This document shows positions 1 to 64,000 of a stretch of DNA of 64,000 bases, one piece after another (within the stretch, counting starts at the first letter, position 1; each line of letters begins with the position of its first letter). Position numbers and translations under genes: made by a program. The notes below the pieces were generated by a model. It worked only from the letters and a program-made list of their open reading frames with translations, was not told where the DNA came from and ran no database searches. This DNA is from Bradyrhizobium lablabi. GTDB lineage: Bacteria > Pseudomonadota > Alphaproteobacteria > Rhizobiales > Xanthobacteraceae. The DNA lies in assembly GCF_018129385.1 (NCBI RefSeq), contig NZ_JAFCLN010000007.1, positions 1 to 64,000 of the forward strand, written 5' to 3'.

Positions 1-335
1 TGCCGGGTGCGCGCTGCACCCGCGGTCTCGTGTGCGCTGCTTGCGCAACAAAAAAATGCACACGAGCATACAGGTGAGCGGAGAACACTCCGACATCCCC
101 TGCGCAATGGCTTTACGGCTTATATCGCGCTCTCCCTGGTGAGCGGGCTTGTTGTCACCATCGCCTCGCGGAAAGTTCCGCAAGGTTTAGCGCCAGCGTC
201 GCGGCGCCAGGACCACACGACTTCGCCGTACGCGGACAGCGCTTCGTCAAGCACGCCGCCCGCGTCCACCGCATCCCATCCCAGCGTTTGGTGGCGATGG
301 CCAACGCCCCTCCTCGGGGATGAGGTGCCGCCGTT
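1..335. repeat. Probable copy of a dispersed Bradyrhizobium repeat, no gene
   Basis: One frame is open across this stretch, but the predicted peptide is Arg/Ser/Pro-rich with no domain, signal peptide or convincing ribosome binding site. From memory, very similar sequence recurs in Bradyrhizobium genomes, where it is often mis-called as a small hypothetical protein. I therefore treat it as repetitive DNA that may continue to the left of the window. I cannot confirm the copy number here. Confidence 0.45.
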
Positions 336-386
336 ATAATTCTGATTTGCCGAATTTGGCCAGCGGAATATTTTTACTAAAGGGGC

Positions 387-412
387 TTGACATTGATTCT
401 GATAATCAGAAT
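387..412 (+). promoter_or_regulatory. Fur-like palindrome joined to a TTGACA -35 box
   Basis: TTGACA at 387-392 is followed by ATTCTGATAATCAGAAT at 396-412, a perfect 8-bp inverted repeat around one central base. The region matches 14 of 19 positions of the classical Fur box. A repressor bound here would block the promoter. The protein that binds could be Fur/Mur, Irr or another factor. The downstream gene is the exported peptide at 544. Confidence 0.45.
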
Positions 413-471
413 TGGGCTTTGCCCGACGGGTGAATTGTGGCGCCGGCCGCCGCTATTTTTCCCCACACGCT

Positions 472-487
472 TGTGATCTCGATCACA
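472..487 (+). promoter_or_regulatory. CRP/FNR-family binding site
   Basis: TGTGATCTCGATCACA is a perfect TGTGA-N6-TCACA palindrome, the classical CRP half-site pair. It lies 57 bases before the ATG at 544 and 60 bases after the Fur-like palindrome. Binding by a CRP-type regulator is inferred from the motif only. Confidence 0.5.
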
Positions 488-543
488 TGGAAACCCGGCC
501 ACTGGGCCTATATCTCCGGGCAGGAAATCCAGGAATCATTGAC

Positions 544-732
544 ATGAAACGTGCATTGCTTCTGCTTGCATTCGCCGCGCTCGCGGGCACGGCCGTGCTG
601 CTTCCGGTCCGGACGACGCCGCCGACCGTGCTGTCGGATGCCTCAGGAACCGAATGGAGTTGCAGCACCTCGGCCCTGGTGTTCACGACCTGCGCGCCGA
701 ACCACAGCCTTCGCCTAGCTGCGTCCCACTAG
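544..732 (+). CDS. Small exported protein of unknown function
   Basis: The 62-residue product begins MKRALLLLAFAALAGTAVLL, a typical signal peptide or membrane anchor. A short mature part follows with two cysteines (TEWSCS and TTCAPN) that could pair in the periplasm. The ATG at 544 is chosen because CAGGAATC lies just upstream. The frame stays open upstream, but those codons overlap the two palindromes. The stop sits directly before a bipartite repeat that probably ends transcription. No family is recognised. The paired palindromes suggest iron- and CRP/FNR-type control. Confidence 0.5.
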   Translation: MKRALLLLAFAALAGTAVLLPVRTTPPTVLSDASGTEWSCSTSALVFTTCAPNHSLRLAASH

Positions 733-856
733 TGCGCGATGACGTTTCTTCGAATCGTCATCGCACTCTATCTTTTTGTTTGAGCATGATCTCCGCGCAA
801 ACGCTTCGCGTTTGTCGCAGGGAAAACCGGTGCCCACTTTTCCGGATCATGCTCTA
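731..856. repeat. Bipartite palindromic repeat, family A, copy 1 (long form)
   Basis: A first hairpin around GATGACG...CGTCATC is followed by a spacer (CTATCTTTTTGTTTG) and a second hairpin bounded by GAGCATGATC and GATCATGCTC. This copy carries an extra internal hairpin (GCAAACGCTTCGCGTTTG). It lies between convergent genes and could act as a terminator. Related copies are at 3413, 17591, 23118, 23251 and 59970. Confidence 0.8.
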
Positions 857-894
857 GTATCGTCGGGCCGCCGCGCGGCCCGACGCGCATTTCG

Positions 895-1953
895 TCATAG
901 ATAGACCTTCTCTGCGTCCACCGACGACTCGACGCCGAGCTTTGCAAAATTTTGCGCAAGCCACTCGCCCGCGCATTTGCGGCCCTGATCGCGCAGGAAG
1001 ATCAGAAAATCCCAATCGGCATTGTACTTGCTGGTGGGAGCGAGCGCGCCCATGAAGGCGTCGTCGGCGATGCTGTGGATCAGCACGTGCTTGAGTCCGT
1101 CATCAACGACGCGCTTTTGCGTGACGAGCCTGGTCACGAAGCTGATCGCGCGCATTTCCCGCATCAAGGATGAGTTGAAGCTGATCTCGTTGATGCGGTT
1201 GAGGATGTCTTCCGCGCTGCGCGGCACCTCTTCGCGGTACAGCGGATTGATGTGGACGATGACGACATCGGCGCTATCGCAGCCGTAGATCAGCGGGAAG
1301 ATCGCGGGGTTTCCCATATAGCCGCCGTCCCAATAGGCTTCGCCGTCGATCTCCACCGCATGAAACATGTTGGGCAGGCACGCCGAGGCCATCACGGCGT
1401 CGGCCGTAATCTCCTTTCCGGCAAAAACCTTCACCTTGCCGGTGCGGACATTGGTCGCCGACAAGAACAGTTTTACCGGACAGTCTGTCCGCCGCAGCAC
1501 CTCGAAATCGATCGACTGCTCGACCACATTGCGCAGCGGGTTGTAGTTTGTCGGATTGAACTGATAGGGCGACAGCACCCGCGTGACGAAGCCGATGACG
1601 GAGAAGATCGGCGACCATGCCAGCTTGTGGTCCGCCAGCATCCGGTCAAAGGGAGTCGGCTGTAGCGGACCCAATCTGGCCGCATCGCTGACGCGCTTCC
1701 AGTAGCCGGCAAGCGCCGTGCGCGCCCCTTCCCGCCCGTCGACCGCAAGCCCATAGGCGAAAGCCGCAGCGTTCATCGCGCCGGCGCTGGTCGCGCTCAA
1801 TCCCTCGAAGGCCAGGTTCTCTTCGTCCAGCAACCGGTCGAGCACGCCCCAGGTGAAGGCGCCATGCGCGCCGCCGCCCTGAAGCGCGAGGTTGACCGTC
1901 CTGACCTGGTTGGAAGAAGCCAAAATCCGAAAACCCTGCTGATCCGCACGCAC
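895..1953 (-). CDS. Patatin-like phospholipase
   Basis: The 352-residue protein has the patatin signature: oxyanion loop GGGAHG (residues 26-31), nucleophile Ser56 in ATSAGAMN, and catalytic Asp209 in YWDGGYMGNP. The Ser-Asp dyad indicates acyl hydrolysis of lipids, acting from the cytosol or inner membrane face because no signal peptide is seen. The nucleophile elbow reads SATSAG rather than GTSAG, a mild variation. The start is GTG at 1953. It is a single-gene unit, with a family A repeat 38 bases past its stop. The substrate is unknown. Confidence 0.9.
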   Translation of the reverse strand: MRADQQGFRILASSNQVRTVNLALQGGGAHGAFTWGVLDRLLDEENLAFEGLSATSAGAMNAAAFAYGLAVDGREGARTALAGYWKRVSDAARLGPLQPTPFDRMLADHKLAWSPIFSVIGFVTRVLSPYQFNPTNYNPLRNVVEQSIDFEVLRRTDCPVKLFLSATNVRTGKVKVFAGKEITADAVMASACLPNMFHAVEIDGEAYWDGGYMGNPAIFPLIYGCDSADVVIVHINPLYREEVPRSAEDILNRINEISFNSSLMREMRAISFVTRLVTQKRVVDDGLKHVLIHSIADDAFMGALAPTSKYNADWDFLIFLRDQGRKCAGEWLAQNFAKLGVESSVDAEKVYL

Positions 1954-2122
1954 ACAATGGCAAGGTCCGCTCGCCAGAGGCAGGCCATTATTGGCATGGC
2001 GAGCCAGCGTGTTGAAAGTGCGGGATCGGCGGCCTCATGCCGCATCAAGCAATCGTGTGACGCAACCATGAGGCAGCAGATTGCGCCGCGTATGTCCTTC
2101 TCCCGGGAAATCGGACGTCGAA

Positions 2123-2317
2123 CTAATGCCGCTGGCCGGATCCACTGCGGTAAGTGTGCCGGCGCAAGGTTTCGAGCAGGTCCGCCTGACAGCGCATGCA
2201 AATCTCAAATCGGACCGGCGCGCCTCCGATACCGGTTTCCGGGAAAACCAGAATTTCAGTCAGCCGCCTGCGGCAGGCGGGGCACGACGAACGATCCTCT
2301 CCACCACCCTTGAGCAT
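2123..2317 (-). CDS. Small zinc-ribbon-like protein
   Basis: A 64-residue frame has two CxxC pairs, CPAC at about 12-15 and CMRC at about 42-45, spaced as in a zinc ribbon. Codon third positions look coding. The start is ATG at 2317 with no strong ribosome binding site. It lies 18 bases downstream of the 75-residue gene on the same strand, so the two may be cotranscribed. Function unknown; it could be a chance frame. Confidence 0.5.
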   Translation of the reverse strand: MLKGGGEDRSSCPACRRRLTEILVFPETGIGGAPVRFEICMRCQADLLETLRRHTYRSGSGQRH

Positions 2318-2335
2318 TGCAAGACCGGTTCTGTC

Positions 2336-2563
2336 CTATGAAACCAACGCCAGAGCGTGATCGGCGCGATAGCGCTTGTAGGCATCGATCGCCTTGTTCG
2401 ACAGCATGAGCTTTCGACGCTCGCCCTTGCGAACCAGGCCTTCGATCGAATCCATCAGCACCCGGCTGGCAATATCGGGATCGCCGAGCTCGCCTGTCCG
2501 CTCCAGGTAATCCCAGGCGATCATCATCGAACTTTCCATCAGGATCGGAAGCGGCTCGTCCAT
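2336..2563 (-). CDS. Conserved small helical protein of unknown function
   Basis: The 75-residue protein contains an acidic/hydrophobic helix followed by IAWDYLERTGELGDPDIASR and a basic helix (GLVRKGERRKLMLSNKAIDAYKRY). I recognise it as a common Bradyrhizobium hypothetical without a known role. The start at 2563 gives MDEPLPILM; internal Met9, Met13 and Met14 are alternatives. A GGAAC-N16-CGTT promoter ends only 9 bases before this ATG. The mRNA would then be nearly leaderless, or translation starts at an internal Met. Confidence 0.7.
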   Translation of the reverse strand: MDEPLPILMESSMMIAWDYLERTGELGDPDIASRVLMDSIEGLVRKGERRKLMLSNKAIDAYKRYRADHALALVS

Positions 2564-2571
2564 GTCACGGC

Positions 2572-2596
2572 AACGCCGGTTGCAGTGCTGCGTTCC
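2572..2596 (-). promoter_or_regulatory. Sigma-EcfG-type promoter
   Basis: Read on the minus strand this is GGAAC (2596-2592), 16 bases, then CGTT (2575-2572), matching the general-stress consensus GGAAC-N16/17-CGTT. It points at the gene starting at 2563. Its closeness to the start codon lowers confidence. Confidence 0.5.
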
Positions 2597-2887
2597 TTTT
2601 CGCCCGATGCCGTCAGCGTTCAGCCATGCGCGGGCGAAGCGCGTACGCGCGCTCGCGGCAGAGCGGCACAGGGAACAAAATCGAACGACGACGCCGCATA
2701 AAACAAGGGGCCCCGGATGCGGCTCCAGGGCCCCTTGCGTACGGGGGATTTAAAGTGTCGCCGGGGCAGGCACGGCCGAACCATAACGCGGCGGCTTGCC
2801 ACTTGTTCCCGGCCCAAACGCCGATTTGCCGAGGAACGAGAGCTTGCGCCCGGCGGTTGCCATTTGGGACTCGCTGAGGAGATGAAG

Positions 2888-3067
2888 ATGCCGGAGTACC
2901 GGGCGTGTCTGATGAATGACGACGGCAGCGTGCTGAGATCGGTGCAGCTCCTTTGCCCCGACGACGACACGGCGAAGGAATATGCGCGGCAACTGGTCGA
3001 CGGTCACGCCATCGAACTCTGGAGGGGAGGGATTCGAATCGGACAATTCATGAAGCGCGAGATCTGA
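2888..3067 (+). CDS. Conserved 59-residue protein (MPEYRAC family)
   Basis: The product begins MPEYRACLMNDDGSV and contains CPDDDTAKEYARQLVDGHAIELW, a pattern I recognise from many short Bradyrhizobium proteins of unknown role, which may adopt a small alpha/beta fold. The ATG at 2888 is preferred over 2882 because AGGAG at 2877-2881 touches the first ATG but is six bases from the second. GGAAC at 2833 with GGTT 17 bases later is a weak sigma-EcfG-like sequence. Confidence 0.7.
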   Translation: MPEYRACLMNDDGSVLRSVQLLCPDDDTAKEYARQLVDGHAIELWRGGIRIGQFMKREI

Positions 3068-3213
3068 TCGAACGATCGCGCGGTCTCGCCATCCCTGCGC
3101 AACGGGGAGCCAAATAGCCGCGGGCGCATGACCCCTCTATCCCTTGCAGGCCATTGAACGGACACCGCGGATCGGTCAGGATGCCTTCATTGCATCGCAC
3201 TTGATTTATTGCC

Positions 3214-3414
3214 GTGACCAAACTTCCCGAAATTCCATCCCTGCAAGTCGGTGATCGCGTCAGGCTATCGGCACTGGGCCGGGAGCGCAGTCCGAAAATG
3301 GCGAGGACCGGACTGATCGTCCACGCGATCGGATCGAGCTTTGACGTGCTGTTGGATGGCAGCAAGTTACCGGTCCGGCTGCACCGGACCTATCTGGAGA
3401 AGGATGGCCCCTAG
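3214..3414 (+). CDS. Small beta-rich conserved protein
   Basis: The 66-residue product reads QVGDRVRLSALGRERSPKM then TGLIV...SFDVLLDGSKLPVRLHRTYLEKD, a pattern resembling a small SH3-like or KOW-like barrel. The same sequence type is common in Bradyrhizobium. The start is GTG at 3214. The TAG stop is also the first part of a family A repeat, which may supply its terminator. Function unknown. Confidence 0.6.
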   Translation: MTKLPEIPSLQVGDRVRLSALGRERSPKMARTGLIVHAIGSSFDVLLDGSKLPVRLHRTYLEKDGP

Positions 3415-3536
3415 CGCAGGATGACTTTTCTTCGAATCGTCATCCCGCTCTATCTTTTTGTTTGAGCATGATCTCCGCGCAAACGCTTCGCGTTTGTCGC
3501 AGGGAAAACCGGTATCCACTTTTCCAGATCATGCTC
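3413..3536. repeat. Bipartite palindromic repeat, family A, copy 2 (long form)
   Basis: It is nearly identical to copy 1, including the extra internal hairpin. It begins inside the stop codon of the 66-residue gene and ends just before the stop of the next convergent gene. Confidence 0.8.
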
Positions 3537-3559
3537 CAGGACACCGACGGCGGCGTGTT

Positions 3560-4300
3560 CTACTGCGGGTCGTCCGACGGCTTCTGCCCGCTCTCTTCCA
3601 GACACTGGATGATGAAGGAGGAAGCATCGCGCGGCAGCACTTTCGCCTGCACGGCGCGGCGGCGGCATTCCTGCAATCCGCGCAAATGCGCGCGCCGCCT
3701 TGCCGCTTCCAGCGGCTCCTGGCTGACACGCTGGATCCTCACCGGCTGGTTGTCGGAATCGAACTGCAATTCGTACTTCCTGCCGGCCCGGTCGGTGGCG
3801 AGGCACGTGACCTTCGAGATCATCCCGGTCGCGAGCGTGCCGATCTGCTTGCACGTCCCGCTGGAGGGCTCGGCCAGCGGCACGCGCAATCCGTCGACCT
3901 TCGGCCGCTCGCTGGAATTGAGCAGCATCTGGTCGATCGAGAGTTCGTAAAAGCTGTCGCCCTCGCGCCTTGCATCCTCGCCGGAGAACGAAACGATGTG
4001 GCTCCTGTCCAGGGGATCGTCGATCGCGATGGTGAAATAAGCGCGCCCTGCCCGGCTGTGAAAATATTTTACGGCGCGGCACGGCAGATCGCGGCCGGCG
4101 ATCTTCAAGGTCGTGCAGCGGCCCGACATCGTCACGATCAGGTCGATGTCGTAGCTCTGCTGCCTGTCGCCGGCGATCGCGATGACGGAAGCGCGCGGAA
4201 GATCGAAAGTGTGCGGCGCAAGCGGACCGCCGTATGACGGGCTGACTGCCGGTGTTGCGAGGATGATTGCCAGGACGAGGGCCTGCCGGCAGAGGCGCAT
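3560..4300 (-). CDS. Exported conserved hypothetical protein
   Basis: The 246-residue protein has an N-terminal signal peptide (about 1-24, ending near PSYGG). A predominantly beta mature domain holds Cys pairs at SGRCTTL/LPCRAV and SGTCKQ/VTCLAT. A basic helical tail follows (LEAARRRAHLRGLQECRRRAVQAKV), and the last part repeats the idea of a Cys-containing helix (FIIQCLEE). A periplasmic location is inferred. No family recognised. The ATG at 4300 directly precedes the hydrophobic segment. Confidence 0.7.
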   Translation of the reverse strand: MRLCRQALVLAIILATPAVSPSYGGPLAPHTFDLPRASVIAIAGDRQQSYDIDLIVTMSGRCTTLKIAGRDLPCRAVKYFHSRAGRAYFTIAIDDPLDRSHIVSFSGEDARREGDSFYELSIDQMLLNSSERPKVDGLRVPLAEPSSGTCKQIGTLATGMISKVTCLATDRAGRKYELQFDSDNQPVRIQRVSQEPLEAARRRAHLRGLQECRRRAVQAKVLPRDASSFIIQCLEESGQKPSDDPQ

Positions 4301-4376
4301 CTTGCGAATTCGGGGTCCGTGAAAGGTTTTTACGAATCGAACTTAGACGCGGAAATCCGGCATGTCGATGGTGGCG

Positions 4377-4718
4377 TCAGGCGAACGCCGGCCGGCGGGC
4401 AAGCCCGTTGTGCGACTTGACGAAATCCGCAACGTGCTCCGGCACCGGCTGGCCTTCCATGTCGCAGCGCGACTGGATTTCGGCGGCGACCGCCACCGAG
4501 ACATCCTCGGTCCAGTGCTCCAGCGTGTTGTAGGCGATCACGCCGACCGGGTTGTTGAATACCCCGTCCAGCATGTCGGCAATCACCCGCTCGAGCTCGG
4601 CGCGCTCGAACTCCGCCTCGCGATAGACCTCCTCGCGCGAGCCAAAGCTGTCGACGACGAGATAGATGGTCTGGTCCGCGCCATAGGGCACGGTTGCCGG
4701 TGACTTGCGGGCTGGCAT
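4377..4718 (-). CDS. Conserved hypothetical protein, 113 residues
   Basis: A soluble protein with TIYLVVDSFGSREEVYREAE near the N-terminus and a helical remainder ending in ADFVKSHNGLARR. Start MPARKSPATVP at 4718 is preferred over upstream in-frame starts because conserved-looking sequence begins there. I recognise the type from Bradyrhizobium but know no function. It sits alone between oppositely oriented units. Confidence 0.65.
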   Translation of the reverse strand: MPARKSPATVPYGADQTIYLVVDSFGSREEVYREAEFERAELERVIADMLDGVFNNPVGVIAYNTLEHWTEDVSVAVAAEIQSRCDMEGQPVPEHVADFVKSHNGLARRPAFA

Positions 4719-4880
4719 ATTCGGCTCCGGCCGTGTCGCGATACAAATCGGGGAGTGGCGTGCGGTTCCTATCGCCAAATGAAATATCGGTGAAGCGCGG
4801 GCGCAAGCGAACTGAGCTGCCTTCCCTCTCCCTGTTTATGGCGTGGCTTATCGCATTTGGTCAGCGTTTAGCGATTGCGG

Positions 4881-4992
4881 CCATCCTTCGAGACGCGCGC
4901 GATGCGCGCTCCTCAGGACGAGGTCTCGATTTGCGGCGACATAACAGACCCTCATGGTGAGGAGCCCGCAAAGCGGGCGTCTCGAACCATGC
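4881..4992. repeat. Paired palindromic repeat, family B, copy 1
   Basis: Two inverted half-elements: CCATCCTTCGAGACGC with a GC hairpin and CTCCTCAGGACGAGG (4881-4923), then CCTCATGGTGAGGAGC with its hairpin and GTCTCGAACCATG (4949-4990). The same head-to-head pair recurs at 20467, 20968, 46318, 58590 and 61377. Confidence 0.8.
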
Positions 4993-5023
4993 AGGCCGAG
5001 CAGCGCGCCCTACACGAAACCGT

Positions 5024-5063
5024 CATTTGACACTTCGTCTTGTTTTGTCAATTTCGTCAAATG
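5024..5063 (+). promoter_or_regulatory. Inverted-repeat operator overlapping the tetR start codon
   Basis: CATTTGAC (5024-5031) and GTCAAATG (5056-5063) are perfect inverted arms; TTGACA (5027-5032) and TGTCAA (5046-5051) form a nested pair. The right outer arm includes the ATG at 5061. Such symmetry next to a tetR gene suggests autoregulation. TTGACA could also be a -35 box. Confidence 0.55.
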
Positions 5064-5750
5064 AGGCCGCGCGACCGCATCATCGATGCCGCCATGCTGG
5101 TGTTCCGCCGGCACGGCTTTCGCCGTTCGTCGATCGAGCAGACGGCGGAGGCCGCCGGGCTGACGCGGCAGGCGCTGTACCATCACTTCGAATCCAAGGA
5201 AGCACTGTTCCGCGCGGTGATCGAGCATGTGCATGAGAGCGCGCTCGCCGCGGAGCTTGCGGCCGTGAACGCGGCGGAGAAGGACGGCCGCGCTCTTGCG
5301 GACGTGCTGATCGCCGGGATCGCAGCGCGGATGAGGCATTTGCTCGGTTCGTTCGACGGCTCGCCGCACATCGAAGAATTGTTCTCCGAACATCTGCTAC
5401 AGGCGCGCGACCTCTATCAGAAGTATGGTGCGCTCTATGCCGCGCGGATCGCGGAAACGATCGGGCGGGTATGCCGCAAGCAAAGGCTTGCACTGGCGCC
5501 CGGCATGAGCGCTGCTGAACTGGCGCGCTGCGTCGAGATGGCAATGCACGGCGCCAAGACCGCCAATCCCGGCATGCAGCCGGTCGAAAGCTTCCTGCGC
5601 GACCTCGAGATCATGGTGCGCACGCTGGTTGCCGGCGCGCTTGCGCCACCCTCGAAATCGCGTCCGGCCAAATTCGCCGGCAAAAAGGCTGTCGCGAAAA
5701 AATCTGTCCGCAGCAAACCACCCAGCAAAACGCCAGGAGGTCGCAGATGA
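5061..5750 (+). CDS. TetR/AcrR-family transcriptional regulator
   Basis: The 229-residue protein has a canonical TetR helix-turn-helix at residues 3-47 (RDRIIDAAMLVFRRHGF, then IEQTAEAAGLTRQALYHHFESKEALF). A variable ligand domain follows, and then a Lys/Pro-rich tail (SKSRPAKFAGKKAVAKKSV) unusual for the family. The ATG at 5061 is used; no ribosome binding site precedes it, so the transcript may be leaderless, and TTG at 5040 is the alternative. Its stop overlaps the next ATG (ATGA), so it is probably cotranscribed with the hydroxylase it likely regulates. Confidence 0.9.
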   Translation: MRPRDRIIDAAMLVFRRHGFRRSSIEQTAEAAGLTRQALYHHFESKEALFRAVIEHVHESALAAELAAVNAAEKDGRALADVLIAGIAARMRHLLGSFDGSPHIEELFSEHLLQARDLYQKYGALYAARIAETIGRVCRKQRLALAPGMSAAELARCVEMAMHGAKTANPGMQPVESFLRDLEIMVRTLVAGALAPPSKSRPAKFAGKKAVAKKSVRSKPPSKTPGGRR

Positions 5751-8434
5751 GTACCATGACGATCAACGGACGCGCCGCTCCCCTGCCCGACGATCCCGAT
5801 GCATTGCTGATCGACGTCGTGCGGGGCGATCTCGATCTCACCGGCAGCAAGCTGGTGTGCGGAGCCGGCGTGTGCGGCGCCTGCACCGTGCTGGTCGACG
5901 GCGCACCGGTGGTGAGCTGCCTGATGCCGGCAAGCGCGGCCGCGAACAAGGCGGTGACGACGGTCGAGGGCATCGGCGGCGGCGCGCTGCATCCGATGCA
6001 GAAAGCCTTCATGGCGTACGACGCGCTGCAATGCGGCTTCTGCACGCCCGGCTTTGTCGTGGAGGCTGCGGCATTCTGCGACCGCTGGCGCGCGGCAAAG
6101 GGCACGGCTACGCCCTCGCGCGAAGAAATCGCCGCGGCGCTGTCGGGGCATCTGTGCCGCTGCGGCGCCTATGACGGCATCTTCAATGCGGTGGCGGCCG
6201 CTTGCGCCGGCCAGTTCGACGGCCGCGACATCCAGCCGCCGCGCGTCGAAGCGCGCGACAAGGTGACGGGCGCGGCAAAATACACCGTCGATATCAGGCA
6301 TGATGGCCAGCTCGAAGGCGTGATCCTGCGTTCGCCGGTCGCGCATGGCCGCATCGACGGCCTCGATCTTTCGCCTGCGCTGGCGCTGCCGGGCGTGAGC
6401 GCCGCCGTGACGCTGCTCGGCGACGACCGGATGGTGCGCTTTGTCGGCGATCCCATCGCGGCGGTGGCGGCCAGGGACCGCAAGACCGCGCTGGCGGCGA
6501 TAGCAGCGATCAAATTCACGATCGAAAAGATGCCGTCGGTGATCGGGCTGGACGCCGCGCGAAAGGAAGATGCGCCTGTCGTATTCGACAAGGCGAGCCG
6601 CAAGCGGGCGGGCAATGTTTCCGAAGGCGCCGGCGGGCCGGCGCCCTGGAAGGGCAATCTGCGCGGGCCGTCGGCGGCGTTCTCGACCAGAGCGAAGAAA
6701 GCGCGAGGCTGGGTCGGCGATGCACGCCAGGCGCGCGACCCGCTGCTGGTCGAGGGCACGTTCCGCACCGCCACGCAGCAACATTCGTGTCTCGAGCCGC
6801 ATGCGGCGGTGGCGCGCTTCGACGGCGACCGCCTCACGGTGCACGTGTCGACGCAGGCGGTGTTCCATCTGAAGGAGCTGATCGTCAAACGCTACAAGCT
6901 CGGCCACGACAAGGTGCGCGTGATCGCCAATCACGTCGGCGGCGGCTTTGGCTCGAAGAGCAGCTTTGGCATGGAGACGGTGGTGGCCATCGAGCTGGCG
7001 CGCGCCGCAAAAGCGCCGGTTCGCGTCGTGTACGACCGGCATGAAGAACTTTCGGTCGCGGGCTATCGTCCCGCCGCCGAAATGCAGATTGCTCTGCTGC
7101 CCTCGCCGGAAGGAGCGCTCAAGGCGATCTCGTTCACCGCCTATGCCGATACGGGCGCGGCGACCAATTCGATCCTCGCGGGGCTGGCGCGGCTGATCTA
7201 TCCGGCGGAAGCCAAGGAGCTCAGCGATTTCGACGTCATCAGCAACCTGCCGCCCGGCGCGCCGTTCCGCGGGCCCGGCGGGCCGCCGATGGCCTTTGCA
7301 CTGGAGCAGGCGATCGACGAGGCCGCGATCCGGATGAAGGTCGATCCGATTGGCTTGCGCAAGCGATGGGATCCCAATCCGAACCGGCAGCGGCTGTATG
7401 ACTGGGCGCTGGGCCTCGATGTCTGGCGCAACAGGAACGCGGGCGCGCAGAGCGGACGCTACCGACGCGGCGTGGGCGTCGCCACCGGCTACTGGCTCTA
7501 CATCTGGCAGCCCGGTTCGAAGATCGAGGTGGCGGTGAAGAACGGCCGGCTGATCGCGAGCACGTCGACGCAGGATATCGGCCAGGGCAGTCGCACGGTG
7601 ATCGCCAACACCGTAGCGCAGGAATTCGGGCTCGAGCCGCATGAAGTCGAGGTGCGCATCGGCGATTCCGATCTGCCGGAGGGACCCGGCGCGGGCGGCA
7701 GCCGCACCACCGCTTCGGTGATTCCGCCGACGCTGCTCGCGGTGCAGAAATTGAAGGATGCGATCCGGGAAAACGTGAAGCGACAGCCGGCGCCGGGCTC
7801 GAACGCGCCGTGGCGCGAATTGCTGGCGGCTTCGCCCGATCTTTCCGCCTCCGGCGTACGGCCGGAAGATTCGAAGCCGACGCTGCCCGGCATCCGCTCG
7901 CCGATGCGGGACGCCGGCTTCATCGGCATCATCTTCGGCTGGATGATGCGGCGCTTCTCCAACCTCGCGATCGGCGCCGGCGTGCCTAGCTCGGTGCAGG
8001 TGGTGGAGGTCGAGGTCGACACTTGGCTCGGGCATGTGCGCGTCGTGAGCGTGCACACCGGGATTGCGGTCGGAAAGATCGCGGCCCCCGCGCTGGCGCG
8101 CAGCCAGGCGGCCGGCTCGGTCATTCAAGGCATCGGCTATGCGCTCTATGAAGCGCGCGAGACCGATCCGGCGCGCGGCGACATCCTGTCCGGCGGCATG
8201 GAGGATTACCGCATTCCGGGGATCGCCGACACGCCGGAGATCGACGTGCACTTTGACGAAGGCGGCTTCGATCACGTGATGGGCGGCAGCGTCGGCATCG
8301 GCGAAGTCGCGACCGTGCCGACATCGCCGGCGATCGCGAACGCGATCTACAACGCCATCGGCGTGCGACCGATGGAGGCGCCGATCCGGCCCGATCGCCT
8401 GATCGCGGCATTGAAAGGGAGGGACGCAGCATGA
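5747..8434 (+). CDS. Fused 2Fe-2S / molybdopterin subunit of a xanthine dehydrogenase-family hydroxylase
   Basis: The 895-residue protein joins two normally separate subunits. Residues 1-150 are the small electron-transfer subunit, with Cys38/43/46/58 for the first 2Fe-2S cluster and Cys96/99/137/139 for the second. Residues from about 165 are the large molybdopterin-binding subunit, with GGGFGSK, FRGPGGPP and the catalytic Glu853 in GIGEVATVP. No signal peptide is seen, unlike periplasmic PaoA. It starts in the tetR stop codon and overlaps the FAD gene by 4 bases, so all three are translationally coupled. The reaction is probably hydroxylation or oxidation of an aldehyde or heteroaromatic. 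The substrate is unknown. Confidence 0.9.
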   Translation: MSTMTINGRAAPLPDDPDALLIDVVRGDLDLTGSKLVCGAGVCGACTVLVDGAPVVSCLMPASAAANKAVTTVEGIGGGALHPMQKAFMAYDALQCGFCTPGFVVEAAAFCDRWRAAKGTATPSREEIAAALSGHLCRCGAYDGIFNAVAAACAGQFDGRDIQPPRVEARDKVTGAAKYTVDIRHDGQLEGVILRSPVAHGRIDGLDLSPALALPGVSAAVTLLGDDRMVRFVGDPIAAVAARDRKTALAAIAAIKFTIEKMPSVIGLDAARKEDAPVVFDKASRKRAGNVSEGAGGPAPWKGNLRGPSAAFSTRAKKARGWVGDARQARDPLLVEGTFRTATQQHSCLEPHAAVARFDGDRLTVHVSTQAVFHLKELIVKRYKLGHDKVRVIANHVGGGFGSKSSFGMETVVAIELARAAKAPVRVVYDRHEELSVAGYRPAAEMQIALLPSPEGALKAISFTAYADTGAATNSILAGLARLIYPAEAKELSDFDVISNLPPGAPFRGPGGPPMAFALEQAIDEAAIRMKVDPIGLRKRWDPNPNRQRLYDWALGLDVWRNRNAGAQSGRYRRGVGVATGYWLYIWQPGSKIEVAVKNGRLIASTSTQDIGQGSRTVIANTVAQEFGLEPHEVEVRIGDSDLPEGPGAGGSRTTASVIPPTLLAVQKLKDAIRENVKRQPAPGSNAPWRELLAASPDLSASGVRPEDSKPTLPGIRSPMRDAGFIGIIFGWMMRRFSNLAIGAGVPSSVQVVEVEVDTWLGHVRVVSVHTGIAVGKIAAPALARSQAAGSVIQGIGYALYEARETDPARGDILSGGMEDYRIPGIADTPEIDVHFDEGGFDHVMGGSVGIGEVATVPTSPAIANAIYNAIGVRPMEAPIRPDRLIAALKGRDAA

Positions 8435-9342
8435 GCATGGCGACAGCTACAGCCGAATTCCGCGCCGCCGGCACCGATCTTTCCGAGCGCCGCCGTAGCG
8501 GCGTTTCACGCGGGCCGCTGGTCGATATCGCAGCAAGGCCCGAACTGACTGATATCGAATGGGGCGCGGGCGGCGCAGCGCGCATCGGCGCGTTCGTCAC
8601 CATCGCCGCGCTCGCCAGCAACGAGCGGATCGCCGCCGCCTATCCCGGTCTGGCGGCTTCCGCGCTTGGACTTGCAACGCCGCAGGTCCGTCACCTCGCC
8701 ACGCTCGGCGGCAATCTCGCGCAGCGCTCGCGCTGCTGGTATTTTCGCAATCCGCACATCGATTGCCTCAAGAAGAGCGGAGCGGATTGCCCGGCGCGGG
8801 ATGGCAATCATCTCTATGGCGTCGCGTTCGATCTCGGCCCCTGCGTCGCGCCGCATCCCTCCACGATGGCGGCGGCGCTGCTCGCCTATGATGCGCGCGT
8901 TGCGACTGACCAGCGCAGTGCGCTCACGATTGGAGAACTATTGGGCGATGGCTCCGACGGCTCGGCCGATCACGCGCTGCGACCGGGCGAGATGATCCGC
9001 AGCATCGCGCTGCCGCCGCCGCAGCAGAGCGAGCGCGCACTCTACAAGCGCGCCATCAGCCGCACGCATGCGGAATGGCCGCTGGCGGAGGTCTGCGCCC
9101 GCGCTGTGGTGAAGGACGGCGCATTCCAGTTCATCCGCCTCGCCGCCGGCGGCATCGCGCCTCGGCCGCTGCGGCTGGCGGCGAGTGAAGCTGCATTACA
9201 GGGCAAGCCGGCAGACGCCGCGACGATTGCGGAAGCTGCGAAGCTCGCGACATCGGGCGCCAAGCCGCTGCCGATGACGGGCTACAAGCTCGATCTGCTA
9301 AGCGGGCTGGTGAAGGATTTGGTGGAGCGGCTGGCGAGTTAA
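8431..9342 (+). CDS. FAD-binding subunit of the molybdenum hydroxylase, with PaoB-like cysteines
   Basis: The 303-residue protein has the CoxM-type FAD motifs AAGTDL (12-17) and ATLGGNLAQ (90-98). The insert that follows carries Cys102, Cys112, Cys120 and Cys138 (SRCWYF, DCLKKSGADC, LGPCVAPHPS), the arrangement of the extra 4Fe-4S site in PaoB/YagS-type subunits. The N-terminus is short: the usual 25 or so residues before the first FAD motif are only partly present. It overlaps the fused subunit by ATGA. It passes electrons from the 2Fe-2S clusters to the final acceptor. No XdhC/PaoD chaperone gene is adjacent. Confidence 0.85.
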   Translation: MSMATATAEFRAAGTDLSERRRSGVSRGPLVDIAARPELTDIEWGAGGAARIGAFVTIAALASNERIAAAYPGLAASALGLATPQVRHLATLGGNLAQRSRCWYFRNPHIDCLKKSGADCPARDGNHLYGVAFDLGPCVAPHPSTMAAALLAYDARVATDQRSALTIGELLGDGSDGSADHALRPGEMIRSIALPPPQQSERALYKRAISRTHAEWPLAEVCARAVVKDGAFQFIRLAAGGIAPRPLRLAASEAALQGKPADAATIAEAAKLATSGAKPLPMTGYKLDLLSGLVKDLVERLAS

Positions 9343-9372
9343 TCCAGCGACGCTGTTTTCACAAACCAAGAT

Positions 9373-9547
9373 TCGTCATGCCCGGCCACCCGGTCCGGCC
9401 TTTCGGCCGGCCGGATGACAAGCTCCGGCGGGGCATCCAGTACGCCGCGGCCCATCGGCTCTATCACTACTGCCTCTGGAATACTGGATCGCCCGCCGGA
9501 GCCTGTCATCGGGCGCGCGTTCGCGCGACCCGTTGGCGGGCGATGAC
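9373..9547. repeat. Composite palindromic repeat, family C, copy 1
   Basis: It contains GTCATGCCCGGCC, a CCAGTACGCCGCGG block and CTCTGGAATACTGGATCG, then GGGCGATGACG: an outer inverted pair with a CCAGTA...TACTGG inner pair. Copies at 28810 and 43717 share the same inner block. No gene lies in this gap. Confidence 0.75.
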
Positions 9548-9575
9548 GCCTGGTTTGTTGCGACAAGTGCGTTCG

Positions 9576-10361
9576 TCACTGCCCCTTCACAAATTGCAAC
9601 CACCTCTCCTGCCCCGACTTGATCGCCGTCTTGCGTTCCGCGTCTACCCCGGTGACCCGGTTCTTCGCTGATAGCATGGCATTAGCCGCGACGTTGTAGC
9701 GAGCAAGAGTCCGCTGGGACGGGAAGACGAGCTGACCGTCGACGACCTTGTACTTGCCGAACTCGTCGATCAGCACAGCGACAAAATCATCGTAGGCCCG
9801 ATAAAAGTCACCGCGCGCTGCCAGCAATCTGGACATCACGGCCGTCATGTCGGCGTGCCGCTTGTCGATGTTGTCGAGCAGGCCGGCCACCGCATCTTCC
9901 TTGAGAGACCAGAGCGCGTTGGTCCTGACGGCGTCGCGCTCGCGCTTGAGCAGTTCGGCAAAGCGCGGCATGAACGCCGCCGCATTGGCCTGCGCCGTCT
10001 TGATGTCGCGGCGAAGCGCCTCCAGATCGGCCCGGCTTGCCGCGCCGAAATTGAATTCCCTTGCAGCGGCAGGCGGCGCGACTTCGCTCATGAGCTTTTC
10101 GGTGGCAGTGCCGGTTTCGGCCGCTGCCCTGGTGGCCATCGCGATCACCTGAAGGAGTTTGCTCGAGCCGTATTTTCTGGAAACCGCCTCGATCTGGCTG
10201 ACATCGGTGATGTCCTGCACCGCCTGCCGGCTTTCGCCCGCGGAAATGTTTTCCTGTAGCTTGCCGAGATCGGCAACGAAGTAAGCGCCCGCCGCAAGTG
10301 CAGCGATCAGGACAGCGAACGCGATCCCGATGCGCCACTTCGAATTTTGGCCGGAAGGCAT
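9576..10361 (-). CDS. Membrane-anchored helical protein of unknown function
   Basis: The 261-residue protein has one N-terminal transmembrane helix (WRIGIAFAVLIAALAAGAYF) and an otherwise helical, probably periplasmic body with coiled-coil-like stretches (DLEALRRDIKTAQANAAAF, LAARGDFYRAYDDFVAVL). The start at 10361 is chosen because GGGAGG lies 10 bases upstream; the earlier ATG at 10379 has none. The layout resembles sensor or chemoreceptor periplasmic domains, but no signalling domain is attached. Function unknown. Confidence 0.7.
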   Translation of the reverse strand: MPSGQNSKWRIGIAFAVLIAALAAGAYFVADLGKLQENISAGESRQAVQDITDVSQIEAVSRKYGSSKLLQVIAMATRAAAETGTATEKLMSEVAPPAAAREFNFGAASRADLEALRRDIKTAQANAAAFMPRFAELLKRERDAVRTNALWSLKEDAVAGLLDNIDKRHADMTAVMSRLLAARGDFYRAYDDFVAVLIDEFGKYKVVDGQLVFPSQRTLARYNVAANAMLSAKNRVTGVDAERKTAIKSGQERWLQFVKGQ

Positions 10362-10470
10362 TTTGGATCGGCCTCCCATTGCAATAGGGTGATCAGGAAT
10401 CAGGCAGTGGGATTATAGATCGTTATGACGAGCGGGAAATCTGGACTTGTTCGGGCGGCGCGACCGCCTC

Positions 10471-11694
10471 TCACTCGTCCACCAACTCGTCTTCCTCGTT
10501 GACCTTGCCCTTGTGGCGGTGCGTCACCGACTTGCCGCCGAGCGCGCCGGTGATCCAGGAATCGCGCGAGGCGTAGGGGTTGCGTCCGCCGGCGCGTGAG
10601 GCAACCGCATCGCCGGAGACGGCGGCGGGCTGGCAAATGACGCGGCCGCTCGAGCGACGCATCAGGTCGAAATGGAAATGATCATAGTGATAGACGTTGG
10701 AGCCCGGCGCCAGCACGGTGTTGAACATCTGGCAGGCGCCGCCCTGGATGTCGCGCAGGAAACCCTGCTCTTCCGGCATGCCGCGCCAGCCGTTCTTGAC
10801 GGTGACCTTGCGGCCGTCGGCGAGCGTGAAGCCGGCGATATCGAGCGCGTTGCCGAAGGCGTGCTCGGAAATATGCGCATGCGCATTGCCGTTCATGCCG
10901 CGGCAGGAATAGGCGGAGATCTGCTTGATCTCGACCACGCGCGAGCCGAACCAGCGCTGTGCCGCCGGCTGCACGGACTCGGCGAGCCAGCGGTCGAGCA
11001 TCGACACGATCGGACACGCCAGCGTCGCGGTCGGCTTGATCGAGACCGGGCCGACCGATGCAACGGGATTGCCGCGGCCGGGGCCGAGCGCCGGCAGCGG
11101 CTGCGTGTCCTGCCGTTCGGAATACGGCGCGGGATTTCGCTCGCGCGCGGGATAGGACGGCGCACCCATATAAGGTGAGCGGCCGGCCGGCTGCCGGTAA
11201 TCGGGCGTGCCCTCGGATGGAAGATCGATGTCATCGCCCTGCTGCGCGACGCCGGGCGCTGCGAGCGAGATCGGTCCCGACTGCGGCGCGCCATAACCCG
11301 GCTGGGGTGCAGCGCCGTTGGAATAGGTATTGGCCGGATAGGAATTCGAATAGGTCGGCGGCGGCGCAGCCTGCTGCCGCTGCACCGGCCAGCGCGGCTG
11401 GTTGCCGATGGAAGCGGGCGGGCGGAGTTGTTCATCGGCAAAGCCGAAACTGCTGCTGCTTTCGCCGAGCGCTGCGACCTTCAGCGGATATTGCGCACCG
11501 CACACGCCGGGGCCGGAAATCGGCTCGACCCGAACAATCTCAAGGCTTTCCTTGACCGCGCCGGATTTCAGGCACGCCACCTCGGCCTCGGCCCGCCACG
11601 GCTCGCGCTCGGCGGAAAAAAATCCGCGCCCGCAGCCTGCCAGCGATACAAGGACGAAGGAGCCGACGAGATACAAACGAACTCCACGCGTCAT
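10471..11694 (-). CDS. Extensin-like family lipoprotein
   Basis: The 407-residue protein begins with a lipoprotein signal (VSLAGC, lipidated Cys near residue 21), then about 190 residues of Pro/Gln/Tyr-rich linker. The C-terminal extensin-like domain follows, with SEHAFGNALDIAGF, a conserved Cys pair (SYSCRG, GGACQM) and HYDHFHFDL. The His/Asp pattern resembles zinc D-alanyl carboxypeptidases, so a cell-wall role at the outer membrane is plausible but unproven. A pair of direct repeats lies upstream. Confidence 0.85.
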   Translation of the reverse strand: MTRGVRLYLVGSFVLVSLAGCGRGFFSAEREPWRAEAEVACLKSGAVKESLEIVRVEPISGPGVCGAQYPLKVAALGESSSSFGFADEQLRPPASIGNQPRWPVQRQQAAPPPTYSNSYPANTYSNGAAPQPGYGAPQSGPISLAAPGVAQQGDDIDLPSEGTPDYRQPAGRSPYMGAPSYPARERNPAPYSERQDTQPLPALGPGRGNPVASVGPVSIKPTATLACPIVSMLDRWLAESVQPAAQRWFGSRVVEIKQISAYSCRGMNGNAHAHISEHAFGNALDIAGFTLADGRKVTVKNGWRGMPEEQGFLRDIQGGACQMFNTVLAPGSNVYHYDHFHFDLMRRSSGRVICQPAAVSGDAVASRAGGRNPYASRDSWITGALGGKSVTHRHKGKVNEEDELVDE

Positions 11695-11723
11695 GCGCGC
11701 AACTTCGCGCGAATTTATTTAAA

Positions 11724-11765
11724 GACTCTTCAACGCGTTGATTTTACGACTCTTTAACCACGTTG
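11724..11765. repeat. Direct repeat upstream of the extensin-like gene
   Basis: GACTCTTCAACGCGTTG (11724-11740) and GACTCTTTAACCACGTTG (11748-11765) repeat with a 24-base period. They lie 30-71 bases before the extensin-like start codon and could be tandem regulator sites. Confidence 0.4.
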
Positions 11766-11824
11766 GGCGGTGCTCCCGCCCTGTGGACATCCCGGAGCGA
11801 CAGGGAACCTGACTTTTTTCGCCG

Positions 11825-11850
11825 GGAACGCGCTGTTAGCCTTGTGCGTT
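11825..11850 (+). promoter_or_regulatory. Sigma-EcfG-type promoter
   Basis: GGAAC at 11825-11829, 17 bases, then CGTT at 11847-11850: an exact match to the alphaproteobacterial general-stress promoter. It ends 40 bases before the ATG of a 27-codon gene. Confidence 0.7.
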
Positions 11851-11890
11851 AAATGCGGGCAGCGACGACGTGAACCAGGGGAGTTCTCCC

Positions 11891-11974
11891 ATGACTTTCG
11901 TCAGCAGACTGAGCGTTGTTACCGCCTATGTCGCCCTCGCCTTCGTCGGAGCCGTGGTGCTCGGCGTGTTCTAG
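11891..11974 (+). CDS. 27-residue single-pass membrane peptide, stress-regulated
   Basis: The peptide is a short polar head (MTFVSRLSVV) plus one hydrophobic helix (TAYVALAFVGAVVLGVF), ending at TAG. CAGGGGAG at 11877-11884 gives a good ribosome binding site. The gene has a complete unit of its own: sigma-EcfG promoter at 11825, the coding frame, and a strong terminator at 12008. I recall near-identical peptides in other Bradyrhizobium genomes. It probably sits in the inner membrane; partner and role are unknown. Confidence 0.75.
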   Translation: MTFVSRLSVVTAYVALAFVGAVVLGVF

Positions 11975-12007
11975 GCGATCCACTCCGAAAGACTTGGATG
12001 AATGATG

Positions 12008-12039
12008 GCCCGGCGATTGAAATGATCGCCGGGCGTTTT
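12008..12039 (+). terminator. Rho-independent terminator of the small peptide gene
   Basis: GCCCGGCGAT and ATCGCCGGGC form a 10-bp stem with a short loop, followed by GTTTTC. It starts 34 bases after the small gene's stop. Confidence 0.8.
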
Positions 12040-12290
12040 CATGTCTTCACCACGAATAGCGCGCGACGCCCTTGCCGGCGTAAGCCGGCGTAAGACTGTG
12101 TGACGTTGGAAAATTCGGCCTCGAAGGCGCCGGCGAGCGAGAACGTCGCCACCGTGCCATCGGTATTGTAGTCGCGCCCAGGCAACGCGTTGGCGCGATG
12201 TCTTGCTAAGCTAACTTGCCGCGGCCAGCAGACGACATACGCTCCTGCCAAACTCAATCCGATCAGCCGGGTTTCTTTCCGCGATTCCAT
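12039..12290 (-). CDS. Possible small protein, unknown
   Basis: An 83-residue frame starts at ATG 12290 with GGAG seven bases upstream. It has a weak hydrophobic N-terminal stretch (RLIGLSLAGAYVVCW) and a later segment DGTVATFSLAGAFEAEFSNV. No family is recognised and codon bias is only moderate, so it may be a decayed or chance frame. Confidence 0.3.
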   Translation of the reverse strand: MESRKETRLIGLSLAGAYVVCWPRQVSLARHRANALPGRDYNTDGTVATFSLAGAFEAEFSNVTQSYAGLRRQGRRALFVVKT

Positions 12291-12404
12291 TGTGAGCTCC
12301 GACGATGGGACCGCCTCAAAGGCGGATAATCCGCTCGCATTGTGGGTGTAATCGATCTCAGGTGGACGCCGAAGGACGTCGTCGCGAAGCGGATGGCTGA
12401 TCAA

Positions 12405-12709
12405 CCAAGCTCACGCACGCTGCGTTTCGCGCGGTTGCTCGTTGGGCCGTGTCATTGCGGCCGCGACGTGCCGGCCTGCCCAATTCCTCATCGCTGGCGG
12501 ACCAATCGCGGAGATCGTGACGAGGCGGTTTTTGCTTTTCAACTCATGAAGCTACGCAATAGAATTGGCGCAACCGCTGAACCCGCCGGGTGCAGCGGTT
12601 TATTGATGGCCGGCGTGACATCGTTTCCTTGAACGCGCCCGGTATTGCTTTTTGCTGTGTCCCTTTGGTCGTGTCAGCGAAACGACCCGTTTTCAAGAGG
12701 AAGAAGAAC
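12405..12709. other. Gene-free leader region of the RTX protein gene
   Basis: No gene is supported here. The only structure I see is a hairpin, AACCGCTG (12572-12579) with CAGCGGTT (12593-12600) and an inner CCCG/CGGG pair, about 110 bases before the start codon at 12710. It may be a 5'-UTR element. Confidence 0.4.
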
Positions 12710-15064
12710 ATGGCCGTAACGATTACCTATAATTGGACCGGCGTCGTATTTGGCGGCTTCGTCAATGATGTCGTCACGGGCGGGGCGCAGAACTCGGTGG
12801 CTGCCGTCCCCTTTGGCGATGGCGGATGGGCAGCGGCGTGGAACGATGCGTTCCCGCCGGGCAATGTCAGGGCGCGCGTCTTCAGCTCGGCCGATACACC
12901 AATCGCCAGCGAGTTTGTCGCCAACGCAACCACAACCAATACTCAGACCGATCCGGCCGGCGCGCGGCTGAACGACGGCCGCGTTGTATTCGCCTTCACC
13001 GACACGAGCGTCGATGCAGGTGGAGATATTCACGCACGCCTCATCAACACCTCCGGCTCGCCCACGGGAAGCGACATCGTTATTTCGAGCAACGACAGCG
13101 TCGACCGTTCGGCTGATGTCGCCGCGCTCGCCAATGGCAACTACGTCGTGACATGGACGCGCGTCTTCGCCGGCGGCAACAATGATATCCGCGCCCAGAT
13201 CATGAATGACGCTGGCGCCGTGGGAGGTACTATCGCCATTCAATTCGGCGCCGAGAGCACGGACTTTTCGTCGGTCGCCGGGCTGACGAACGGCAATTTC
13301 GTGGTCGTCTGGCAGGAGGAGCCAGCCGGGGGAGGCAGTCAGCAGGTCCGCTTCCAGCGCTTTAGCTCATCGGGAGCGTCGGTGGATGCCAGCTCGGTCC
13401 TGATCGACAATGTCGGAACCATCAACTCGGATATCCAGGTGATCGGGCTCAAGGACGGCGGCTTTGCCGTCGCCTATACCGACAACGGCTGGGGCGTTGA
13501 CGGCACTGAGATCACGCTTGCGATCTTCAACGCCGATGGGACTGCGCGATCGGGCTTTGTGAGAGTCAACCAGACCATCACTGCCGGCAATCAGAACAAT
13601 CCGGCCCTTACGCAGCTTGACAACGGCTACATCGTCGTCGGCTGGTCGGATGCTGCCACGGGAAGCGGTTTTCAGAAGGCCTTCACCTCCTCAGGCGCGG
13701 CGATCGCCGGCTCGGAATTTGATAGTGCCGTCAATGTGACCGAGGCCGAGCTGGTCGCGCTCGATCAGGGCAAGGTGGTATTCGTGCGGTCGAGTACGTT
13801 CGCCGACAGCGGTGGCGATGGCTCGATACGCTATAGCGTCACGAACCTGACGCGAACTCAGACGGGCGACGGCGCCAGCGACAACATCATTGGTGACGGT
13901 TTGAGCGACGTGATGAACGGCGGCGGCGGCAACGACTTTTTTGTGGCCGCTGGTGGCGACGACTTGCTTGCAGGTGGCAGCGGAAGCGACACGGTCATAT
14001 TTGGCGGCAATGAAGCCGATTATCTCTTCGCTTACAATGCCGTTTCGAAGATCTTTACGATTACCGACAAGCTTGGCGCCGCCAGCAGCAGCTTTGACGA
14101 CGGCACCGATACGGTGAACAGCGTTGAATTCTTCCAGTTCTCCGACCGCACGATTGCGACTGCGGCGCTCGTTGGCCCCGAAAGGGACTTCAACGCCGAC
14201 GGCTTCAGCGACATTCTCTGGCGCAACGATGCCGGCACGACTCAAATATGGAACATGAACGGCGGCACCCTTGCCGGCACCGGCAACCTGGGAAACGTGC
14301 CCGCGCCGTGGACGATAGCCGGCACCGGTGATTTCAACGCCGACGGCAAGGAGGACCTGCTCTGGCGCAATGAAAGCACCGGCATCGCCCAGATCTGGCA
14401 TATGAACAATGGCACCATTCTGGATGCGCACTCGCTCGGCGTGGTTCCGTTGGCCTGGAAGGTCCTCGACACCGGCGATTTCAATGCCGATGGCATGAGC
14501 GATATTCTTTGGCGCAACGACAGCACCGGCGTGACCCAGATCTGGGACATGAACAACAACGGCACGATCCTGAGCGCGCAAAATCTCGGGGTGATGCCTG
14601 CGGTCTGGAGATTCGAAGGCTCCGGCGACTTCAACGGCGACCTCAAGACCGACCTCGTATGGCGCAACAGCAGTTCCGGCGAGCTCCAGGTCTGGAACAT
14701 GGATAACGGAAACATCGCGAACGCCCAGTCGCTTGGAGTCATCACGGCGAACTTCAAGATCGAGGGCATCGCCGACTTCAACGGCGACGGCAAGAGCGAC
14801 TTCCTCTGGCGCAACGACAGCACCGGCGTGACCCAGATCTGGAACATGGACAACTTCACGATCCAGAGCACCCGATCGCTCGGGTCGATCCCCGCCAATT
14901 TCCAGGTCGAGGATATCGCGGACTACACCGGCGACAGCAATGCCGACATTCTCTGGCGTAACACGACCAACGGCGTGACTCAGATCTGGGAAATGGACGA
15001 TGGAGCGATCACCAGCGCCCCGTCGCTCGGCGTGGTGCCGGCCAACTGGCACGTCATGGCCTAG
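12710..15064 (+). CDS. Secreted RTX-type protein with FG-GAP-like repeats
   Basis: The 784-residue protein starts at ATG 12710 behind AAGAGGAAG. Residues 1-380 hold repeats with a (N/D)GNYVVTWT/GGFAVAYT motif, suggesting a beta-propeller. Residues about 390-430 carry glycine-rich RTX nonapeptides (GGGGNDFF, GGDDLLAGGSGSDTV) that bind calcium. From about 490 to the end are six repeats of 46-49 residues built on DFNADGxSDILWRNxxTGxTQIWxM, an FG-GAP/VCBS-like calcium propeller. With no Sec signal and RTX repeats, type I secretion is likely, but no transporter is nearby. An adhesin or surface role is inferred. Confidence 0.85.
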   Translation: MAVTITYNWTGVVFGGFVNDVVTGGAQNSVAAVPFGDGGWAAAWNDAFPPGNVRARVFSSADTPIASEFVANATTTNTQTDPAGARLNDGRVVFAFTDTSVDAGGDIHARLINTSGSPTGSDIVISSNDSVDRSADVAALANGNYVVTWTRVFAGGNNDIRAQIMNDAGAVGGTIAIQFGAESTDFSSVAGLTNGNFVVVWQEEPAGGGSQQVRFQRFSSSGASVDASSVLIDNVGTINSDIQVIGLKDGGFAVAYTDNGWGVDGTEITLAIFNADGTARSGFVRVNQTITAGNQNNPALTQLDNGYIVVGWSDAATGSGFQKAFTSSGAAIAGSEFDSAVNVTEAELVALDQGKVVFVRSSTFADSGGDGSIRYSVTNLTRTQTGDGASDNIIGDGLSDVMNGGGGNDFFVAAGGDDLLAGGSGSDTVIFGGNEADYLFAYNAVSKIFTITDKLGAASSSFDDGTDTVNSVEFFQFSDRTIATAALVGPERDFNADGFSDILWRNDAGTTQIWNMNGGTLAGTGNLGNVPAPWTIAGTGDFNADGKEDLLWRNESTGIAQIWHMNNGTILDAHSLGVVPLAWKVLDTGDFNADGMSDILWRNDSTGVTQIWDMNNNGTILSAQNLGVMPAVWRFEGSGDFNGDLKTDLVWRNSSSGELQVWNMDNGNIANAQSLGVITANFKIEGIADFNGDGKSDFLWRNDSTGVTQIWNMDNFTIQSTRSLGSIPANFQVEDIADYTGDSNADILWRNTTNGVTQIWEMDDGAITSAPSLGVVPANWHVMA

Positions 15065-15079
15065 CTGATCATTTTGCTG

Positions 15080-15107
15080 ACGAACGGCCCCATGTGGCGC
15101 CGTTCGT
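15080..15107. terminator. Hairpin between convergent genes
   Basis: ACGAACGGC and GCCGTTCGT form a 9-bp stem between the stops of the RTX gene and the convergent DUF2147 gene. There is no U-tract, so terminator function is likely but not certain. Confidence 0.5.
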
Positions 15108-15112
15108 GCCGT

Positions 15113-16006
15113 CTAGCTGCGCGGCCGCGTCTCCATCTGGCGCTGCGTGACGAGCGGTCTCGTCGAAATCCGGATCCAGTTATTGCCCGAGCAATAGAAC
15201 CGGCCGAGCGCGCAGGCTTCGACGCGCAGCGTGTTCGGGCCTTTCAGGTCGAGCGTGCCGTAATAGGTGTCGCCGCTGTCCTTTGAATAGACGTTGCCGG
15301 TCCAGCGCGTGTCGTTCTTCGGCTTCATGTTGATCAGCACGGCCTCGCCCTTTTCATTCGACGAAGGCTGTAGCGTGTAGCCGCACAGCGCGGCGCCGCA
15401 TTGCGCGATGCGGACGACGCCCTTGTTTTCGGTCTGCCAGTCGCCGATCGGAGTGTCGCCCTCCTCTTCATGCAGCGTCTTGACGACCTGCGGCGTTGCC
15501 GGCGCCGGCGGAGGCGATGGTGTGGTTTCGACGGGCTGCGGCACCGGCGGCGGCGCGACACAAGGCTGTGCCGTCACCGCAGGCTGCGCCGGTGGCGGAG
15601 GCACGGGAGGCAATGGTCGCGTGGCGACGGTCTGGGTCGAGACCGACGCCGTCGAAAATCCCACGGCAGGAGGAGACGTTGGCGGCGGCGCTGCCGGCGG
15701 AGGCGCAGCGGCGACAATCGGGTTTGGCCGGACCGGCAGGGCGGGCGGCGGCGACACCTGCGTTGGAGGCGGTGCGGCCGCCGGAGGCGGCGGCGGGGGC
15801 GGAGCGACATCGCGTTCGTCATCGTCGCGGTCGCGGCGGCGCGATTTGTAGATTCCGGAAACCGAGATGGAAGCGCAGGAGGTCGAGCGGCAATGACGTG
15901 GCGCCTCGATGTGAATGCGACGTCCTCCGACCGAGAACGAGATTTGGCCGGCATCGGCTGATGTCGTCAGCATCAGCAGCGCGGCAAGACCGTAAAGTCG
16001 CTTCAT
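15113..16006 (-). CDS. Exported DUF2147 protein with proline-rich linker
   Basis: The 297-residue product has a signal peptide (MKRLYGLAALLMLTTSADAG), a small Cys-containing module (GQISFSVGGRRIHIEAPRHC...CASI) and about 110 residues rich in Pro/Ala. A C-terminal DUF2147 domain follows (PIGDWQTENKGVVRIAQCG ... INMKPKND ... GPNTLRVEACA). ATG 16006 with GGAGG upstream is preferred over 16024. It is a close paralogue of the divergent gene at 16291, with the same four-part design. Location is periplasmic; function unknown. Confidence 0.8.
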   Translation of the reverse strand: MKRLYGLAALLMLTTSADAGQISFSVGGRRIHIEAPRHCRSTSCASISVSGIYKSRRRDRDDDERDVAPPPPPPPAAAPPPTQVSPPPALPVRPNPIVAAAPPPAAPPPTSPPAVGFSTASVSTQTVATRPLPPVPPPPAQPAVTAQPCVAPPPVPQPVETTPSPPPAPATPQVVKTLHEEEGDTPIGDWQTENKGVVRIAQCGAALCGYTLQPSSNEKGEAVLINMKPKNDTRWTGNVYSKDSGDTYYGTLDLKGPNTLRVEACALGRFYCSGNNWIRISTRPLVTQRQMETRPRS

Positions 16007-16085
16007 CGGAGCCTCCCATCTCACGGGCCGAGGCTAGGCTCCGGCAGGTCAATTGAATGTGATTTGAGTCACCTCCGCCTGGTCA

Positions 16086-16177
16086 CGTCATGGCCGGGCT
16101 TGTCCCGGCCATCCACGTCGTTTTTGCGCCAAAAGCGACGAAGTCGTGGATGCCCGGGTCAAGCCCGGGCATGACGA
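16086..16177. repeat. Palindromic repeat, family E
   Basis: GTCATGGCCGGGCTTGTCCCGGCCATCCACG and CGTGGATGCCCGGGTCAAGCCCGGGCATGAC units face each other around a TTTTTGCGCCAAAAG core. It occupies the divergent intergenic region between the two DUF2147 genes. Confidence 0.7.
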
Positions 16178-16290
16178 GCGGGGATGCCGAAACTCCCGTG
16201 ACGTCGGTCACAGAACGCGCCGACGGGCCGGCGTAGGTTGGCGTCAGGTTCACACGCCTGCCAGTTCACACGCCACACCGGGAGAGTCCC

Positions 16291-17025
16291 ATGAAGAAGC
16301 TCTACCTCGCCGCCGCCGCCGCGATGCTGCTGGCGACCACGTCCGCCCAGGCCGGCGGCAATTCGTTCTCCTTCCAGATCGAGGGCCACCGCATCCGCAT
16401 CGATGCGCCGCGCAACTGCACCTCGCTCGATTGCATCAAGATTTCCGCGCCCAGCCTGAAGGGCAAGTTCGACGGCTTCGGCAAGAAGGATGATGACGAC
16501 GATGTCGTCGACCAGAAGTCCGCGCCGGCCCAGGCTACCGTGACGCCGCCGCCTGCCGCTCCGGCTCCTGCGCCGACTGCTGCGGCCCCGGCTCCGGCCA
16601 CCAGCGTTACGACGGCTGCGCCGGTTACCACTGAAGCTGCTCCAGCTCCCGCCCCTGCTCCGGTTGCCGCTGCGCCTGCTCCCGTTGCCGCTCCGGCCGC
16701 TCCCGCGCCGGCTCCGGTTGCCGCTGCGACAGCGGTCGCGCCGAACTCGCCGATCGGCGTGTGGTCGACCGAAGAGAACAAGGGCAATGTCCGCATCGAG
16801 CAATGCGGCCAGAATCTCTGCGGCTTTGCCGTCAATACCGGCGAGCGGATCCTGATCAACATGAAGCCGCAGGACAACAAATGGTCCGGCACGATCCGCG
16901 ATCCCGACTCCGGCCGGAAGTACGACTCGACGATCGCCCTGAAGGGAACGAATACGCTGCGTGTGCAGGGTTGCGCCTTCGGCGGCATGTTCTGCGGTGG
17001 CCAGACCTGGAAGCGTGTGAGCTAA
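16291..17025 (+). CDS. Exported DUF2147 protein with Ala/Pro linker
   Basis: The 244-residue paralogue of the gene at 15113 has a signal peptide (MKKLYLAAAAAMLLATTSAQAGG), a matching N-terminal module (FSFQIEGHRIRIDAPRNC) and an Asp-rich spot (KKDDDDDVVDQ). An Ala/Pro/Thr linker and a C-terminal DUF2147 domain follow (PIGVWSTEENKGNVRIEQCG ... GTNTLRVQGCAFGGMFCGG). The GGGAGAG ribosome binding site is good. The pair probably arose by inverted duplication. It is likely a periplasmic beta-barrel; no enzyme activity is known for the family. Confidence 0.8.
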   Translation: MKKLYLAAAAAMLLATTSAQAGGNSFSFQIEGHRIRIDAPRNCTSLDCIKISAPSLKGKFDGFGKKDDDDDVVDQKSAPAQATVTPPPAAPAPAPTAAAPAPATSVTTAAPVTTEAAPAPAPAPVAAAPAPVAAPAAPAPAPVAAATAVAPNSPIGVWSTEENKGNVRIEQCGQNLCGFAVNTGERILINMKPQDNKWSGTIRDPDSGRKYDSTIALKGTNTLRVQGCAFGGMFCGGQTWKRVS

Positions 17026-17047
17026 CTGAACCTGGTGCCGTGCAAGA

Positions 17048-17077
17048 GGCCCCGCGGATTTTCCGCGGGGCCTTCTT
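17048..17077 (+). terminator. Rho-independent terminator
   Basis: GGCCCCGCGG and CCGCGGGGCC form a 10-bp stem followed by TTCTTCTT, 23 bases after the DUF2147 gene. Confidence 0.85.
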
Positions 17078-17095
17078 CTTACCGCTGCAAATCCG

Positions 17096-17111
17096 TTAAG
17101 CGTTCGTTAAC
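17096..17111 (+). promoter_or_regulatory. CtrA box
   Basis: TTAAGCGTTCGTTAAC is an exact TTAA-N7-TTAAC, the binding site of the cell-cycle regulator CtrA. It lies 157 bases before the Cys-rich exported protein gene and just after a terminator, so it belongs to that gene. Confidence 0.6.
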
Positions 17112-17120
17112 ACCGCGCGC

Positions 17121-17154
17121 CACGAAACATTTCTCCGCTGCGACGAAATCGTTT
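17121..17154 (+). promoter_or_regulatory. CGAAAC direct-repeat motif, copy 1
   Basis: CACGAAACA and GCGACGAAA are separated by 10 bases; CGAAA recurs at a 21-base interval. The same arrangement with the same spacing is at 19592-19625 before the L,D-transpeptidase. The binding factor is unknown. Confidence 0.5.
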
Positions 17155-17267
17155 CGCGTTACGGACGAAAAATTGCGGAAACGGACGCCGCATATCCCTG
17201 TTGGCAACGAGGACGCCGACACGGCGCTCGGGCGCAGCAAAAAGCGCAACACTCGAGGGGACATTCA

Positions 17268-17591
17268 ATGACATTTTCCGGTTCGATCTTCCGCGGCGGC
17301 AAACTGCTGGTCGCGAGTGCGATGACGCTTGGCCTGCTGACCACGGCCGCTTTCGCCTATACGCAGGAACAGCAGCAATTGTGCACGAGCGATGCGATGC
17401 GGCTTTGCGGCCCGGAAATTCCCGACGTCGACCGCGTCACTGCCTGCATGATCCGCAATCAGGCGCTGCTCAGCGACGGCTGCAAGTCGGTCTTCCGGAA
17501 GGAGCCCGCCGCGCCCGCGACGCCGGTGAACTACGCGCCATCGGCAAAGCCGTCAAAGCCGCTTCAGATCACCCCGCATAAGCGCGGCTGA
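17268..17591 (+). CDS. Exported cysteine-rich protein
   Basis: The 107-residue product has a signal peptide (to about residue 30, FAYTQ). A helical Cys motif follows, LCTSDAMRLCGPEIPDV then VTACMIRNQALLSDGCKSVF, and then a Pro/Lys-rich tail. The four cysteines fit the small cysteine-rich repeat proteins common in Bradyrhizobium. It is periplasmic and probably disulphide-bonded. Upstream lie a CtrA box and the CGAAAC motif, so cell-cycle and envelope-linked control is plausible. A family A repeat begins at the stop. Confidence 0.75.
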   Translation: MTFSGSIFRGGKLLVASAMTLGLLTTAAFAYTQEQQQLCTSDAMRLCGPEIPDVDRVTACMIRNQALLSDGCKSVFRKEPAAPATPVNYAPSAKPSKPLQITPHKRG

Positions 17592-17686
17592 AGTGGGATG
17601 ACGTCTCTTCGAGCCGCCATCCCACTCTAGCTCTTGTTTGAGCATGATCTTGTCGGAAAACCGGTACCCACTTTTCCGGATCATGC
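17591..17686. repeat. Bipartite palindromic repeat, family A, copy 3 (short form)
   Basis: The first hairpin (AGTGGGATGACG...CATCCCACT) and second hairpin (GAGCATGATC...GATCATGCT) are both present but the extra internal hairpin of copies 1 and 2 is missing. It begins in the upstream gene's stop codon. Confidence 0.8.
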
Positions 17687-17857
17687 TGTAACCGTTTACT
17701 CAGGCCGGTCAGGCGCCGTGTCCCACGAACAGGGGCGCGGCGCTTGATCGTTTTGCGGTGCCATGACAAGAACACGCCTCATTCATCCGGCATTCAGCCG
17801 GATCAGACTGAAATACATATCCCGCCGTTTGTTTTCTTCCTTCGGAATTTCCCCTTG

Positions 17858-19540
17858 ATGTGGCGCCGGTTTTCATTCGCGCTTCTGCTGATGGCCGGCC
17901 TGATGCCGATCGGCTTTGCGCAGGCATCCTCCGATCTGACGCAACTCGCGCAGGCTGAGCCCACGCCGGCGGATTCGACGACGCAGACGCCCGCAGCACC
18001 TGCCACGCAAGCCCCCTCAACAACGACGCCCGATCCGGCCGCGCCCGCCGCCGATGACACGCCGGAAGAGCCGATCGGCAGTGTCGCGACCGTCACCGGC
18101 AAGGCCACGGTGAAGCGCGATGACAAGACGATCCCGCTTAAAGTGAAGGATGACATCTACCTGAACGATTTGGTGCAAACCGCCGCAAGGTCCTCGCTCG
18201 GCATCACTTTCAGCGACGGCACCACCTTCAACCTGAAGGCCAGCTCGGAGATCACCATCGACACGTATGTGTATGAGGACGGCGGCAAGCAGAATGCCGG
18301 CGTGTTCGACGTCGCCAAGGGTACGGTGGCCTTTGTCGCCGCGGCGGTTGCAAAAACCGGCGACATGAAGATCACGACGCCGACCGCAACGCTCGGCATT
18401 CGCGGCACGTCAGGCCTTGTCGAGGTGCCGGCAGGCGCCTCCGCCACCAGTGCGAACAACGTCAACGTCAAACTCTACGCGGATGCGGATGGGCGTGTCG
18501 GCCGCATCGAATTAAACGACCGCGCCGGCGCGCGGCTGGGATTCCTCACTGCGGCCTCAAGCGGCTTTGCGATCCGGCCCGGCACGGGCGGCGCGCGCTT
18601 TGCCGCGGTGCCGATATCGATCACGCCGCAAATGATCGCGCGCGACACCGGCTTTGTGCGGCAGGTGCATTCGATGCAGATCGTCGGCCGGCGCATGTTC
18701 GACGAGCAGCGCGCTTTCCGCCGCGCCAATCCGGGCTTTGTGAATCCGAACCGGCCGATCCGTCAGCCCGGACAGTTCAGGCCGGGCCAGCCCGGCGGCC
18801 GCCAGAACGGCCTGCCGGGACAAGGTCGGCCCGGGCAGCAGCAGCCGGGATTGCAAAACCGTCCGGGACAACAGGTACCGGGTACGCCGGGCCGGCAGGG
18901 TCTACAGCCGGGCTCGCCGCAGCAAGGCGGTCAGTTGCAAAGGCCGGGTCAGCCGGGTCAGACCAATCAGCCGGACCGCGCCGGACCGCGGCCGCTGCCG
19001 GGTGCGCCCGGTCAGCCGTCGCTGCCTCCGCTGCCAAACCGGCAGGGACAGCAGCAGCCGGGTGGATTGCCGTCACAGCAGACCGGCGCTCCGGCGCAAC
19101 CCGGACGGCCCGGATCATTGCCGCGCCCGGGTCAGCCGCAACAGACCGGCGCGCCAACACAGGGCGGACAGCCGGGATCGCTGCCGCGGCCAGGTCAACC
19201 GAGAGATACGAACCTGCCGACGCAGCCGGGACGGCCGGGATCGCCAGCCAATCCGGCTGGACCTACGCAGCCGCGCCTGTCGCAACCGCCGGGTCAGCTT
19301 CCCGGGCGGCTGCAAAATCAACAGCTTCCGGGCCAACAACTGCGTGGCCAGCGGCTACAGCAGCCCGGCCAACCGCCCCTGCCGCAGCAAGGCGGCGGAC
19401 AATTCCGGCAAGGCCGCATTCCCGGCGCACCCGCCGTGCAACGGCCGGCCTATCCAGGCAGGCCCGCCATTCAGTCACCGCGTCAGCGCGCGCCATCCTC
19501 CGCCCCGCCACGAGAGAGGAAGCAACGGGACGTGCGCTAA
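17858..19540 (+). CDS. FecR-domain exported protein with a Pro-Gly-Gln tail
   Basis: The 560-residue product starts MWRRFSFALLLMAGL (signal peptide to about residue 25). After a Thr/Pro linker comes a FecR-type domain at about 70-185 (IGSVATVTGKATV, IYLNDLVQTAARSSLGITFSDGTTFNL, GTVAFVAAAV, TPTATLGIRGT). From about residue 300 the protein is low-complexity, rich in Pro-Gly-Gln (GQPGQ, GRPGQQ) to the end. FecR domains of this kind occur in periplasmic or surface proteins, not only in iron signalling. The start lacks a strong ribosome binding site. The tail may be wall-associated. Confidence 0.8.
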   Translation: MWRRFSFALLLMAGLMPIGFAQASSDLTQLAQAEPTPADSTTQTPAAPATQAPSTTTPDPAAPAADDTPEEPIGSVATVTGKATVKRDDKTIPLKVKDDIYLNDLVQTAARSSLGITFSDGTTFNLKASSEITIDTYVYEDGGKQNAGVFDVAKGTVAFVAAAVAKTGDMKITTPTATLGIRGTSGLVEVPAGASATSANNVNVKLYADADGRVGRIELNDRAGARLGFLTAASSGFAIRPGTGGARFAAVPISITPQMIARDTGFVRQVHSMQIVGRRMFDEQRAFRRANPGFVNPNRPIRQPGQFRPGQPGGRQNGLPGQGRPGQQQPGLQNRPGQQVPGTPGRQGLQPGSPQQGGQLQRPGQPGQTNQPDRAGPRPLPGAPGQPSLPPLPNRQGQQQPGGLPSQQTGAPAQPGRPGSLPRPGQPQQTGAPTQGGQPGSLPRPGQPRDTNLPTQPGRPGSPANPAGPTQPRLSQPPGQLPGRLQNQQLPGQQLRGQRLQQPGQPPLPQQGGGQFRQGRIPGAPAVQRPAYPGRPAIQSPRQRAPSSAPPRERKQRDVR

Positions 19541-19591
19541 CTCACTGAAAACCATCTCAGCGCATGCGAATGTGTCGTGGCGGACCGTTCG

Positions 19592-19625
19592 CACGAAACA
19601 ATTCCTTAAAGCGACGAAACCATTT
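19592..19625 (+). promoter_or_regulatory. CGAAAC direct-repeat motif, copy 2
   Basis: CACGAAACA, 10 bases, GCGACGAAA: it matches the motif at 17121 in sequence and spacing while the bases between differ. It ends about 100 bases before the L,D-transpeptidase start. Confidence 0.5.
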
Positions 19626-19726
19626 TGGCGATTTCGTGCAAACGTCCCGAAACGGTTGATGGTTATTGATGTTCCCAACGACATGCCGGGGGACACCGGC
19701 GTGCGGGCGCAAAACAGGGGACGATC

Positions 19727-20404
19727 ATGTTCAAGTCAGTCAAGAATTCCCGGCTCGTTGTCGCCGCCTTGGGCGCGCTGACGGTCGGTGCCATCGCTCT
19801 TTCCACTTCCGCCGCGGCCGCGCCGCTGCCGCTCTTCCCGTTCTTCCAGCAGCCGCTACAGCAGGCCGCCCCGCCGGCCCAGGTCGCGCCGTCCGACGAC
19901 GATGACGCCCCGGCTGACTTCCAGTTGCCGGCCCGCCTGAAGCGCCAGGTCGTGAACTATCCGACCCGCGAAGCGCCGGGCACCATCATCATCGATACGC
20001 CGAACACCTATCTCTACCTCGTGCTCGGCAACGGCCAGGCGATGCGCTACGGCATCGGCGTCGGCCGCGAAGGGTTTACCTGGTCGGGCACGCAGTCCAT
20101 CACCAAGAAGGCGGAATGGCCGGATTGGACCCCGCCGCCGGAGATGATCGCTCGCCAGCCCTATTTGCCGCGCCACATGGCCGGCGGCCCCGGCAACCCG
20201 CTCGGCGCCCGCGCGATGTATCTCGGCAGCAGCGTCTATCGCATCCACGGCACCAACGCACCGCACACGATCGGCACCCGCGTTTCCTCCGGCTGCCTGC
20301 GCCTCGTCAACGAAGACGTGATCGACCTCTACAGCCGCGTTCACGTCGGCACCAAGGTGATCGTGCTGCCAATGGACCGCCGTGCCGAGCTCATCGCCCG
20401 CTAA
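19727..20404 (+). CDS. L,D-transpeptidase (YkuD domain)
   Basis: The 225-residue protein has a signal peptide (about 1-32), a short acidic linker, and a YkuD catalytic domain from about residue 82 (APGTIIIDTPNTYLYLVLGNG). The active site holds His174 in YRIHGTN and Cys190 in VSSGCLRL. It forms 3-3 cross-links in peptidoglycan or attaches proteins to it, in the periplasm. Its catalytic domain closely resembles that of the larger enzyme at 54634. It is monocistronic, with the CGAAAC motif upstream and its own terminator. Confidence 0.92.
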   Translation: MFKSVKNSRLVVAALGALTVGAIALSTSAAAAPLPLFPFFQQPLQQAAPPAQVAPSDDDDAPADFQLPARLKRQVVNYPTREAPGTIIIDTPNTYLYLVLGNGQAMRYGIGVGREGFTWSGTQSITKKAEWPDWTPPPEMIARQPYLPRHMAGGPGNPLGARAMYLGSSVYRIHGTNAPHTIGTRVSSGCLRLVNEDVIDLYSRVHVGTKVIVLPMDRRAELIAR

Positions 20405-20428
20405 GTGAACCGAAGTCCAGCATGCAAG

Positions 20429-20459
20429 ATGGCGCCCCTGCGGCGCCATTTTGTTTTTT
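20429..20459 (+). terminator. Rho-independent terminator of the L,D-transpeptidase gene
   Basis: ATGGCGCC and GGCGCCAT form an 8-bp stem followed by TTTGTTTTTT, 25 bases after the stop. Confidence 0.85.
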
Positions 20460-20466
20460 GGTTTGG

Positions 20467-20632
20467 CCATCCTTCGAGACGCCCGCCTGCGGCGGGCTCC
20501 TCAGGATGAGGTCTGAGTGCTTGGCTCGTGTCGCGTGCCGCTGTCAGCGTGACTTAGCATTTGCCGAGTTGACCGCCAGCCGTTAGCCTCACCCTGAGGA
20601 GCGCGCACTTGCGCGCGTCTCGAAGGATGGGG
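20467..20632. repeat. Paired palindromic repeat, family B, copy 2
   Basis: CCATCCTTCGAGACGCCCGC...CTCCTCAGGATGAGG (20467-20513) and CCTCACCCTGAGGAGC...GTCTCGAAGGATGG (20587-20632) are inverted half-elements. Together with copy 3 they bracket the GIY-YIG gene. Confidence 0.85.
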
Positions 20633-20641
20633 CGTGTAGCG

Positions 20642-20947
20642 ATGACGGAAGGAGCGTGGCTCTACATTCTCCGATGCGCCGACGGTAGTTACTATGTCGG
20701 CACAACACGATCATCGCTTGAGATAAGAGTCGCTGAGCACAATGCGGGTACGTTCGAAGGCTACACTTCGTCGCGCAGACCGGTTGAGCTGATCTTCTCG
20801 CAATGGTTCGAACGAATAACCGACGCCATCGAAAACGAACGCAAGCTCAAGAAGTGGAGCCGTGCGAAGAAGGAAGCGTTCATTCGCGGAGACTTTGCTT
20901 CGCTTCAACAATTGGCAAAGCGCAAGTCACCGCATTCTTCGGTATAA
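20642..20947 (+). CDS. GIY-YIG domain protein (UPF0213-like)
   Basis: The 101-residue protein is a minimal GIY-YIG nuclease domain: LYILRCADGSYYVGTT (the two Tyr motifs), Arg and His in IRVAEHNAG, and the catalytic Glu in ENERKLKKWSRAKKEAF. It cuts or resembles enzymes that cut DNA; the cellular substrate of the single-domain family is not settled. ATG 20642 is chosen because upstream codons fall in the repeat. It sits exactly between two paired family B repeats, with 9 bases on the left and 20 on the right. Confidence 0.88.
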   Translation: MTEGAWLYILRCADGSYYVGTTRSSLEIRVAEHNAGTFEGYTSSRRPVELIFSQWFERITDAIENERKLKKWSRAKKEAFIRGDFASLQQLAKRKSPHSSV

Positions 20948-20967
20948 GGTGAGAGAAGCGCAAGCTG

Positions 20968-21099
20968 CCATCCTTCGAGACGCCCGCCTTCGGCGGGCTC
21001 CTCAGGATGAGGGAGAGGCTGGCTTTAATTTCAGTACACGGTAGCGGCGGCAGTAGCCTCACCCTGAGGAGCCGCGAATGCGGCGTCTCGAAGGGTGCG
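20968..21099. repeat. Paired palindromic repeat, family B, copy 3
   Basis: CCATCCTTCGAGACGCCCGC...CTCCTCAGGATGAGGG (20968-21013) and CCTCACCCTGAGGAGCCGC...GTCTCGAAGGGTGC (21057-21098). It has the same head-to-head layout and similar length as copy 2 on the other side of the GIY-YIG gene. Confidence 0.85.
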
Positions 21100-21183
21100 G
21101 CGTGGCGAGATCGAGGAACCCGCCGCCCTAGCGCCCCCCTGCCACGGCCTGTAGAATTCCCGCTGATTCAGTCCGGGGAGATG

Positions 21184-22749
21184 ATGCCGTTCAAATTGGA
21201 TCTCAAGGTGATCCTGATCGCGGTCGCGGTGGTCGGGGTTTCGTTTTTCGTCAGCCTGAAGGCCATGGACTGGTTGGCCCCGCGTGGCGGCAAGGCGCCG
21301 GTGCTGGCTGAATTGCCGCCGCTGCCGCCGGCGCCGCGCTCCTCGCGCGTGCTGGCCAATGTCGCGATCGCACTGTCGGCGATCCGCGACGCCGCCGACC
21401 GCTCCACACCGCGCGCATTTCAGGGCAAGGCCGACAACCCGGTGACGCAGGTTCTGCAAAATGCCGATATCGGCTGGACCGCCTCGCGCGGATCGATCGC
21501 CGCCAGCGGCGGCCAGGACGTCATGACGCTGTCGACGGCGCTGACGGGGACGCTCAACGTCACCGGCTCGCTATCGGCCAAAGCCACCGGCGCGGTCGGC
21601 GATGCGCTCGGCGGACTGCTCGGCAATGACGCGGCCAAGCGGATCGGCGGCATCAACATCAAGAACCTCAACGCCACCGGCGAGATCAAGGGCAACGTGG
21701 TGATCACGTCACGCCCGAAGCTGGCGGCCGCCTGGCGGATCGAGCCCAACCTCGCCGCGCAGGTGAACCTGACCGACTCCGCGCTCACGGTCGCGGGCGC
21801 GCGCGTCAACGTGCCGGCGCAGGTCAAGCCGCTGATCGACAAGAACGTCGCCGAGCAGCTTGCGATCGTGCAGGCGCGCATGAAGAACGATCCGGCGCTG
21901 GAGCAGAATGCACGCATCCAATGGGCAAAGGCCTGCCGCTCCATTCCGCTACAGGGCGCCAGCCCTGCCGGCTCGATGCCGGCGCTCTGGCTGGAGCTGA
22001 AACCGACCCGCGCGATCGCGGCACAGCCGCGCGTCGATGCTGCCGCCGTCACGGTGACCATGGGCATCGAGGCCGAGACCCGCGTCACGCCGGCCGAGAC
22101 CAAGCCGAACTGCCCGTTCCCGGCCACCATCAGCATCGTGCCCCCGACCCCGGGCGGCGTCGCGATCGGCGTGCCGATCGACATGCCCTTTACCGAGCTC
22201 AACAAGCTGCTCAACAGCCAGTTCGCCGGAAAGACGTTTCCTGAAGATGGTTCGGGGCCGGTGGACGTGACCGTGAAGAGCGCGAGTCTGGCGGCCTCCG
22301 GCAACCGGCTGCTGATTTCGCTGCTGGTCTACGCCAAGGAGAAGACAAGCTATCTCGGCCTCGGCGCCGAAGCCTATGTCCATATCTGGGGCGTGCCGGT
22401 GCTCGACCAGGCGCAGCAGACGCTGCGGCTGACCGACATCGAGCTTGCGGTGGAATCCGAAGCGGCGTTCGGACTGTTAGGGGCCGCAGCGCGCGCGGCG
22501 GTGCCGCATCTACAGCGGGCGCTGGCCGAGCGGGCGGTGATCGACCTGAAACCGTTTGCGGACAATGCGCGCAAGAAGATCGCGGCCGTCATATCAGACC
22601 TGCGGCAGACCGATGACAGCGTGCGGGTGGCGGCCGAAATCTCCAGCCTGCGGCTGGCCGAAATTGCGTTTGATTCAAAGACACTGCGCGTGATCGCGGA
22701 ATCCGAGGGCACGATCAGCGTCAACATCTCCGCCCTGCCGGGGCTGTGA
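21184..22749 (+). CDS. DUF4403 family membrane-anchored protein
   Basis: The 521-residue protein begins with one transmembrane segment (LDLKVILIAVAVVGVSFFV). A large periplasmic DUF4403 region follows, made of repeating beta-strand stretches (AALTGTLNVTGSLSAKATG, WRIEPNLAAQVNLTDSALTVAGARV, KPNCPFPATISIVPP, IGVPIDMPFTELNKLL). The design recalls BPI/SMP-like lipid-binding proteins, but no function is established. ATG 21184 is preferred to 21181 because GGGGAG abuts the earlier one. It runs convergently with the dodecin gene. Confidence 0.8.
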   Translation: MPFKLDLKVILIAVAVVGVSFFVSLKAMDWLAPRGGKAPVLAELPPLPPAPRSSRVLANVAIALSAIRDAADRSTPRAFQGKADNPVTQVLQNADIGWTASRGSIAASGGQDVMTLSTALTGTLNVTGSLSAKATGAVGDALGGLLGNDAAKRIGGINIKNLNATGEIKGNVVITSRPKLAAAWRIEPNLAAQVNLTDSALTVAGARVNVPAQVKPLIDKNVAEQLAIVQARMKNDPALEQNARIQWAKACRSIPLQGASPAGSMPALWLELKPTRAIAAQPRVDAAAVTVTMGIEAETRVTPAETKPNCPFPATISIVPPTPGGVAIGVPIDMPFTELNKLLNSQFAGKTFPEDGSGPVDVTVKSASLAASGNRLLISLLVYAKEKTSYLGLGAEAYVHIWGVPVLDQAQQTLRLTDIELAVESEAAFGLLGAAARAAVPHLQRALAERAVIDLKPFADNARKKIAAVISDLRQTDDSVRVAAEISSLRLAEIAFDSKTLRVIAESEGTISVNISALPGL

Positions 22750-22757
22750 CTGGAATA

Positions 22758-22786
22758 GCGCCCTCTCCCGAGGGAGGAGAGGGCGC
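22758..22786. terminator. Hairpin between convergent genes
   Basis: GCGCCCTCTCC and GGAGAGGGCGC form an 11-bp stem with a 7-base loop between the DUF4403 and dodecin stops. No U-tract is present on either side. Confidence 0.55.
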
Positions 22787-22801
22787 GGGTGGTGGAAAAT
22801 C

Positions 22802-23017
22802 TCACGAACCTTCGAACTTGAAGGAGACCTTCACCTTCGCACGGTAGGCCTCGACCTTGCCTTTGGCGTCGAGTTGCAGATCGAGCTCGACGACTTCGGC
22901 CACGCGCAGGTCGCGCAGCGTTTCGCCGGCCCTGGCGACGGCGGCCGCAGCGGCCTTCTCCCAGGATTCGGGGCTGGTGCCGATCAGCTCGATCACCTTG
23001 TAGACGCTTTCAGCCAT
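22802..23017 (-). CDS. Dodecin family flavin-binding protein
   Basis: The 71-residue protein matches dodecin: MAESVYKVIELIGTSPESWEKAAAAAVARAGETLRDLRVAEVVELD and VEAYRAKVKVSFKFEGS. Dodecins form hollow dodecamers that store riboflavin/FMN-type flavins in the cytoplasm. The ATG at 23017 with GGAGGACG upstream is clear. The gene is monocistronic. Confidence 0.9.
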   Translation of the reverse strand: MAESVYKVIELIGTSPESWEKAAAAAVARAGETLRDLRVAEVVELDLQLDAKGKVEAYRAKVKVSFKFEGS

Positions 23018-23117
23018 TGACGTCCTCCCGTTGTTATGGACAGGACGCAGGATGCTTCCTGCCGCGCCGGCAAGCGTAACATCGCGCATAGCGTGCCGAA
23101 AGGATGCGGCGCACCAT

Positions 23118-23175
23118 CTTGTTTAAGCATGATCTTGTCGGAAAACCGGCACCCGCTTTTCCGGATCATGCTCTA
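23118..23175. repeat. Family A repeat, copy 4 (second half only)
   Basis: Only the AGCATGATC...GATCATGCTC hairpin is present. The preceding GATGACG hairpin is missing, so this is a solo half-element. Confidence 0.75.
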
Positions 23176-23180
23176 ACAAA

Positions 23181-23216
23181 AACGCGCCCGGCGAAAACCG
23201 GGCGCGTTTCCGTTTT
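23181..23216. terminator. Terminator-like hairpin
   Basis: AACGCGCCCGG and CCGGGCGCGTT form an 11-bp stem followed by TCCGTTTT. It lies between two solo family A halves and past the stop of the minus-strand PRC-barrel gene; read on the minus strand it ends in a TTTTTGTTA run. Confidence 0.7.
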
Positions 23217-23250
23217 ATCGATCAGCCGATGCCGTGTGGCCTTTTATTCA

Positions 23251-23300
23251 AGCATGATCTATTCAAGCACGATCTTTCGGAAGACTTTTCCGGATCATGC
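23251..23300. repeat. Family A repeat, copy 5 (degenerate second half)
   Basis: AGCATGATC and GATCATGC arms enclose an altered core in which TTCAAGCACGATC looks like a small internal duplication. It ends directly before the stop codon of the PRC-barrel gene. Confidence 0.65.
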
Positions 23301-23301
23301 G

Positions 23302-23844
23302 TTAGGTCGAATACTTGAACTCCGGCATCGCCTTCAGCTCTTCCTTGGTCGCGTTGAAGACGGCGTGATCCGGATACCACGGATTGGGCTTCGACGCGCT
23401 GGTCGACGTGGTCGCAGCGCCCGTCGTGGTCGTGGAGCCGCCGGGCTTTGCGCTGCCCGCACCCGGACTTGCGCTGGAGGTCGAGCTGTAGGCGACCGGC
23501 TCGGTCGAGAATTTCACCTTCTCGAACGGGACCGCGACGAGATGCTCGCCGACACCGAGGAAGCCGCCGACGCCGATCACGACTGCGACGATCTTGCCGT
23601 TCTTGTCGGTGAGGAGATCGTTGATCGAGCCAACGCTCTCGTTCTTGTCGTTGTACACGCTCAGGCCCACGACCTTCGACGCGCGCCAGTTACCCGTGAA
23701 GGTTGACGGCGAGGTCGAGGTGTCGGACGCAGCCGGCGGTGCCATCTTGGTCGAGTCGCTCGGCGTCGTCGGCGACTGCGCGAAGGCGACGCCGGCGAGC
23801 AGTGCGGTACCCGCCAGCCCGGCAACGGTATACTTGGCTAACAT
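23302..23844 (-). CDS. Exported PRC-barrel domain protein
   Basis: The 180-residue product has a signal peptide (MLAKYTVAGLAGTALLAGVAFAQ), a Ser/Thr/Pro linker and one PRC-barrel domain (residues about 53-120: WRASKVVGLSVYNDKNESVGSINDLLTDKNGKIVAVVIGVGGFLGVGEHLVAVPFEKVKF). A Ser/Gly/Thr linker and a short conserved tail (HAVFNATKEELKAMPEF) follow. PRC-barrels are small beta-barrels that bind proteins or RNA; periplasmic ones like this have no fixed role. It sits next to a cytoplasmic PRC-barrel gene. Confidence 0.85.
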   Translation of the reverse strand: MLAKYTVAGLAGTALLAGVAFAQSPTTPSDSTKMAPPAASDTSTSPSTFTGNWRASKVVGLSVYNDKNESVGSINDLLTDKNGKIVAVVIGVGGFLGVGEHLVAVPFEKVKFSTEPVAYSSTSSASPGAGSAKPGGSTTTTGAATTSTSASKPNPWYPDHAVFNATKEELKAMPEFKYST

Positions 23845-23928
23845 AAGCTTTCTCCCTCAGTAGAAATCGATGAGGGGAAAACCCGGGGAACCTGCAAGTG
23901 TTCCGGCCCTTCACGCCGGAACATGCGA

Positions 23929-24303
23929 TCAAAAGCCGCCCCAATAGGGCGGCACGCCGTAGTAGCGGTGCAGTTCGATTTCCTGCGACCGATCGCCCCA
24001 ATCGAAATCCTTGTCGGCGCGAAACGATGGCGCGCGCTTGAGCTCGTCATCGGCGATGTCGAGCTCGTAGGCTTCGAACCTTCTGTTGTAGTGAAGCTTG
24101 CTCCACGGCAACGGCAGGAGATTGCCGCCCATGCCGAGGAAGCCGCCGAACGACAGAACCGCGTAGGACACCTGGCCGCTGACCTTATCGATCATCAACC
24201 TCTCGATGTGGCCGATCTTGGCGCCGTTCGACCGGCGCACCGCAGTCCCCTCGACGCGATCGCTCGCAATCAACTGATGTGGTCTGGACATGACGTCAGG
24301 CAT
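23929..24303 (-). CDS. Cytoplasmic PRC-barrel domain protein, stress promoter
   Basis: The 124-residue protein has a PRC-barrel at about residues 12-75 (IASDRVEGTAVRRSNGAKIGHIERLMIDKVSGQVSYAVLSFGGFLGMGGNLLPLPWSKL). An acidic/aromatic tail ends in HRYYGVPPYWGGF. No signal peptide. ATG 24303 is chosen because GGGAGG lies six bases upstream; a GTG at 24309 is too close. A GGAAC-N17-CGTT promoter 36 bases upstream places it under the general stress response. Confidence 0.85.
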   Translation of the reverse strand: MPDVMSRPHQLIASDRVEGTAVRRSNGAKIGHIERLMIDKVSGQVSYAVLSFGGFLGMGGNLLPLPWSKLHYNRRFEAYELDIADDELKRAPSFRADKDFDWGDRSQEIELHRYYGVPPYWGGF

Positions 24304-24338
24304 GCTCACCCTCCCTGCGCAGGATCGATGAGCAAACC

Positions 24339-24364
24339 AACGCCGGTGGTGGCAGCCGGGTTCC
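24339..24364 (-). promoter_or_regulatory. Sigma-EcfG-type promoter
   Basis: On the minus strand, GGAAC (24364-24360), 17 bases, CGTT (24342-24339). Exact consensus with ideal distance to the PRC-barrel gene starting at 24303. Confidence 0.7.
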
Positions 24365-24366
24365 CG

Positions 24367-24567
24367 TCAGGCGGCGAGTGGTTCCGCGCTCGCGTGCCGC
24401 TCGTCAAAGAACGCTACCGCTTCGAACCGGTAGTCGCAGGCGCGGCACGTCCAGAGATAGGAGATGCGGCCTGAGCCTTGCTCGACCCAGTCGGGGGCAA
24501 AGATCGGCTTGCCGCACTGGGCACAGGGATTTCCGCGGGGCAAATAGCCAATATCTGTTTTGGCCAT
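24367..24567 (-). CDS. Small zinc-ribbon protein
   Basis: The 66-residue protein has CAQCGKP and CRACDYRFEAVAFF, a CxxC-x(24)-CxxC zinc ribbon, with APDWVEQGSGRISYLWTC between. Similar short proteins are frequent in Bradyrhizobium, often beside stress genes. The next gene's sigma-EcfG promoter touches its 3' end. The role is unknown; it may be a regulatory or RNA-binding ribbon. Confidence 0.75.
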   Translation of the reverse strand: MAKTDIGYLPRGNPCAQCGKPIFAPDWVEQGSGRISYLWTCRACDYRFEAVAFFDERHASAEPLAA

Positions 24568-24919
24568 GGCTCACTCCTACTATCTTTTCTTATATCTGTT
24601 GTCTGTGTGGATGTTCAGGCTTGGGTGCATTGGACAGTGTTGCTGCCGCAACTGGACACTTCTGTGCTGAAAAAACTCTAGCCCCAGTTTGCGTCTTTTG
24701 CACGACAAAGATTCCTGTGCGGCGATTCGTCATTGGGCGTGAAGCAAAGCGATTTATTTTTTTGCAACGGCGAGAACGCGCACATGTCCCGGGCGCGGTG
24801 CAGCGTTCTTCACGATGCACCGCAGAACCGGGACCCACAATGCAAGTGAGGCGAAGAAGTGTGAGCCCCGGCTCTGCAGCGCAACGCTTCGCGCTGCTCT
24901 GCGTCCGGGGCACGAGAGA
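24568..24919. other. Gene-free region with one repeat
   Basis: I find no supportable gene. The right half is a palindromic repeat (24786-24911). The left part is AT-richer and probably holds the promoter of the zinc-ribbon gene; open frames here are short and repeat-derived. Confidence 0.5.
24786..24911. repeat. Palindromic repeat, family I
   Basis: Two consecutive inverted repeats: GTCCCGGGCGCGGTGCA with TGCACCGCAGAACCGGGAC (24786-24833), and GCCCCGG...GCGCAACGCTTCGCGC...CCGGGGC (24865-24911). I recall this composite as a common Bradyrhizobium element that is often mis-called as a gene. Confidence 0.7.
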
Positions 24920-26410
24920 TCACTTTGCCTTCGGATCGACGGCGGGCTCGATCGTGTGCACCGCACCGGCCTTACGCAGGTGAATGGTAGCGATGTCATC
25001 GGAATAGATCTTTTGCCAGCCGTCCATATGGTCGAGCAGTTTCGTCGCCGCGCTCTGCGTGCGCATCAACGTAGCTTCGATATTGTATTGGTCGAGCAGG
25101 CGGAACAGGTTTTCCGGCTTCATCAAGCCTGAGGCCGCGTTGTGGTCGACGAAGAATTTTTCGCCGTAGAGCTCGGTGCGGCCGTCGATGAAAGGCGCAA
25201 CACCGTTCGCGATCAGGTAGCCGCCGAAATCATAATCGTTGAAGACGCGGGCGAGATTCAATTTCTTCAGTTCTGTGACGGCCGCCACCGGCGAGCCGCG
25301 CATGTGCGGCTCGAAGCGATGCAGCGAGCACCAGGCGAATGTCGCTGCGATCAAGGCAGCGGCAAGGCTGGCAAACAGCACGCCGCGCGAGGGTGACGCA
25401 GCATTTGATTGCGGCGCGGCGCCGCCGATCTGCCGCGCGAGCGGTGCGGCGAGAATGATCGGCGCGAGCAGCGCCAGATTTTCAGCGGCGCGTCCCTGAG
25501 AGAGGGCCATGTGCAGGAGGCCGAGCAGCAGAACGATCCGCATCAGCGGCAATTTGATGCCGCGGAACAGCGCAAGGCCGATACCGAGCAGGAGGCCGAT
25601 TTCCAGCGGGCCGAGGCTGGAGAAATCCGCCGGCTTCCATTCCATGATCAGCGGCAGCGCTTCGCCGAGTGCGAGGATCTTTCGCGAAGCGAGCAGCGCG
25701 TTCCAGCCATAGGGCGTGACGCAGCTTGCGGCGAGCGCGGCAAGGCCGAAGACGAACCAGCGCAGCAGCAGGACTTTTTGTTTGGCCGGATCGGCGCCGA
25801 TCACCGCATCGAGCGCGACCGCGCCTGTTAGCATCAGGCCGAAGACAAAGCCGCCATGCAGGTTGGCCCATAGCATCATCAGCGGCAGCAGCCAGAACGA
25901 CGGCACGGTGCGGCGGTCGGCGGCGGCGATCAGCCCGCCGGCGAAGGCGACCATCACCGGCAACGCCAGCACATGCGGCCGCGCCAGCAGATGCGGCACC
26001 GTCAGTGCGAGCGCAGCGGCGATGAACACCAGCGTGGTGCTCTCGCTGAGGCGTCGGACCAGGAAGTTCGTCAGCTGCGCAAAGGTCGCGGCAATCGCAA
26101 TGGCGGCGAGCACCACCGGCCCGCTCCAGCCCGCGAGCGAATAGGCCTTTGCGTAAAACACCTGCGACAGCCATTGCGTGGAGATCCAGGGCTGGCCGCG
26201 CATGGTGAAGGAATAGACGTCAACCGTCGGCACCGTGCCGTGGTCGATGATCCACTGCCCGATGGTGACCTGCCACATCGTGTCGGGGTCGATCAGCAGG
26301 CGGTTGCCGGCCAAAAGGAACAGCGCATAGATCGCAACGCCCACCCATAGCGGCAGCAGCCCGCGCAGGGGGTGCGCGGCTTCATCGGTATGTGCGAGGG
26401 TGACGCTCAT
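24920..26410 (-). CDS. Polytopic membrane protein, GT-C-like
   Basis: The 496-residue protein has about ten transmembrane helices and a C-terminal soluble part (about 390-496). After the first helix comes DPDTMWQVTIGQWIIDHGTVPTVDVYSF then WISTQWLSQVFYAKAY. The acidic D-x-D in the first large loop resembles GT-C membrane glycosyltransferases, so sugar transfer from a lipid carrier is possible but unproven. ATG 26410 is chosen over an upstream frame that would add 44 unrelated residues. It is divergent from the lytic transglycosylase gene. Confidence 0.7.
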   Translation of the reverse strand: MSVTLAHTDEAAHPLRGLLPLWVGVAIYALFLLAGNRLLIDPDTMWQVTIGQWIIDHGTVPTVDVYSFTMRGQPWISTQWLSQVFYAKAYSLAGWSGPVVLAAIAIAATFAQLTNFLVRRLSESTTLVFIAAALALTVPHLLARPHVLALPVMVAFAGGLIAAADRRTVPSFWLLPLMMLWANLHGGFVFGLMLTGAVALDAVIGADPAKQKVLLLRWFVFGLAALAASCVTPYGWNALLASRKILALGEALPLIMEWKPADFSSLGPLEIGLLLGIGLALFRGIKLPLMRIVLLLGLLHMALSQGRAAENLALLAPIILAAPLARQIGGAAPQSNAASPSRGVLFASLAAALIAATFAWCSLHRFEPHMRGSPVAAVTELKKLNLARVFNDYDFGGYLIANGVAPFIDGRTELYGEKFFVDHNAASGLMKPENLFRLLDQYNIEATLMRTQSAATKLLDHMDGWQKIYSDDIATIHLRKAGAVHTIEPAVDPKAK

Positions 26411-26608
26411 GGACGGCGGCTGATTTTCCGTGGTTTTCAGCCGGATCGAAGCATGCCAAGGCATAATTCCTGGTAAATCCGCCCCGGTTTTTCTGTCGTA
26501 ATCGTGGCCGGCAAGCGCCTGATTATGCCGGGTTTTCGCCACATCTCCGCAGTAATTGCGGTGCGTAAAGTGTTAACGCTGCGATTGCGCCGCGTGGGGG
26601 CCATTTTG

Positions 26609-27289
26609 ATGAAGCGGCTGACGTTCCTGATCTGTGTCGTTATGGCGGCATGGCCCGCCCCTGGCGTGCAGGCGCAGGAGGGAAAGCCGCAGGGCCGCGC
26701 CCAATATGAAGGGCTGATCGCGGCGCATGCCAAAGCCAACATGGTGCCGGAAGCGCTGGTGCACCGCGTGATCGTCCGCGAGAGCAAGTACCGCCCCGAC
26801 CTGATCGGCAGCGGCGGCACGATCGGGCTGATGCAGATCAAGCTCGCGACTGCGCGCGGCGTCGGCTACACCGGCGACGCCTACGGCCTGCGCGATCCCG
26901 ACACCAATCTCGCCTTCGGCGTCAAGTATCTCGCGGGGGCGTATCGCGCGGCGGGCGGCGATCACGATCGCGCCATGCGTTATTACGCGAGCGGCTATTA
27001 TCACGTCGCAAAGCAGCAGCGGCTGGAACGGAGAGCGCAAGCTGCGCCCGTGCTGGCGAATGCAGCGCCGCAAGAAGCCGCCGAGCCGAAGGAAGAGGTG
27101 GCGAAGCCGAAGCGGGCGGTAGCAAAACCGCTGCAACTGGTGCCGAGGTTCGCGGAAAGCGCGAAATCGAAGGACGCAGCCGCCAAGCCGAAAAGCTCGT
27201 CTTCCAGGAAGCTCGCCGAGGCCAAGGCGGCGGTTCCGCGGCCCCCGGCCGCCGTCGGCGCCGGTGCAAAGCCCGCCCCGGCGCGTTGA
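26609..27289 (+). CDS. SLT-family lytic transglycosylase
   Basis: The 226-residue protein has a signal peptide (MKRLTFLICVVMAAWPAPGVQA) and a lysozyme-like transglycosylase domain (31-145). Catalytic Glu58 lies in RESKYRPD; GTIGLMQIKLATARGVGY, NLAFGVKYLAGAY and AMRYYASGYY are the other family motifs. A Lys/Ala/Pro-rich tail follows. It cleaves the MurNAc-GlcNAc bond with 1,6-anhydro formation in the periplasm. ATG 26609 with GTGGGGG upstream fits the signal peptide. A TPP riboswitch for the next operon starts 27 bases later. Confidence 0.9.
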   Translation: MKRLTFLICVVMAAWPAPGVQAQEGKPQGRAQYEGLIAAHAKANMVPEALVHRVIVRESKYRPDLIGSGGTIGLMQIKLATARGVGYTGDAYGLRDPDTNLAFGVKYLAGAYRAAGGDHDRAMRYYASGYYHVAKQQRLERRAQAAPVLANAAPQEAAEPKEEVAKPKRAVAKPLQLVPRFAESAKSKDAAAKPKSSSSRKLAEAKAAVPRPPAAVGAGAKPAPAR

Positions 27290-27315
27290 CACGCCCTGCC
27301 ATCTGCTTACATTAG

Positions 27316-27430
27316 CCCTGTTCCGAGGGGTGCTCCGAGGTGGAGCTGAGATACCGCAAATCAGGCCGAACGGCCGGGACCGCGGTGACCCTTTGAACCT
27401 GATCCGGGTCATGCCGGCGAAGGGACAGGG
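27316..27430 (+). promoter_or_regulatory. TPP (THI-box) riboswitch
   Basis: The core GCTGAGATAC and the later CCTTTGAACCTGATCCGGGTC-type segment with GCGAAGGGAC are the diagnostic TPP aptamer blocks. The closing stem P1 pairs CCCTGTTCC (27316-27324) with GGGACAGGG (27422-27430). The 3' strand of P1 ends at the base before the thiO ATG and contains the likely ribosome binding site. TPP binding should therefore block translation of thiO directly, without a separate expression platform. Confidence 0.95.
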
Positions 27431-28444
27431 ATGTACCAGAGTTCTGATACGAGGGGGCGATCCCCCGTTACCATCATAGGCGCAGGCGTAGCCGGCGCGT
27501 GGCAGGCGTTGCTGTTCGCACACGCCGGGCACGCGGTGACCTTGCATGAGCGCAGTGACGCCGCGATGACGCTTTCCACAAGCCACTGGGCCGGCGGCAT
27601 GCTGGCGCCATGGTGCGAGGCGGAAGCGTCCGAGCCCGTGATCAGCCGGCTTGGCGTGCGCTCGCTCGATCTCTGGCGCGAGCATTTTCCGGACACGCCG
27701 TTTAACGGTTCGCTGGTGGTGGCGCATCCACGCGACCGCAGCGATTTCGAGCGCTTTGCGAAGATGACCAGCGGGCACCGGCGGCTGGACGCGCGGGGAT
27801 TAAGCGAACTCGAGCCGTCGCTGGAAGGGCGATTCCGCGAAGGGCTGTTTTATCCGGACGAGGGCCATGTCGAGCCGCGGCGCGTGCTGCCGGAATTGCA
27901 TGCGCGCATCGCGAAGGCCGGCGGCACTATCAAATTCAACAGCGATGTGGTGACCGACGATCTTGAAGGCATCGTGATCGATTGCCGCGGGCTTTCTGCA
28001 CGCGACACCCAGCCGGACCTGCGCGGCGTCAAGGGCGAAATGATCATCGTCGAGACTGATGAGGTGGAGCTGTCGCGCCCGGTGCGGCTGATCCATCCGC
28101 GCTGGCCGCTCTATGTGATCCCGCGCGGCGACGGCCGCTTCATGCTGGGCGCCACCTCCATCGAATCGGAAGACAGCGGCGTCAGCGTGCGCTCGGCGCT
28201 GGAGCTGCTGGGTGCGGCCTACGCGGTGCATCCGGCGTTTGCGGAAGCGCGCATTGTCGAATTCGGCGCGGGCCTGCGCCCGGCGTTTCCCGACAATCTG
28301 CCGCGCATTGCGATCGACAAGGAAAGGATTTCGGTGAACGGGCTCTACCGCCACGGTTTTCTGCTGGCGCCTGCGCTGGCGGAGCTGACGCTTGGCTATG
28401 TCGAGCGCGGCGTGATCGACAATGAGGTGATGCAATGCGCGTGA
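27431..28444 (+). CDS. thiO: Glycine oxidase ThiO
   Basis: The 337-residue FAD-dependent amine oxidase of the DAO family has the dinucleotide motif VTIIGAGVAGAWQALLFAHAG (12-33), a C-terminal GLRPAFPDNLPRI and NGLYRHGFLLAPALAEL. It oxidises glycine to iminoglycine (dehydroglycine), the nitrogen source for the thiazole of thiamine. The start codon abuts the riboswitch. Its last codons overlap thiS by 10 bases, so the pair is coupled. Confidence 0.93.
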   Translation: MYQSSDTRGRSPVTIIGAGVAGAWQALLFAHAGHAVTLHERSDAAMTLSTSHWAGGMLAPWCEAEASEPVISRLGVRSLDLWREHFPDTPFNGSLVVAHPRDRSDFERFAKMTSGHRRLDARGLSELEPSLEGRFREGLFYPDEGHVEPRRVLPELHARIAKAGGTIKFNSDVVTDDLEGIVIDCRGLSARDTQPDLRGVKGEMIIVETDEVELSRPVRLIHPRWPLYVIPRGDGRFMLGATSIESEDSGVSVRSALELLGAAYAVHPAFAEARIVEFGAGLRPAFPDNLPRIAIDKERISVNGLYRHGFLLAPALAELTLGYVERGVIDNEVMQCA

Positions 28445-28632
28445 TCGTGAACGGCGAGCCGCGGGAGATCAATTCGTCCCGCGTCGATGCGCTGCTCGGC
28501 GAGCTCGAATATCAGGGCACGCATTTTGCGATTGCGGTGAATTACGACGTGGTGCCGAAGAGCCGCTGGGCCGAGACCGCGCTGAAGGCCGGCGACGAGA
28601 TCGAGATCATCACGCCGCGGCAGGGAGGGTGA
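28435..28632 (+). CDS. thiS: Sulfur carrier protein ThiS
   Basis: The 65-residue ubiquitin-fold protein ends in Gly-Gly (TPRQGG), the residues adenylated and thiocarboxylated to carry sulfur for thiazole formation. It begins MRVIVNGEPREINSSRVDALL and contains GTHFAIAVNYDVV, both typical. It overlaps the thiO end. The next gene thiG is 322 bases away, the gap being filled by two repeats. Confidence 0.93.
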   Translation: MRVIVNGEPREINSSRVDALLGELEYQGTHFAIAVNYDVVPKSRWAETALKAGDEIEIITPRQGG

Positions 28633-28659
28633 TGTGGTGAACGTACACTCTCACCTCTC

Positions 28660-28779
28660 GTCGTCCCTGCGAAAGCAGGGACCCATAACCACCGGCCGGT
28701 GTGGTTACGAGAGGTATCTGCCAGTGTGCCTCAAGAGACATCACGCGGTATGGATCCCGGCTTTCGCCGGGATGACGGA
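28660..28779. repeat. Palindromic repeat, family D, inside the thi operon
   Basis: CGTCCCTGCGAAAGCAGGGACCC at the left and GGATCCCGGCTTTCGCCGGGATGACG at the right bound about 120 bases with an ACCGGCCGGTGTGG inner palindrome. A frame is open through it, but codon use and sequence match the repeats, not a protein. Confidence 0.7.
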
Positions 28780-28809
28780 ATGGGGCACGCACGCGCCTCA
28801 CACTCCGCC

Positions 28810-28911
28810 GTCATCGCCCGGCTTGACCGGGCGATCCAGTACGCCGCGGCTTCTCGATTCGATCGCGCGGCCTCTGGAATACTGGATCCCCGCCTTCGCG
28901 GGGATGACGAC
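28810..28911. repeat. Composite palindromic repeat, family C, copy 2
   Basis: GTCATCGCCCGGCTTGACC..., CCAGTACGCCGCGGCTTCTCG and CTCTGGAATACTGGATC, ending GGGGATGACG. It shares its inner block with copies at 9373 and 43717. It lies between thiS and thiG. Confidence 0.8.
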
Positions 28912-28954
28912 TGTGGGTGGGATGACGACCTGTGTTGCTGAAGGACTTTGATCG

Positions 28955-29737
28955 ATGCTGAACTTCTACGGCAAAACCTTTTCCTCGCGCCTGTTGATCG
29001 GCAGCGCGCTGTATCCCTCGCCCGCGGTCATGCAGGCGGCGATACGCGCCTCCGGCGCGGGCATCGTCACGGTGTCGCTGCGGCGGGAGGCTGCGGGCGG
29101 CAAGACAGGCGATGCGTTCTGGTCGCTGATCCGCGAGCTCGATGTCACGGTGCTGCCGAACACGGCCGGCTGCCGCAGCGTGCGCGAGGCGGTGACGACG
29201 GCAAAGCTGGCGCGGGAATTGTTCGGCACGCCCTGGATTAAGCTGGAGGTGATCGCCGACAACGACACGCTTCAGCCGGATGTGGTCGGCCTCGTCGAAG
29301 CCGCCAGCATTTTGATCAAGGACGGCTTTGAGGTGTTTCCGTATTGCACCGAAGACCTTTCCGTCGCGATGCGGCTGGTCGACGCCGGCTGCAAGGTCGT
29401 GATGCCGTGGGCGGCGCCGATCGGCAGCGCAAAAGGCATCATCAACCGCGATGCGCTGAAACTGCTGCGCGACCGCCTGCCTGACATCACGCTGGTGGTC
29501 GACGCCGGCATCGGCGCGCCCTCGCATGCTGCCGAAGCGCTGGAGCTCGGCTATGACGCGGTGCTGCTCAACACCGCCATCGCAAAGGCCGCCGACCCCG
29601 TCGCGATGGCGAATGCGTTCAAGCTCGGCATCGAAGCCGGCCGCGCGGCCTATGAGGCCGGGCTGATGGAAGCCCGCGATTTCGCCTCCCCTTCCACCCC
29701 TGTCATCGGGACACCGTTCTGGCATGCCGTATCCTGA
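28955..29737 (+). CDS. thiG: Thiazole synthase ThiG
   Basis: The 260-residue TIM-barrel enzyme condenses deoxyxylulose 5-phosphate, dehydroglycine and ThiS-thiocarboxylate to the thiazole phosphate. Lys96 in WIKLEVI is the Schiff-base lysine; phosphate-binding and barrel motifs [17 protein letters not shown] and [31 protein letters not shown] are intact. AAGGAC precedes the ATG. It overlaps thiE by 14 bases. Confidence 0.95.
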
Positions 29738-30332
29738 TAAATTCTACCCGGTCGTCGACAGCGTCGCCTGGGTGACGCGGCTGACAAAACTTGGCGTCGG
29801 CACCATCCAGTTGCGCGCCAAGGAGCTGAACGACGCCGAGGCGCTACAGATCGTGACCGATGCGCTGGAGGTGACGAAGGGCACGAACACGAAACTGGTC
29901 GTGAACGACTACTGGCGCGCAGCGATCGTCGCCGGCGTAAAATATCTGCATCTCGGCCAGGAGGATTTGGCCGACGCCGATCTCGGCGAAATCCGCAAGG
30001 CGGGCCTCAATCTCGGTATCTCCACTCACGACGATGCGGAGCTTGCGACGGCGCTTGCCGCAAAACCGGACTATGTCGCGCTCGGCCCGATCTTTCCGAC
30101 CACGCTGAAGGCGATGCGCTTTGCGCCGCAGGGCGTTGCAAAAATCACCGAATGGAAAAAGCGCATCGGCGACATCCCGCTGGTGGCGATCGGCGGCATC
30201 AAGTTCGAGCAATCAGCGGAGATCTTTGCCGCCGGTGCGGATTCCATCGCTGTCGTTTCCGACGTCACCCAGAACGCCGACCCCGACGCGCGGGTGCGGC
30301 AATGGCTGGGCAAAAGCGCGGAGGCGGCGTGA
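29724..30332 (+). CDS. thiE: Thiamine-phosphate synthase ThiE
   Basis: The 202-residue TIM-barrel protein joins the hydroxymethylpyrimidine diphosphate and thiazole phosphate to thiamine phosphate. Family motifs: [70 protein letters not shown] and VAIGGI. VNDY and LGQED form the active site. It starts inside thiG, so coupling is likely. A repeat separates it from thiC. Confidence 0.93.
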
Positions 30333-30348
30333 TGGCACACTCTTTCCT

Positions 30349-30432
30349 CGTCATTGCGAGCGAAGCGAAGCAATCCACCTCTCGGCACGGGGATAGATGG
30401 ATTGCTTCGTCGCTTTGCTCCTCGCAATGACG
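30349..30432. repeat. Palindromic repeat, family F
   Basis: CGTCATTGCGAGCGAAGCGAAGCAATCC and GGATTGCTTCGTCGCTTTGCTCCTCGCAATGACG are inverted arms around a CACGGGGATA core. It is located between thiE and thiC. Confidence 0.8.
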
Positions 30433-30455
30433 GCAGCAACAACACACCGGAATGA

Positions 30456-32378
<1,923 letters not shown>

Positions 32379-32400
32379 AATGCAGCACCCCACCAAACGA

Positions 32401-32430
32401 AAGGCCGGGCGCTCGCCCGGCCTTTTCTCT
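32401..32430 (+). terminator. Rho-independent terminator of the thi operon
   Basis: AAGGCCGGGC and GCCCGGCCTT form a 10-bp stem followed by TTCTCTTT, 23 bases after thiC. Confidence 0.88.
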
Positions 32431-32571
32431 TTGCGAAGAGCGAAAGTGGGAGCGTCATCGGCGGCCTTTTCAACGTAGCGGATACACTTCGCTAACCTAG
32501 CCTGCGAACTCCTTACCTCTATTGGTCGTGTCCCCGCCCGATATTGATGTAAGCTGATAGAGCAGGACATT

Positions 32572-33363
32572 GTGCGGGGCGGAAACGCACCTTTGAAATA
32601 TGCATTGCACGGCCTGATATTTTCTCTCCTTCTCGCCGGAACGTCAGTCGCGCCGGCGCAGGAACAGCCGCGCGTGGTCGCCCCCGCGGAGGTTGTGCTT
32701 TACATCCAGTCAGACCTGAAGCGCACCGAGTTCGTTCAGCCGCTGGTTTGCGCGCTTCAGCGCGTGCTCGCCGCACCCGTCTCTGTGCAAACTCTGGACC
32801 TTCCGCTCGGACCTGAATTGCTCGCAACGACCACTCAATTCGAGGCCGCCAAGGTGGCGGACCGGTTCATCGAGCGAACGGCGGGCGAAGCAAACGCGCC
32901 TTCGTTCAGGTATCTTCTCATTCCGTTCGATCTAAAGGTTGAGGCTTGGAATTGGCGCTATGCGTTTTCTACGAGCTTTGGCGACGAAACGACATCCTAC
33001 CACGTCGGCGTCGTCTCAACTGCACGGATCGCCGCCGGCAATTGGTGGCTGCAATCCCCATGGGACCACGAGATCACGGCGACCCGCGCTTACAAGCTGA
33101 TTCTCAAATCAATCGCGCGGATCACAGGCCATCGCGATACGGGCGGCTGCATTCTCACAACTTCGCTTAGCCTTGAGGAATTGGATCGAAAATCATCCGA
33201 GTTTTGCCCGGGTGACCGGGCCGCGCTTGTTGCCGCCGGCGTCCTCAAGGAAAAAGAAGAGCAGAATGGCCCTCGCTGCATGACCGTTGCACGGCGATCG
33301 CTTCCGGCACCGCTTGTGACAGCACGCAGGATGTTGGACGATTGGTGGGTTAGGCTGCGCTAA
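32572..33363 (+). CDS. Exported archaemetzincin-like protein lacking the zinc site
   Basis: The 263-residue product has a signal peptide (to about residue 30, VAPAQEQ). The body follows the archaemetzincin layout: VVLYIQSDL near the start, SYHVGVVSTARI (like the family's VISLARL strand), then GGCILTTSLSLEELDRKSSEFCPGD, the family's CxM...SLEEVDRKS..FCP block. Where HExxHxxGxxHC should stand (residues about 177-188) only His187 is found, and the final CxxC reads CPGD. It is therefore probably a non-catalytic relative. The start is GTG 32572 with AGGA upstream; TTG 32593 is possible. Confidence 0.55.
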   Translation: MRGGNAPLKYALHGLIFSLLLAGTSVAPAQEQPRVVAPAEVVLYIQSDLKRTEFVQPLVCALQRVLAAPVSVQTLDLPLGPELLATTTQFEAAKVADRFIERTAGEANAPSFRYLLIPFDLKVEAWNWRYAFSTSFGDETTSYHVGVVSTARIAAGNWWLQSPWDHEITATRAYKLILKSIARITGHRDTGGCILTTSLSLEELDRKSSEFCPGDRAALVAAGVLKEKEEQNGPRCMTVARRSLPAPLVTARRMLDDWWVRLR

Positions 33364-33380
33364 CCGGCCCTACGCTCCCC

Positions 33381-33812
33381 TCACCGCATCGTAATCGCCA
33401 GCCCGCTCAGATCCGCATTCGCCATCAGCCCCACCTGATGCCCGGTCAGCTCCAGCACGGCGCCCTTCTGGTTGGTCAGCACGATGGCGCGGGCGCCGCG
33501 GCCGACCGCGAGGCCGGCGCCGGCGGCGCCGTAGACGCCGGCGACGTCGCTGGCGCGCCAGATGTTGCTGACGCGGCCACGCAGCACGGTTTTGGAGCCG
33601 CCGAACACAAGGCCGTAGTCGAGGCCGCCGGTGGAGAGGCCATAGGAGCGGCCGCGGAAGGTCAGCACGCCCGAGCCGCCGGAGCCGCCGATGATCCAGC
33701 CGGCCTTGTAGATCGTCAGCGTGACAAAGCCGTCGTCGGCGCGGGCGGAGGAGACGCCGGCGAAGGCGATCAGCGCAACGAGGGCGGCACGGGCGGCGGA
33801 TGCAAGCTTCAT
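33381..33812 (-). CDS. Exported glycine-rich conserved protein
   Basis: The 143-residue product has a signal peptide (MKLASAARAALVALIAFAGVSSARA). A beta-rich glycine-containing domain follows: GWIIGGSGGSGVLTFRGRSYGLSTGGLDYGLVFGGSKTVLRGRVSNI, DVAGVYGAAGAGLAVG and KGAVLELTGHQVGLMANADLSGLAI. The sequence type is common in Rhizobiales without a known role. ATG 33812 has GGGAGA upstream. It is likely periplasmic. Confidence 0.75.
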   Translation of the reverse strand: MKLASAARAALVALIAFAGVSSARADDGFVTLTIYKAGWIIGGSGGSGVLTFRGRSYGLSTGGLDYGLVFGGSKTVLRGRVSNIWRASDVAGVYGAAGAGLAVGRGARAIVLTNQKGAVLELTGHQVGLMANADLSGLAITMR

Positions 33813-34029
33813 GGAAGAGTCTCCCGGGATGGTGCGAGCAGAGGGGGCGGCGGCTCGACGAATCACACGGGCGAATCTAGCCGATGCCGGTACATGCGAG
33901 AAATGCGCAGGGGTACGCGGCGGTTTGAAGGCGGACGCGCGGCTCGCGGCCGGCGCACGGAACCATGCCTTTGCGGCCATCGCGCGGCGCAATAGAGTGA
34001 GGCATGCAATCCGCGCGCGGCACCGCAAG

Positions 34030-34575
34030 ATGACAACCGATAGGGCTGAAGCCGCGAACGGCGCGGCCGACAGGCTGCCCGACATGCTGCGGCAAAACCT
34101 GCGGCTGGTGTTTGTCGGCACGGCCGCCAGCACGCGCTCGGCTGCGATGGGGCATTACTACGCGCATCCTGGCAACCGCTTCTGGCGTGCGATTTTTGAG
34201 GCCGGTCTCACACAGCGCCGCTATCAACCGGACGAGTTTCGCGCGCTACTGCCGCTCGGCATCGGCTTTACCGATCTCAACAAGTCGCAGGCGGGCATGG
34301 ATCATCAGCTCACGACGGATGCGATCGACGTCGCGGGGTTCAGGGCGAAGATCGCGCGCTTTTCTCCGAAGGCGATCGCCTTCACCAGCAAGAAGGCGGC
34401 GAGCCTGTTCTACGGCAGGCCGACGGGCACTATAGCGTTCGGCAGGCAGCCATTGCCGGAAGGGCACACCGAAGTCTTTGTGCTAACCTCGCCCTCCGGC
34501 GCCGCGTCCGGGCATTGGAGCCTCGAGCCCTGGCGCGAACTGGCAACATGGTTTTTGTCGAGGGAGCAGACGTAG
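34030..34575 (+). CDS. Uracil/mismatch DNA glycosylase-like protein
   Basis: The 181-residue protein belongs to the MUG/TDG part of the uracil-DNA glycosylase superfamily: LRLVFVGTAASTRSAAMGHYYAHPGNRFWRAIFEAG, LPLGIGFTDLNK and the C-terminal loop TSPSGAASGHW. Motif I reads GTAAS where MUG/TDG enzymes have GINPG, so the catalytic Asn is missing. Activity may differ or rely on other residues. It excises damaged bases if active. RidA follows after 2 bases, so both are cotranscribed. Confidence 0.8.
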   Translation: MTTDRAEAANGAADRLPDMLRQNLRLVFVGTAASTRSAAMGHYYAHPGNRFWRAIFEAGLTQRRYQPDEFRALLPLGIGFTDLNKSQAGMDHQLTTDAIDVAGFRAKIARFSPKAIAFTSKKAASLFYGRPTGTIAFGRQPLPEGHTEVFVLTSPSGAASGHWSLEPWRELATWFLSREQT

Positions 34576-34577
34576 CG

Positions 34578-34961
34578 ATGTCCATCAAGCATTTTCCGCC
34601 GCCGCCCGGCATCAAGGCGCCCCCGCTGTCGTTCGCCGCGCGCAGCGGCGACCTCTTGTTCATCTCGGGCATTCCCGGCTTCGATGCGGCAGGCAACCTG
34701 CCCGATACGTTCGAGGCGCAGTTCGCCAATGTCGTCACCAACATCAAGCGCATCCTCGACGAGGCCGGCGCGACCATGCGCGATCTCGTCAAGGTCAACG
34801 TGCTGCTGACGCGCGCCAGCGATGTGGCTGCGATGAATGCACTCTATGCCGGCGCGTTCGGACCGGCGCCCTACCCGGCCCGCACCACCTGCGTCGTGGT
34901 GGCGCTGCCGAACCCGGCGATGCTGATCGAAATCGAGGGCGTGGCGTCGCTGGCGAAATAG
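34578..34961 (+). CDS. RidA family protein
   Basis: The 127-residue protein is of the YjgF/YER057c/UK114 family, with ISGIPGF, FANVVTNIKRILDEAGATMRDLVKVNVLLT, PYPARTTCVVVALPNPAMLIEIEGVA. The Arg in PARTT is the RidA Arg105 equivalent, so imine deaminase activity (hydrolysis of enamine/imine by-products of PLP enzymes) is expected. It is cytoplasmic and trimeric in the family. It starts 2 bases after the glycosylase gene. Confidence 0.88.
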   Translation: MSIKHFPPPPGIKAPPLSFAARSGDLLFISGIPGFDAAGNLPDTFEAQFANVVTNIKRILDEAGATMRDLVKVNVLLTRASDVAAMNALYAGAFGPAPYPARTTCVVVALPNPAMLIEIEGVASLAK

Positions 34962-34967
34962 CCGAGG

Positions 34968-35765
34968 CTATTGCCGCAGCAAATTTCTGAGCTTGATGGT
35001 TTGAGCGATTCCTTCCTTCCCCGGAAAGATCGTGCCGTGATGTATTCCCATCAGGATCAAATCTTGGAGTGCGGTTCTGCATTCTGATCTCGGTATTTCC
35101 AATCTGACCAATGCGGAGCCCAAATTGACTGCCCTGCTGGTCAAATATTCCTCCAGTGACCCTTCATTCGTTTTCAGGAATGTGAACAGCCCAAATTGAT
35201 TGCCCAACCGATTGTTCTCATGGTCCTGCACCGAGATGATTTGCAGCTGTCCTCCCGGGGCCTTTGCTTCGACCTCACCCCTATTGAGCACCCAGATCGC
35301 GACGTTACCGCCTCCATCCCTCTGCTCGAAAAGAAACCATGAGAATGCAAAGTAGGCAGCAACATACGGGCTAAATGACCAATCAAGGAGCCTGGTCGGC
35401 AATCCGTGATGTTGCGCCATGGCGAGCACGCGGGGATCATCGAATGAATAGCGCCATGCAGAATAACGTTCGCACTCCTCGTAAAACTCCGTGATCAGTT
35501 CTTTCGCGAGCCTGTCCCTGTTTGCCGCCTGCTTGTCGGAATATGTCCGGTCGAATGAAGATTTCAGCGGCCAGTTTGCATTGCCTTGACCTCGAAAAAT
35601 GTACCGCTTGTAGACGTCATAATCGTGAGCCCCGGGGAGTTCATCCCGAATGCCGTGCTTGAACTGGTCCCAAGTCTGGAAAACGCGAACTCTAAACCCG
35701 CGCGCAAACGCTTCGGTCGTTGTTCGCGCTGCCAAACTCGCTCTTTTACCCGCCCGTCTCGCCAA
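34968..35765 (-). CDS. FRG-domain protein
   Basis: The 265-residue protein has the FRG domain: YIFRGQGNANWPLKSSFDR (Phe57-Arg58-Gly59), MAQHHGLPTRLLDWSFSPYVAAYFAF (about 116-141) and the late LILMGIHHGTIFPGKEGIAQTIK. FRG domains often occur in accessory or phage-defence regions; no biochemical role is settled. The start is TTG 35765; no better start is seen. Base composition is lower in GC than the surroundings, which suggests transfer. It is divergent from the DUF2971 gene 310 bases away. Confidence 0.85.
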   Translation of the reverse strand: MARRAGKRASLAARTTTEAFARGFRVRVFQTWDQFKHGIRDELPGAHDYDVYKRYIFRGQGNANWPLKSSFDRTYSDKQAANRDRLAKELITEFYEECERYSAWRYSFDDPRVLAMAQHHGLPTRLLDWSFSPYVAAYFAFSWFLFEQRDGGGNVAIWVLNRGEVEAKAPGGQLQIISVQDHENNRLGNQFGLFTFLKTNEGSLEEYLTSRAVNLGSALVRLEIPRSECRTALQDLILMGIHHGTIFPGKEGIAQTIKLRNLLRQ

Positions 35766-36074
35766 GGTTGCGCCTCCTGACTGACCTGATCCAGATTAGG
35801 CCGCGCCACGAAAAGTTGCAAATTTGACGTTTATCAACCGCGCAGCGGATCGACAGCGCGGATTGGCGTTGGAGCAATTCCTCCTTTCGCGGGGGGCATA
35901 ACGGTGGGTGACGCTGTGGGCCTTCGTTTGTGAGAGCTTTGGCGGACGCCGCCCGGCTAACCCACCCTACACCGCTGACCCTTCGGGCAGGAAATCAGAA
36001 AAATTTCCTTTGAACCTGCCCGCCCTTCCGATGACTTATCAGTGTCAAGGCGCGACAGCCCGGAGGGCTTTCGG
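35766..36074. other. Divergent intergenic region of the FRG/DUF2971 pair
   Basis: No gene seen. The right part (about 35936-36035) contains GGCGGACGCCGCC, AACCCACCCTACACC and CTGACCCTTCGGGCAGGAAATC-like blocks that I recognise as pieces of Bradyrhizobium repeats. The left part is AT-richer and probably holds the FRG promoter. Confidence 0.45.
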
Positions 36075-36956
36075 ATGGCCTATTTCAAGTACATACCGTA
36101 CGAGCGATTCGCGAATTATCGCGAAGGGAAGATTCGTTTCACGCAGCCCGGCGCATTCAACGATCCCTTCGAAATGCCGGCGTTCAAGGCGAGGGATGCG
36201 GAAGCTGCGCGGCTCGCAGGCCTGGCCGGACTTTCGACCCAGACCGGCGAAATCCAGGCCGGCCTCACGCAGGGCCGTATCCCGGAAGCTGCATTCACCC
36301 TGCCGATCTTCTATTTCATGGGCATGATGCCGCAGCAGCGCCAGGAAAAGGCCATCCCCTCTGCCGATGCCGTGGAGAAGCTGAGAACGATCGACCAGAA
36401 GTTCGGCATCCTGTCGCTCTCGATGACGGCGGACAATCTGCTGCTGTGGGCGCATTACGCCAATGAACATCGTGGGCTCGCGGTGGAAATCGATCCCGGC
36501 AACAGAGAATTCAACAGCCGCGCCAGCGATGACAACTTCCAGCTCGCCGAGCGCGTCAAATATTCCGCGATGCGCCCGAAAATTCCGGAGACCGAGGAAA
36601 TCCTGTTCGAGCATTTCTTCGTCAAGAGCCGCGAATGGTCCTACGAGCAGGAATACCGGATCGTCCGCAACCTCAAATCATCGATCGAGAAGAAAGAGGG
36701 CGAGCCTCCGATCCATCTCTATGCCTTGCCGCCCGCGGCGATCCGCAAGGTCATTTTCGGATATCGGGTCACCACCGATCAAGCGCGTGCGCTGATCGCC
36801 GCGACCAAAGCCGATCCGGCCTTTGGACATGTCGCGTACGCCAAGGCGGTGCTCGACCCCGGCCAGTTCAAAATCCTGATCCGCGATTACGAGGAAACGC
36901 CGGAGCGACCGAACGTCGAGGTCGTGGATCTCCAGGGAAATGTCGCCCGACCCTGA
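36075..36956 (+). CDS. DUF2971 family protein
   Basis: The 293-residue protein has the DUF2971 pattern: KYIPYERFANYREGKIRFTQPGAFNDPFEMP at the N-terminus, ILSLSMTADNLLLWAHYANEHRGLAVEID in the middle, VKYSAMRPK and KSREWSYEQEYRIVR afterwards. ATG 36075 follows GGAGGGC. The family is of unknown activity and frequently neighbours mobile or defence genes. Conserved Arg/Tyr/His/Glu positions suggest an enzyme. It is paired divergently with an FRG gene. Confidence 0.85.
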   Translation: MAYFKYIPYERFANYREGKIRFTQPGAFNDPFEMPAFKARDAEAARLAGLAGLSTQTGEIQAGLTQGRIPEAAFTLPIFYFMGMMPQQRQEKAIPSADAVEKLRTIDQKFGILSLSMTADNLLLWAHYANEHRGLAVEIDPGNREFNSRASDDNFQLAERVKYSAMRPKIPETEEILFEHFFVKSREWSYEQEYRIVRNLKSSIEKKEGEPPIHLYALPPAAIRKVIFGYRVTTDQARALIAATKADPAFGHVAYAKAVLDPGQFKILIRDYEETPERPNVEVVDLQGNVARP

Positions 36957-37040
36957 AGCGAACCGCAGGTCATCCCATTCCCGTTGAACCTTGCTCCCTC
37001 CCCCGACACCAACCTTAGCCGGGCATCAACGCCCTTTTGC

Positions 37041-37062
37041 CTCCGCAAATTGCATTGCGGAG
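37041..37062 (+). promoter_or_regulatory. Hairpin in the leader of the exported 83-residue protein
   Basis: CTCCGCAA (37041-37048) and TTGCGGAG (37055-37062) form a perfect 8-bp stem with a 6-base loop, 35 bases before the ATG at 37098. It could be an operator or an RNA element. Confidence 0.4.
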
Positions 37063-37097
37063 CGCAGTTTTTTGACCCCTCAGGAGAACCCTTTCCC

Positions 37098-37349
37098 ATG
37101 CGTCGTTTGTCCCTTTTCGCTGCCGCCGCCGTCTTTGCCGTTTCTGCACTCGCGGCGTCCAGCCCTGCGGAAGCCGCCTATCATCTGATCCGCTGGGAGG
37201 ACTCCGGCTTCTGCCAGATCTGGGACGAGAACGTCCCGACCTCGCCCTGGCCGACCAACTACACCATCGTCAGCGAACAGCTTCTGACCTTCGGCGATGC
37301 GCTGGTCTACAAGGACGGGTTGCTGCGCAGCGGCATGTGCGCGTTCTGA
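37098..37349 (+). CDS. Small exported protein, tandem paralogue 1
   Basis: The 83-residue product has a signal peptide (to SSPAEAA) and a 58-residue mature domain, YHLIRWEDSGFCQIWDENVPTSPWPTNYTIVSEQLLTFGDALVYKDGLLRSGMC, with two cysteines likely bonded. AGGAG precedes the ATG. It is the same length as and about half identical to the next gene. Function unknown; I recognise the type from Bradyrhizobium. Confidence 0.8.
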   Translation: MRRLSLFAAAAVFAVSALAASSPAEAAYHLIRWEDSGFCQIWDENVPTSPWPTNYTIVSEQLLTFGDALVYKDGLLRSGMCAF

Positions 37350-37370
37350 TTTTTGGAAGCACTGAAAACA

Positions 37371-37402
37371 AAGGCCGGCGGCTTTTCCCGCCGGCCTTTT
37401 TG
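37371..37402 (+). terminator. Rho-independent terminator
   Basis: AAAGGCCGGCGG and CCGCCGGCCTTT form a long stem followed by TT, separating the two paralogues into independent units. Confidence 0.88.
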
Positions 37403-37531
37403 TGCGCGCCGTTTGAACCAATCACGATTTGGCCACACTCAACCAATGCCCGGCCTATTCTGATGCGGGCGCCGCCTCCCAACCTTCCCCCCGCGGAGGC
37501 CGGCCAGACTTTTCCCAACAGGAGCTACTCG

Positions 37532-37783
37532 ATGCGTATTTTCGCCCTTTGCGCCGCCGCCGGCGTTGCCTTGTCTGCGCTTGCCGTGACCGGCTCGGCC
37601 AATGCCGCGCCCTTCCACCTCATCAAGTGGAGCGGCAACGATCTCTGCCAGATCTGGGACAATGGCGTTCCGACCCAGCCCTTCCCGGCCAACTACACGG
37701 CCATCAGCAAGCCGGTGCCGAGCTTCGACGCCGCAATGGCCGTCAAGACCGGCCTGATGAAGAAGGGCGTCTGCAAGCTCTGA
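37532..37783 (+). CDS. Small exported protein, tandem paralogue 2
   Basis: The 83-residue product has a signal peptide (to GSANAAP) and a mature domain FHLIKWSGNDLCQIWDNGVPTQPFPANYTAISKPVPSFDAAMAVKTGLMKKGVCKL, clearly homologous to the preceding gene with both cysteines retained. AGGAG lies upstream of ATG 37532. Each paralogue has its own terminator, so expression can diverge. Confidence 0.8.
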   Translation: MRIFALCAAAGVALSALAVTGSANAAPFHLIKWSGNDLCQIWDNGVPTQPFPANYTAISKPVPSFDAAMAVKTGLMKKGVCKL

Positions 37784-37805
37784 GCGATTTTCGCTTGTTA
37801 TGAGC

Positions 37806-37836
37806 GGCCGGTGAGCACATTCTCGCCGGCCTTTTC
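37806..37836 (+). terminator. Rho-independent terminator
   Basis: GGCCGGTGAG and CTCGCCGGCC pair with one G-T wobble, followed by TTTTCATTTT. Confidence 0.75.
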
Positions 37837-37850
37837 ATTTTGGGGGCATC

Positions 37851-38546
37851 ATGCTGACGCTCTACTCCTATCCCACGCTGTTCGGCGTCGCCGACAACAA
37901 CGGCTATGGCCTGAAAGTGTTCGCGTTTCTGCGGCTGGCCGGCGTGCCCTTCACGCATGAGCACATCTTCGATGCCTCGAAGGCGCCGCGCGGGCAACTA
38001 CCCTATATCGTCAACGGTGAAGATACGGTCGGCGACAGCGAAACGATTTTGGCCTATCTCACACAGAAATACCGGCTGACGATCGACGCGCAGCTTTCGA
38101 AGGCCGAGCGCACGACCAACTTGCTGGTCACGCGCACGCTCGACGATCTCTACTGGGTGATGTCCTATTCGCGCTGGAAGGACGAGCGCTACTGGCTCCT
38201 GTTCCGCGATGCGCTGCTGCGCGAGCACCCGAGCCTGACCGTGGATGGTCTTGCGAAGGCGAAGGAGTTCAACGCCCAGCGCTATTACTACCAGGGCATC
38301 GGCCGGTTCGATCCCGATGCCGCGATGGCGCGTGGCCTCTCCGATCTGCGTGCGATCGCCGATTTGATTCCCGCGCAGGGCTATGTGCACGGCGAACAGC
38401 CGACCAGCATCGACGCGGCGATCTATGGCTTCATCGCAAATATCTATTATTACGACATCGATACACCGCTGAAGCAGTTCGTGGTGGCGCATGACAACAT
38501 CGTGCGGCATTGCCGCGCGATCCATGATGCGGTGAAGAGCACGTAG
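37851..38546 (+). CDS. Glutathione S-transferase-like protein (metaxin type)
   Basis: The 231-residue protein has a thioredoxin-fold N-terminus (LTLYSYPTLFGVADNNGYGLKVFAFLRLAGVPF, PRGQLPYIVNGEDTVGDSETILAYLTQKY) and an all-helical C-terminus (VHGEQPTSIDAAIYGFIANIYYY). The GDSE motif binds the gamma-glutamyl part of glutathione. The pattern resembles the metaxin/FAX branch. The substrate is unknown. Cytoplasmic. Confidence 0.85.
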   Translation: MLTLYSYPTLFGVADNNGYGLKVFAFLRLAGVPFTHEHIFDASKAPRGQLPYIVNGEDTVGDSETILAYLTQKYRLTIDAQLSKAERTTNLLVTRTLDDLYWVMSYSRWKDERYWLLFRDALLREHPSLTVDGLAKAKEFNAQRYYYQGIGRFDPDAAMARGLSDLRAIADLIPAQGYVHGEQPTSIDAAIYGFIANIYYYDIDTPLKQFVVAHDNIVRHCRAIHDAVKST

Positions 38547-38552
38547 TGAAAT

Positions 38553-38637
38553 CGTAGGATGGGTAGAGCGCAGGCGAAACCCATCGCGGCAACCATGTGG
38601 AATGTGATGGGTTTCGCTTCGCTCTACCCATCCTACG
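38553..38637. repeat. Palindromic repeat, family G
   Basis: CGTAGGATGGGTAGAGCG (38553-38570) and CGCTCTACCCATCCTACG (38620-38637) are perfect 18-base inverted arms. GCGAAACCCATC and GATGGGTTTCGC form a second nested pair. It lies between convergent genes. Confidence 0.9.
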
Positions 38638-38641
38638 AGTG

Positions 38642-39121
38642 CTAATGCGCTTTCATCAGTGCGTCGCGCGCGGCGGCAAGCTCCAGGAATGCGCGCTCGC
38701 TGCCGCCGCCGTCCGGATGCGCCGTCTTGGCGGCGCGCTTGAAGGCGCGATGGATCTCGGTGGCGGCAAGGTGCCGGCCGAACGGTAGCCCCAGCAACTG
38801 GCGATAGCGCTCCTCCAGTGTCATCGGCTTTGGCTCGCTGCCGCGCCTGCCGAACTGCGGCGCGGTCAGCGTGTTCAAAACCTCCAGCACGATGCCGAGC
38901 CGGCGCCGCGCGATCAGCCTTGCCTCGCCATCCGCCCATCTGGACGTCGCATTGCGCAGGCTCGGCATCGACTGCATCGCGGCGAGCCGCAGGGTCGGGT
39001 TCTCGCTGGCGCCTGATATCGACGTCACCAGCCGCACGACCTCGTGCCAGTCGGGCGTATCCGCCGCGAAAAACCGCTCGGCGGAAAGCTTCCAGTCCTT
39101 CAGTTGCTGATCCATGGCCAT
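38642..39121 (-). CDS. J-domain protein
   Basis: The 159-residue protein carries a J domain at its C-terminus (residues about 105-158): RYRQLLGLPFGRHLAATEIHRAFKRAAKTAHPDGGGSERAFLELAAARDAL, with the HPD tripeptide that stimulates DnaK. The N-terminal helical part (LKDWKLSAERFFAADTPDWHEVVRLV) has no recognised domain. A C-terminal J domain suggests a specialised DnaK recruiter. The start at 39121 (MAMDQQLK) or 39115 is uncertain. Confidence 0.85.
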   Translation of the reverse strand: MAMDQQLKDWKLSAERFFAADTPDWHEVVRLVTSISGASENPTLRLAAMQSMPSLRNATSRWADGEARLIARRRLGIVLEVLNTLTAPQFGRRGSEPKPMTLEERYRQLLGLPFGRHLAATEIHRAFKRAAKTAHPDGGGSERAFLELAAARDALMKAH

Positions 39122-39240
39122 GACCCCGAACGGATAACAGCTCAAACGGAATACCAGCACCGCGCTCGCCTGTATCACATTCCAGATCGGGAAATTTTGA
39201 TTTAGCCTGATGTCTCCAATTAAAATCAAAATGCGAGGAA

Positions 39241-40014
39241 ATGCCCATGCCGCTGCTTGAAAACCACATCGCCGTCGTCACCGGCGCCGGCTCCGGAATC
39301 GGCCGCGCGATCGCCGCCGGCTATGCCCGCGAGGGCGCGCGCGTGGTGGTGCTCGACGTCAACCAGCCGACGGCCGCCGAGACGGCGCAGGCCATCCTCA
39401 ATGCCGGCGGCAAGGCCGAGAGCTTTGCGCTCGATGTGACCAAGCGCGGCGACTGCATCGCGATGGCCAGGCAGGTGGCCGACAAGGTCGGGCCGGTCTC
39501 GATCCTCGTCAACAATGCCGGCATCGCGCGGCGCAACGGCATGCTCGGGGAGAACGAGGCCGTCATCAAGGACTGGGAAGACATCATCGCGATCAATCTC
39601 TCGGGCGTGTTCAACGTGACGCATGCGTTCCTGGCGCCGCTGCGCGCGAGCAAGGGCCGCATCGTCAATATCGGCTCGATCCAGTCCTTCCTGCATCTGA
39701 AGACGCCGAGTTCGCCGGCCTATACCGCCTCGAAACACGGCGTGCTCGGCTTCACCAAGGCGCTCGCCGCCGAGCTCGGCAGGGACGGCGTGCGCGTCAA
39801 TGCGATCGGCCCGGGCTTTATCGAGACGCCGCTAAACGAAAAGGTGCGCGCGTCCAATCCGGAGCTGGCAAAGACGTTTGTCGCGCATACGCCGCTCGGC
39901 CGCGCCGGCAAGGCCGAAGACATCGTGGGGCCCGCAATCTTCCTCGCCTCCGATCTTGCCGCCTATGTGACGGGTACGATCCTGATGGTCGACGGCGGGT
40001 ATCTCACAGTGTGA
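39241..40014 (+). CDS. Short-chain dehydrogenase/reductase
   Basis: The 257-residue classical SDR has the NAD(P) motif TGAGSGIG (14-21), LVNNAGIA (89-96), catalytic Ser146, Tyr161 and Lys165 (YTASK), and GPGFIETPL. Asp39 in VVLDV favours NAD(H). It oxidises or reduces an alcohol/ketone; the substrate is unknown. The gene is monocistronic with a terminator. Confidence 0.9.
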   Translation: MPMPLLENHIAVVTGAGSGIGRAIAAGYAREGARVVVLDVNQPTAAETAQAILNAGGKAESFALDVTKRGDCIAMARQVADKVGPVSILVNNAGIARRNGMLGENEAVIKDWEDIIAINLSGVFNVTHAFLAPLRASKGRIVNIGSIQSFLHLKTPSSPAYTASKHGVLGFTKALAAELGRDGVRVNAIGPGFIETPLNEKVRASNPELAKTFVAHTPLGRAGKAEDIVGPAIFLASDLAAYVTGTILMVDGGYLTV

Positions 40015-40076
40015 GCCGTGTCATCTAGTTGTTAATCGATCTGCCTCGTGCTGTGCCTGCAATTGAAGCTGTCATG

Positions 40077-40105
40077 CAGGGCCGATAAAACGGCCTGACA
40101 TTTTT
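40077..40105 (+). terminator. Rho-independent terminator of the SDR gene
   Basis: CAGGGCCG and CGGCCTG pair with one bulged G around an ATAAAA loop and are followed by ACATTTTT. Confidence 0.7.
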
Positions 40106-40121
40106 CGTTGGAGTTTTTCAG

Positions 40122-40616
40122 GTGGCAGACGAAACGATCAGGCAGGGACGGTCGGGACCACAGGGGCCGCGCGGAAAGCCCGGCGAGCCCGGACGTGCGG
40201 GCCCGCAAGGTCATCCCGGCAAGCGCGGGCCCGATGGCGCGCGCGGCAAAGCCGGCCCGCCCGGACCGCCGGGTAAGCCCGGTGTTCAGGGCAAGGCTGG
40301 CTCGCAAGGCGCGCGCGGCGAACAGGGGGCGCGTGGCGAGGCCGGACCGCAGGGACCTGCCGGACCGCAAGGCGAACCGGGACCGCCCGGCCAATTGCCG
40401 TCGATCGAGCAGGTGATGCCATGGCTGCATCTGATCTTCGATGCCTGGGAAGATCACCGCCGGATGCGCGAGCGCGAAGCCGCCGAGCGCGCCGCGCAGG
40501 AAGCGGCCGCGCTGGAGGCCGCCGAATTCGACGATGACGATGACGATGATGATGACGACGATCGCAAGAAGAAGAAAAAGCACAAGCATAAACACAAGGA
40601 CAAGGATGACGACTAA
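40122..40616 (+). CDS. Collagen-like triple-helix protein
   Basis: The 164-residue protein has 27 uninterrupted Gly-X-Y triplets (Gly12 to Gly90), rich in Pro, Lys, Arg, Glu and Gln. A short amphipathic segment follows ([20 protein letters not shown]), then a charged Ala/Glu helix, a run of 11 Asp (137-147), and a Lys/His-rich end ([17 protein letters not shown]). There is no signal peptide. The aromatic segment could trimerise the helix. It starts at GTG 40122 with GGAG upstream. Localisation and role are unknown; the charged tail could bind metal or nucleic acid. Confidence 0.85.
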
Positions 40617-40626
40617 TCCTTGAAGC

Positions 40627-40676
40627 AGCTTCAGGCGCAAACCTCCCGGACCGGAGTGCGCCTGAAGCTATTATTT
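40627..40676. terminator. Bidirectional terminator
   Basis: AGCTTCAGGCGCA and TGCGCCTGAAGCT form a perfect 13-bp stem between convergent genes, followed by ATTATTT on the plus strand. Confidence 0.8.
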
Positions 40677-40904
40677 GGCAGTCGTGCCCTGGGGATTTTC
40701 ACGCGCAAGCATGCCCATGCGGCGAAACTGCCAGCACATCAGGCGATACCAGAGATAACCGGCGGCCGCACCGCAGATCGCCAGGATGACGATGTTGGCG
40801 GGTCCGAAATCTCCGCTCCACCAGATCATCCAGCCGGTCCACAGAACAGCGAAGGCGATCGAGCCCCATTTCAGGCGGGTGATGGCATCGGCGATCGAAT
40901 TCAT
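40671..40904 (-). CDS. Small membrane protein with two transmembrane helices
   Basis: The 77-residue protein contains WGSIAFAVLWTGWMIWW and NIVILAICGAAAGYLWYRLM, two clear membrane helices linked by SGDFGPA, then a basic cytoplasmic tail (CWQFRRMGMLARENPQG). Function unknown. Confidence 0.7.
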   Translation of the reverse strand: MNSIADAITRLKWGSIAFAVLWTGWMIWWSGDFGPANIVILAICGAAAGYLWYRLMCWQFRRMGMLARENPQGTTAK

Positions 40905-40988
40905 GGCGCGTCTCCACGGCCGGGAAAATCTCCGAGATCATGGGCGCCGCCGCATCGCTGCACCGTGAGATGCATCACATGCGCAAAG

Positions 40989-41255
40989 TCATCCAAACCG
41001 AGCCCGCGAGCGTTCCCTCGCCTTCTCCGCTTCGACGTCGCGGTCGCGCGGCGGCGCATTGGTTTGCAACGAAGCCAGCAGACGCCGGGCACTGTCCGAG
41101 ACTTCGGAGACGGCGCGGTTGAACGCCTCGGCATTGGCTTGCGAGGGCGAATTGAAACCGGACAGTTTTCGCACGAACTGCAACGCCGAGGCGTGGATTT
41201 CGGCATGGGTTGCCGGCGGCTCGAAATTGAACAGCGTCTTGATGTTGCGGCACAT
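40989..41255 (-). CDS. DUF2277 family protein
   Basis: The 88-residue protein begins MCRNIKTLFNFEPPATHAEIHASALQFVRKLSGFNSPSQANAEAFNRAV, the DUF2277 signature, and ends in an Arg/Glu-rich helix. A Cys at position 2 is typical. GGAGAAG precedes ATG 41255. No function is known; it is predicted cytoplasmic and helical. Confidence 0.85.
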   Translation of the reverse strand: MCRNIKTLFNFEPPATHAEIHASALQFVRKLSGFNSPSQANAEAFNRAVSEVSDSARRLLASLQTNAPPRDRDVEAEKARERSRARFG

Positions 41256-41459
41256 GATCTTCTCCTGGTTCCCGGGCGCAGCACTTTGCCTGAGGACGAA
41301 CGGCGGATGCGAAATCCGACACCCGCGCAGCATCTTGGCACAGGATGTGCGACGAAGGCCAACGACAAGCGGTTCGGCAATCTCGTGACGACGAAATGAG
41401 TGCGTGTTAGGCTTGCTGCAAGCGGCCCGGCAAAGCGGCTGCATTCGGGGAGACCAGCC

Positions 41460-42521
41460 ATGAAGTTTTCAGCCGCCGCGCTGTCGGCCGCCTTCATCCT
41501 CACCTCATTCGCCGCCGGCGCCGCGGATTATCCCGCGCCGAAACAGGGCGAGTGGATCGCAAAGGATTTCAAATTCCACACCGGCGAGACGATGGGTGAG
41601 TTGCGACTGCACTACACCACTGTCGGGGAGCCGACCGGCCAGCCGGTGCTGGTGCTGCACGGCTCCGGCGGCTCCGCAGCCAGCATGCTGACACCGGGGT
41701 TTGCGGGTGAATTGTTCGGCGCCGGCCAGGCGCTCGATGCCACAAAATATTACATCATCATCCCCGACGGCATCGGCCACGGCAAATCATCAAAGCCGTC
41801 CGACGGCATGAAGACCGCGTTTCCAAAGTACAATTACGAAGACATGGTCGACGCGCAGTATCGCCTCGTGAAGGAAGGCCTCGGCATCAAGCATCTGCGG
41901 CTGGTGATGGGCAATTCGATGGGCGGCATGCATAGCTGGATCTGGGGCACAAAGTATCCGAATGAGATGGACGCGCTGGCGCCGATGGCGGCGCAGCCGA
42001 CCGCGATGGCTTCGCGCAACTGGATGCTGCGGCGGATGATGCTGGAGACCATCCGCAACGATCCCGACTATGTCAGCGGCAATTACGTCACCCAGCCGCG
42101 CATGATGAAATATGCGATTCAGGCCTTTGGGCTCGCAACGTCAGGCGGCACGTTGGCCTGGCAGGCACAGGCGCCGACGGCCGAGAAAGCGGACAAGATC
42201 GTGGACGATCGTCTGGCGGCACCGGTCACCGCCGACGCCAATGATTTCATCTGGCAGTGGGAAGCCTCGCGCGATTACGATCCTTCGCCCGGCCTCGAGA
42301 AGATCGCGGCAACAACGCTCCTGATCAATGCCGCCGACGACGAACGCAATCCGCCGGAGACCGGGATCACCGAAGCGGCGATGAAGCGCGTGAAGAACGG
42401 AAAGCTCTATCTGATCCCGGCAAGCCCGCAGACGCGCGGCCATGGCACCACCGGAGCGGCATCGTTCTACACGCAGCCGCTGCGCGAATTGCTACAGAGC
42501 GCGCCGCAGAAAACGATGTGA
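41460..42521 (+). CDS. Exported alpha/beta hydrolase, MetX-like
   Basis: The 353-residue protein has a signal peptide (MKFSAAALSAAFILTSFAAGAA), then an alpha/beta hydrolase domain like homoserine O-acetyltransferases: VLVLHGSGGSAASM, IIPDGIGHGKSSKP, nucleophile Ser153 in GNSMGGMHSW, Asp in INAADDERNPP, His near RGHGTTG. The signal peptide rules out a role in methionine synthesis; an esterase or acyl-hydrolase in the periplasm is more likely. GGGGAGA precedes the ATG at 41460. Confidence 0.85.
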   Translation: MKFSAAALSAAFILTSFAAGAADYPAPKQGEWIAKDFKFHTGETMGELRLHYTTVGEPTGQPVLVLHGSGGSAASMLTPGFAGELFGAGQALDATKYYIIIPDGIGHGKSSKPSDGMKTAFPKYNYEDMVDAQYRLVKEGLGIKHLRLVMGNSMGGMHSWIWGTKYPNEMDALAPMAAQPTAMASRNWMLRRMMLETIRNDPDYVSGNYVTQPRMMKYAIQAFGLATSGGTLAWQAQAPTAEKADKIVDDRLAAPVTADANDFIWQWEASRDYDPSPGLEKIAATTLLINAADDERNPPETGITEAAMKRVKNGKLYLIPASPQTRGHGTTGAASFYTQPLRELLQSAPQKTM

Positions 42522-42675
42522 ATTTCCGCGGCGGATTTTGCATCGCATCAAGGGCGATTGAAATATCGCTCATTATTTGAGCGTGCATCCGCGCGCGGGC
42601 TCGGGCCTAATCGCGTCCAACGAGATTCGGCGCGCAGCGCTCATGCGGCGCAAGACCGGCCACGCGGAGGATCGC

Positions 42676-43029
42676 ATGCAAAGACTTGCGCAAGCCGGGT
42701 TGCTTGCAGGCCTGATGGCGCTCGGGAGCACCGCATTCGCGATCGACAACGGCCAGTACGATCACGTGCCGCCCGAGATCCGGGCCTGGTTCAAGAGCGT
42801 GATCGCGCCGAACGGCGTGCCTTGCTGCGACATATCGGACGGCCACCGCACGGAATATGACGTGCGCAACGGCGCCTATTGGGTGCCCATCGAAGGGACC
42901 TGGATGATGGTGCCGGAGCGCGCCGTGATCCGCGACCGCGGCAATCCGGTCGGCGAAGCCGTGGTCTGGTACGTGCACCATCGCGGCAGCATCATCATCA
43001 ACTGCTTCGTGCCGGCCGATGCGGCTTAG
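42676..43029 (+). CDS. Exported conserved hypothetical protein
   Basis: The 117-residue product has a signal peptide (to STAFA) and a mature domain with DHVPPEIRAWFKSVIAPNGVPCCDISDGHRTEYDVRNGAYWVPIEG, then GEAVVWYVHHRGSIIINCFVPADAA. The CC pair and distal Cys may form a disulphide or bind metal. ATG 42676 follows GGAGGATC. The type is common in Bradyrhizobium; role unknown. Confidence 0.78.
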   Translation: MQRLAQAGLLAGLMALGSTAFAIDNGQYDHVPPEIRAWFKSVIAPNGVPCCDISDGHRTEYDVRNGAYWVPIEGTWMMVPERAVIRDRGNPVGEAVVWYVHHRGSIIINCFVPADAA

Positions 43030-43096
43030 ACCGTCTCAAGGTGACGGTTCCGTGACGCGGTGATAGTGTTCGCCGACACAGCGCCGGAGAAAGCCC

Positions 43097-43699
43097 GTGA
43101 CCGATCTTGCCGCCAGCGACCTCGCCGCAATCTATGCAAAGCCGACACCGCGCGTCATCGCAAAAGCGCGCCCGGAGATCGATGTTCATTCGAAAAAATT
43201 CATCGAGATGTCGCCGTTCTGCGTGCTCGCCACGTCGGGCTCCGACGGCAGCGTCGATGCCTCGCCGCGCGGCGGCAATCCCGGCTTCGTGCATGTCGCC
43301 GGACCCAACGAGCTCTTCATGCCCGACCGCTCCGGCAATAACCGCATCGACAGCTTTCGCAACATCGTCGAGGGCACCGGTCTGCTGCAACTGATCTTCT
43401 TCGTGCCCGGCATCGATGAGACGCTGCGCGTCGGCGGCAAGGGCACGCTCACCACCGACCCAGCGTTAATGAATTCGATGATCGAATTCGGCAAGCCGCC
43501 GCGTGCGGTACTACGGATCGAGGTCGGGGAAGCCTATTTCCACTGCGGCAAGGCGCTGATGCGCTCAAAGCTCTGGACGGCGCAGCGCGTCGAACGCAGC
43601 GTGATGCCGAGCATCGGCGAGGTCATCCACGACCAGACCGGGCTTGGCGAACGGGAAAGCCAGGAAGCGATCTACGAGCGCTACAAGACGCAATTGTAG
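43097..43699 (+). CDS. Pyridoxamine 5'-phosphate oxidase-like FMN protein
   Basis: The 200-residue protein is of the PPOX/FMN-binding split-barrel fold: KKFIEMSPFCVLATSGSDGSVDASPRGGNPGFVHV, ELFMPDRSGNNRIDSFRNIV, IFFVPGIDETLRVGGKGTLT, and AYFHCGKALMRSKLW. These features match the MSMEG_1061-type branch, which binds FMN or F420-like cofactors. The start is GTG 43097. The substrate is unknown. Confidence 0.82.
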   Translation: MTDLAASDLAAIYAKPTPRVIAKARPEIDVHSKKFIEMSPFCVLATSGSDGSVDASPRGGNPGFVHVAGPNELFMPDRSGNNRIDSFRNIVEGTGLLQLIFFVPGIDETLRVGGKGTLTTDPALMNSMIEFGKPPRAVLRIEVGEAYFHCGKALMRSKLWTAQRVERSVMPSIGEVIHDQTGLGERESQEAIYERYKTQL

Positions 43700-43716
43700 G
43701 ACCGTTCAACACCGGC

Positions 43717-43820
43717 CGTCATACCCCGCGAAGGCGGGGTATCCAGTACGCCGCGGCTTCTCAGATCGCTCGCTGATCTCTCTGGAATACTGGATCGCCC
43801 GCCTTCGCGGGCGATGACGA
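43717..43820. repeat. Composite palindromic repeat, family C, copy 3
   Basis: GTCATACCCCGCGAAGGCGGGGT, CCAGTACGCCGCGGCTTCTC, CTCTGGAATACTGGATCG and GGCGATGACG. It shares the inner block with copies at 9373 and 28810. It lies just past the bfr stop between convergent genes. Confidence 0.8.
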
Positions 43821-43848
43821 CTGCATGTGGTGGCGTGAGTGCGCCCGC

Positions 43849-44334
43849 TCAGTCCTCGGCCTCGAGATGGCCGACATGCTTCTGCGTGTAGAGTTCCAGC
43901 CCGATGCGCTGGATCAGGTCGAGCTGGGTTTCGAGGAAGTCGATGTGGTGTTCCTCGTCCTTCATCAGGCTCTCGAACAGGTCGCGCGAGACATAATCCT
44001 TGACGCCGTGGCAGTAGGTCGCCGCTTCCTGGTAGAGGTTGCGCGCGCTGTGCTCGGCGGCGAGATCGCACTCGATGATCTCCCTGACGTTCTGGCCGAT
44101 CCGCAGGGGATCGAGTACCTGCATGTTCGGGAAACCGTCGAGGAACAGGATGCGGGCAGTGAACTTGTCCGCGTGCTCCATCTCCTCGATGCTTTCCTTG
44201 CGCCAGACCTTGGCCATGTCCAGCAGACCCCAATTGTCCAGGATCCGGTAGTGCAGCCAGTATTGGTTGATGGCGGTGAGCTCGTGACGCAGGCCCCGGT
44301 TCAGATAGTCGACGACTTTGGGATCGCCCTGCAT
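43849..44334 (-). CDS. bfr: Bacterioferritin
   Basis: The 161-residue protein is a four-helix-bundle bacterioferritin: MQGDPKVVDYLNRGLRHELTAINQYWLHYR, with the haem-binding Met52 and metal ligand His54 in IEEMEHADKF, and later DEEHHIDFLETQLDLI. It oxidises ferrous iron and stores it as a ferric mineral in a 24-mer. A perfect Irr/ICE box lies 48 bases upstream. The bfd gene for release of the iron is immediately upstream on the same strand. Confidence 0.97.
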   Translation of the reverse strand: MQGDPKVVDYLNRGLRHELTAINQYWLHYRILDNWGLLDMAKVWRKESIEEMEHADKFTARILFLDGFPNMQVLDPLRIGQNVREIIECDLAAEHSARNLYQEAATYCHGVKDYVSRDLFESLMKDEEHHIDFLETQLDLIQRIGLELYTQKHVGHLEAED

Positions 44335-44381
44335 GATTTCACTCCGGAGTTTGCGCCGGCTCGGCGCCGGCCAGAAACTAA

Positions 44382-44398
44382 TTTAGAATACTTCTAAA
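44382..44398 (-). promoter_or_regulatory. Irr/ICE box of bfr
   Basis: TTTAGAATACTTCTAAA is a perfect palindrome matching the rhizobial iron control element TTTAGAA-N3-TTCTAAA. Irr binding here represses iron-storage genes under iron limitation. Confidence 0.85.
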
Positions 44399-44474
44399 TC
44401 AGATTCCGGGCAGGAGCAACCCTCCTGCGGCAATTGGCGAAAGGCGCGGGAAAATCAGCCGGTTTCAGAGATTT

Positions 44475-44774
44475 TCAGGATGCGGCGAGGGCGAACTCGG
44501 CGTGGCCGAAATGCTCGTCGGCCCGGTTGTCCTCGGCCCGGTTGTCTTCATCGTCTTGGGCATGGCTGTGCGGGCAGCCGGCACAGCAGGCCTTGGCGCA
44601 GGGACCGAGCGCCTCCTCGATGATGGTCTTGATGGTTCGCGCGCAGCGGCCGCATTCGGCGCTGCAACCGAGGCAGCCATAGAGCTGCTTGGCATTACGC
44701 GGCAGATCTCCGGCCGCTTGAACGGCGCTGCGGACATCATGGTCGCTCAGGACATTACAGGAACAGACGATCAT
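44475..44774 (-). CDS. bfd: Bacterioferritin-associated ferredoxin
   Basis: The 99-residue protein begins MIVCSCNVLSDHDVRSAVQAAG and has YGCLGCSAECGRCARTIKTIIEEAL, giving the 2Fe-2S ligands CxC and CxxC of Bfd. It reduces stored ferric iron in bacterioferritin so that it can leave. A His/Asp/Glu-rich extension (CPHSHAQDDEDNRAEDNRADEHFGHAE) follows the domain and is longer than usual. It is followed by bfr 140 bases downstream; each has its own ICE box. Confidence 0.9.
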   Translation of the reverse strand: MIVCSCNVLSDHDVRSAVQAAGDLPRNAKQLYGCLGCSAECGRCARTIKTIIEEALGPCAKACCAGCPHSHAQDDEDNRAEDNRADEHFGHAEFALAAS

Positions 44775-44884
44775 GAAGCTCGGCAGGGCCCAACAGTGAT
44801 GCTTACCCATCGATATGGAAGCCGCCTTGCCGATGCAAAGGGAAAAACTGCGTTTTGAAGCAATTCCAAACTGAAGCCCGACCT

Positions 44885-44904
44885 AAACTAGAACGACTCT
44901 AAAA
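44885..44904 (-). promoter_or_regulatory. Irr/ICE-like box of bfd
   Basis: On the minus strand TTTTAGAGTCGTTCTAGTTT resembles the ICE consensus with two mismatched arm positions (G for A in the left arm, G for A in the right). It lies 111 bases before bfd. Confidence 0.65.
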
Positions 44905-44929
44905 GAGTCGGACAGCCGCAAACGGGGAG

Positions 44930-45229
44930 CTAATCGCCGCCGCCTCCACCGCCGCCACCACCACCATCTCCGCCGTCGCCACCGCCGCTGCTACTGGAAT
45001 CGCTGGAGGAGCCTGAGTCGTGCGACGAGGAGCTGTGGCCGCCAAGCCAACTGGAAAGGCTCCAGCCATCGCCACCACCGCCGGTGCCGCTCGCAAAGCC
45101 GCTGTCGGTGGCGCCGTCATAAGCGGAACGCCGGGCCGCCGGCCGCTGGCTTCCGAGGCGCGTCATCATCCAAAAGACGATCGCCGAGACAATTCCGGCC
45201 GTAACAAGGAACCAAGCCATCGGGTTCAT
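44930..45229 (-). CDS. Single-pass membrane protein with Gly/Ser-rich tail
   Basis: The 99-residue protein has one N-terminal helix (MAWFLVTAGIVSAIVFWMM) and a tail of Ser/Gly/Asp/His (HSSSSHDSGSSSDSSSSGGGDGG...). Such glycine-rich tails are often natural linkers or surface-exposed segments; no function is known. GAGGATTAGGCG precedes the ATG. Confidence 0.65.
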   Translation of the reverse strand: MNPMAWFLVTAGIVSAIVFWMMTRLGSQRPAARRSAYDGATDSGFASGTGGGGDGWSLSSWLGGHSSSSHDSGSSSDSSSSGGGDGGDGGGGGGGGGGD

Positions 45230-45405
45230 CGCCTAATCCTCTCTGGCAGACTGCTCCCAACCCTACAAATGGAGGGCATCTGCTTTTCCGCAAATTCGTC
45301 GCTCAAGCAGGCTAGCCCGTTCATTGAAGGTTCAAGCGGAATATGGAACCTTTGGCGAGGACAGCCGCTCCGCTGTCGCTTTTGCTCCACGGGAAAGGTG
45401 AAGCC

Positions 45406-45723
45406 ATGAAGAAGACCCTGATGGCAGGCGTTGCCGTCGCTACTTTGGCTGTTTCGGCTGTGGCGGTGCCCGCCCCGGCCCAGGCGCAGCGCGGCGTTGC
45501 CGCCGGCGTCGCGGCAGGCTTGATCGGCGGCGCCATTGTTGGCGGCGCGATCGCCTCGCAAAATCCCTACTATTACGGACCCGGCTATTACGGTCCGGGA
45601 TACGGCTATTACGGCGGCGGCCCAGCCTATGTCGCCGAGCCGGGTTACGACTGCGGCTGGGAGCGCCAGCGGTTTTGGGATGGCTACGCTTGGCGGGTCC
45701 GCAACGTGCGCGTCTGCTACTGA
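45406..45723 (+). CDS. Exported glycine-zipper protein, tandem paralogue 1
   Basis: The 105-residue product has a signal peptide (to PAQAQ), then a glycine zipper RGVAAGVAAGLIGGAIVGGAIAS that could pack as membrane or oligomer helices. A Tyr/Gly/Pro stretch follows (PYYYGPGYYGPGYGYYGGGP) and the shared C-terminal motif CGWERQRFWDGYAWRVRNVRVC. The neighbouring gene at 45948 has the same zipper and motif. An AAGGTTC/GAACCTT inverted repeat lies at 45327-45352 upstream. Likely envelope-associated. Confidence 0.8.
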   Translation: MKKTLMAGVAVATLAVSAVAVPAPAQAQRGVAAGVAAGLIGGAIVGGAIASQNPYYYGPGYYGPGYGYYGGGPAYVAEPGYDCGWERQRFWDGYAWRVRNVRVCY

Positions 45724-45749
45724 TCCGTTCACCTTCATTAATTCGGCAT

Positions 45750-45787
45750 GGCGCCCCGGGAAACCGCTGGTTTTCCGGGGCGCCTTG
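45750..45787 (+). terminator. Rho-independent terminator
   Basis: GCGCCCCGGGAAA and TTTTCCGGGGCGC form a long stem ending the first glycine-zipper unit. Confidence 0.8.
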
Positions 45788-45947
45788 CGTAAGGGGCCAT
45801 AAAAAACCGCTTTTTTCCGGCCACTAGCGACCGCCGTTTACTTTCGGTTGACCGTTCTGCGCTTCCCTTTTGCGAGACGGCCAATCTGAAGACAACGTGC
45901 GAGCTAAACCCGGCGCCGGCGGGCGCCACTCCAGGAGAGTTCAAGAC

Positions 45948-46229
45948 ATGAAGAAGACACTTGCCGCCCTGGTGGCGGTCGCAACGGTTGCCGGTTCGCT
46001 CACCGCGACGCCCGCCAGCGCGGGGGGCCGCGGGGTTGCCGCGGGCGTGGCAGCCGGCCTGATCGGCGGCGCGATCATCGGCGGCGCGATTGCCTCCAGC
46101 CGCCCGGCCTATGCCGCACCGGCGCCGGTCTATGTGGACGAAGGCCCCTACCCGGCCTGCCATATGGTCCGCGAGCGGTTCTGGGACGGCTACGCCTGGC
46201 GCTTCCGCCGCGTCGAGGTCTGCGACTGA
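45948..46229 (+). CDS. Exported glycine-zipper protein, tandem paralogue 2
   Basis: The 93-residue product has a signal peptide (to PASAGG), the same glycine zipper (RGVAAGVAAGLIGGAIIGGAIAS) and C-terminal motif (CHMVRERFWDGYAWRFRRVEVC). The Tyr-rich segment of its paralogue is replaced by a short Ala/Pro stretch. AGGAGAG precedes the ATG. It probably arose by tandem duplication and shares the unknown envelope role. Confidence 0.8.
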   Translation: MKKTLAALVAVATVAGSLTATPASAGGRGVAAGVAAGLIGGAIIGGAIASSRPAYAAPAPVYVDEGPYPACHMVRERFWDGYAWRFRRVEVCD

Positions 46230-46256
46230 TCTCAAGCCGCAGCGGCGCTTTCTTAC

Positions 46257-46293
46257 AAACCCGGCCGAGACCATCGGCCGGGTTTTTGTTTTC
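46257..46293 (+). terminator. Rho-independent terminator
   Basis: AAACCCGGCCGA and TCGGCCGGGTTT form a 12-bp stem followed by TTGTTTT. Confidence 0.88.
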
Positions 46294-46317
46294 GTCCTCG
46301 TCCTCGGGCTTCGTTTT

Positions 46318-46458
46318 CCTCATCCTGAGGAGCGGCCACTTGGCCGCGTCTCGAAGGATGAAGGCCCGGCTGTGGCCTCATGGTTCGAGACGCGCCAACG
46401 GGTCCGCGCGAAGCGCGGCCCGATGATAAACTCCGACGCGCTCCTCACCGTGAGGAGC
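46318..46458. repeat. Paired palindromic repeat, family B, copy 4
   Basis: CCTCATCCTGAGGAGC...GTCTCGAAGGATG then CCTCATGGTTCGAGACGCG...CTCCTCACCGTGAGGAG. It has the same half-elements as other family B copies, with a longer middle. Confidence 0.75.
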
Positions 46459-46469
46459 GCACAGTTCTC

Positions 46470-47705
46470 TCAGCGTCCCGCGCTCATCGCGCGCAGCACG
46501 GCTTCGCTCGGCCAGCAATCGACCTTCAGCCCGGCGGATTTCTGGTATGCGCCGAGCGCCGAACGGGTCAGCATGCCGGCCTTGCCGTCGAGCTTGTCCT
46601 TGTAGAGGCCGATGCGCGTCAGATGCCGCTGCATCGCCTCGACCGAGGCGGTACGCAATTGCGTCGAGGCCGACCATGGCGTTGCGAAGGGTTGCGGGCT
46701 CGTCATGCGGTCGGCGAGATGACCGACGAACAGGACATAGAGATCCGAGAAATTGTATTCCTTGATGACGAAGTAGTTCTTCGTCGTCAGGAATGACGGG
46801 CCATAGATGCCTTCCACCTGAAGCAGCGACGCCGGCTGCGCCTGTTCGGAGGCGCTCAGCTTTAGTCCGCGCACCGGGACGAAACCTGCGCGCAGCCATT
46901 CGCCGATCGGCTTCTGAACTTCAGGCACGCCCATGGTGCAGTCGACATTGTCGGGCGCACGCACCTCATAGGCCCAGCGCAGGCCCGGCTGCCAGCCCTT
47001 GTTGACGAGTTGCTTCGCCGCGGAAGCGAGCGCATCCGGCACCGAATGCCAGATGTCGATCTTGCCGTCGCCGTCGAAATCGACGCCGTGCTTGTAGTAT
47101 TCCGACGGCAGGAATTGCGTGAGGCCTGTGGCGCCGGCCCAGGAAGAGCGGAATTCCTTGCGCGTCACCGCGCCCTCGCCGAGGATCTTCAGCGCGAGGA
47201 TGAACTCGCCGCGATATTGATCCTTGCGGCGGCCGACATAGGCCTGCGTCGCCACCACGCGCAGCGTGTCATAGGGCAGCGAATAACGGCCGTAATCGGT
47301 TTCGCGGCCCCAGATCGCCAGCACGATGGTGGCGGGCACGCCGAACTGCTTTTCGATTTGATCGAGCGCCGCGCGATGCTTTTGCATCAGCCGCTGCCCC
47401 TCGCCCGCCAGCCGCGCGATCGAGGCTTCCTTGATGTAGTCCTGCGGCACCTGCACGAATTCGGCCTGTGACGGCGCGCCGGTGGCGGGGCGTCCCGGCA
47501 GGATCAGGTCAGGCAGCTTGTAGTCGGGCTCGAGGCCGCGCGTCTCGCGGTCAAAAGTCTCGCGCGAGACGCCGGCGGCCTGCGCCTCCGGCCAGAGCGA
47601 AGCAATGAACTGCGTGAAGGCGGCGTCAGCGGCGCGGGCGGGCGATGCGCCGAAGGCGATCGTCATCGATACGGCTACGGCTATTGCATGCTTACGCAGA
47701 CCCAT
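46470..47705 (-). CDS. Lytic murein transglycosylase, MltB family
   Basis: The 411-residue protein has a signal peptide (to SPARAAD) and an SLT_2/MltB catalytic domain at about 28-320. Catalytic Glu135 lies in IWGRETDYGRY; SSWAGATGLTQFLPSEYYKHGVDFDGDGKIDIW and NKGWQPGLRWAYEV are also present. A C-terminal peptidoglycan-binding domain follows (VEAMQRHLTRIGLYKDKLDGKAGMLTRSALGAYQKSAGL). It cleaves glycan strands in the periplasm. It is the last gene of a minus-strand run with the UPF0114 gene 15 bases upstream. Confidence 0.93.
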   Translation of the reverse strand: MGLRKHAIAVAVSMTIAFGASPARAADAAFTQFIASLWPEAQAAGVSRETFDRETRGLEPDYKLPDLILPGRPATGAPSQAEFVQVPQDYIKEASIARLAGEGQRLMQKHRAALDQIEKQFGVPATIVLAIWGRETDYGRYSLPYDTLRVVATQAYVGRRKDQYRGEFILALKILGEGAVTRKEFRSSWAGATGLTQFLPSEYYKHGVDFDGDGKIDIWHSVPDALASAAKQLVNKGWQPGLRWAYEVRAPDNVDCTMGVPEVQKPIGEWLRAGFVPVRGLKLSASEQAQPASLLQVEGIYGPSFLTTKNYFVIKEYNFSDLYVLFVGHLADRMTSPQPFATPWSASTQLRTASVEAMQRHLTRIGLYKDKLDGKAGMLTRSALGAYQKSAGLKVDCWPSEAVLRAMSAGR

Positions 47706-47720
47706 AGCCCGATCGATCCC

Positions 47721-48305
47721 TCAGTGCTCGGCGGCGCGCTTGGCCTCGTCCTGCGCGATGTTCGAGATGCGGTCGACATAGGCGATGCCGATCGCCGACA
47801 GGATGAAGACGGTATGGATGATCGTCTGCCACATCACGCCGGTTTCGGTGTAGTTGGTCTTGCCCGATGTCAATGCGCCCGCTTCGATAAAGGTCCGCAG
47901 CAGGTGAATCGACGAAATACCGATGATGGCCATCGCGAGCTTGATCTTCAGCACGCTGGCGTTGACATGGCTGAGCCACTCCGGCTCGTCGGGATGCCCC
48001 TGAAGGTTGAGGCGGGAGACGAAGGTCTCGTAGCCGCCGACGATCACCATCACGAGCAGGTTCGAGATCATCACCACGTCGATCAGCCCGAGCACCGCCA
48101 GCATGATCTGCTGCTCGCTGAAATCGACGGCGTGGGTGAACAGGTGCCAGAGTTCCTTGACGAACAAAACGACATAAATGGCCTGCGCCACGATCAGCCC
48201 GACATAGAGCGGCAATTGCAGCCAGCGCGAGCCGAAGATCAGCATCGGGATGGGACCGAGAGGCTTGGTCCTCTTCGGCAAGCGCGATTCGATCGTGGCG
48301 GACAT
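47721..48305 (-). CDS. UPF0114 (YqhA) family membrane protein
   Basis: The 194-residue protein has about four transmembrane segments and the family motifs SRWLQLPLYVGLIVAQAIYVVLFVKELWHL, MLAVLGLIDVVMISNLLVMVIVGGYETFVSRL and VLKIKLAMAIIGISSIHLLRTFI. YqhA-type proteins are inner-membrane proteins of unknown role. The stop is 15 bases from the transglycosylase start, suggesting cotranscription. Confidence 0.88.
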   Translation of the reverse strand: MSATIESRLPKRTKPLGPIPMLIFGSRWLQLPLYVGLIVAQAIYVVLFVKELWHLFTHAVDFSEQQIMLAVLGLIDVVMISNLLVMVIVGGYETFVSRLNLQGHPDEPEWLSHVNASVLKIKLAMAIIGISSIHLLRTFIEAGALTSGKTNYTETGVMWQTIIHTVFILSAIGIAYVDRISNIAQDEAKRAAEH

Positions 48306-48437
48306 TTGGAGAGACTCGCGAAAGGGTTTGGTTGAGGATGCCCCTATCTACGCAATCTCGGCAAGCCGAGAAGTGACAACTGGCCGCAGCCATCCGCCAT
48401 AAAGTTGTCGGATGGCGGCGCGGTCAGGATGCCGGAA

Positions 48438-50087
<1,650 letters not shown>

Positions 50088-50226
50088 CGCGATCCCTTGG
50101 AAAGTGTTGGATTTATCGGAAATTTTGCTGCCGCTCACATAGCGGCGCGGGGACGAAAGGGCAACCGGGGGAACCCGTTTTCCCTTTCTTCACCACGGAT
50201 GAATACGGGATGGTCACCATGTGTGC

Positions 50227-50247
50227 GCGGGCACACCCTTTGTGTGC
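50227..50247. promoter_or_regulatory. Inverted repeat upstream of ettA
   Basis: GGGCACAC and GTGTGCCC are separated by 5 bases, a perfect 8-bp palindrome between ettA and the next plus-strand gene. It may be an operator or hairpin. Confidence 0.4.
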
Positions 50248-50365
50248 CCTGGATCACGACAAATGAAACCAACTTTTAATAAATCGGGCGAAAACTCGTT
50301 TTCAGCGCGACAAAAAGCGTGATCAAGGCGGCAAAAGCCGCGACGAACACACCGGGCCTTGCGTC

Positions 50366-50557
50366 ATGGCTATGATCGATTCCGCAACCCTTCATGTCCC
50401 GGCCGTCAGCCGCGCCGCGAAGGCCATTGCCGAATTCAAGGCCTTCTGGCGCGCCTTCTTCCTCAGGGCGTTCGACCCGTACCGGCCGGAACTGCACTAT
50501 ATGCGCGGCCCCGGTCCCGCCTGGCGCGCCAAGCATACGACGCCTTCGTCCCACTGA
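50366..50557 (+). CDS. Small conserved protein of unknown function
   Basis: The 63-residue product contains VSRAAKAIAEFKAFWRAFFLRAFDPYRPELHYMRGPGP, an amphipathic helix followed by a Pro/Tyr motif. I recall similar short proteins in other Bradyrhizobium genomes. The ATG at 50366 lacks a strong ribosome binding site; 50372 is an alternative. Function unknown. Confidence 0.5.
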   Translation: MAMIDSATLHVPAVSRAAKAIAEFKAFWRAFFLRAFDPYRPELHYMRGPGPAWRAKHTTPSSH

Positions 50558-50693
50558 AGGCCGGCTATCTAACCCGACATAGCTGGTGATGCTTCCCGGA
50601 CGCTTGCGCGGGCCCCGAAGGCGCGCGACCATGGCGGCCCTTCCCGGACGGCACGCTCGAAGCGCCGTCACCCCTACCTGATCGGACCTCCCC

Positions 50694-51656
50694 ATGACGC
50701 GGCTGCGCTGTGCAATCCCGGACGACTATTTTGACATCGCTCTCTCGGTGGCGGACTGGTCGACAATCCGCGACCGCGTCGACATCACCGTGTTCAAGGA
50801 GCCGTTTGCGAACGAGGCGGCGGCCGCGGATATGCTGAAGGATTTCGAGATCATCTGCGCGATGCGCGAGCGGACGGCGTTTCCGCGCTCGCTGTTCGAG
50901 GCGCTGCCGAAGCTGAAGCTCTTGATCACGTCGGGCATGCGTAATGCTTCGATCGACTCTGAAGCGGCCAAGGACCGCAACGTAGTCTATTGCGGCACCC
51001 AATATACCCGCGACCCGACCGCGCCGCTGACCATGGGCCTGATCCTGGAGCTGACCCGCGGCATCGGCCGCGAGAACGCGCGCATGCATGCCGGCGAGCC
51101 CTGGCAGGTCTTTGCCGGCACCGAGATCGAAGGCAAGACGCTTGGCGTCGTCGGCCTCGGCAAGCTCGGCAGCAAGATCGCCGGCCTCGCAAGAGCGTTC
51201 GGCATGAACGTGATCGCGTGGAGTCCGAACCTGACGCCGGAAAAATGCAAGGAAGCCGGCGTCGGCTATGCCAGCAAGGAAGAGCTGTTTTCAACTGCCG
51301 ACATCGTCACCATTCATGTGGTGCTGAGCCAGCGCTCGCGCGGCCTGGTCGGTGCCGCCGATCTCGCGCGGATGAAGCCGACGGCGTATCTGGTCAACAC
51401 CGCGCGCGGGCCGATCGTCGACGAGGACGCGCTGCTCGAGGTGCTGAAGCAGAAGAAGATCGCCGGCGCGGGCGTCGATGTCTTTTCGGTCGAACCGCTT
51501 CCGGTCGACCATCCCTTCCGCAAGCTCGACAACCTCGTGCTGACGCCGCATCTCGGCTACGCGACCAAGGAAAGCCTCGGCATCCACTACAGCCAGATGG
51601 TCGAGTGCATCGACGCCTTCACCAAAGGCGGCGAGCCGCCGCGGCGGCTGGCGTGA
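50694..51656 (+). CDS. D-2-hydroxyacid dehydrogenase family protein
   Basis: The 320-residue NAD-dependent dehydrogenase has GVVGLGKLGSKIAGLARAFG (151-170) as the Rossmann motif and the catalytic triad Arg238 (NTARGP), Glu267 (VEPLP) and His286 (LTPHLG). It reduces 2-keto acids or oxidises D-2-hydroxyacids; the exact substrate (glycerate, phosphoglycerate or other) cannot be told. Monocistronic. Confidence 0.9.
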   Translation: MTRLRCAIPDDYFDIALSVADWSTIRDRVDITVFKEPFANEAAAADMLKDFEIICAMRERTAFPRSLFEALPKLKLLITSGMRNASIDSEAAKDRNVVYCGTQYTRDPTAPLTMGLILELTRGIGRENARMHAGEPWQVFAGTEIEGKTLGVVGLGKLGSKIAGLARAFGMNVIAWSPNLTPEKCKEAGVGYASKEELFSTADIVTIHVVLSQRSRGLVGAADLARMKPTAYLVNTARGPIVDEDALLEVLKQKKIAGAGVDVFSVEPLPVDHPFRKLDNLVLTPHLGYATKESLGIHYSQMVECIDAFTKGGEPPRRLA

Positions 51657-51676
51657 GTTAGGCGGGCGGCGCAGGC

Positions 51677-51790
51677 TTCTCAAAATATCGAAAACAACCC
51701 CATGCACAGTAGCCGATTACCGCCGAGGGGGCCCGGTCGCGGTATTTGACACGTCGGGCAAATCAGGGGCATTGCGTCACCATCGCAATC
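51677..51790. repeat. Dispersed repeat, family J
   Basis: It contains AAAACAACCCCATGCACAGT, a short inverted core around CGCCGAGGGGGCCCGG, then TTTGACACGTCGGGCAAATC. I remember near-identical sequences scattered in Bradyrhizobium genomes; the number of copies cannot be checked here. Confidence 0.5.
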
Positions 51791-51851
51791 CGTCAGCGCC
51801 ACCCGCAACAACTTCACGGGCATCCCGCGCAGGCTGGCGCGAGATCGCCGC

Positions 51852-52820
51852 TCAAGCTGCGATCCTGCGCTCGACCGGTTGCCTTGCGGCCTCGGCAAAT
51901 CCCCGCCGCCAGGACGGATATGCCGGCTGCCAGCCGAGCTCCTGCTTGGCCCTGTCGTTCGAGGCTGCGCGGACCTGCGTCATCATCGAGACCATGTGCT
52001 CGCCGGCGAGCAGCCGGCCGACCCAGGCCGGGATGTGGATCGGTGGCTTCGCGCCGAGGATCCCGGCCAGTGCCGGGAGCCACTCGCTGACCGGCGCCGG
52101 ATCGTCATCGACAATGTTGTAGATCTCGCGGGGCCTGCCGCGCTCGATCGCCGCCACGGCCGCGGAGGCGGCATCATCGACATGCACGAACGACCACCAG
52201 CCGGCCCCGGTGCCGATCAGCGGCACGCGCCGATGGCGCACCTCATCGGTCATGGCGCGTGAAAACATCCCGGTGCCGGGCCCATAGAACGATCCGTAAC
52301 GCAGCACGACGCCTTCGGGCTCCATCGATGTGGTTACGGTCTGCTCGAGATAGCGCAGCGCGTTCAGCGTTCGCCGCAGCTCGCGCGGCGGATCAGGATC
52401 GGGCGCGTCGGTCCCGGTTTCGATCGCGTCGCTGTCCCGACCGAAAGTCCAGCCGCAAAAACTCTGCGCGATGAAGCGCTTTGCGCCGGCCTCGCGCGCG
52501 GCGGCCAGCAGATGGTCGGTCCCGTCGGTGCGCAGGCGGTTGGTGTTGGCAAACGCCCGGTCGAAATGCCGCAAATCCGTCGCGGTGGCCAGATCGGTCA
52601 TTTGATCGATGACGACGTCCGGTCTTGCCGAAATGACGGCGGCACGGACCGCCCGCGCGTTGAGGCCATCGGCCACCACGGGTTCCGCGCCGGCCCGCCG
52701 GATGGCGCCGGCCTTTTCCGGCGAACGCGTCATGCCGATGACGGAATGGCCGGCGTCAACCAATGCAGGAACAAGCGAGCGCCCGACGGCACCGGTCGCG
52801 CCGGCAACGAAAATGCGCAT
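51852..52820 (-). CDS. NAD-dependent epimerase/dehydratase family protein
   Basis: The 322-residue extended-SDR protein has the Rossmann motif RIFVAGATGAVGRSLVPAL (2-20), a loop with FRLRTDGT-like contacts, a YGSFYGPGTGMFSRAM segment and GWWSFVHVDDAASA, typical of the extended SDR fold. The YxxxK is not obvious: RYLEQTV suggests an atypical reductase. The substrate is unknown. ATG 52820 follows GGGAGG. Confidence 0.85.
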   Translation of the reverse strand: MRIFVAGATGAVGRSLVPALVDAGHSVIGMTRSPEKAGAIRRAGAEPVVADGLNARAVRAAVISARPDVVIDQMTDLATATDLRHFDRAFANTNRLRTDGTDHLLAAAREAGAKRFIAQSFCGWTFGRDSDAIETGTDAPDPDPPRELRRTLNALRYLEQTVTTSMEPEGVVLRYGSFYGPGTGMFSRAMTDEVRHRRVPLIGTGAGWWSFVHVDDAASAAVAAIERGRPREIYNIVDDDPAPVSEWLPALAGILGAKPPIHIPAWVGRLLAGEHMVSMMTQVRAASNDRAKQELGWQPAYPSWRRGFAEAARQPVERRIAA

Positions 52821-52921
52821 GCGAACCTCCCGGTTTTCTGGAACTGCGGCTTGGGGCCGACCAAGGTAATTCCCGATGCGCACAAAAGGTTGCTTAGGGC
52901 GGCGGAAACGCGATGAGGCGG

Positions 52922-53719
52922 TTATTTGCCGGCGCGAAACGCCCTGATCTGGTCGACTGCATTCTCGATCTTCAGATCGAGATAGATTTTTCCAAGTTCA
53001 GCGGAGGCCAGCGCCGGCGTGCCCTGCACGCCGGTCTGCTCGCTGGCAGCGGCGATCTGGTCCTTGCGGATCCATTTTTCGGCATCGAGGAACATGACTG
53101 CGGATGTATCCGAAATGCCGGCATGCAATTCCTTGCTCGTGATGCCGCGCTTCGCCAGCACCTCGTCGAACTGCTTGTCCGCCCTGGTATAGAGATCGCC
53201 GACATAGAGCACGCGGGCGCCGCTTCCTTTTGCGAGCGCGCTGAGCGCCTGCGCGACGCGCGCCATTTCTTCCTGGCCGCCGCCATGGTCACCCATCAAG
53301 GCGACGAGCTTGAACCCCGCCGCCAGTGCGCTCTGCGCGACGTTGCGCACCACGCCGGAGAACACGTCGGACTGTAGCGTCACCGAGCCGGGAAAGCGCA
53401 TATGCGCGGTCCTGGCAGTGGCATCGCCGGTGATGGCGAAGGGAATGACGGGATAGACCAGGGCGTCGCCGAGCTTGGCGGCGATCTGCTCGGCGCAATA
53501 GCGGGCGATGAAATTGTGCTTACCGATCGCCATGTGCGGGCCGTTCTGCTCGCTGCTGCCGACGAAGATGATCGCGGTGCTTTTTCCGGCGGCGATGGCG
53601 TCGCGCACTTCCGGCCAGGTCAGATCGTCGATCCAGACTGAACGCGTCTGCGCGGTGGCGGGCAGCGCCGCGGCCAGGAAGATGGCGCTCGCCACCACCA
53701 TCCATTGCAATGTTTTCAC
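52922..53719 (-). CDS. Exported creatininase-family protein
   Basis: The 265-residue product has a signal peptide (VKTLQWMVVASAIFLAAALPATAQ) and a creatinine amidohydrolase-like fold: DDLTWPEVRDAIAAGKSTAIIFVGSSEQNGPHMAIGKHNFIARY, ALMGDHGGGQEEM. The family's metal ligands (Glu in SSEQNGPHM, Asp/His in GKHN and GDHGG) are present. The substrate may not be creatinine. GTG 53719 with GGAGG seven bases upstream is preferred. Export is unusual for the family. Confidence 0.85.
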   Translation of the reverse strand: MKTLQWMVVASAIFLAAALPATAQTRSVWIDDLTWPEVRDAIAAGKSTAIIFVGSSEQNGPHMAIGKHNFIARYCAEQIAAKLGDALVYPVIPFAITGDATARTAHMRFPGSVTLQSDVFSGVVRNVAQSALAAGFKLVALMGDHGGGQEEMARVAQALSALAKGSGARVLYVGDLYTRADKQFDEVLAKRGITSKELHAGISDTSAVMFLDAEKWIRKDQIAAASEQTGVQGTPALASAELGKIYLDLKIENAVDQIRAFRAGK

Positions 53720-53775
53720 AGGGCGCCCTCCGGCCGATGGAATCGCCGCCAGCATAGGCGAGGCATCCCGGGCGC

Positions 53776-54534
53776 TCAAACTCCTCGCCGCTCCAGCACC
53801 CAGCGAAAGGCGCGGCGCAGCTCCGCAGAGCCGTCGCGCTCGTAGCAGCGGCCGTGCGCGAGAATGATCCGTTCCGGATTCCAGCGGATCAATTGTCCGA
53901 CGGCCTCCTTCAGCGCTGCGTTGTCTCGCGAAAAGCTCACCCGCATATCGCGCGGCGTGCTGCCATCGGGATCGCGAACCCCGCCGATCCAGGTGAGAAG
54001 CCGCATGGCGTAACCCAGCTTGTGCGGCTCGAAATTCTCGATCAGGTCGGTCAGCACAAGTGTGCGCGAGGCGCGATGGAAGAACACGACTTCGGTCATG
54101 TAGCTTCCCTCGATCGGCAGCGTCGCGATCCCGTCATCCCAGGGATAGCCGGATTGCCGGTCAAGCGCCGCGCAGGCGAAATCCAGCCGGCCACCGGCCT
54201 GCTGCTTCACTTTCGGCGCAAGATGGATTTCCGCATCGGGCCAGGCCGCACGCCAATCCGGAATCCACCAATAATGCAGCCGGTTGGGCCCGACGATCCA
54301 TCGCGGCGTTCCTATGGCTGCAATTGCGGATTTGAGCTCGGGTACGATCGGCGTCGGCGAGTGGACGAAAAGGTTTTCCCCGGCGAGGCGGATGATCGTC
54401 GCCCGCGTGGAAAACGGCGCCTTGAACCAGCCGACGCCAAAGCGAATGACGGGGCCGTCGATAATCCAGACGTCGCGGGCGACGGGCTTGAGGGTGTTAA
54501 GCGGCGGATAGGTCAGATGCGCATCGCGAGGCAT
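53776..54534 (-). CDS. DUF4336 family protein (metallo-hydrolase-like)
   Basis: The 252-residue protein has RDVWIIDGPVIRFGVGWFKAPFSTRATIIRL, NLFVHSPTPIVPELKSAI and a late RIILAHGRCYERDG, the order seen in DUF4336 proteins related to the metallo-beta-lactamase fold. The classical HxHxDH motif is not present, so any metal site differs. ATG 54534 is chosen; TTG 54546 is an alternative. Function unknown. Confidence 0.8.
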   Translation of the reverse strand: MPRDAHLTYPPLNTLKPVARDVWIIDGPVIRFGVGWFKAPFSTRATIIRLAGENLFVHSPTPIVPELKSAIAAIGTPRWIVGPNRLHYWWIPDWRAAWPDAEIHLAPKVKQQAGGRLDFACAALDRQSGYPWDDGIATLPIEGSYMTEVVFFHRASRTLVLTDLIENFEPHKLGYAMRLLTWIGGVRDPDGSTPRDMRVSFSRDNAALKEAVGQLIRWNPERIILAHGRCYERDGSAELRRAFRWVLERRGV

Positions 54535-54633
54535 GGCTGCTGTCAACGCGCGCCGCGCGAAGGTCGTTGCAGTCCGCTCAAACGCGAAAGGCGCGCAGAT
54601 GCGCGCCTTTGCAGTGAATTCGCCGAAACGTGA

Positions 54634-55869
54634 TTACCGGATCGTCGTCGCGGGCGGCAGCGGCGGCACCACGGTTGGTCCCGTGCCGGGCACCGGGGCC
54701 GCAGCCTGGGCCTGCGGCGGGGCAGCAGTCGCAGGACCAGCCGGCGGCGGCGCCGCGGATGCGGTCGCGACCCCCGGCGGCGGGCCGCCGGGCATCACCA
54801 CGACGCGGGTGCCAACCTTGGTGCGCTCGAACAGGTCGGAGACGTCCTCATTCAGCATGCCGATGCAGCCCGACGAGACGAACTTGCCGATGGTCGAAGG
54901 CTGGTTGGTGCCGTGAATGCGGTAGACGGTCGAGCCGAGATACATCGCGCGCGCACCGAGCGGATTGCCGGGGCCGCCGGCCATGAAGCGCGGCAGATAG
55001 GGCTGGCGCTCGATCATCTCGCTCGGCGGGTACCAGTCCGGCCACTCGGTCTTCTTGGTGATCTTCTGCACGCCGGTCCAGGTAAAGCCCTCGCGACCGA
55101 CACGGACGCCGTAACGCATCGCGCGGCCGTTGCCGAGCACGTAATAAAGATAGGTGTTCGGTGTATCGACGACGATGGTGCCGGCCGGCTCCTTGGTGGG
55201 GAAGGCCACTTCGGTGCGGCGCAGATGCGGCGGCAGTTGCACGGGCGCAGCATCCGGCTGCTCTTCCGGCGGCAGCGCGGACAGCACGATCGGCTTGCCG
55301 TCGGCGCCGACCTGCGGCTGCGGCGACTGCTGCTGAGGCACCGCGCCGGTGACGGTGGGCGGCGCCATGCCGACCGCGCCGGGCGGACGCGGGAAGTCTT
55401 CGTTCGAATTGACGCCGCCGAGGCCGGGCATGCGGCCATCGCCCGGGGCGGTCGCGGGCGGACGGTCGGCATAGATCACCGGCGGCGGGCCGGCGGGACG
55501 GCCATAGCGGGGATCGTCGGGCGACAGGATCGGACCGGTGGGCACGCCGGAATAAACCGGGCGGCCATCCGGACGCTGCTGGTAATCGGGACGCGCGTAG
55601 CGCGGATCGGTCGGCGACAGGATCGGGCCGGGCGGCGGCAACGCGGTCGCGCTTTGCCCGTTCGGCGCCTCGTCGTCTTCCAGATCATCGAAGTCGGGCG
55701 CCGGACGGCGGCGCTCATCGACGATATAGCCGCCCGGCGGATAAGGCGGCGCGGCCGAATAGACTGAACCTGGAGGCGGCGGATAGCCCTGCTGAGCCTG
55801 TGCAAGCGAGGTTTCCGCCACGGCGAGGGCCGCGACGGCGGAGGCCGTCAGAATGCTTTTGATCATCAT
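54634..55869 (-). CDS. L,D-transpeptidase with long proline-rich N-terminal region
   Basis: The 411-residue protein has a signal peptide (MMIKSILTASAVAALAVAETSLAQAQ). About 190 residues of Pro/Gly/Tyr-rich linker follow, carrying the repeats GPILSPTDPRYARP and GPILSPDDPRYGRP. The YkuD domain is at about 215-365, with YRIHGTNQPSTIGKFVSSGCIGMLNEDV holding the active His and Cys. A second Pro/Ala tail follows. It catalyses peptidoglycan 3-3 cross-linking or protein anchoring. The catalytic domain matches that of the gene at 19727. The proline-rich regions may span the wall. Confidence 0.92.
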   Translation of the reverse strand: MMIKSILTASAVAALAVAETSLAQAQQGYPPPPGSVYSAAPPYPPGGYIVDERRRPAPDFDDLEDDEAPNGQSATALPPPGPILSPTDPRYARPDYQQRPDGRPVYSGVPTGPILSPDDPRYGRPAGPPPVIYADRPPATAPGDGRMPGLGGVNSNEDFPRPPGAVGMAPPTVTGAVPQQQSPQPQVGADGKPIVLSALPPEEQPDAAPVQLPPHLRRTEVAFPTKEPAGTIVVDTPNTYLYYVLGNGRAMRYGVRVGREGFTWTGVQKITKKTEWPDWYPPSEMIERQPYLPRFMAGGPGNPLGARAMYLGSTVYRIHGTNQPSTIGKFVSSGCIGMLNEDVSDLFERTKVGTRVVVMPGGPPPGVATASAAPPPAGPATAAPPQAQAAAPVPGTGPTVVPPLPPATTIR

Positions 55870-56202
55870 CGCTCTTGTATAGTCCCCAAGCCACACCGGA
55901 CCGTTAACGGCTGATGGCGGAAGATAGCGGCACATTCAAGACAAATCCGCGAAATCCGGCCCAGTTCGGGCATTTTGTAGTTCCCCCGGAAAGACCCGGA
56001 TAGCTCAGATGAACGGCCGAGCGGCGCGACGTTTCGGCACGGATCAAGCGTTTTCGGACGCAACTTTTGTAAGAACCAGATCGGGCGCATTTGCTGTATT
56101 CTGGATTCAGCCTGATTCGCGGCGGCGAAGGGGGCTAATTTCAGTGGTCACCGCGTTCCCATAGAGCCCCAACACGCCTGCCCAAAGGCGGAACTCGAGC
56201 GC
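55870..56202. other. Gene-free divergent region
   Basis: No gene is supported. Between the L,D-transpeptidase and the next plus-strand gene I see only a possible third CGAAAC motif (56031-56056) and promoter-like AT-richer sequence. Confidence 0.4.
56031..56056 (-). promoter_or_regulatory. Possible CGAAAC direct-repeat motif, copy 3
   Basis: On the minus strand CGAAAA and CGAAAC recur 20 bases apart, about 160 bases upstream of the second L,D-transpeptidase. Spacing is one base shorter than in copies 1 and 2. Confidence 0.35.
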
Positions 56203-57102
56203 ATGCTCCCCGGCTTTCGTTTTCTCCTCGCCGCGATCGTGCTCACCATGTCGGTCCTGATCTTCGGATTGGGCGCGGCGGCACTGTTGCGTGCCTCGCA
56301 CGAACAATTCGCCAATAGCCCGGCGCGGCGGACGCTGCCTGAGCCGGTCTTCGCCCAGCAGCAGCCCGTGTTCCCACAGCCAACCGAACCGCCGGCTGCG
56401 ACGCTGGCGATGCTGCGCATCGAGCCGCCGGTCGTGGAGAAGGCGCCGGAGGCGTCACCGCCAACTGCGATCGCGCCTCCTGCCGAGCCAGCGCCTGAAG
56501 CGGTGCCGATGCCGCCGGTCGAGACCGAACGTCTCGCCGCGTTGAAGGTCGATGACCCCGTGCCGGCCGAGGCAGTGAAGCCGGAGCCTGCTGCGAAGCC
56601 GGAAGTGCCTGCTGCGAAACCGGAAGTCGCTGCCGGGCCGGAGCCGGCACTGGCAGCGGAAACGTCACCGCCAGCGGAAACCGCGCCGGTAGAAGCTGCG
56701 CCAGTCCAGACCGAACCGCCGGCCGCTGCCGAGGAAACCAAGGTTGCGGCGATCCAGGAAGCTGTGCCGCCCGCCCCGGCCGAAGCCGTTCCCGCTGAAC
56801 CCGCACCCGCGATCATGCCGCCGGCATCCGAGAACACGCCAGCGCCAATCACGACCGCGGCGCTCGGCACTCCTGCCAGCACTGTCGCGGAGCTGGCGTC
56901 GGCCAAGCCGAAGAGCGCGGAGGCGGACAAGGCCGCTGCCCGGAAACGGCTGCGGGCGCAGCGGGCGAAGGAGCGCCGCCGGCTGGCTGCCCTGCGGGCA
57001 CGGCAGGCGCGGCAAGCGGCCGCCATTCAGCAACAAGCGACGCCGTCCGATCCGTTCGCGGTGCAGCCGACGATCACGACGGCAACGACCCGCAGGCGCT
57101 GA
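56203..57102 (+). CDS. Membrane-anchored Ala/Pro/Glu-rich protein
   Basis: The 299-residue protein begins with one transmembrane helix (LLAAIVLTMSVLIFGLGAAALL). About 210 residues of Pro/Ala/Glu/Val repeats (PEPAAKPEVPAAKPEV) follow, and then a basic helix (ADKAAARKRLRAQRAKERRRLAALRARQARQAAAI). The design resembles periplasmic spacers such as TonB-like or wall-binding proteins, but no catalytic domain is present. Function unknown. Confidence 0.75.
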   Translation: MLPGFRFLLAAIVLTMSVLIFGLGAAALLRASHEQFANSPARRTLPEPVFAQQQPVFPQPTEPPAATLAMLRIEPPVVEKAPEASPPTAIAPPAEPAPEAVPMPPVETERLAALKVDDPVPAEAVKPEPAAKPEVPAAKPEVAAGPEPALAAETSPPAETAPVEAAPVQTEPPAAAEETKVAAIQEAVPPAPAEAVPAEPAPAIMPPASENTPAPITTAALGTPASTVAELASAKPKSAEADKAAARKRLRAQRAKERRRLAALRARQARQAAAIQQQATPSDPFAVQPTITTATTRRR

Positions 57103-57116
57103 CGCCCGTGCCGGAC

Positions 57117-57974
57117 TTACGCCGGCCCGGTCGCGATCGGCGGGCCATTGGCCGCGCCCCATTCGGTCCATGAGCCGTCATAGAGCGCGGCGTTCTCGAT
57201 GCCGAGGCGGTACAGCGCGAGCGTCAGCACGGCGGCGCTGACGCCGGAGCCGCAGCTCGTGGCGATCGGGGCATCGAGCTTGACGCCCGCGCCGAGGAAC
57301 GCGGCCTTCAACTCGTCGAGCGATTTCATCGTGCCGGTCGCCGCATCGAACAGCAGGTTGTACGGCAGGCTGAGGCTGCCCGGGATGTGGCCGGAGCGAA
57401 GGCCCGCCCGGGGCTCCGGCACCTTGCCCTGATAGCGCTCATTGGCGCGCGCATCGATCACCTGCTCGGCGCGGCTGGCGACGTTGTCGATCATCTGCTG
57501 CATGCTGCGCACGCGGCGCGCGTCGTACGTCGCCTTGAAGGTCGCGGGCTTCGGCGTTACCTGCCCGCTCTCGGTCTTGTGTCCCTCCGCGACCCACTTC
57601 TTCAGGCCGCCATTGAGGATGCGGACGTCCTTGTGGCCGAAGGCGAGGAACATCCACCACACGCGCGCGGAGGCGACCCAGCCGCCGGCATCGTAGAGCA
57701 CGACGGTGTCACCGTTGCCGATGCCGAGCGCGCCGACATCGCGGCCGAATTGGTCGGCCGAGGGAAACATGTGCGGCAGCGGGCTGGAATGATCGGAGAC
57801 GGCGTCGACATCGAAGAACACGGCGCCCGGGATGTGCGCGGCGAGATAGTCCTCCTTCGGCAGCGGCAGCACGCCGGGCATCTTGAAGGTGGCGTCGACC
57901 ACCCTGACGTTGGCATCGCCAATGTGCGCGGCAAGCCATTCGGTGGAGACGAGCGGGTCGGTGGTGGCGGTCAT
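57117..57974 (-). CDS. sseA: 3-mercaptopyruvate sulfurtransferase
   Basis: The 285-residue protein has two rhodanese domains. The N-terminal one (1-130) is inactive in sequence, with VVLYDAGGWVASARVWWMF. The C-terminal one has catalytic Cys241 in CGSGVSAAV, the CG(S/T)GV(T/S)A loop specific for mercaptopyruvate sulfurtransferase rather than thiosulfate sulfurtransferase. It transfers sulfur from 3-mercaptopyruvate to thiols or cyanide. Confidence 0.93.
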   Translation of the reverse strand: MTATTDPLVSTEWLAAHIGDANVRVVDATFKMPGVLPLPKEDYLAAHIPGAVFFDVDAVSDHSSPLPHMFPSADQFGRDVGALGIGNGDTVVLYDAGGWVASARVWWMFLAFGHKDVRILNGGLKKWVAEGHKTESGQVTPKPATFKATYDARRVRSMQQMIDNVASRAEQVIDARANERYQGKVPEPRAGLRSGHIPGSLSLPYNLLFDAATGTMKSLDELKAAFLGAGVKLDAPIATSCGSGVSAAVLTLALYRLGIENAALYDGSWTEWGAANGPPIATGPA

Positions 57975-57990
57975 GTTATCTCCTTCCTCT

Positions 57991-58164
57991 CGTCATTCCG
58001 GGACGCGCCGCTTGGCGCGGGCCTGGAATCCATACGCCGGGGCCGTAGTTGTTTCGAACATTGGTTGACGGCTTTCTTTGAACCAACGACCGATCGTGGT
58101 TATGGATTCTCAGATGCGCAATTGCGCATCATAGCTCGCGACTTTGTCGCGCCCGGAATGACGG
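57991..58164. repeat. Palindromic repeat, family H
   Basis: CGTCATTCCGGGACGCGCCGC...TGGAATCCATA and TATGGATTCTCAGATGCG...CGCGCCCGGAATGACG are long inverted arms (about 45 bases each) around a less conserved core. It sits between two sulfurtransferase genes. Confidence 0.75.
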
Positions 58165-58165
58165 C

Positions 58166-58576
58166 CTACTTCTTCTTCGGCTCCCATTTTTCCACCGGGC
58201 CGCCGGCGTCGCGCCAGGCGGCGAAGCCGCCGCCCATATGCGCGACCGGCTTCAGGCCCATATCCTGCGCGGTCTTGGCGGCGAGCGCCGAGCGCAAGCC
58301 GCCGGCGCAGTGGAAGACGAACTTCTTGTCTTCCTGGAAGATCGGCTTGGCGTAGGGACTCGCCGGATCGATCCAGAATTCGAGCATGCCGCGGGTGCAG
58401 GGAAACGCGCCGGGGATGCGGCCGTCGCGCTCGATCTCGCGGGGGTCGCGGATGTCGACGATCACGACATTCGGATCATTAGCGAGCTTGATGGCGTCCT
58501 TGGCCTCGATGGTCTCGATCGCGGAATTGGCCGCATCGAGCAGCGACTTGATGCCGGTGTGGATGGTCTGGGGCAT
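58166..58576 (-). CDS. Single-domain rhodanese-like sulfurtransferase
   Basis: The 136-residue protein has one rhodanese domain with VVIVDIRDPREIERDGRIPGAF and catalytic Cys90 in CAGGLRSALAA, followed by LGLKPVAHMGGGFAAWRDAGGPVE. The active loop CAGGLRS is typical of single-domain thiosulfate sulfurtransferases or persulfide carriers. It is next to sseA with a repeat between, but probably in its own unit. ATG 58576 follows GGGAG. Confidence 0.9.
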   Translation of the reverse strand: MPQTIHTGIKSLLDAANSAIETIEAKDAIKLANDPNVVIVDIRDPREIERDGRIPGAFPCTRGMLEFWIDPASPYAKPIFQEDKKFVFHCAGGLRSALAAKTAQDMGLKPVAHMGGGFAAWRDAGGPVEKWEPKKK

Positions 58577-58589
58577 TCTCACTCCCTTT

Positions 58590-58688
58590 CCTCATCCTGA
58601 GGAGCCGCGAAGCGGCGTCTCGAAGGATGCAGGCCCGTCTGTGGCCTCATGGTTCGAGAAGCGCTTCGCGCTCCTCACCATGAGGGTC
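58590..58688. repeat. Paired palindromic repeat, family B, copy 5
   Basis: CCTCATCCTGAGGAGCCGC...GTCTCGAAGGATG then CCTCATGGTTCGAGAAGC...CTCCTCACCATGAGG. It lies between the rhodanese and VWA genes. Confidence 0.8.
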
Positions 58689-58734
58689 TTTCTCTATCCA
58701 TCGTCGCGCTACGCGCGCCCCGGAACGACGGCGA

Positions 58735-59910
58735 TTACCGCACCAGTTCCTTCATCGCGTTTTCCAGGCCCTCGATGGTGATCGGGTACATGCGGTTGGA
58801 AAACAGGCGCCGGATGATGGTGGTGGATTCGGAATAGTCCCAGTGTTTTTGCGCCACCGGATTGAGCCACACCGTGTGCGGATAGGTGCGGATCACGCGA
58901 TCGAGCCAGACCGAGCCCGCCTCTTCGTTGACATGCTCGACCGAACCGCCGGGCACCATGATCTCGTAAGGGCTCATCGACGCGTCGCCGACGAACACGA
59001 CCTTGTAGTCGTGCGGGTATTTGTGCAGCACGTCCCAGGTCGGCGTGCGGTCGGTGAAGCGACGCTTGTTCTGCTTCCAGACGCCTTCATAGAGGCAATT
59101 GTGGAAGTAGAAATACTCCATGTGCTTGAACTCGGTCTTGGCCGCCGAGAACAATTCCTCGACCTGCTCGACATGGGAATCCATCGAGCCGCCGATGTCG
59201 AAGAACACCAGCACCTTGGCCGCGTTGCGCCGCTCGGGCCGCATCACGACGTCGAGATAGCCGTGATTGGCGGTTTCCTTGATCGTGGAGTCGAGGTCGA
59301 GTTCGTCCGGCGCGCCGGTGCGCGCAAACTTGCGCAGGCGCCGCAGCGCGATCTTGATGTTGCGGATGCCGAGTTCGACATTGCCGTCGAGATCCTTGAA
59401 CTCGCGCTTGTCCCACACCTTCACGGCGCGGTTGTTGCGGTTCTTCTCCTGGCCGATGCGCACGCCTTCGGGATTATAGCCGTGCGCACCAAAGGGAGAC
59501 GTGCCGGCCGTGCCGATCCACTTGTTGCCGCCCTGATGACGGCCCTTCTGTTCCTCGAGGCGCTTGCGCAGCGTTTCCATGAGCTTGTCCCAGCCCATCG
59601 CCTCGATCTGCTTCTTCTCTTCCTCGGTGAGGTATTTTTCCGCCAGCTTCTTCAGCCACTCGGCCGGAATGTCCGCCTTCTCCATCGCGTCGAGCAGGCT
59701 CTCCAGCCCCTTGAACACGGTGCCGAACACGCGGTCGAACTTGTCGAGGTTGCGCTCGTCCTTCACCAAAGCCGCGCGCGACAGATAGTAGAAGTTCTCC
59801 ACGGTCTGATCGGCGAGGTCGGCGTCCAGCGCCTCCATCAGCGTCAGATATTCGCGCAAGGTCACGGGGACCTGGGCATCGCGCAAGGATGTGAAGAATT
59901 GCAGGAACAT
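58735..59910 (-). CDS. VWA domain protein, CoxE-like
   Basis: The 391-residue protein has an N-terminal helical CoxE-type region (MFLQFFTSLRDAQVPVTLREYLTLMEALDADLADQ). A linker carries a WGT-like stretch (NKWIGTAGTSPFGAHGYNPEGVRIG), followed by a VWA domain from about 228 with the MIDAS motif DIGGSMDSH (Asp238-x-Gly-x-Ser242). It binds metal and protein partners and, with MoxR AAA+ ATPases, acts in assembly or maturation of other proteins. A family A repeat precedes the start at 59910. The MoxR gene is at 60516. Confidence 0.9.
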   Translation of the reverse strand: MFLQFFTSLRDAQVPVTLREYLTLMEALDADLADQTVENFYYLSRAALVKDERNLDKFDRVFGTVFKGLESLLDAMEKADIPAEWLKKLAEKYLTEEEKKQIEAMGWDKLMETLRKRLEEQKGRHQGGNKWIGTAGTSPFGAHGYNPEGVRIGQEKNRNNRAVKVWDKREFKDLDGNVELGIRNIKIALRRLRKFARTGAPDELDLDSTIKETANHGYLDVVMRPERRNAAKVLVFFDIGGSMDSHVEQVEELFSAAKTEFKHMEYFYFHNCLYEGVWKQNKRRFTDRTPTWDVLHKYPHDYKVVFVGDASMSPYEIMVPGGSVEHVNEEAGSVWLDRVIRTYPHTVWLNPVAQKHWDYSESTTIIRRLFSNRMYPITIEGLENAMKELVR

Positions 59911-59969
59911 GACGTACAGATTGCCCGCCGGACCCGCGCCGTCAAGGGCTTGCGGCCGATTTGCGGTGA

Positions 59970-60068
59970 GAGCGGGATGACTTTTCTTCGAAACGTCATC
60001 CCGCTCTATCTTTCTGTTTGAGCATGATCTTCTCGGAAAACCGGTATCCACTTTTCCGGATCATGCTC
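59970..60068. repeat. Bipartite palindromic repeat, family A, copy 6 (short form)
   Basis: AGCGGGATGAC...GTCATCCCGCT then GAGCATGATC...GATCATGCTC, matching copy 3 in layout. It lies in the divergent intergenic region between the VWA and YeaQ-type genes. Confidence 0.8.
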
Positions 60069-60174
60069 CATTCCGCAGAGCGGAAGCGAGGCGCCTCATC
60101 TCGGCGCTGGACCGGAGGGGTTTTTCAACTAGAATTGCGCCCATCTGGGGTAATTTTTCAGTTGGGGGTTCTCC

Positions 60175-60417
60175 ATGAGCATCATTGCAGCGCTGATCAT
60201 CGGCGCGGTCGCGGGCTGGCTTGCCGGGCTGATCGTGCGCGGCGCCGGTTTCGGGCTGATCGGCAACATCGTGATCGGCATCATCGGCTCGCTGCTCGCA
60301 AGCTGGCTGCTACCGCAGCTTGGCGTCAACCTGGGCGTCGGCTGGGTGCGCGACATCATCAACGCCACCATCGGCGCGGTGATCATCCTCGTCATCCTTT
60401 CGCTGATCAGACGCTGA
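60175..60417 (+). CDS. GlsB/YeaQ/YmgE family membrane protein
   Basis: The 80-residue protein has glycine-rich membrane segments: SIIAALIIGAVAGWLAGLIVRGAGFGLIGNIVIGIIGSLLASWLL and a final ATIGAVIILVILSLIRR. This family occurs widely as stress- or envelope-associated small membrane proteins with no known activity. GGGGGTTCTCC precedes ATG 60175. It lies between the VWA and MoxR genes. Confidence 0.88.
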   Translation: MSIIAALIIGAVAGWLAGLIVRGAGFGLIGNIVIGIIGSLLASWLLPQLGVNLGVGWVRDIINATIGAVIILVILSLIRR

Positions 60418-60515
60418 CGCATCCCCCTATTCCGGCAACGAAGGCTGTTTTGGCAGGATTTTCCTGTTAAGCCAGAGCTGCGCCTGGCGCGCCCAACCAC
60501 GGATTTTGAGGCCCG

Positions 60516-61358
60516 ATGAAATTTACCGGTACCAAGGACTACGTCGCGACCGAGGACCTCAAGGTCGCGGTGAACGCCTCCATCGTGCTGGAGCGCCCGC
60601 TGCTGATCAAGGGCGAGCCCGGCACCGGCAAGACCGTGCTGGCGGAGGAAGTCGCCAAGGCGATCGGCGCGCCGCTGCTGACCTGGCACATCAAGTCCAC
60701 CACCAAGGCGCAGCAGGGCCTCTACGAATACGACGCGGTGTCGCGCCTGCGCGACAGCCAGCTCGGCGATAGCCGCGTGTCCGACATCTCGAACTACATC
60801 AAGCGCGGCAAGCTGTGGGACGCCTTCACGTCCGAGAAGCGCCCGGTGCTCTTGATCGACGAGATCGACAAGGCCGACATCGAATTCCCCAACGACCTGC
60901 TGCTCGAGCTCGATCGCATGGAATTCTTCGTCTACGAGACCGGCGAGAACATCAAGGCCAAGCTCCGCCCGATCGTGATGATCACCTCGAACAACGAGAA
61001 GGAATTGCCGGACGCATTCCTGCGCCGCTGCTTCTTCCACTACATCAAGTTCCCCGACGCCGACACCATGAGCCGGATTGTCGACGTGCATTTCCCTGGC
61101 ATCAAGAAGCGGCTGGTGGAAGAAGCCCTGCGCATCTTCTTCGAGATCCGCGAAGTGCCGGGCCTGAAGAAGAAGCCGTCGACTTCGGAACTATTGGACT
61201 GGCTGAAGCTGCTGCTCAACGAGGACATGACGCCGGAAATGTTGCGCGAGCGCGATCCGCGCAAACTGATCCCGCCGCTGCACGGCGCGCTGCTCAAGAA
61301 CGAGCAGGACGTGCATCTGTTCGAGCGGCTGGCGTTTTTGAGCCGAAGGGAAGTTTGA
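60516..61358 (+). CDS. MoxR-family AAA+ ATPase
   Basis: The 280-residue protein has Walker A GEPGTGKT (33-40), Walker B VLLIDEIDKA (111-120), and a sensor region ITSNNEKELPDAFLRRCFFHYIKFP. MoxR ATPases work with VWA proteins to assemble or activate enzymes. The partner VWA gene is at 58735 on the opposite strand. The target complex is not evident here. The stop is followed by a family B repeat. Confidence 0.95.
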   Translation: MKFTGTKDYVATEDLKVAVNASIVLERPLLIKGEPGTGKTVLAEEVAKAIGAPLLTWHIKSTTKAQQGLYEYDAVSRLRDSQLGDSRVSDISNYIKRGKLWDAFTSEKRPVLLIDEIDKADIEFPNDLLLELDRMEFFVYETGENIKAKLRPIVMITSNNEKELPDAFLRRCFFHYIKFPDADTMSRIVDVHFPGIKKRLVEEALRIFFEIREVPGLKKKPSTSELLDWLKLLLNEDMTPEMLRERDPRKLIPPLHGALLKNEQDVHLFERLAFLSRREV

Positions 61359-61376
61359 GATTCACGCCTGCCTACT

Positions 61377-61508
61377 CCTCATGGTGAGGAGCCTGCTACG
61401 GGCCGCGCGTCGCGCGGCTCGTTGCGGGCGTCTCGAACCATGAAGGCCCGGCTACCGCCCGTGGCCATCCTTCGAGACGCCGCGAAGACGCGGCTCCTCA
61501 GGATGAGG
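61377..61508. repeat. Paired palindromic repeat, family B, copy 6
   Basis: CTCCTCATGGTGAGGAGC...GTCTCGAACCATG then CCATCCTTCGAGACGCCGCG...CTCCTCAGGATGAGG. It is convergent with the following minus-strand gene, whose stop codon (61498-61500) and last residues come from the repeat. Confidence 0.82.
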
Positions 61509-62346
61509 GCCGTGGGTGCGGCGAGTTATCTTTGAGCGTAGCGGCGATCACGTCGAACAGTTCGATAAGCGCCCTGAGGCCAAGAACATAGTCGCGGTCG
61601 CTGCTGCAATAATCGTAAGATGCAGCTCCTGGCACAAACCGCTCCAGAACATGAGGGCCTTCGACGTCTAGCGCGAACTTCGGTTCATCCACATGATGGA
61701 TGTGAAACTTCAAGCGGCCCCATATACGAAACGGATTGCCACCGAGCCACACGCCAATCTCGAAAACGAGACCACCACCTGTCTTTTTCCGCCAACGATT
61801 GCGAGAGCGGCCTTCAAAGCCCCGCGCGCTGCAAAATTGTTCGAGGAAGGGGATGACATCCTTTTTCTCCTTCAATCCGCCTCGCGTGTCGATACCCAAT
61901 CGCTCGGCTTCCGATGCCTGAGCGCGCTTAAAGGCCAAGTTTCGACGCTCCCGGAATTCCCGATCTGTATCGATTTTCTTGATGTGCTCGAGCAGACAAC
62001 CGAGAAGCGGTGGACCTCGATAAGGCGGCTCAATTGGGCCTCTGACGGCGAAGAGTTCATCCAGAAAAGATGAACGATATCGAGGTTGAGCAGCGAAGTA
62101 TCTTTCATCGGAGTCGCACTGTCCCATAGACCTCATGGCCTCCATGGCGACTTCGTCCCAGTATCGGTTGATCAATCCTGATTGCTGCTCACCGCAAAAC
62201 TGGATGATCTCGTCCTGCCAAACCTTGTGCAGCGAGAAACCAAGCGCCTCGAATGCGCGCTGTGTTGGACCCCGACCCGGCCATTTTGATACCGCATCCA
62301 GAAGCGGATGTTCTGCGGTCAGCTCGGCTTCATCCTCCTGGCGCAT
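61498..62346 (-). CDS. Hypothetical protein, lower GC, REP-derived C-terminus
   Basis: The 282-residue protein has no recognised domain. Features: an N-terminal acidic helix (MRQEDEAELTAEHPLLDAVSKWPGRG), a basic Arg-rich segment (RRNLAFKRAQASEAERLGID), and a region GGLVFEIGVWLGGNPFRIWGRLKFHIHHV with beta character. GC is lower than in its neighbours, so recent acquisition is likely. Its last codons (NSPHPRPSS) are encoded by a family B repeat, so insertion of the repeat may have replaced the original end. Start ATG 62346 leaves a 9-base gap to the GMC gene stop. Confidence 0.6.
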   Translation of the reverse strand: MRQEDEAELTAEHPLLDAVSKWPGRGPTQRAFEALGFSLHKVWQDEIIQFCGEQQSGLINRYWDEVAMEAMRSMGQCDSDERYFAAQPRYRSSFLDELFAVRGPIEPPYRGPPLLGCLLEHIKKIDTDREFRERRNLAFKRAQASEAERLGIDTRGGLKEKKDVIPFLEQFCSARGFEGRSRNRWRKKTGGGLVFEIGVWLGGNPFRIWGRLKFHIHHVDEPKFALDVEGPHVLERFVPGAASYDYCSSDRDYVLGLRALIELFDVIAATLKDNSPHPRPSS

Positions 62347-62355
62347 CAGCGATCT

Positions 62356-63999
62356 TCACGCATACGCCGCGAGCTTCACCGCTTCCATCGGCGCCTTGCC
62401 GCGGATCATGTCGCTGGCCTTGTCGGCGATCATCAGCGTTGACGCGTTGAGGTTGGCGGAGATCATGCGCGGCATGACGGAGGCGTCGATCACACGTAGC
62501 CCCTCCATTCCATGCACGCGGAGTTGGTCGTCGACCACAGCCCATGGCTTGTCTGATGTGCCCATGCGGCACGTGCAGCCAGGGTGGAAGGTGGTGGTGC
62601 CGCGCTCGGTGGCGGCTGCCAAAAACTCATCGTCGCTTTGCACCTTCGGGCCCGGGAAATCCTCGTAGGCGTAGTACGGCGCAAGGGGTTTCGAGGCGAG
62701 CAGCCGCCGCGCCAGCTTCATGCCGGCGACGACGACGCGGCGGTCGATTTCTTCCACGAGGTAATTGGTTTGGATGATCGGCGGCTCGAATGGATCGGAC
62801 GAGCGGGCGCGGACATAGCCGCGGCTCTCGGGGCGCTGCTGCCAGGACGCGACGGTCATGCCGGGCTCATCCTCGAGCTGACCCTGCACGCCTTCCTTGT
62901 AGCTCGCGGGCGTGAAAGTGAGCTGGAGGTCAGAGCTTTCATGCGTCTCGCCGGAATGCCAGAAGCAGTAGACCATGGTCGGCGACAGCGACAGCAATCC
63001 GCGCCGCGTAGTCGCCCATTTCAGCGCCTCGACCCAGAGGCTCAGGCCGCGCCGAAGCTCGTTGATGGTCTTGATGTTCTTCACGCGCGCGACCGAGCGC
63101 GGCGCGTAATGATCCTGAAGGCCTTCGCCGACGCCGGGCAACGCGTGATGCACCTTGATGCCGAGCGAGTTCAGAAGCTCGGGCGAGCCGACGCCGGAAA
63201 GCTGGAGCACTTGCGGCGAGTTATACGCGCCGCCGGACAGTATGACTTCCTTCGAGGCGCGCACTTCGACCGGCGTGCCGCCGCGGCCGCCCCTGAGATA
63301 GCGCACGCCGACCGCGCGCTTGCCCTCAAAAATGATGTTGGTGACGTGGGCATGCGTGCGGACATCGACATTGCCGCGCTTGCGCGCCGGATGCAGGAAG
63401 GCTTTTGCCGCGCTCATGCGCAGGCCGCCCTCGATGGTGCGCTGGCAGTAGGAGACGCCTTCCTGGATGCCGCCGTTGTAATCGGGATTCTTGGGAATGC
63501 CGAGGCTGACGGCGCCTTCCATGAAGGCTTCGCAGAGCGGGTCCTGCCAATCCATGGTGGTGACGGTGAGCGGGCCCTCGCGGCCACGGAAGGTATCCTC
63601 ACCCTCGCCGACCCGGCGCTCCATGCGCTTGAAGTAAGGCAGCACGTCCGGATAGCTCCAGCCGCGATTGCCCATCTGCGCCCAGGTATCGAAATCCTGG
63701 CGCTGGCCGCGGTTGTAGATGTGGCCGTTGATCGAGGAAGAGCCGCCGAGCGTCTTGCCGCGCGGCGCGTAGATGCTGCGCCCGCCGGTCCATGGACCGA
63801 CCTCCTGCTGGTAGGCCCAGTTGATGCTCTTCATGTGGAACGTCTTGATGAAGCCGGCCGGCAAATGGATATAGGGATGCCAGTCGCTCGGCCCCGCCTC
63901 CAGCACGCAGATTTTGGTGCCGAGGTCTTCGCCCAAGCGGTTCGCGAGCACGCTGCCTGCGGAGCCCGCGCCGATGATCACATAATCGAACGTTTCCAT
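62356..63999 (-). CDS. GMC-family FAD oxidoreductase (choline dehydrogenase-like)
   Basis: The 547-residue protein has the FAD motif IIGAGSAGS (8-16), LGGSSSINGHIYNRG (GMC signature 1), LSGGAYNSPQVLQLSGVG (signature 2), and the C-terminal active site His472 in FHPGCTCRMG with Asn in ISANLNASTLMIADKASD. It oxidises an alcohol to an aldehyde, possibly choline-like, but the substrate is unknown. The ATG is at 63999, one base from the window edge, so any upstream sequence is not visible. The lower-GC gene follows after 9 bases. Confidence 0.92.
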   Translation of the reverse strand: METFDYVIIGAGSAGSVLANRLGEDLGTKICVLEAGPSDWHPYIHLPAGFIKTFHMKSINWAYQQEVGPWTGGRSIYAPRGKTLGGSSSINGHIYNRGQRQDFDTWAQMGNRGWSYPDVLPYFKRMERRVGEGEDTFRGREGPLTVTTMDWQDPLCEAFMEGAVSLGIPKNPDYNGGIQEGVSYCQRTIEGGLRMSAAKAFLHPARKRGNVDVRTHAHVTNIIFEGKRAVGVRYLRGGRGGTPVEVRASKEVILSGGAYNSPQVLQLSGVGSPELLNSLGIKVHHALPGVGEGLQDHYAPRSVARVKNIKTINELRRGLSLWVEALKWATTRRGLLSLSPTMVYCFWHSGETHESSDLQLTFTPASYKEGVQGQLEDEPGMTVASWQQRPESRGYVRARSSDPFEPPIIQTNYLVEEIDRRVVVAGMKLARRLLASKPLAPYYAYEDFPGPKVQSDDEFLAAATERGTTTFHPGCTCRMGTSDKPWAVVDDQLRVHGMEGLRVIDASVMPRMISANLNASTLMIADKASDMIRGKAPMEAVKLAAYA

Positions 64000-64000
64000 C

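Follow-up and report, generated by a model that had tools for sequence, protein, structure and literature searches.

The window analysed here (64,000 nucleotides of Bradyrhizobium lablabi DNA, contig NZ_JAFCLN010000007.1) carries, between a YkuD (L,D-transpeptidase) gene and a DUF4403 gene, a small gene for a GIY-YIG nuclease with two palindromic repeats on either side of it, all four belonging to one family referred to here as family B (Table 1). This arrangement had been recognised in a preliminary description made from the sequence, and both the domain match and the limits of the elements confirm it. The preliminary description had put the inner repeats 9 and 20 bases from the gene; their closeness holds, but by the element limits used here the distances are 12 and 21 bases. 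The protein matches PF01541 with 61.4 bits (cut-off 22.6, E = 1e-16), this being the only domain matched; the domain search gave no tyrosine-transposase domain of the IS200/IS605 kind in it, and NCBIfam gave no match to it. The DUF4403 gene was matched in 59 of 60 genomes of the genus.

Table 1. Genes and family B repeats of the window (positions are those of the window;. indicates a pair or no single strand)
Feature	Position	Strand	Remarks
Family B pair without gene	4882..4991	.	Tags inward; oriented like the pairs beside the gene
YkuD (L,D-transpeptidase) gene	19727..20404	+	PF03734; conserved left (upstream) neighbour of the unit, by synteny
Outer left family B REP	20468..20509	+	Hairpin z -3.6
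Inner left family B REP	20589..20629	-	Tag (CCTC) away from gene; weakest fold of the four, z -2.2
Single-domain GIY-YIG nuclease gene	20642..20947	+	101 aa; PF01541; ATG at 20642, stop ends 20947
Inner right family B REP	20969..21010	+	Tag away from gene; hairpin z -4.7
Outer right family B REP	21059..21097	-	Hairpin z -4.2
DUF4403 gene	21181..22749	+	PF14356; right (downstream) neighbour; start codon chosen by hand
Family B element without gene	46320..46360	-	Variant tag-outward partner begins at 46379, read by eye
Family B pair without gene	58592..58683	.	Tags outward; paired change between the two stems (CATCCT/AGGATG in one, CATGGT/ACCATG in the other)
Family B pair without gene	61379..61506	.	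Tags outward; paired stem change here too (CATCCT/AGGATG to CATGGT/ACCATG)

In an alignment of 55 nuclease sequences residues Y18, G20, R29, H33, E66, K70 and W72 are invariant and Y8 is nearly so; of these, Y18, R29, H33 and E66, together with Y8, stand at the catalytic motif positions of the GIY-YIG domain. The median dN/dS in the near clade is 0.093 over 41 pairs (those with dS under 2, drawn from 12 genes), a rough value with dS near saturation. The enzyme looks functional, its catalytic residues being conserved and the gene under purifying selection. In a fold comparison, a structure model of the protein, whose quality is modest (pLDDT 69.7), had its best matches in UPF0213 structures, followed by Slx1, and the best matches among solved sequences are likewise UPF0213 GIY-YIG proteins, 1ywl and 1zg2 (E 3e-12 and 4e-9), which, unlike the window protein, come from Enterococcus and Bacillus. 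In several relatives of the B1 subgroup, to which the window gene belongs (L037, L009, L044 and others), the nuclease frame ends inside the right repeat, from which its final dozen residues (PSRRPP...GSSG or similar) and its stop codon are read.

The family B element is a bulged hairpin of about 42 bases with a variable inner stem. When folding was compared with that of shuffled sequence, three of the four hairpins at the gene locus lay well beyond it (z -3.6 to -4.7) and the fourth had a z of -2.2. If > denotes the strand reading CATCCTTCGAGACGC...CTCCTCAGGATGAGG, the order at the locus is > < gene > <. The window has 12 occurrences of the family's 15-base 5' motif at up to 2 mismatches (expected 0.29) and 13 of the 3' motif (expected 0.05). 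The strict palindrome is present in 107 copies in the 7.24 Mb genome (119 when a second pattern is added) and the family was found in 53 of the 60 genus genomes; Rfam gave no match across 20400-21200. Among the 77 of the 107 strict elements that were examined, 76 have an inner stem of 5 or more perfect pairs, of which the search pattern itself fixes 2, and 19 different stems are represented, while the paired changes in Table 1 affect the outer stem of two gene-less pairs (58592-58683 and 61379-61506, with gaps of 18 and 23). As the inner stems vary yet stay complementary, and the outer stems change in pairs, it is the hairpin that is kept. Seven of the eight close pairs found outside the gene locus among these elements are tag-outward (< >) with gaps of 21-36, and the gene with its two inner repeats has this same usual layout, the gene replacing the spacer. 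The same pairs had been said to occur alone at four other places in the window; the four places do lack the gene, but only 4882-4991 has the orientation of the pairs beside it, the others being tag-outward. A family B relative from the same order but a different family (L204, genome G063) carries a repeat with the stem ATGCT/AGCAT instead of ATCCT/AGGAT, a paired change as judged by eye.

The window also contains REPs of the CGTC type, of several kinds (GGCC, GCCCGG, xCCGCG and TTCCGGG), at 16086-16176, 28751-28909, 43717-43819 and 57991-58032, and another palindrome-bearing repeat family (GATGACTTTTCTTCGAA..CGTCATC) at 731-801, 3413-3483 and 59969-60039; of these three copies one served as reference and the others have 90-92% identity to it. 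There are six PF01541 places in the genome, namely the window gene, L001, L003, L004, L005 and L006. L003, L004 and L006 adjoin CGTC-type repeats, the types that adjoin GIY-YIG genes in this genome being GCCCGG, xCCGCG and TTCCGGG; neither these PF01541 places nor a score-based search revealed a GGCC-type nuclease, despite 43 strict GGCC copies. L005, a 696-codon frame without family B, is taken for UvrC. L001, a UPF0213-like GIY-YIG gene of 90 residues, adjoins a tRNA-Ala gene (L001:1849-1924) and has no REPs, and near it lies a different long palindrome (CCACGCTTCACCCTTC..GAAGGGTGAAGCGTGG).

Loci of related nucleases were examined to the number of 128, of which 119 are distinct (L007 and L076 are second fetches and seven proteins from a second collection are identical to others). 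The B clade consists of 65 loci with proteins at least 50% identical to the window protein, and the 63 non-B loci are a sample among the matches listed. Family B was present within 300 bp of the gene at 64 of the 65 B-clade loci and at none of the 63 other single-domain GIY-YIG loci, and the search pattern for the CGTC repeat gave no match at those 64. In the sole B-clade exception, L063 of a Kiloniellales assembly, the two flanks share an untyped repeat (score 40). The same one of six other REP types, CGTC-tagged or similar, was found on both sides of the gene at 48 of the 63 non-B loci, and a repeat on one side at 12, where the background is 13-19%; two more (L099 and L105) carry a CGTC repeat by a separate CGTC pattern, and L001 is the only one of the 63 with neither family B nor any other typed REP nearby. 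The main random control was drawn from this window alone, and in-locus controls were run separately. At 2941 random window positions family B occurred on at least one side 133 times and on both sides never (145 and 0 for CGTC). Repeats of the same type on both sides were found at 17 of 2927 random positions in the window and 0 of 660 within the loci, and a match to at least one of the eight type patterns, on whichever side, at 565 of 2927 and 87 of 660 respectively. Two-sided matches are therefore strong and one-sided matches weaker. Within the B1 subgroup (41 distinct loci) family B lies only upstream at 13 loci, only downstream at 2 and on neither side at 1; where it is only upstream it is typically a whole < > pair. 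Several relatives in other clades have the layout tag-repeat-gene-repeat-tag. The enrichment of repeats beside GIY-YIG genes over random positions, the lack of which had been named beforehand as grounds for abandoning the idea, is thus present.

The repeat type was then set against a tree of 105 of the 128 nucleases (duplicates, fragments, rows with stop codons, L001 and L006 being left out), with nine labels; those of L099 and L105 were set by hand from the CGTC pattern and L063 was entered as unknown. Only 12 changes of repeat type are needed on this tree (the minimum is 8), compared with a mean of 64.4 when labels were shuffled, and none of 200 shuffles gave a number as low. All family B rows together with L063 fall on one side of a 100/100 branch, and the GGCC, CCCTGCG, TTCCGGG and CCCGGAC labels are each confined to one side of a starred branch, while xCCGCG and GCCCGG are mixed inside one clade; it should be noted that the tree is built from few columns and has long branches, of which the program warned. 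These results show that repeat type follows nuclease clade, that is, the association is cognate and the two have diversified together.

Copy numbers in the 60 genus genomes were compared according to which nuclease is present, presence being set by score, with broken copies counted as present and a partial GGCC-like match in G003 excluded. Without correction for ancestry, the median number of B1 repeats is 27 in the 15 genomes with a B1 nuclease and 9 in the 45 without (P = 0.004, or 0.009 when the genome of the window is removed), and that of B2 repeats is 23 in the 12 genomes with a B2 nuclease and 1 in the 48 without (P = 2.6e-6); B2 repeats are absent from none of these 12 and from 21 of the 48. 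None of the six mismatched combinations of repeat and nuclease gave a link with copy number (P 0.43-0.83). Within family B, copy number therefore rises only with the matching nuclease. For GGCC repeats and their own nuclease the medians were 25 and 19 (P = 0.14), so that the rule is not general in this test, and some genomes in which the search found no B1 nuclease are rich in repeats all the same (127 in G027 and 79 in G043).

Beyond the genus, 15 loci in other families of the order were compared, and at 10 of them the two flanks share repeats; L203 and L204 are weak as random positions in the same locus also score high (212 and 68). At the remaining 5 of the 15 there was no shared flanking repeat. 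Across the class a relative of the nuclease was found in 73 of 190 genomes, and 19 of 29 loci share flanking repeats at or above a score of 18, compared with 11 of 552 in-locus controls; 10 of the 29 lie below that score, and among the 19 that reach it the shared repeats are in some cases not clearly of the CGTC type.

From all this we think it probable that the gene encodes a repeat-cognate single-domain GIY-YIG nuclease, the most likely substrate being the folded single strand of family B, a longer and bulged relative of the CGTC REPs, and that it sits inside a tag-outward pair, pair and gene forming a self-sufficient unit of which the short scattered pairs are gene-less forms. The nuclease would recognise the family B hairpin when the DNA is single-stranded, during replication, repair or DNA uptake, and would nick it near the tag, and repair or copying after the nick would then keep or spread the repeats. 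Both the cutting of the hairpin and the spread of the repeats by the nuclease are steps that we infer.

The history of the unit was followed at its own site and elsewhere. Seven other genomes also have the unit downstream of YkuD, in every case accompanied by family B, and 3 of those 7 gene copies are damaged (that of G020, and those of G017 and G058, which have an in-frame TAG). Among 30 DUF4403 loci YkuD is in the same stretch in 15, and 2 of these have the unit (gaps 780 and 862 bp), while the other 13 have neither the gene nor, by pattern, family B (gaps 151-300 bp). The proposal that the gene might be syntenic everywhere without repeats is contradicted by these two sets of sites. The YkuD-DUF4403 site of G025 lacks the gene and has just one > < pair, its two flanks corresponding to those of gene-bearing relatives (the right flank and repeat having been aligned). 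Recombination between direct repeats, removing the gene together with one pair, would account for this site, and gain fits it no better than such a loss. For the B2 copy of G014 no empty site with both flanks was found: its left flank was matched in ten relatives (E below 1e-50), but the ten loci examined all lacked the right one. B1 copies are present in 15 of the 60 genomes (14 besides that of the window), with damage in several: an in-frame TAG interrupts L011 and L016, only a remnant is left of L030, and L025 and L029 are each split in two. Several nuclease types coexist within one genome, and G013, G014 and G046 each have two B2-clade genes. From the far end of the nearest repeat on one side to that on the other, B2 units measure 460-463 bp at 7 of 15 loci, in about five places as judged by eye. 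In six B2 units (L019, L021, L070, L071, L073 and L074) a sequence resembling TTGACA lies some 20 bases beyond the left repeat, on its outer side, and may be a promoter belonging to the unit. In the window's clade the gene appears to have been passed on mainly vertically and mostly at one site, and the seven YkuD copies fit plain inheritance, not jumping. The idea that the unit always jumps was rejected because this clade is syntenic at YkuD.

The vertical inheritance downstream of YkuD and the signs of purifying selection would also be expected if the nuclease were a host enzyme, now domesticated, for which the repeats serve as landmarks, for instance in limiting the uptake or recombination of single-stranded DNA, with no spreading involved; the landmark carried by the gene itself would then keep gene and repeats together. 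A GIY-YIG nuclease, Ssn, reportedly has an effect on natural transformation in Neisseria, which would agree with such a role. However, the B1 gene is found in only 15 of the 60 genomes, several of its copies are broken and several nuclease types coexist per genome, and patchiness and decay of this kind are more in keeping with a dispensable or selfish element than with a host enzyme. We regard the host role as possible but rather doubtful.

It is unlikely that the repeats act only on expression of the gene, as a terminator, a ribosome-site hairpin or a message-stabilising hairpin, REPs being common beside genes anyway. The right repeats that encode the C-terminus and stop codon in several B1 copies could be seen in this light, as could the report that REPs lie mostly downstream of genes (PMC3733652), but an effect on expression leaves unexplained both the clade-specific repeat type and the 48 of 63 loci with the same type on both sides (compared with 0 of 660 and 17 of 2927 random positions). 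Chance, or a hotspot in which insertion-tolerant intergenic sites gather repeats and small genes, was rejected as very improbable: several units do directly follow what look by eye like terminator hairpins of the gene upstream, but the random-position controls, the two-sided counts, the clade-specific pairing on the tree and the lack of family B at all 63 non-B genes, when it is present in 53 of 60 genomes, contradict it.

A unit of cognate nuclease and repeats bears directly on the CGTC REPs. In the survey by Di Nocera et al. (2013, PMC3733652) these repeats are defined by a CGTC tag (with CCTC variants noted), AT at the stem start and stems of 8-9 bp; they are mainly alphaproteobacterial, CGTC-1 and CGTC-3 being listed for Bradyrhizobium, they have no dedicated transposase and are not associated with transposase genes, and what moves them was left open. 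The term 'GIY-YIG' is absent from the text of PMC3733652. Compared with the text of the survey, family B has in common with CGTC REPs the tag (CGTC in B2, CCTC in B1), the AT-starting stem, the pairing of elements and the alphaproteobacterial distribution. For an unpaired end tag of CGTC, TGTC or CCTC followed by AT, B2 reads CGTCATCC and B1 reads CCTCATCC (the repeats start with CGTCATCCTGAGG and CCTCATCCTGAGG respectively), and the end away from the tag, where a CGTC REP would have a short unpaired tail matching CCA, has GGATG and then variable bases. The family B hairpins differ in being longer and bulged, with a variable inner stem, and as a hairpin of about 42 bases falls outside a stem of 8-9 bp with a loop of 4-5, we call family B CGTC-like and not a member; the CCCTGCG and CCCGGAC types are also only CGTC-like, in tag or stem start. 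Since CGTC repeats are reported in that survey to lack a dedicated transposase, and the pairing described here is cognate, we propose this nuclease family as their partner. No paper joining GIY-YIG with these repeats was found among titles and counts in the open-licence literature, a scope that makes this result a weak one. The findings suggest that these enzymes are the partners of a repeat class thought to have none. With a cognate enzyme for each repeat type, the question of what moves CGTC palindromes can be put to direct test, and a collection of small nucleases becomes available, each with its natural hairpin target.

Two known systems invite comparison. Ssn, described in Nature Communications in 2025, is reportedly a GIY-YIG family that cuts single-stranded DNA site-specifically at a repeated sequence; that work would lend support to single-strand cutting by this fold. 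Like the window protein, Ssn is reportedly a small single-domain GIY-YIG protein tied to a repeated sequence, and the published Ssn family probably covers part of the present finding. The second is the RAYT, or REPtron, with REP-associated transposases having been the analogy drawn in the preliminary description. That analogy is upheld in part, namely for the association, the co-diversification and the cognate copy number of family B: as with RAYTs, a low-copy nuclease gene lies beside its own cognate REP, the repeat type is tied to the enzyme and follows the protein clade, and gene-less pairs occur elsewhere. The difference is that the window nuclease has a GIY-YIG domain and no tyrosine-transposase domain. 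We therefore put forward, tentatively and as somewhat short of probable, that a second and independent kind of REP-spreading element is found across the Alphaproteobacteria in the form of single-domain GIY-YIG genes lying within CGTC-type pairs; its repeat specificity would change from one nuclease clade to the next, and the nuclease would play the role that tyrosine transposases have for GTAG repeats.
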